12,874 nt of DNA from the NCBI GenBank assembly GCA_024511395.1, contig JANELJ010000025.1:1-12874 (forward strand), read 5' to 3'. This stretch comes from Gammaproteobacteria bacterium (GTDB lineage Bacteria; Pseudomonadota; Gammaproteobacteria; GRL18). Shown here piece by piece: positions 1 to 12,874 of the stretch (the first letter of the stretch is position 1; each line of letters starts with the position of its first letter). Under the pieces are notes generated by a model. That model ran no database searches. It was not told the DNA's origin and saw only the letters and a program-made list of their open reading frames with translations. A program made the translations under genes and the position numbers.

Positions 1-121
1 ATGTTGCAGTTTACATGAGGTATTACAACCTGGAAAGACTGCATTCAGCAAATGGTGATCAGTCACCAATTAACTATGAAAATTCTCTAAAAAAAGTATC
101 CGGTTGGACTTGACCAGTACA
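1..121 (+). mobile_element. Right end of an IS3-family insertion sequence (runs off the left edge)
   Basis: This is the 3' end of an IS3-type element, recognised from the transposase C-terminus at 3-113. The transposase stop (TGA, 111-113) lies within the presumed right terminal repeat. The element probably ends at the CA dinucleotide at 120-121, because the reading frame of a different (IS256-type) transposase resumes at exactly 122. IS3 elements usually end in CA and often have the stop codon inside the right repeat, which fits. The left end is outside the window, so neither the inverted repeat pair nor the 3-4 bp target duplication can be checked here. Confidence 0.7.
3..113 (+). CDS. IS3-family transposase (OrfB), C-terminal 36 codons only
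   Basis: Frame 3 reads V-A-V-Y-M-R-Y-Y-N-L-E-R-L-H-S-A-N-G-D-Q and continues SPINYENSLKKVSGWT before a stop. The string YYN-x-ERLHSA-N-G-x-x-SP-x-x-YE is the hallmark C-terminus of IS3-family OrfB integrase-like transposases, just after the last catalytic Glu of the DDE triad. The DDE residues themselves lie to the left of the window, so it cannot be told whether the copy is intact or broken. The frame is open to the left edge. The assignment to IS3 is strong; the subgroup is not determined. Confidence 0.82.
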   Translation, partial: VAVYMRYYNLERLHSANGDQSPINYENSLKKVSGWT

Positions 122-226
122 ATCCAGTCGGCTTCCAAAAAATGGACAATGCCCATCAGAAATTGGAAAGCAGCAATGAATCGATTTATAATCGAGTTTG
201 AGGAGCAGTTGGCTTCTTATATTTAA
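122..226 (+). pseudogene. IS256-family transposase, C-terminal fragment
   Basis: The frame starting at 122 reads I-Q-S-A-S-K-K-W-T-M-P-I-R-N-W-K-A-A-M-N and goes on RFIIEFEEQLASYI, with a stop at 224-226. The KKWTMPIRNW...AMNRF...FE pattern is the conserved C-terminal end of IS256/mutator transposases. The frame to the left of 122 belongs to the IS3-type element, so this copy is disrupted. No catalytic residue is present in the fragment and it should be inactive. What remains is too short to name a specific element. Confidence 0.78.
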
Positions 227-230
227 ATAA

Positions 231-260
231 GAGCGGATACACAGTTTAATTTACACTGTC
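231..260 (+). repeat. Probable right terminal inverted repeat of the IS256-family element
   Basis: The sequence lies five bases after the IS256-type transposase stop and ends in ACACTGTC at 253-260. On the other strand it begins GACAGTGTAAATTAAACTGT, which resembles IS256-family termini as I remember them. It holds a short internal symmetry, ACAGT and ACTGT nine bases apart. PilQ-coding sequence starts directly after base 260. The matching left repeat is outside the window, so this rests on position and resemblance. Confidence 0.6.
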
Positions 261-343
261 TTAATAGCAGAAAAGATGATAAAAAAGAACTGCTGATTTT
301 TATCACGCCTAAAATTATGAATGAAAATCTGACTGTCAGATAG
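261..343 (+). pseudogene. pilQ: 3' end of pilQ (type IV pilus secretin), separated from its 5' part by insertion sequences
   Basis: The frame from 263 reads N-S-R-K-D-D-K-K-E-L-L-I-F-I-T-P-K-I-M-N and then ENLTVR before a TAG at 341-343. K-x-ELLIFITPKI is the well-known last conserved beta-strand of secretins of the PilQ/GspD type, and PilQ normally lies directly upstream of aroK. The two bases at 261-262 (TT) would complete a Phe codon whose first base lies on the far side of the IS, matching the usual LF-K/N-S pattern. The same frame hits a stop at 219-221 inside the IS remnant, so this fragment has no start of its own. The rest of pilQ must lie left of the window, if it still exists. PilQ forms the outer-membrane pore through which the type IV pilus passes. 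Confidence 0.85.
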
Positions 344-364
344 ATATTTCATATCTACTTATTT

Positions 365-406
365 GCAAACAGGCTGGCTTATCTGTAGATAAGCCAGCCT
401 GTTTGC
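365..406 (+). terminator. Strong intrinsic terminator-like hairpin after pilQ
   Basis: The 20 bases at 365-384 are the exact reverse complement of 387-406, with only GT between them. In RNA this would fold as an 18-19 bp stem with a 4-6 nt loop. The GC-rich core (CAGGCTGGC) is followed by the T-rich GTTTCTATTCTT on the + strand, and the left side is also T-rich on the opposite strand, so it could stop transcription in both directions. It lies 22 bases after the pilQ stop and would isolate aroK from readthrough out of pilQ and the insertion sequences. Confidence 0.8.
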
Positions 407-446
407 GTTTCTATTCTTATAAAATTTATAAACTCCCGTTAATGAC

Positions 447-475
447 TTGAAAAACCACCTGTGTTTTGTCATATT
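447..475 (+). promoter_or_regulatory. Candidate sigma-70 promoter for aroK
   Basis: TTGAAA at 447-452 matches the -35 consensus at five of six positions. It is followed after exactly 17 bases by CATATT at 470-475, four of six for the -10 box. It lies just downstream of the terminator at 365-406 and about 40 bases before the aroK start, where a promoter is needed. The region is AT-rich, so a chance match is possible. Confidence 0.45.
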
Positions 476-514
476 AGTTCAAACTTTTAGCCGTTATTTG
501 GGATACTCGTCTAT

Positions 515-1042
515 ATGGGCATCAGCCTGAATCAGAATATTATTTTAATTGGTCCAATGGGGGCCGGTAAAACTACCATAGGCCGTCAAATTGCTCGTGT
601 ATTTAATTTTGATTTTTATGACAGTGATAGGGAAATCGAACAGCGAACAGGGGCTTCTATTCCCTTGATTTTTGAACTGGAAGGTGAAGAGGGTTTTCGT
701 AAGCGTGAACAGGATATTATTACGGAACTGACCAGTAAAAAGAAAATAGTACTGGCTACCGGTGGTGGTGCCGTTTTAAGAGAGGCCAATCAAAAAGCCC
801 TTAAAGCCTCAGGGACAGTGGTGTATCTATGTGCCAGTCTGGACGATCTGCTTGAGCGAACCTCTAAAGATAAAAACCGCCCCTTGCTGCAGACCGCTAA
901 CCCGCGTGAAAAATTACAAAACATAATAACCGAACGTGATCCCATTTATCGACAATTAGCTGATATAATACTTGAAACCAATAAAATGACGGTTCATACC
1001 GCCGTTAAACGCTTAGAGGAGTTAATTAGCGCTGAGCGTTGA
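515..1042 (+). CDS. aroK: Shikimate kinase I
   Basis: This cytoplasmic enzyme phosphorylates shikimate with ATP to shikimate 3-phosphate, the fifth step of the chorismate pathway. At 175 residues it has the normal length for the family. Visible motifs are the P-loop GPMGAGKT (13-20), the shikimate-binding Y-D-S-D around 35-38, Arg62 in FRKRE, the glycine motif GGG at 83-85, the lid arginine Arg122 in NRPLL, and Arg141 in ERDPIY. The ATG at 515 is the only reasonable start, since an in-frame stop lies at 488-490. The Shine-Dalgarno is weak (GGGA at 500-503, 11 bases away). Its last codons and TGA stop are made of the degenerate heptamer repeat that follows (GCTGAGC GTTGAGC...), which gives the ending S-A-E-R. 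It is followed by aroB after a 67-base spacer, presumably in one transcript. Confidence 0.96.
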   Translation: MGISLNQNIILIGPMGAGKTTIGRQIARVFNFDFYDSDREIEQRTGASIPLIFELEGEEGFRKREQDIITELTSKKKIVLATGGGAVLREANQKALKASGTVVYLCASLDDLLERTSKDKNRPLLQTANPREKLQNIITERDPIYRQLADIILETNKMTVHTAVKRLEELISAER

Positions 1043-1100
1043 GCGTTGAGCGCTGAGATTTATTTATTATCTGAACGCTGAATGCTGAACGCTGAACGCT
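1031..1100 (+). repeat. Heptamer repeat array 1 (degenerate), aroK-aroB spacer
   Basis: There are two blocks of the same seven-base unit. At 1031-1058 it reads GCTGAGC, GTTGAGC, GTTGAGC, GCTGAGA. After a 12-base AT-rich gap comes a block at 1071-1100 with units GCTGAAT, GCTGAAC, GCTGAAC and partial units at each side. The consensus GCTGAAC is the same unit, in the same orientation, as the two perfect arrays at 2222-2313 and 12766-12874. Variants with G for A or T for C are confined to this array, so it looks older or decayed. It covers the aroK stop codon and ends nine bases before the aroB ATG. Confidence 0.9.
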
Positions 1101-1109
1101 CTGTTTTTT

Positions 1110-2204
1110 ATGATTACATTAAATGTTGATTTAGGTGAACGCAGTTATCCTATTTTTATCGGGCAGGAGATTCTCGGTGATCCTGCTCTGTTATCACTCT
1201 ATATAGCGGGTAAGCAGGTTGTTGTTGTTACCAATGAAACAATAGCACCTTTGTATCTGGAAAAAACACTTAGTGGTCTGACAGACTATCAGTGTGAAAC
1301 GGTTATTCTGCCTGACGGTGAAGTTTATAAAACCTGGGAAGGCATTATGCCTGTTATTGACCGGCTTATGGAAAAGCAGTTTGATCGCCGGGTCACCCTT
1401 ATTACCCTTGGCGGTGGTGTTATTGGTGATATGACTGGGTTTGCTGCGGCTATTTATCGACGTGGTGTAAATTTTATCCAGATCCCAACAACCCTACTAG
1501 CCCAGGTAGATTCTTCCGTAGGCGGTAAAACCGGTGTAAACCATCCTCTGGGCAAGAATATGATAGGCGCTTTTCACCAGCCCCAGTGCGTTATTGCCGA
1601 TACCAATACCCTGAACACCCTGGACGAACGTCAACTCAGCGCCGGACTGGCAGAAGTGATTAAATATGCCCTCATCAACAGTCGCGAGTTTTTTACCTGG
1701 TTGTCTGACAATATATCACGACTGGTACAGAGAGAGTCGGAAGCGCTGGCCTATGCCATTGAATTTTCCTGTCAGGACAAGGCTGATATTGTCACTGCCG
1801 ATGAAAAAGAAGCCGGGCAAAGGGCCTTATTAAACCTTGGCCATACCTTTGGCCATGCCATAGAAACGGCACTGGGATACGGCAACTGTTTACATGGGGA
1901 AGCGGTAGCCATTGGTATGGTTATGGCCGCTGATTTATCCGTCAGGCACGGCTGGATAACTAATGAAGTACAGCAGCAAATCAGTACACTAATTAAACAG
2001 GCTAATCTTCCAGTGACTATTCCAAGAGATACCGATGCTCGTATTACTGCTGAGCAGTTTCTCAGCCTGATGGCCGGTGACAAAAAAGTACTGGACGGAC
2101 AATTACACCTGGTATTAATAAAAGAACTGGGACAAAGCTTTATCACAGCCGATTTTGACATAGACAAGCTAAACGAAACAATAAAAGCTTTTGCTACAGC
2201 CTGA
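1110..2204 (+). CDS. aroB: 3-dehydroquinate synthase
   Basis: AroB converts DAHP to 3-dehydroquinate, the second step of the shikimate pathway, using NAD and a divalent metal in the cytoplasm. The 364 residues match the usual length. Key signatures are the NAD-binding [11 protein letters not shown] (101-111), [20 protein letters not shown] (126-145) and [10 protein letters not shown] (149-158), and the metal ligands Glu182 (in AGLAEVIKY), His245 (NLGHTFGH) and His262 (LHGEA). The ATG at 1110 gives the expected N-terminus; an in-frame TGA of the repeat array lies at 1086-1088. Unusually, no Shine-Dalgarno is visible: the start follows the repeat array and CTGTTTTTT. It pairs with aroK in the usual aroK-aroB order and is followed by a spacer that is mostly heptamer repeat. 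Confidence 0.97.
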
Positions 2205-2221
2205 AAAAATACCATAATAAT

Positions 2222-2313
2222 TGAACGCTGAACGCTGAACGCTGAACGCTGAACGCTGAACGCTGAACGCTGAACGCTGAACGCTGAACGCTGAACGCTG
2301 AACGCTGAACGCT
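2222..2313 (+). repeat. Heptamer repeat array 2: 13 perfect copies of GAACGCT, aroB-damX spacer
   Basis: Bases 2223-2313 are exactly 13 uninterrupted copies of GAACGCT, with one extra matching T at 2222. The array fills most of the 133-base gap between the aroB stop (2202-2204) and the next start (2338), leaving 13 bases before the Shine-Dalgarno GGAG at 2327-2330. As seven is not a multiple of three, 21 bases of + strand contain a TGA in every frame, so ribosomes cannot read through. The opposite strand (GCGTTCA) has no stop codon in any frame. The perfect identity of copies indicates recent expansion or ongoing homogenisation. Confidence 0.98.
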
Positions 2314-2337
2314 TTTAACCCTACATGGAGTTAACCT

Positions 2338-5172
2338 GTGCCGCACCTAGATAACCTTGGTCTGAAAGACAATCCTTTTAAAAAAAATAATGATTATCGT
2401 TATTATTATGCCGATCAAAATCGGGCTCAGATCATGGAAGCTACCGAACACCAGATAGAGTTTTCCAGTAATGTACAGGTTATTATCGGTGCCCAGGGTA
2501 TGGGTAAGTCACACTTACTAAATACTCTGGCACACCGCCTGGATAATAACTGGCGTATTGCCACAATTCAGGTTAATGAACAGGTAGACACTTTATCCTT
2601 AATCCATGAGATTCTGGAAGTCTTTGGCGGGAAGATAAAATCAGGTGAAGAGCTGCTTGAAGCCCTGGAAAATCAGTTAAGTGATATCCTGCAACTGGGT
2701 TTTAAACCGGTGCTGTTTCTGGATAATGCCCACCATCTTTCTGTTGATTCCATACGTTTTCTACTACAGCTCTCCCAGCAACAACAGGATGATAAACATT
2801 ATATTAAAATTGTCCTGTTTGCCGGTACGGAAATCACAGAGAGCCTGCAGTCATCTGAGTTCAGACCTTTTCGGGATGCTATTCATATTGCTCACCTGGA
2901 AGCACTGGATAAAGAAGGGGTTTCAGGTTATTTGAGACATAAACTGGCTATTGTCGGTTTTGATAGGGAATCGCCTTTTACACCCCGTATTATTGATAGT
3001 ATTTTTAAAGATTCTCAGGGAATACCGGAAAAAGTTGATTTTTATGCTAATAAATTTCTGGCCTCCAGCGGCAAGGCGGCAGACTACATTACCGAGGATA
3101 AATCAGGTACAACAGAGTCCGTGGCAGTACAGGATGAGGCATTATGGCAGGAAGCTGATATACAGGATGATCGTATTGAGCAGGCCGAACAACAGCTAAA
3201 TCGCCTGACTGAAAAATTTGATGAAATCGAGAAACTGACAGAACCGGCTTCCCATAACGGGGATTTTAATGAAAGTAAAGAGGACAGCTATAATTCTGAG
3301 GTGCCTGATTTTTTAAGCTCCATTGAAGAAAATGAACCGCCTCAACCAGCTTCTGTTTTATCCCGCATGATGATCCCCGGTGCTGTTGTTGCTATTGTCG
3401 TAGTGGCGGTAGTTGTCATTTTTAGCGTTTTTAATCATTCGTCAGATTCGACACAAAGTAAGCAGTTGACTGAAGCAGAACAAATAGAATTACTTCCCCT
3501 GGAACTACCGGTACAAAATGATAATTCGGTAGTCAATAATACCGAGGAACAGAACGCTTCATCCACACAGTTTGATGCCGATTCAGTTAAAAATAAGGAA
3601 ACGAAAAAGGAATTAAATGCACCAGTTCCCATGCAGGAAAAAACTATTGCACAGGAAGTTAACCAGCTTCCGGAATTGTCTGAACCAGTAGATACCTCTA
3701 AACCGCTTCTGGTTGAAAAACCAGAGCAGAAGAAAGTGCAACAGAAGGCAGAAACCGCTGCTAGTAAATCCTTATCAGATCAGACTGCAGCCCAGAATTC
3801 GAATAATGCTATGCAGGTCGAACCTTCATCGGTTGCAGGCATTCCAGAACTTAAATCTGTAGAACCAGAACCGGTTATTGGCTCCAATAAGCGCCAGACT
3901 ATTACTATTCTCGGCCGTAAGCTTCAGCCGAACAGCCGACTCATTGTCTCTTGGGGAGAAAACAGCAAGACTTTTTCAGCGAATCTGACACCGGATCAAT
4001 GGCATTATATTAATAGCAATAAAGTAAAACTGCAGTTGACTACCGGTATAGAAACGCAGACCTGGCAGGTAATTGCAGAAAACCCTGGAGGGCAGCGCTC
4101 CAGTGAGCTTGTTTTTGATGTAGTTAAACCTTTTATTGCTAGTATGGCAATAAAAGCCATTGCACCTGAGCCTGTTGTAGGCAGTAATAAACGTCAGGTT
4201 ATTACAATTAAAGGACAGGGGTTTACGCCAAAGACAGTCATAGAATTAAAATGGGATAAAAATAATAAACATTTTTCATCCAGTTTATTGCCTGAGCAGT
4301 TTAAATATATCAGTAGCAATGAAGTTCGTCTGTATATTACAACAGGTACCCAGGAAAGAAAGTGGAAAGTAACGGCAAAAGAGCCTCAAAGCGGGGCAAC
4401 AAGCCATTTTTCATTTACAGTAAGAAATCAGCTTAAAGAAAAGCAGAAAACTAAAATCGCCAGCACACCGGTTTCCTCTCAAATTAAACAGGAGTCGTGG
4501 ATTAGCCAGCAGCCGGACAGTGCTTATACTGTTCAGTTATTCAGCTCCTACGAACAGCAGGCGATTGAACGATTTGTTCAGAAATATGCTTTGCAGGGTA
4601 ATATTGCCCGTTTTGTCAGTCAAAGGGATGGAAAAACCTGGTTTAGCCTGATTTACGGTTCATTTGCAACAAAACCGGCGGCAGAAAAGGCAGTTTCAGG
4701 ATTAAATCCGCAATTGCGTAAAACCAAGCCCTGGATAAGAACATTTGCCAGTATTAAATTGCAATTAGCGGAAAATAAAAAGACCGCTGCTACAGTAAAT
4801 TCCAAAATCACTAAAGCCAGACCTGATTCAGTGCCAGTAAATAGTTCTGGCTCTGTCTCTAAAGCTGTTTCTAAAACAAAAGACGAAGCTTGGATATGGA
4901 CTCAGAGTCCGGACGATTATACCCTGCAGCTGGTTGCCTTAAGCAATGAAAGCAGTATTAAAGCCTATATCTCCAGATATCATCGGGCTGATCAGGCTGT
5001 GTATTTTAAATACATAAAAAACGGTAAGCCCTTATATATTCTTATTTACGGAAGCTATGTGAAGAAGTCTTCAGCAGAACAGGCTGCACAGCAACTGAAA
5101 GGCAAAATTTCCGGCAGTAAACCCTGGATCAGACGTTTTTCTGATATCCACAATATGATGACAGTTCAATAA
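2338..5172 (+). CDS. damX: DamX-type cell-division protein: ATPase, one membrane span, two Ig-like repeats, two SPOR domains
   Basis: The GTG start at 2338 is supported by GGAG at 2327-2330, seven bases away. The 944-residue product has, in order, several parts. First is an ExeA/AAA-like ATPase with P-loop GAQGMGKS (51-58) and Walker B-like VLFLDNAH (125-132), where Asn follows the Asp in place of the usual Glu. Then come a charged, possibly coiled segment (~275-300), a single hydrophobic span (~347-366), a polar Glu/Gln/Ser-rich linker (~367-500), two homologous beta-rich Ig-like repeats (~505-597 and 604-695) each with PEPV-x-GSNKRQ, and two SPOR-like domains (~728-805 and 859-937) each with YT-x-QL, LIYGS and KPWIR-x-F. 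SPOR domains bind denuded septal peptidoglycan. The topology implies a cytoplasmic ATPase and a periplasmic C-terminus. DamX-type genes are typical after aroB. E. coli DamX, as I recall, is about 430 residues with one SPOR domain and no ATPase; ATPase-bearing versions occur in other gammaproteobacteria. The Ig-like pair and SPOR duplication are unusual. The gene name is by position and SPOR/ATPase content. Confidence 0.85.
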   Translation: MPHLDNLGLKDNPFKKNNDYRYYYADQNRAQIMEATEHQIEFSSNVQVIIGAQGMGKSHLLNTLAHRLDNNWRIATIQVNEQVDTLSLIHEILEVFGGKIKSGEELLEALENQLSDILQLGFKPVLFLDNAHHLSVDSIRFLLQLSQQQQDDKHYIKIVLFAGTEITESLQSSEFRPFRDAIHIAHLEALDKEGVSGYLRHKLAIVGFDRESPFTPRIIDSIFKDSQGIPEKVDFYANKFLASSGKAADYITEDKSGTTESVAVQDEALWQEADIQDDRIEQAEQQLNRLTEKFDEIEKLTEPASHNGDFNESKEDSYNSEVPDFLSSIEENEPPQPASVLSRMMIPGAVVAIVVVAVVVIFSVFNHSSDSTQSKQLTEAEQIELLPLELPVQNDNSVVNNTEEQNASSTQFDADSVKNKETKKELNAPVPMQEKTIAQEVNQLPELSEPVDTSKPLLVEKPEQKKVQQKAETAASKSLSDQTAAQNSNNAMQVEPSSVAGIPELKSVEPEPVIGSNKRQTITILGRKLQPNSRLIVSWGENSKTFSANLTPDQWHYINSNKVKLQLTTGIETQTWQVIAENPGGQRSSELVFDVVKPFIASMAIKAIAPEPVVGSNKRQVITIKGQGFTPKTVIELKWDKNNKHFSSSLLPEQFKYISSNEVRLYITTGTQERKWKVTAKEPQSGATSHFSFTVRNQLKEKQKTKIASTPVSSQIKQESWISQQPDSAYTVQLFSSYEQQAIERFVQKYALQGNIARFVSQRDGKTWFSLIYGSFATKPAAEKAVSGLNPQLRKTKPWIRTFASIKLQLAENKKTAATVNSKITKARPDSVPVNSSGSVSKAVSKTKDEAWIWTQSPDDYTLQLVALSNESSIKAYISRYHRADQAVYFKYIKNGKPLYILIYGSYVKKSSAEQAAQQLKGKISGSKPWIRRFSDIHNMMTVQ

Positions 5173-5174
5173 GC

Positions 5175-5207
5175 GTATAAGTAACGATGGCACTCTGTTA
5201 CTTATAC
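5175..5207 (+). other. Stem-loop just after the damX-like gene
   Basis: GTATAAGTAAC at 5175-5185 is perfectly complementary to GTTACTTATAC at 5197-5207, an 11-bp stem with an 11-base loop. It begins three bases after the stop codon (TAA, 5170-5172). The stem is AT-rich and is followed by CAGCC, not by a T run, so it is not a classical intrinsic terminator. It may protect the 3' end of the upstream message or work with Rho. Confidence 0.5.
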
Positions 5208-5242
5208 CAGCCATGATACCCTCTTCTCGGCATTTCCATATC

Positions 5243-5271
5243 TAGACCAAATCCTTATGACAGGGTATAAT
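5243..5271 (+). promoter_or_regulatory. Probable sigma-70 promoter for gltBD
   Basis: A perfect -10 box TATAAT lies at 5266-5271 with TAGACC (four of six to TTGACA) at 5243-5248 and the ideal 17-base spacer. Transcription would start near 5278, giving a leader of about 165 bases before the gltB ATG at 5443. It lies after the damX-like gene and its stem-loop, so glutamate synthase probably has its own transcription unit here. The promoter overlaps an ATG at 5257 that would otherwise extend gltB, which argues against that start. Confidence 0.6.
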
Positions 5272-5292
5272 GTCTGGCTCTTTCGACCCTGT
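5260..5292 (+). promoter_or_regulatory. Inverted repeat around the gltB -10 box (possible operator)
   Basis: ACAGGGT at 5260-5266 and ACCCTGT at 5286-5292 form a perfect 7-bp inverted repeat separated by 19 bases. It brackets the -10 hexamer and the predicted start point, a position where a repressor could act. The right half lies in the transcribed leader. No known consensus (such as Lrp or NtrC) is recognised, and an inverted repeat this short can occur by chance. Confidence 0.25.
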
Positions 5293-5432
5293 ACGGCTGA
5301 AATAAACCTTCTTTTTGTCTGGTTAAAGGCTGTTTACCCGGCTAAAGGCTTTTTTTCTGGTAAATGCCTAGAAGAAGAATACGACTCGAAAAGCGGGTTG
5401 AGGCGTTTTAATATTCACAATTTCTATCAATT

Positions 5433-5436
5433 GAGG
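5433..5436 (+). promoter_or_regulatory. Shine-Dalgarno that fixes the gltB start
   Basis: GAGG at 5433-5436 lies six bases before the ATG at 5443, an ideal spacing. The upstream in-frame ATG at 5257 has no ribosome site and sits between the -35 and -10 boxes of the likely promoter. The 62 codons between them (rich in Phe, Leu, Cys) do not resemble GltB N-termini. Confidence 0.75.
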
Positions 5437-5442
5437 CCTGTA

Positions 5443-8400
5443 ATGCCAATATTTGAAACACAACATCACACACACGTTCAGCATAATGCTCCGAAAGTGC
5501 TGCAAGATACTCTCTATCAATCTTCATTTGAAAAAGATAATTGCGGTTTTGGTCTGATTGCCCATATGGATGGTGCTAACAGCCACTGGCTGGTGGATAC
5601 GGCCATTAAGGCGCTGGCGCGTTTAACCCATCGTGGTGCGATTTCTGCCGATGGTAAAACAGGTGATGGTTGTGGTTTGTTATTACAGAAGCCTGATGCA
5701 CTGATGCGTGCTGTGGCCCAGGAACAGGGCTTTGAACTGGCGGAAAACTATGCCGTGGGCGTGGTTTTTCTAAGTCAGGATAAAGCGGCAGCGGAAACGG
5801 CCAGAACTCAGTTGAACAAAGAACTGGAGGCAGAAGGCCTGCAGGTGGCCGGCTGGCGTGTAGTACCAGTGGATGAAAGTGCCTGTGGTGATGAAGCGCT
5901 TAAATCACTGCCTCAAATCGAACACATTTTTATTAATCCAGCCGAAGGCATGGATCCAGCAACCTTTGACCGGCACCTGTACATTGCACGTCGCCGTACG
6001 GAAAAAGCCATTCAGGACAATGACGAGGTGTTTTATATTCCGTCCATGAGTTCCCTAGTGGTTTCCTATAAAGGTCTGGTTATGCCGGAATTTCTGCCGG
6101 TTTTTTATAAAGACTTAAACGATGAGCGCGTGGCAACCGGCATGTGTGTATTTCACCAGCGGTTTTCTACCAATACCTGGCCTCAATGGCGTCTGGCTCA
6201 GCCGTTCCGCTACCTGGCCCATAATGGTGAAATTAATACCGTACAGGGTAATCGTAACTGGTCAGTGGCTCGCGGTCATAAATTTGAAACGCCCTTAATT
6301 CCGAATATGGAAGATATTCGTCCGCTGGTTTCCATGAGTGGTTCTGACTCCAATAGTATGGATAATATGCTGGAAGCACTGCTGGCCGGCGGTATGGATA
6401 TTTTCCGTGCCATGCGCCTGTTAATTCCGCCCGCATGGCAGAATGTGGATAATCTGGATGCCGATCTGAAAGCCTTTTATGAATACAACTCCATGCATAT
6501 GGAAGCTTGGGATGGGCCGGCCGGTGTGGTTATGACTGACGGCCGTTATGCGGCCTGTACTCTGGACAGAAACGGTCTGCGTCCGGCCCGTTATGTGATT
6601 ACTAATAATCCTCATGGCCAGGACGGTCTTAAGGATGTTACTTATTCCGGCTGCGTCATTACCTTGGCATCTGAAACTGGCGTCTATGATTATGCAGAAA
6701 CCGATGTAGTAGCCAAGGGGCGGCTTAAGCCTGGCCAGATGCTGGCGGCTGACACCCACACTGGTGAGCTGATGCTGCCCGATGATGTGGACGAACATCT
6801 TAAAAACCGCCAGCCATATAAAGAGTGGTTAAATAAGGGCATCAAGTACCTTAAATCAGAACTGATTGAGCCCTCTTCTGTAGTCGGCTGTATGAATGAT
6901 GAAACCTTTAAGGTGTATGAAAAGCAGTTTCAGATCACCAATGAAGAAAAAGAATACGTTATTAAGGTACTGGCTGAAAATGCTGCGGAAGCCGTGGGTT
7001 CCATGGGGGATGACACCCCTATGGCGGTACTTTCCAGTCGGGTAAGACCTTTTTATGATTATTTCCGTCAGCAGTTTGCCCAGGTCACTAATCCGCCAAT
7101 CGACCCTATTCGTGAAAGCATTGTCATGTCCCTGGAAACCTGTCTGGGGGCAGAACAGAATCTGTTTGAAGAAACCGCTGAACATGCCAGCCGTCTGCTG
7201 GTGGATTCACCTGTACTGTCCTATGCCAAGTATGAAAATCTGATCAATATGGATGATCCGGCTTATGCCAATGAAATCATCAATCTGAACTATGATCCTC
7301 AGTTAAGTCTTAAAACAGCCCTGACCAATGTCTGTGAACAGGCAGAACAGGCCATTAGAAACGGCAATGTAATTATTGTACTTAATGACAAAGCACTGTC
7401 TAAGGATAAAATTACCATTCATGCTTTAATGGCTACTAGTGCGGTACACCATCACCTGATTGCCAGAGGTCTGCGCTGCGATGCTAATATTATTGTTAAA
7501 ACCGGTACCGCACGGGATCCCCATCATTTTGCCACCCTGATAGGCTATGGTGCGTCTGCGGTTTATCCTTATATGGCTTATGAAACCCTAGCCAAGCTTA
7601 TAGAACATAAGGAAATTGAAGACTGTGATATCGGTAAGGCAACCAAGGCCTATCGTAAGGGCATTAATAAGGGGCTGTACAAGGTAATGTCCAAGATGGG
7701 CATTTCCACCATTGCCAGTTATCGAGGTTCCCAGTTATTTGAAGCCATTGGTATTGATGAAGAAGTCACCGAAATGTGTTTTAAGGGCACCACCAGCCGC
7801 CTAGCCGGTGCCGGCTTTGAAGATTTTGAAAGTGACCAGCGCTTCCTCAACAAGATTGCCTGGAACCCCCGTAAAAATAATGATCACGGTGGTATTTACC
7901 GTTATGTTCATGGTGGTGAATACCATGCCTATAATCCTGATGTGGTTCAGTATATGCAGCAGGCAGTACAGAGCGGGGATTACAATGCCTATAAAAAATA
8001 TGCTGATGAAGTAAATATGCGGCCCATTGCTACTTTGCGTGATTTACTAAAAGTGCGTGAGGATATTGAGCCTATTGCCATAGATGAAGTGGAACCAGCC
8101 GAAGCACTGTATAAACGCTTTGACAGTGCCGCCATGTCTTTGGGTGCACTGTCACCTGAAGCCCATGAAACCCTGGCAGAAGCTATGAATCGTTTGGGCG
8201 CCCGTTCCAATTCCGGTGAGGGCGGTGAAGATCCGGCCCGTTACAATACCGTAAAAGTGTCCAAGATCAAGCAGATTGCCTCCGGACGTTTCGGCGTCAC
8301 ACCCCATTACTTGGTGAATGCTGAAGTGCTGCAAATTAAAATCGCCCAAGGCGCCAAGCCCGGAGAAGGCGGTCAGCTGCCCGGCCACAAGGTGGATGAG

Positions 8401-9993
8401 AACATTGCCCGTCAGCGTTATTCTGTGCCTGGTGTCACTCTGATTTCACCACCACCGCATCATGATATATACTCCATTGAGGATTTATCCCAGTTAATCT
8501 ACGACCTGAAACAGGTCAATCCTGATGCACTGGTTTCCGTTAAACTGGTTTCCGAACCGGGTGTGGGTACTATTGCGGCTGGTGTAGCCAAGGCCTATGC
8601 TGACTTAATTACCATTTCAGGATATGACGGCGGTACTGCGGCCAGTCCTCTGGCTTCAGTTAAATACGCCGGTTCTCCCTGGGAGCTGGGACTGAGTGAA
8701 ACTCAGCAGGTCTTATGTGCCAATGATCTGCGCGGTAAAATCCGTCTGCAGACTGATGGTGGTTTAAAGACCGGCCTGGATATTGTTAAGGCCGCCATTT
8801 TAGGGGCAGAAAGCTTTGGTTTTGGTACTGCACCTATGATTGCCATGGGCTGTAAATACCTGCGCATCTGTCACCTTAATACCTGTGCCATGGGTGTGGC
8901 CACTCAGAATAATATTCTGCGCATGAACCATTTTATCGGTAAAGTGGAAATAGTGATGAACTACTTTAAGTTTGTGGCTCAAGAAACCCGTGAATGGATG
9001 GCTTCTTTAGGTGTCTCCAGGCTGGAAGATCTGATAGGTCGTACTGACTTACTGGAAATACTGGAAGGTCAGACCAACCGTCAGAGCCGTCTGGACTTAA
9101 CACCCTTATTAAAAACTATTGATGATGACAGCAAGCCCCGCTACTGTATAGAGCCGAAAAATGAGCCTTATGATAAGGGCGAAACGGCAGAGAAAATGGT
9201 GGCTGATATACTGCCGGCGATTGAAAGCCAGTCTGGTGGTACCTTTGAATATGAGGTGCAGAATACCGATCGTTCAATCGGTGCCCGTCTGTCCGGTGAA
9301 ATTGCCAAACGCTATGGCAACCTAGGCATGTGTGAAAACCCCATTACTGTTAAGATGAAAGGTTCTGCCGGTCAGAGTCTGGGTGTCTGGAATGCCGGTG
9401 GTCTGCATCTGGAAGTGGAAGGTGATGCCAATGACTATGTAGGCAAAGGCATGGCCGGTGGACGCATTGTCCTGTTCCCGGCCTGCGGAACCAGCTTTAA
9501 AACCAATGAAGCCGCTATTATCGGTAATACCTGTCTCTATGGTGCCACCGGCGGTAAACTGCTAGCGGCCGGTCTGGCCGGTGAACGTTTCGGGGTCAGA
9601 AACTCCGGGACTCATGCGGTTGTTGAAGGCATTGGTGATCATGGCTGTGAATATATGACCGGCGGTGTTATTACCGTACTGGGTGAAACCGGACTGAACT
9701 TTGGTGCCGGTATGACTGGTGGGTTTGCCTATGTGCTGGATTTGTATAATAACTTTGTGGATCGTTATAACCATGAGTTAATTGATATTAACCGCATCAA
9801 TAACGAAACCATGGAAGCTCATTGCCATTATCTGAAGGGTAAAATTGAGGAGTTTGTCCAGACCACAGGCAGTGAATGGGGTCAGCATATTCTGGATAAT
9901 TTTGCTGATATGAGCGGTAAGTTCTGGCTGGTCAAGCCCAAGGCGGCTTCCATTGACAGCCTGCTGGAAACACTGTCCACTGAAGCGGCCTGA
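5443..9993 (+). CDS. gltB: Glutamate synthase (NADPH) large subunit
   Basis: The GltB subunit takes the amide nitrogen of glutamine and, with electrons from GltD, converts 2-oxoglutarate to glutamate. From ATG 5443 the product has 1516 residues, normal for the family; a longer frame from 5257 is open but is rejected because it overlaps the promoter. The N-terminal glutaminase domain starts at the catalytic Cys34 ([11 protein letters not shown]), so ~33 residues would be removed as a propeptide, as known for GltB. Further motifs are [18 protein letters not shown], the [14 protein letters not shown] loop, the FMN-barrel stretch ([32 protein letters not shown]), and the 3Fe-4S cysteines C-x5-C-x4-C at 1137, 1143 and 1148. 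The C-terminal glycine-rich beta-helix is at ~1330-1450. gltD follows after 86 bases. No broken motif is seen. Confidence 0.97.
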
Positions 9994-10070
9994 ACAGAAC
10001 CATCGGCATACAGAAACTAAATTTATGATGGCGGAACAGCAAGTGAGCCGCATCAAGCGCTACTACTTAA

Positions 10071-11480
<1,410 letters not shown>

Positions 11481-11513
11481 ATCATCTCGGTATTGACTGG
11501 GTGACCGTGCATA

Positions 11514-11550
11514 TACACCCTCTCCCTCTGGGAGAGGGCAGGGTGAGGGC
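11514..11550 (+). repeat. REP-like GC-rich palindrome between gltD and hemE
   Basis: CCCTCTCCC (11518-11526) and GGGAGAGGG (11530-11538) form a perfect 9-bp stem with a TCT loop, followed by CAGGGTGAGGG. An outer CACCC/GGGTG pair (11516-11520 and 11541-11545) offers an alternative, extended pairing. This run of CCCTCTCCC/GGGAGAGGG with a flanking GGGTGAGGG is a motif I know as a widely dispersed extragenic palindrome in proteobacterial genomes. It stands out as GC-rich against its surroundings. A T run (TTTTTT, 11560-11565) lies about 20 bases downstream, so termination or attenuation before hemE is possible but not convincing. Confidence 0.65.
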
Positions 11551-11585
11551 CTCCTTCAATTTTTTAATCTGCCGGAGCAGAATTA

Positions 11586-12659
11586 ATGACTGAACTAAAA
11601 AACGATCGTTTCCTGAAAGCCTTATTACGTGAGCCTGTAGACATGACTCCTGTGTGGATGATGCGCCAGGCCGGTCGTTATTTACCAGAATACCGGGCTA
11701 CCCGAGAAAAAGCTGGCAGTTTTATGGATTTATGTATGAATCCGGAACTGGCCTGTGAAGTGACTATCCAGCCTCTGGAACGTTATCCTCTGGACGCAGC
11801 CATCCTGTTTTCTGATATTCTGACCATACCTGATGCCATGGGACTGCAGCTGCGTTTCACCCATGGTGAAGGCCCAAAGTTCGACAAGCCCATTACCTGC
11901 AAGGCCGATGTGGATGCTTTAGGTATTCCTGATTCGGAAGGGGAGTTAAAGTATGTTATGGATGCGGTACGCACCATCCGCAGAGAACTCAATGGTAGAG
12001 TGCCCTTAATCGGTTTTTCCGGCAGTCCCTGGACACTGGCCACTTATATGGTTGAAGGCGGCTCAACCAAGGAATTCGGCAAAGTCAAAGGCATAATGTT
12101 TGATGAGCCACAAACCATGCATAAATTACTGGGCACTCTGGCCCAGTCGGTAACCTCCTACCTTAACGCCCAGATAGCCGCCGGTGCTCAGGCGGTGATG
12201 ATCTTTGATACCTGGGGCGGTGTATTAACGCCAAGAGATTACAAAGAATTTTCCCTGACCTATATGCAGCAGATTGTGGAAGCTCTGACCCGTGAAAATG
12301 ACGGCCGTAAAGTACCCGTTGTACTCTTTTCCAAAGGCGCCGGCGGCTGGCTGAAAGAAATGGCTCAGACCGGCTGTGATGCATTAGGTGTGGACTGGAC
12401 CATGGATCTGGCTGACGCCAGAGCCATGGTCGGGGACAAAGTCGCCTTACAGGGTAATATGGACCCCAGCATCCTGTATGCCAAACCGGAACGCATTGAA
12501 GAAGAAGTCAAAACCGTCCTGGCCAGCTACGGCAAAGGCAATGGCCACGTCTTTAACCTGGGTCATGGTATTCATCAGCATATTGACCCGGAACGGGTCG
12601 GGGTGTTTATTAATGCGGTGCATGAGTATAGTAAGCGGTATCATGAAGAGCAGGGTTAG
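11586..12659 (+). CDS. hemE: Uroporphyrinogen decarboxylase
   Basis: HemE removes four carboxyl groups from uroporphyrinogen III to make coproporphyrinogen III in haem synthesis, in the cytoplasm and without a cofactor. The 357 residues match the family. The signature [16 protein letters not shown] (22-37) carries Arg27 and Arg31; also visible are Asp77 in LFSDIL (the catalytic Asp), Tyr154 in TYMVEGG, Asp208 in IFDTWGG, and His327 in FNLGHGI. GGAG at 11574-11577 lies eight bases before the ATG. It follows gltD by 105 bases that hold a REP-like palindrome, an order also found in Pseudomonas. No intrinsic terminator is seen right after it; the next 106 bases are AT-rich and lead to the third heptamer array. 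Confidence 0.97.
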
Positions 12660-12665
12660 AAGAGC

Positions 12666-12674
12666 AGCGTTCAG
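12666..12674 (-). repeat. Single inverted copy of the heptamer repeat after hemE
   Basis: AGCGTTCAG at 12666-12674 is the exact reverse complement of CTGAACGCT, nine bases of the heptamer register. It is the only inverted copy noticed in the window and lies seven bases after the hemE stop, 91 bases before the long direct array. In RNA it could pair with any unit of that array. A nine-base match by chance is possible, but its location is suggestive. Confidence 0.5.
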
Positions 12675-12765
12675 AAAGAGCCAGAGCAACAGAATTTATC
12701 TTTAAGTTAGTACAAAATATTTTGATATTTTACTTGACTGAAGAAAAAAAGAATTTAAACTTTTT

Positions 12766-12874
12766 GCTGAACGCTGAACGCTGAACGCTGAACGCTGAAC
12801 GCTGAACGCTGAACGCTGAACGCTGAACGCTGAACGCTGAACGCTGAACGCTGAACGCTGAACGCTGAACGCTG
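12766..12874 (+). repeat. Heptamer repeat array 3: at least 15 perfect copies, runs off the right edge
   Basis: From 12766 to the end of the window the sequence is an uninterrupted run of GCTGAAC, 109 bases or about 15.6 units, with no variant base. Unit and orientation are the same as in the array between aroB and the damX-like gene (GAACGCT in another register). It begins after a T run (TTTTT, 12761-12765) and is 106 bases after the hemE stop. True length is unknown because the window ends inside it. Confidence 0.98.

Follow-up and report, generated by a model that had tools for sequence, protein, structure and literature searches.

The GAACGCT arrays of this gammaproteobacterial genome are best read as heptamer microsatellites seated on dispersed hairpins at the 3' ends of genes, with long arrays at predicted transcription starts and with array length setting RNA leaders or antisense RNAs, a reading to which we assign a probability of roughly 0.55. 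Intergenic heptamer arrays as such are of a known kind; the new features here are a dispersed cassette that carries them, their link to promoter-like sequence, and the turnover of the repeated word between congeners.

GAACGCT arrays in the window

The window is the whole stretch of DNA analysed, 12,874 nucleotides of contig JANELJ010000025.1. An earlier note had proposed three GAACGCT arrays in it, and all three proved to be real, arrays 2 and 3 being perfect (Table 1). A two-unit pattern allowing up to 2 mismatches matched 30 times in the window, 29 times within the arrays and once in an inverted arm, against a mean of 0.06 and a maximum of 1 in 200 shuffles. The two arrays with a visible downstream gene end just before its start, as had also been claimed, while beyond array 3 the contig holds no gene. 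An Rfam search of the window gave no match. Array lengths at contig ends are bounded by the assembly, three of them stopping at exactly 121 bp; an assembly artefact is nevertheless unlikely, since the separate assemblies of congeners carry arrays at the same sites with other copy numbers.

Table 1. Coordinates of the arrays and associated features in the window
Feature	Position	Strand	Description
aroK-aroB hairpin left arm, inverted	1028-1057	-	AGCGCTG AGCGTTG AGCGTTG AGCGCTG AG; spans the aroK stop codon (1040-1042)
Array 1	1073-1100	+	GAACGCT GAATGCT GAACGCT GAACGCT, 4 units with one mismatch; right arm of the aroK-aroB hairpin; 9 bp before aroB
Promoter-like pair, weak	2191-2218	+	TTGCTA-16-CATAAT; its end lies 3 nt upstream of array 2; p 0.024 relative to shuffled versions of the same 50 bases
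Array 2	2222-2313	+	92 bp, 13.1 perfect GAACGCT units; ends 24 bp before a damX-like gene
Inverted single unit	12666-12672	-	AGCGTTC; cassette left arm; directly after the hemE stop codon (12657-12659)
Cassette core	12673-12765	+	12673-12775 matched 52 times in 6 of 13 genomes; 33 distinct copies aligned
Sigma-70-like pair	12734-12761	+	TTGACT-16-TAAACT; inside the cassette core, facing array 3
Array 3	12766-12874	+	109 bp, 15.6 or more perfect GAACGCT units; truncated where the contig ends; end of the cassette

A recurring family with polarity following gene edges

The repeats form a recurring family, with 16 array ends in this genome and 46 in the congener G003. As in other bacterial intergenic heptamer repeats, tandem units occur mainly between genes and above chance, and one word recurs at numerous places in a genome. 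None of 82 sites lay inside a called gene, and the 44 with both neighbours called comprised 16 convergent, 27 codirectional and 1 divergent gap, compared with 50, 211 and 61 among ordinary gaps (p 4e-4). Separately, the array was found on two viral contigs.

The suggestion that all arrays lie in coding orientation did not hold: the window itself contains inverted units (Table 1), and a search of all contigs of the genome for the two-unit pattern gave 89 forward and 105 reverse matches. Orientation is still non-random, but polarity follows gene edges and paired arms rather than coding direction. Of the 53 single arrays no more than 60 bp from a called gene, 43 have AGCGTTC pointing away from the nearer gene edge; up to a distance of 12 bp the figure is 32 of 34, 27 of those 32 being at stop codons. 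Overall, 29 of these 34 adjoin stop codons, and in this genome 10 of 18 sampled sites fall no more than 12 bp from a stop codon, with AGCGTTC reading away from it. This stop-codon majority led us to reject a general role at translation starts. The same count weighs against the idea that the arrays serve in RNA leaders as binding sites for a post-transcriptional regulator, a role proposed for TAACTGA in Beggiatoaceae. Array 2 and some congener arrays do lie 25-33 nt before a start codon in coding direction, yet closely related genomes have different words in that same leader, and we consider such binding very unlikely.

In a scan of a genome collection, whose taxon counts are lower bounds, the matches listed included three-unit arrays in records titled Sulfurovum, Bacteroidetes, Acidobacteria, Nitrospirae, Fermentibacteria and others, as would be expected if GAACGCT had spread horizontally between phyla. 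However, at least three tandem copies were present in only 1 of 398 genomes of a phylum sample, namely this genome, which marks GAACGCT as particular to this family; flanks and neighbouring words vary by taxon, and no shared flanking sequence between phyla was evident when the listed flanks were compared by eye. Recurrence among about 85,000 genomes may instead reflect independent origin, and horizontal spread was set aside as extremely improbable.

Hairpins, possible terminators and turnover of the word

The segment holding the aroK-aroB hairpin (1024-1110) folds with -36.5 kcal/mol (z -5.7). The hairpin is found at the same place in the congeners G001, G002 and G005, as well as in G004, where it is built from a different word (z -8.4). 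Of the family's 20 aroK-aroB spacers, 11 lack a strong hairpin, showing that it is not strictly conserved. At the variable position, the arms form a Watson-Crick pair in 30 of 38 elements (24.8 expected, p 0.001), the remaining 8 arm pairs not doing so. Array 2 is not in a hairpin (z +2.3), and the cassette fold is moderate (z -2.4, with 5 of 200 shuffles equally good). In sequence, certain minimal forms (AAGAGCAGCG...CGCTGCTCTT) look like bidirectional intrinsic terminators and may act in termination. A terminator was called on both strands of one minimal palindrome (L366), while none was called in another (L365) or, in a scan of loops of 3-8, in the cassette; a T run of at least 4 occurs in 29% of 69 outer flanks.

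The site of array 2 carries 11 units in G002, 11 units of TTAACAC in G005, and short arrays in G001 and G004. Orthologous sites keep the period of seven bases but differ in the word, often in both arms. Because orthologous sites bear other heptamers, a role requiring the exact word GAACGCT appears unlikely.

A dispersed cassette ending in an array

Array 3 stands at the end of a cassette of about 100 bp that matches 13 times in this genome, 7 of the matches being near full length. Match counts for G000 to G005 were 13, 1, 12, 13, 1 (weak) and 12, respectively, with no match in seven sister-genus genomes. The dispersal proposed in the earlier note is thus borne out for this cassette, near-identical copies of which are spread across congeners. 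Left arms in other copies comprise 1-4 units. Dispersed, near-identical, geneless copies with inverted ends (52 matches; arms in the examined copies) are a MITE-like trait, and the core of 103 bases leaves no room for a transposase. At two loci, congeners retain a minimal palindrome at the cassette site, so that no clean empty site is seen. A scan of the cassette region for promoter-like sequence found 2 sites against 0.5 expected, and the pair directly before the array is kept in 31 of 33 cassette copies.

Array length and promoter-like sequence

A -10-like hexamer lies 2-6 nt upstream in 12 of 12 long-array classes of the genus and in 5 of 19 short ones, in a test that was framed after the data had been seen and in which about 4 of the 12 long classes share the arm sequence TAnGCT(C/T)TTT. 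Upstream of array 2, the hexamer accepted by this test is other than CATAAT. The upstream promoter score reached p<0.05 in 7 of 12 long classes, the other five missing it; no class reached it on the opposite side (0 of 11) or among short arrays (0 of 19). With a looser grouping the numbers were 10 of 15 for long and 1 of 22 for short classes; we relied on the stricter grouping of 12 and 19. The link fits 5 of 12 sister-genus entries with enough upstream sequence, some of which duplicate one place, and outside the family it was found in 0 of 28 arrays (control side 3 of 28), just three of which have at least 8 units. The best reading of these data is that long arrays sit at predicted transcription starts.

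The arrays could also be neutral microsatellites: polymerases would favour seven-base slippage, arrays would arise and die in spacers, and hairpin and promoter positions would be the places where they are tolerated. Slippage was proposed in PMC4679880, citing Mrazek 2007. Period 7 is indeed in excess: 249 kb of unselected contigs of the genus contain 4 such arrays and none of periods 5, 6 and 8-15, and 499 kb of flanking sequence in other taxa contain 18 against at most 4 for other periods; words also drift and homogenise in place. But drift alone leaves unexplained how one word and shared arms came to dozens of unlinked sites, as well as the dispersed core and the one-sided promoter link, and we regard a purely neutral origin as possible but unlikely.

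Relation to known heptamer repeats

Heptamer repeats are reported to be in excess in bacterial genomes, and no explanation for this has gained acceptance (cited in PMC4679880 and PMC4692102). Comparable in form are GGGAATC of Xanthomonas and GGGGA(C/T)T of Nostoc, which are likewise dispersed intergenic heptamers with inverted pairs, nearer the upstream gene and few between divergent genes; two Xanthomonas genomes have 186 and 183 such repeats, with 70 and 75 pairs in inverted arrangement (PMC4692102). Unlike GAACGCT, those repeats are G-rich and have been studied as quadruplexes, and the accessible text of that source yielded neither a promoter-bearing core nor a swap of words between orthologous sites. 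The TAACTGA repeats of marine Beggiatoaceae are also intergenic heptamers of sulfur bacteria, sporadic in other phyla and with one dominant word per genome, but they have two to six copies and, in the portion of the report available, lie mostly forward just before start codons, with one inverted repeat (PMC4679880). The present family is not of that type, having another word, a prevalence of stop-codon sites, paired arms and a dominance of long arrays. The heptamer elements of Geobacter metallireducens are dispersed and multicopy, and one class is drawn looping back (MTYCTGA), but they have four or five units per site and other words, and we found no promoter link in the accessible part of the source (PMC2700814).

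At the Haemophilus influenzae hmw1A promoter, a heptamer array abuts the -10 box and is transcribed into the 5' leader (PMC8262952). An array directly behind a -10 box is found here by prediction alone and involves many unrelated genes, whereas at the paralogous hmw adhesin loci the effect of copy number on expression was measured. In the cyanobacterial tRNA-Leu intron, the P6b stem is made of paired repeats of seven nucleotides and has outlasted several replacements of their word, but in a single intron rather than in a dispersed family (PMC4476775, as far as its available text goes). Of 3,220 papers containing the letters GAACGCT, the 20 listed look unrelated by title and the start of the abstract, and a literature search combining heptamers and terminators found no paper.

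Proposed mechanism and implications

According to our preferred reading, the arrays are carried by, or have grown within, small dispersed intergenic elements, whose basic form is a stem-loop beside stop codons, often between convergent genes, with the seven-base word in both arms. The cassette subfamily leads from a left arm through a core of ~95 bp with an outward sigma-70-like promoter into a usually long array, placing its first units where RNA synthesis would start; other long arrays of the genus lie behind unrelated -10-like sequences. Slippage would alter copy number in steps of seven, and unit mutations spread along the array, the opposite arm of a hairpin tending to follow. The most probable effect is that the number of units determines how long an RNA leader is, as for the damX-like gene in the window, or how long an antisense transcript directed at a convergent gene is, which may tune expression or be just tolerated. 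Dispersal, hairpin form, positions, the conserved promoter-like pair and the turnover of units are shown by comparing sequences, whereas transcription, slippage, termination and tuning are inferred.

A bolder variant, which we think quite unlikely, is that arrays of variable copy number are seeded at transcription starts across a genome by a mobile cassette combining promoter and heptamers, and that (GAACGCU)n RNA transcribed from cassettes could pair with AGCGUUC arms at the 3' ends of many mRNAs. If true, this pairing would explain both the sharing of one word throughout a genome and its concerted change between species.

The genus offers a natural series, in which the same sites can be followed in several species with differing words, copy numbers and hairpin sizes, and its dispersed cassette puts long arrays behind conserved promoter-like sequence. 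Two questions are now open to testing: do arrays grow preferentially at transcription starts, and does their length tune the expression of many genes at once?

Abundance of GAACGCT arrays

The earlier note had claimed that the GAACGCT arrays form a dispersed family, and a genome-wide count bore this out: the arrays are real, and 16 array ends were found in the draft genome (G000; 2.26 Mb, 407 contigs, the window being contig 217). An end was scored as two units followed by a non-G base, a pattern that arrays cut short by a contig end may not show. The same count gave 46, 12, 10, 4 and 2 ends in the congeners G003, G002, G005, G001 and G004, and 10 and 5 in the sister-genus genomes G018 and G022. 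Three tandem units occurred in 7 of 57 genomes, G000 among them, and in a sample of 398 genomes of the phylum only in G000, while a backward control pattern was found in none of the genomes of either set.

Unselected contigs of G000, G004 and G005 (249 kb) contained four period-7 arrays (0, 3 and 1, respectively) and 14 period-4 arrays, with none of periods 5, 6 or 8–15; 296 kb from three sister-genus genomes contained a single period-7 array, four with period 11 and 23 with period 4. Other words were seen in the unselected contigs (TTGATGG, GACTTAT, CCGACTA and CTTAACA) and in two further G004 contigs (GGGTTGA, GAGTCTT and CTTACGA). At several sites (stretches L185, L342, L067, L107 and L325), arrays of a second word, TTAACAC, immediately precede those of GAACGCT or CAACGCT. 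Farther afield, a 46-bp tandem unit on a Fermentibacteria contig encloses three GAACGCT units (L074:15–175), and the sequence 5' of the arrays is common to two Sulfurovum records (L072 and L114), so that Sulfurovum may, judging from this upstream sequence, have its own array-bearing repeat.

Genes and arrays of the window

NCBIfam models named aroK, aroB, gltB, gltD (gamma family) and hemE above their cut-offs, and the DamX match of a further protein was sub-threshold (47 bits versus a cut-off of 256).

Features of the window and their predicted folds
Feature	Position	Description	Fold
Reading frame	3–113 (+)	frame 3 ends YYNLERLHSANGDQSPINYENSLKKVSGWT*; presumably resembles an IS3-type transposase tail	
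Hairpin	366–408	strong, perfect-looking, AACAGGCTGGCTTATC...GATAAGCCAGCCTGTT	341–430, -39.4 kcal/mol
Array 1	1073–1100	right half of hairpin; other arm, 1028–1057, holds inverted unit	1024–1110, -36.5 kcal/mol, z -5.7
Array 2	2222–2313	between aroB and damX-like gene	none (z +2.3)
damX-like gene	2338–5172	944-aa protein with SPOR and AAA domains	
Palindrome-like sequence	11518–11552	5' of hemE, CCCTCTCCCTCTGGGAGAGGGCAGGGTGAGGG; missing from the 5' stretches read in G003 and G005	
Array 3	12766–12874	after hemE stop, one inverted unit and core	z -2.4 from inverted unit through core to array

Word turnover at orthologous sites

The spacer between aroB and the damX-like gene holds 13 GAACGCT units in G000, 11 in G002 and two followed by altered units in G001, 11 TTAACAC units in G005 and two TTAATAC in G004. 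The corresponding spacer of the sister-genus genome G015 (L204) has a long inverted repeat (-77.2 kcal/mol). Among 20 aroK–aroB spacers read, nine had a strong hairpin and 11 a weak one or none; the right arm is GAACGCT in G000, G001, G002, G005 and G018, the G004 hairpin (z -8.4) uses the word CGACTTA, and the strong hairpins of G012, G016 and G017 have other sequences. On the 3' side of hemE, we found seven CAACGCT units in G005, four TTAACGC-like units in G001, a short form in G004 and, within the stretch read, only the left arm in G003. On its 5' side, arrays of the related words AAGACTT and CAAGACT are present in G001 and G004 (L257 and L258), with none in G000, G003 or G005.

A further locus carries three words in G003, G005 and G002, with arms that match at the variable position. 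Watson–Crick pairing at this position was found in 30 of 38 non-overlapping elements, against 24.8 expected from within-genome shuffling (p = 0.001), and in 13/17 of the G002 and G005 subset (p = 0.002). Two loci have a minimal palindrome or remnant in some congeners and a large element in others, a pattern that without an outgroup reads equally as gain or loss.

A terminator was called on both strands of one minimal palindrome (L366, from G001) and none at another (L365, from G005), and the outer flanks of 69 arm ends were T-rich in the outward direction (39% T, 21% A), with GCTCTT in 25 of them. Together these results support an origin from terminators for only some of the family.

Position relative to genes

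The arrays are more structured than the earlier note, which placed them all in coding orientation, described. Genes were predicted with a simple ORF caller on the stretches examined. Six genomes of the genus provided 82 distinct sites, and both neighbours were called at 44: 16 of these were convergent, 27 codirectional and 1 divergent, compared with 50, 211 and 61 for ordinary gaps within these stretches (p = 4e-4). Among the 53 single arrays no more than 60 bp from a gene, AGCGTTC pointed outward from whichever gene edge was closer in 43 (p = 6e-6); at distances up to 12 bp it did so in 32 of 34, 27 of the 32 at stop codons and five at starts; the two exceptions were both at stops. This outward polarity arises because inverted arms lie at gene ends.

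A dispersed cassette with a promoter-like pair

When 13 genomes were searched with 12673–12775, six of them yielded 52 matches in total (13 in G000, 12 in G002, 13 in G003, 12 in G005, one in G001 and one weak match in G004); the other seven, all of the sister genus, yielded none. Some matches are partial; in G000, 7 of 13 span at least 100 of the 103 positions. The 30 matches that were read together with their flanks run from a left arm, in most of them just 3' of a stop codon, through the core to an array that ranges from a single unit to at least 17; in many, GCTCTT follows, and then the stop codon of a convergent gene. Both neighbours were called at 17 of 29 loci, 15 of which were convergent. 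Most copies match arm and array words, an AGCGTTC arm accompanying a GAACGCT array and an AGCGYTG arm a CAACGCT array; C83 of G005 is one of the exceptions. The pair TTGnnn-15/17-TAnAnT is kept in 31 of 33 distinct aligned copies, with a spacing of 16 in 29.

GAACGCT arrays and those of six related words were then grouped by upstream similarity, whereby cassette copies count about once, and scored with a sigma-70 matrix. Upstream matches at p < 0.05 were found in 7/12 classes with at least eight units and 0/19 with fewer than five (rank test, p = 2e-4), and on the other side in 0/11 long classes. TANNNT ended 2–6 nt 5' of the array in 12/12 long, 8/14 middle and 5/19 short classes, compared with 3/11 on the other side and 1/12 when shifted. 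Because this hexamer was chosen post hoc and about four long classes have one arm sequence containing it, a putative -10-like hexamer just before long arrays is a lead. Outside the GAACGCT family, the promoter link was found in 0/28 arrays.

Comparison with known heptamer repeats

No description of GAACGCT as a repeat, or of a dispersed promoter–heptamer cassette, was recognised in searches of the open-licence PMC literature. Excerpts of published reports describe inverted pairs of GGGAATC near upstream genes in Xanthomonas (PMC4692102), TAACTGA repeats (PMC4679880, which also cites Mrazek 2007 on heptamer abundance), heptamer elements listed for Geobacter (PMC2700814), repeated replacement of the word in one paired stem (PMC4476775) and tuning of expression by a heptamer array that lies directly against a -10 box (PMC8262952). 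The heptamer arrays of G000 belong to a type already described, to which they add new features. As to function, we infer that the promoter-like pair of the cassette would start RNA in the first array units, and that at convergent sites this RNA would run antisense into the neighbouring gene.
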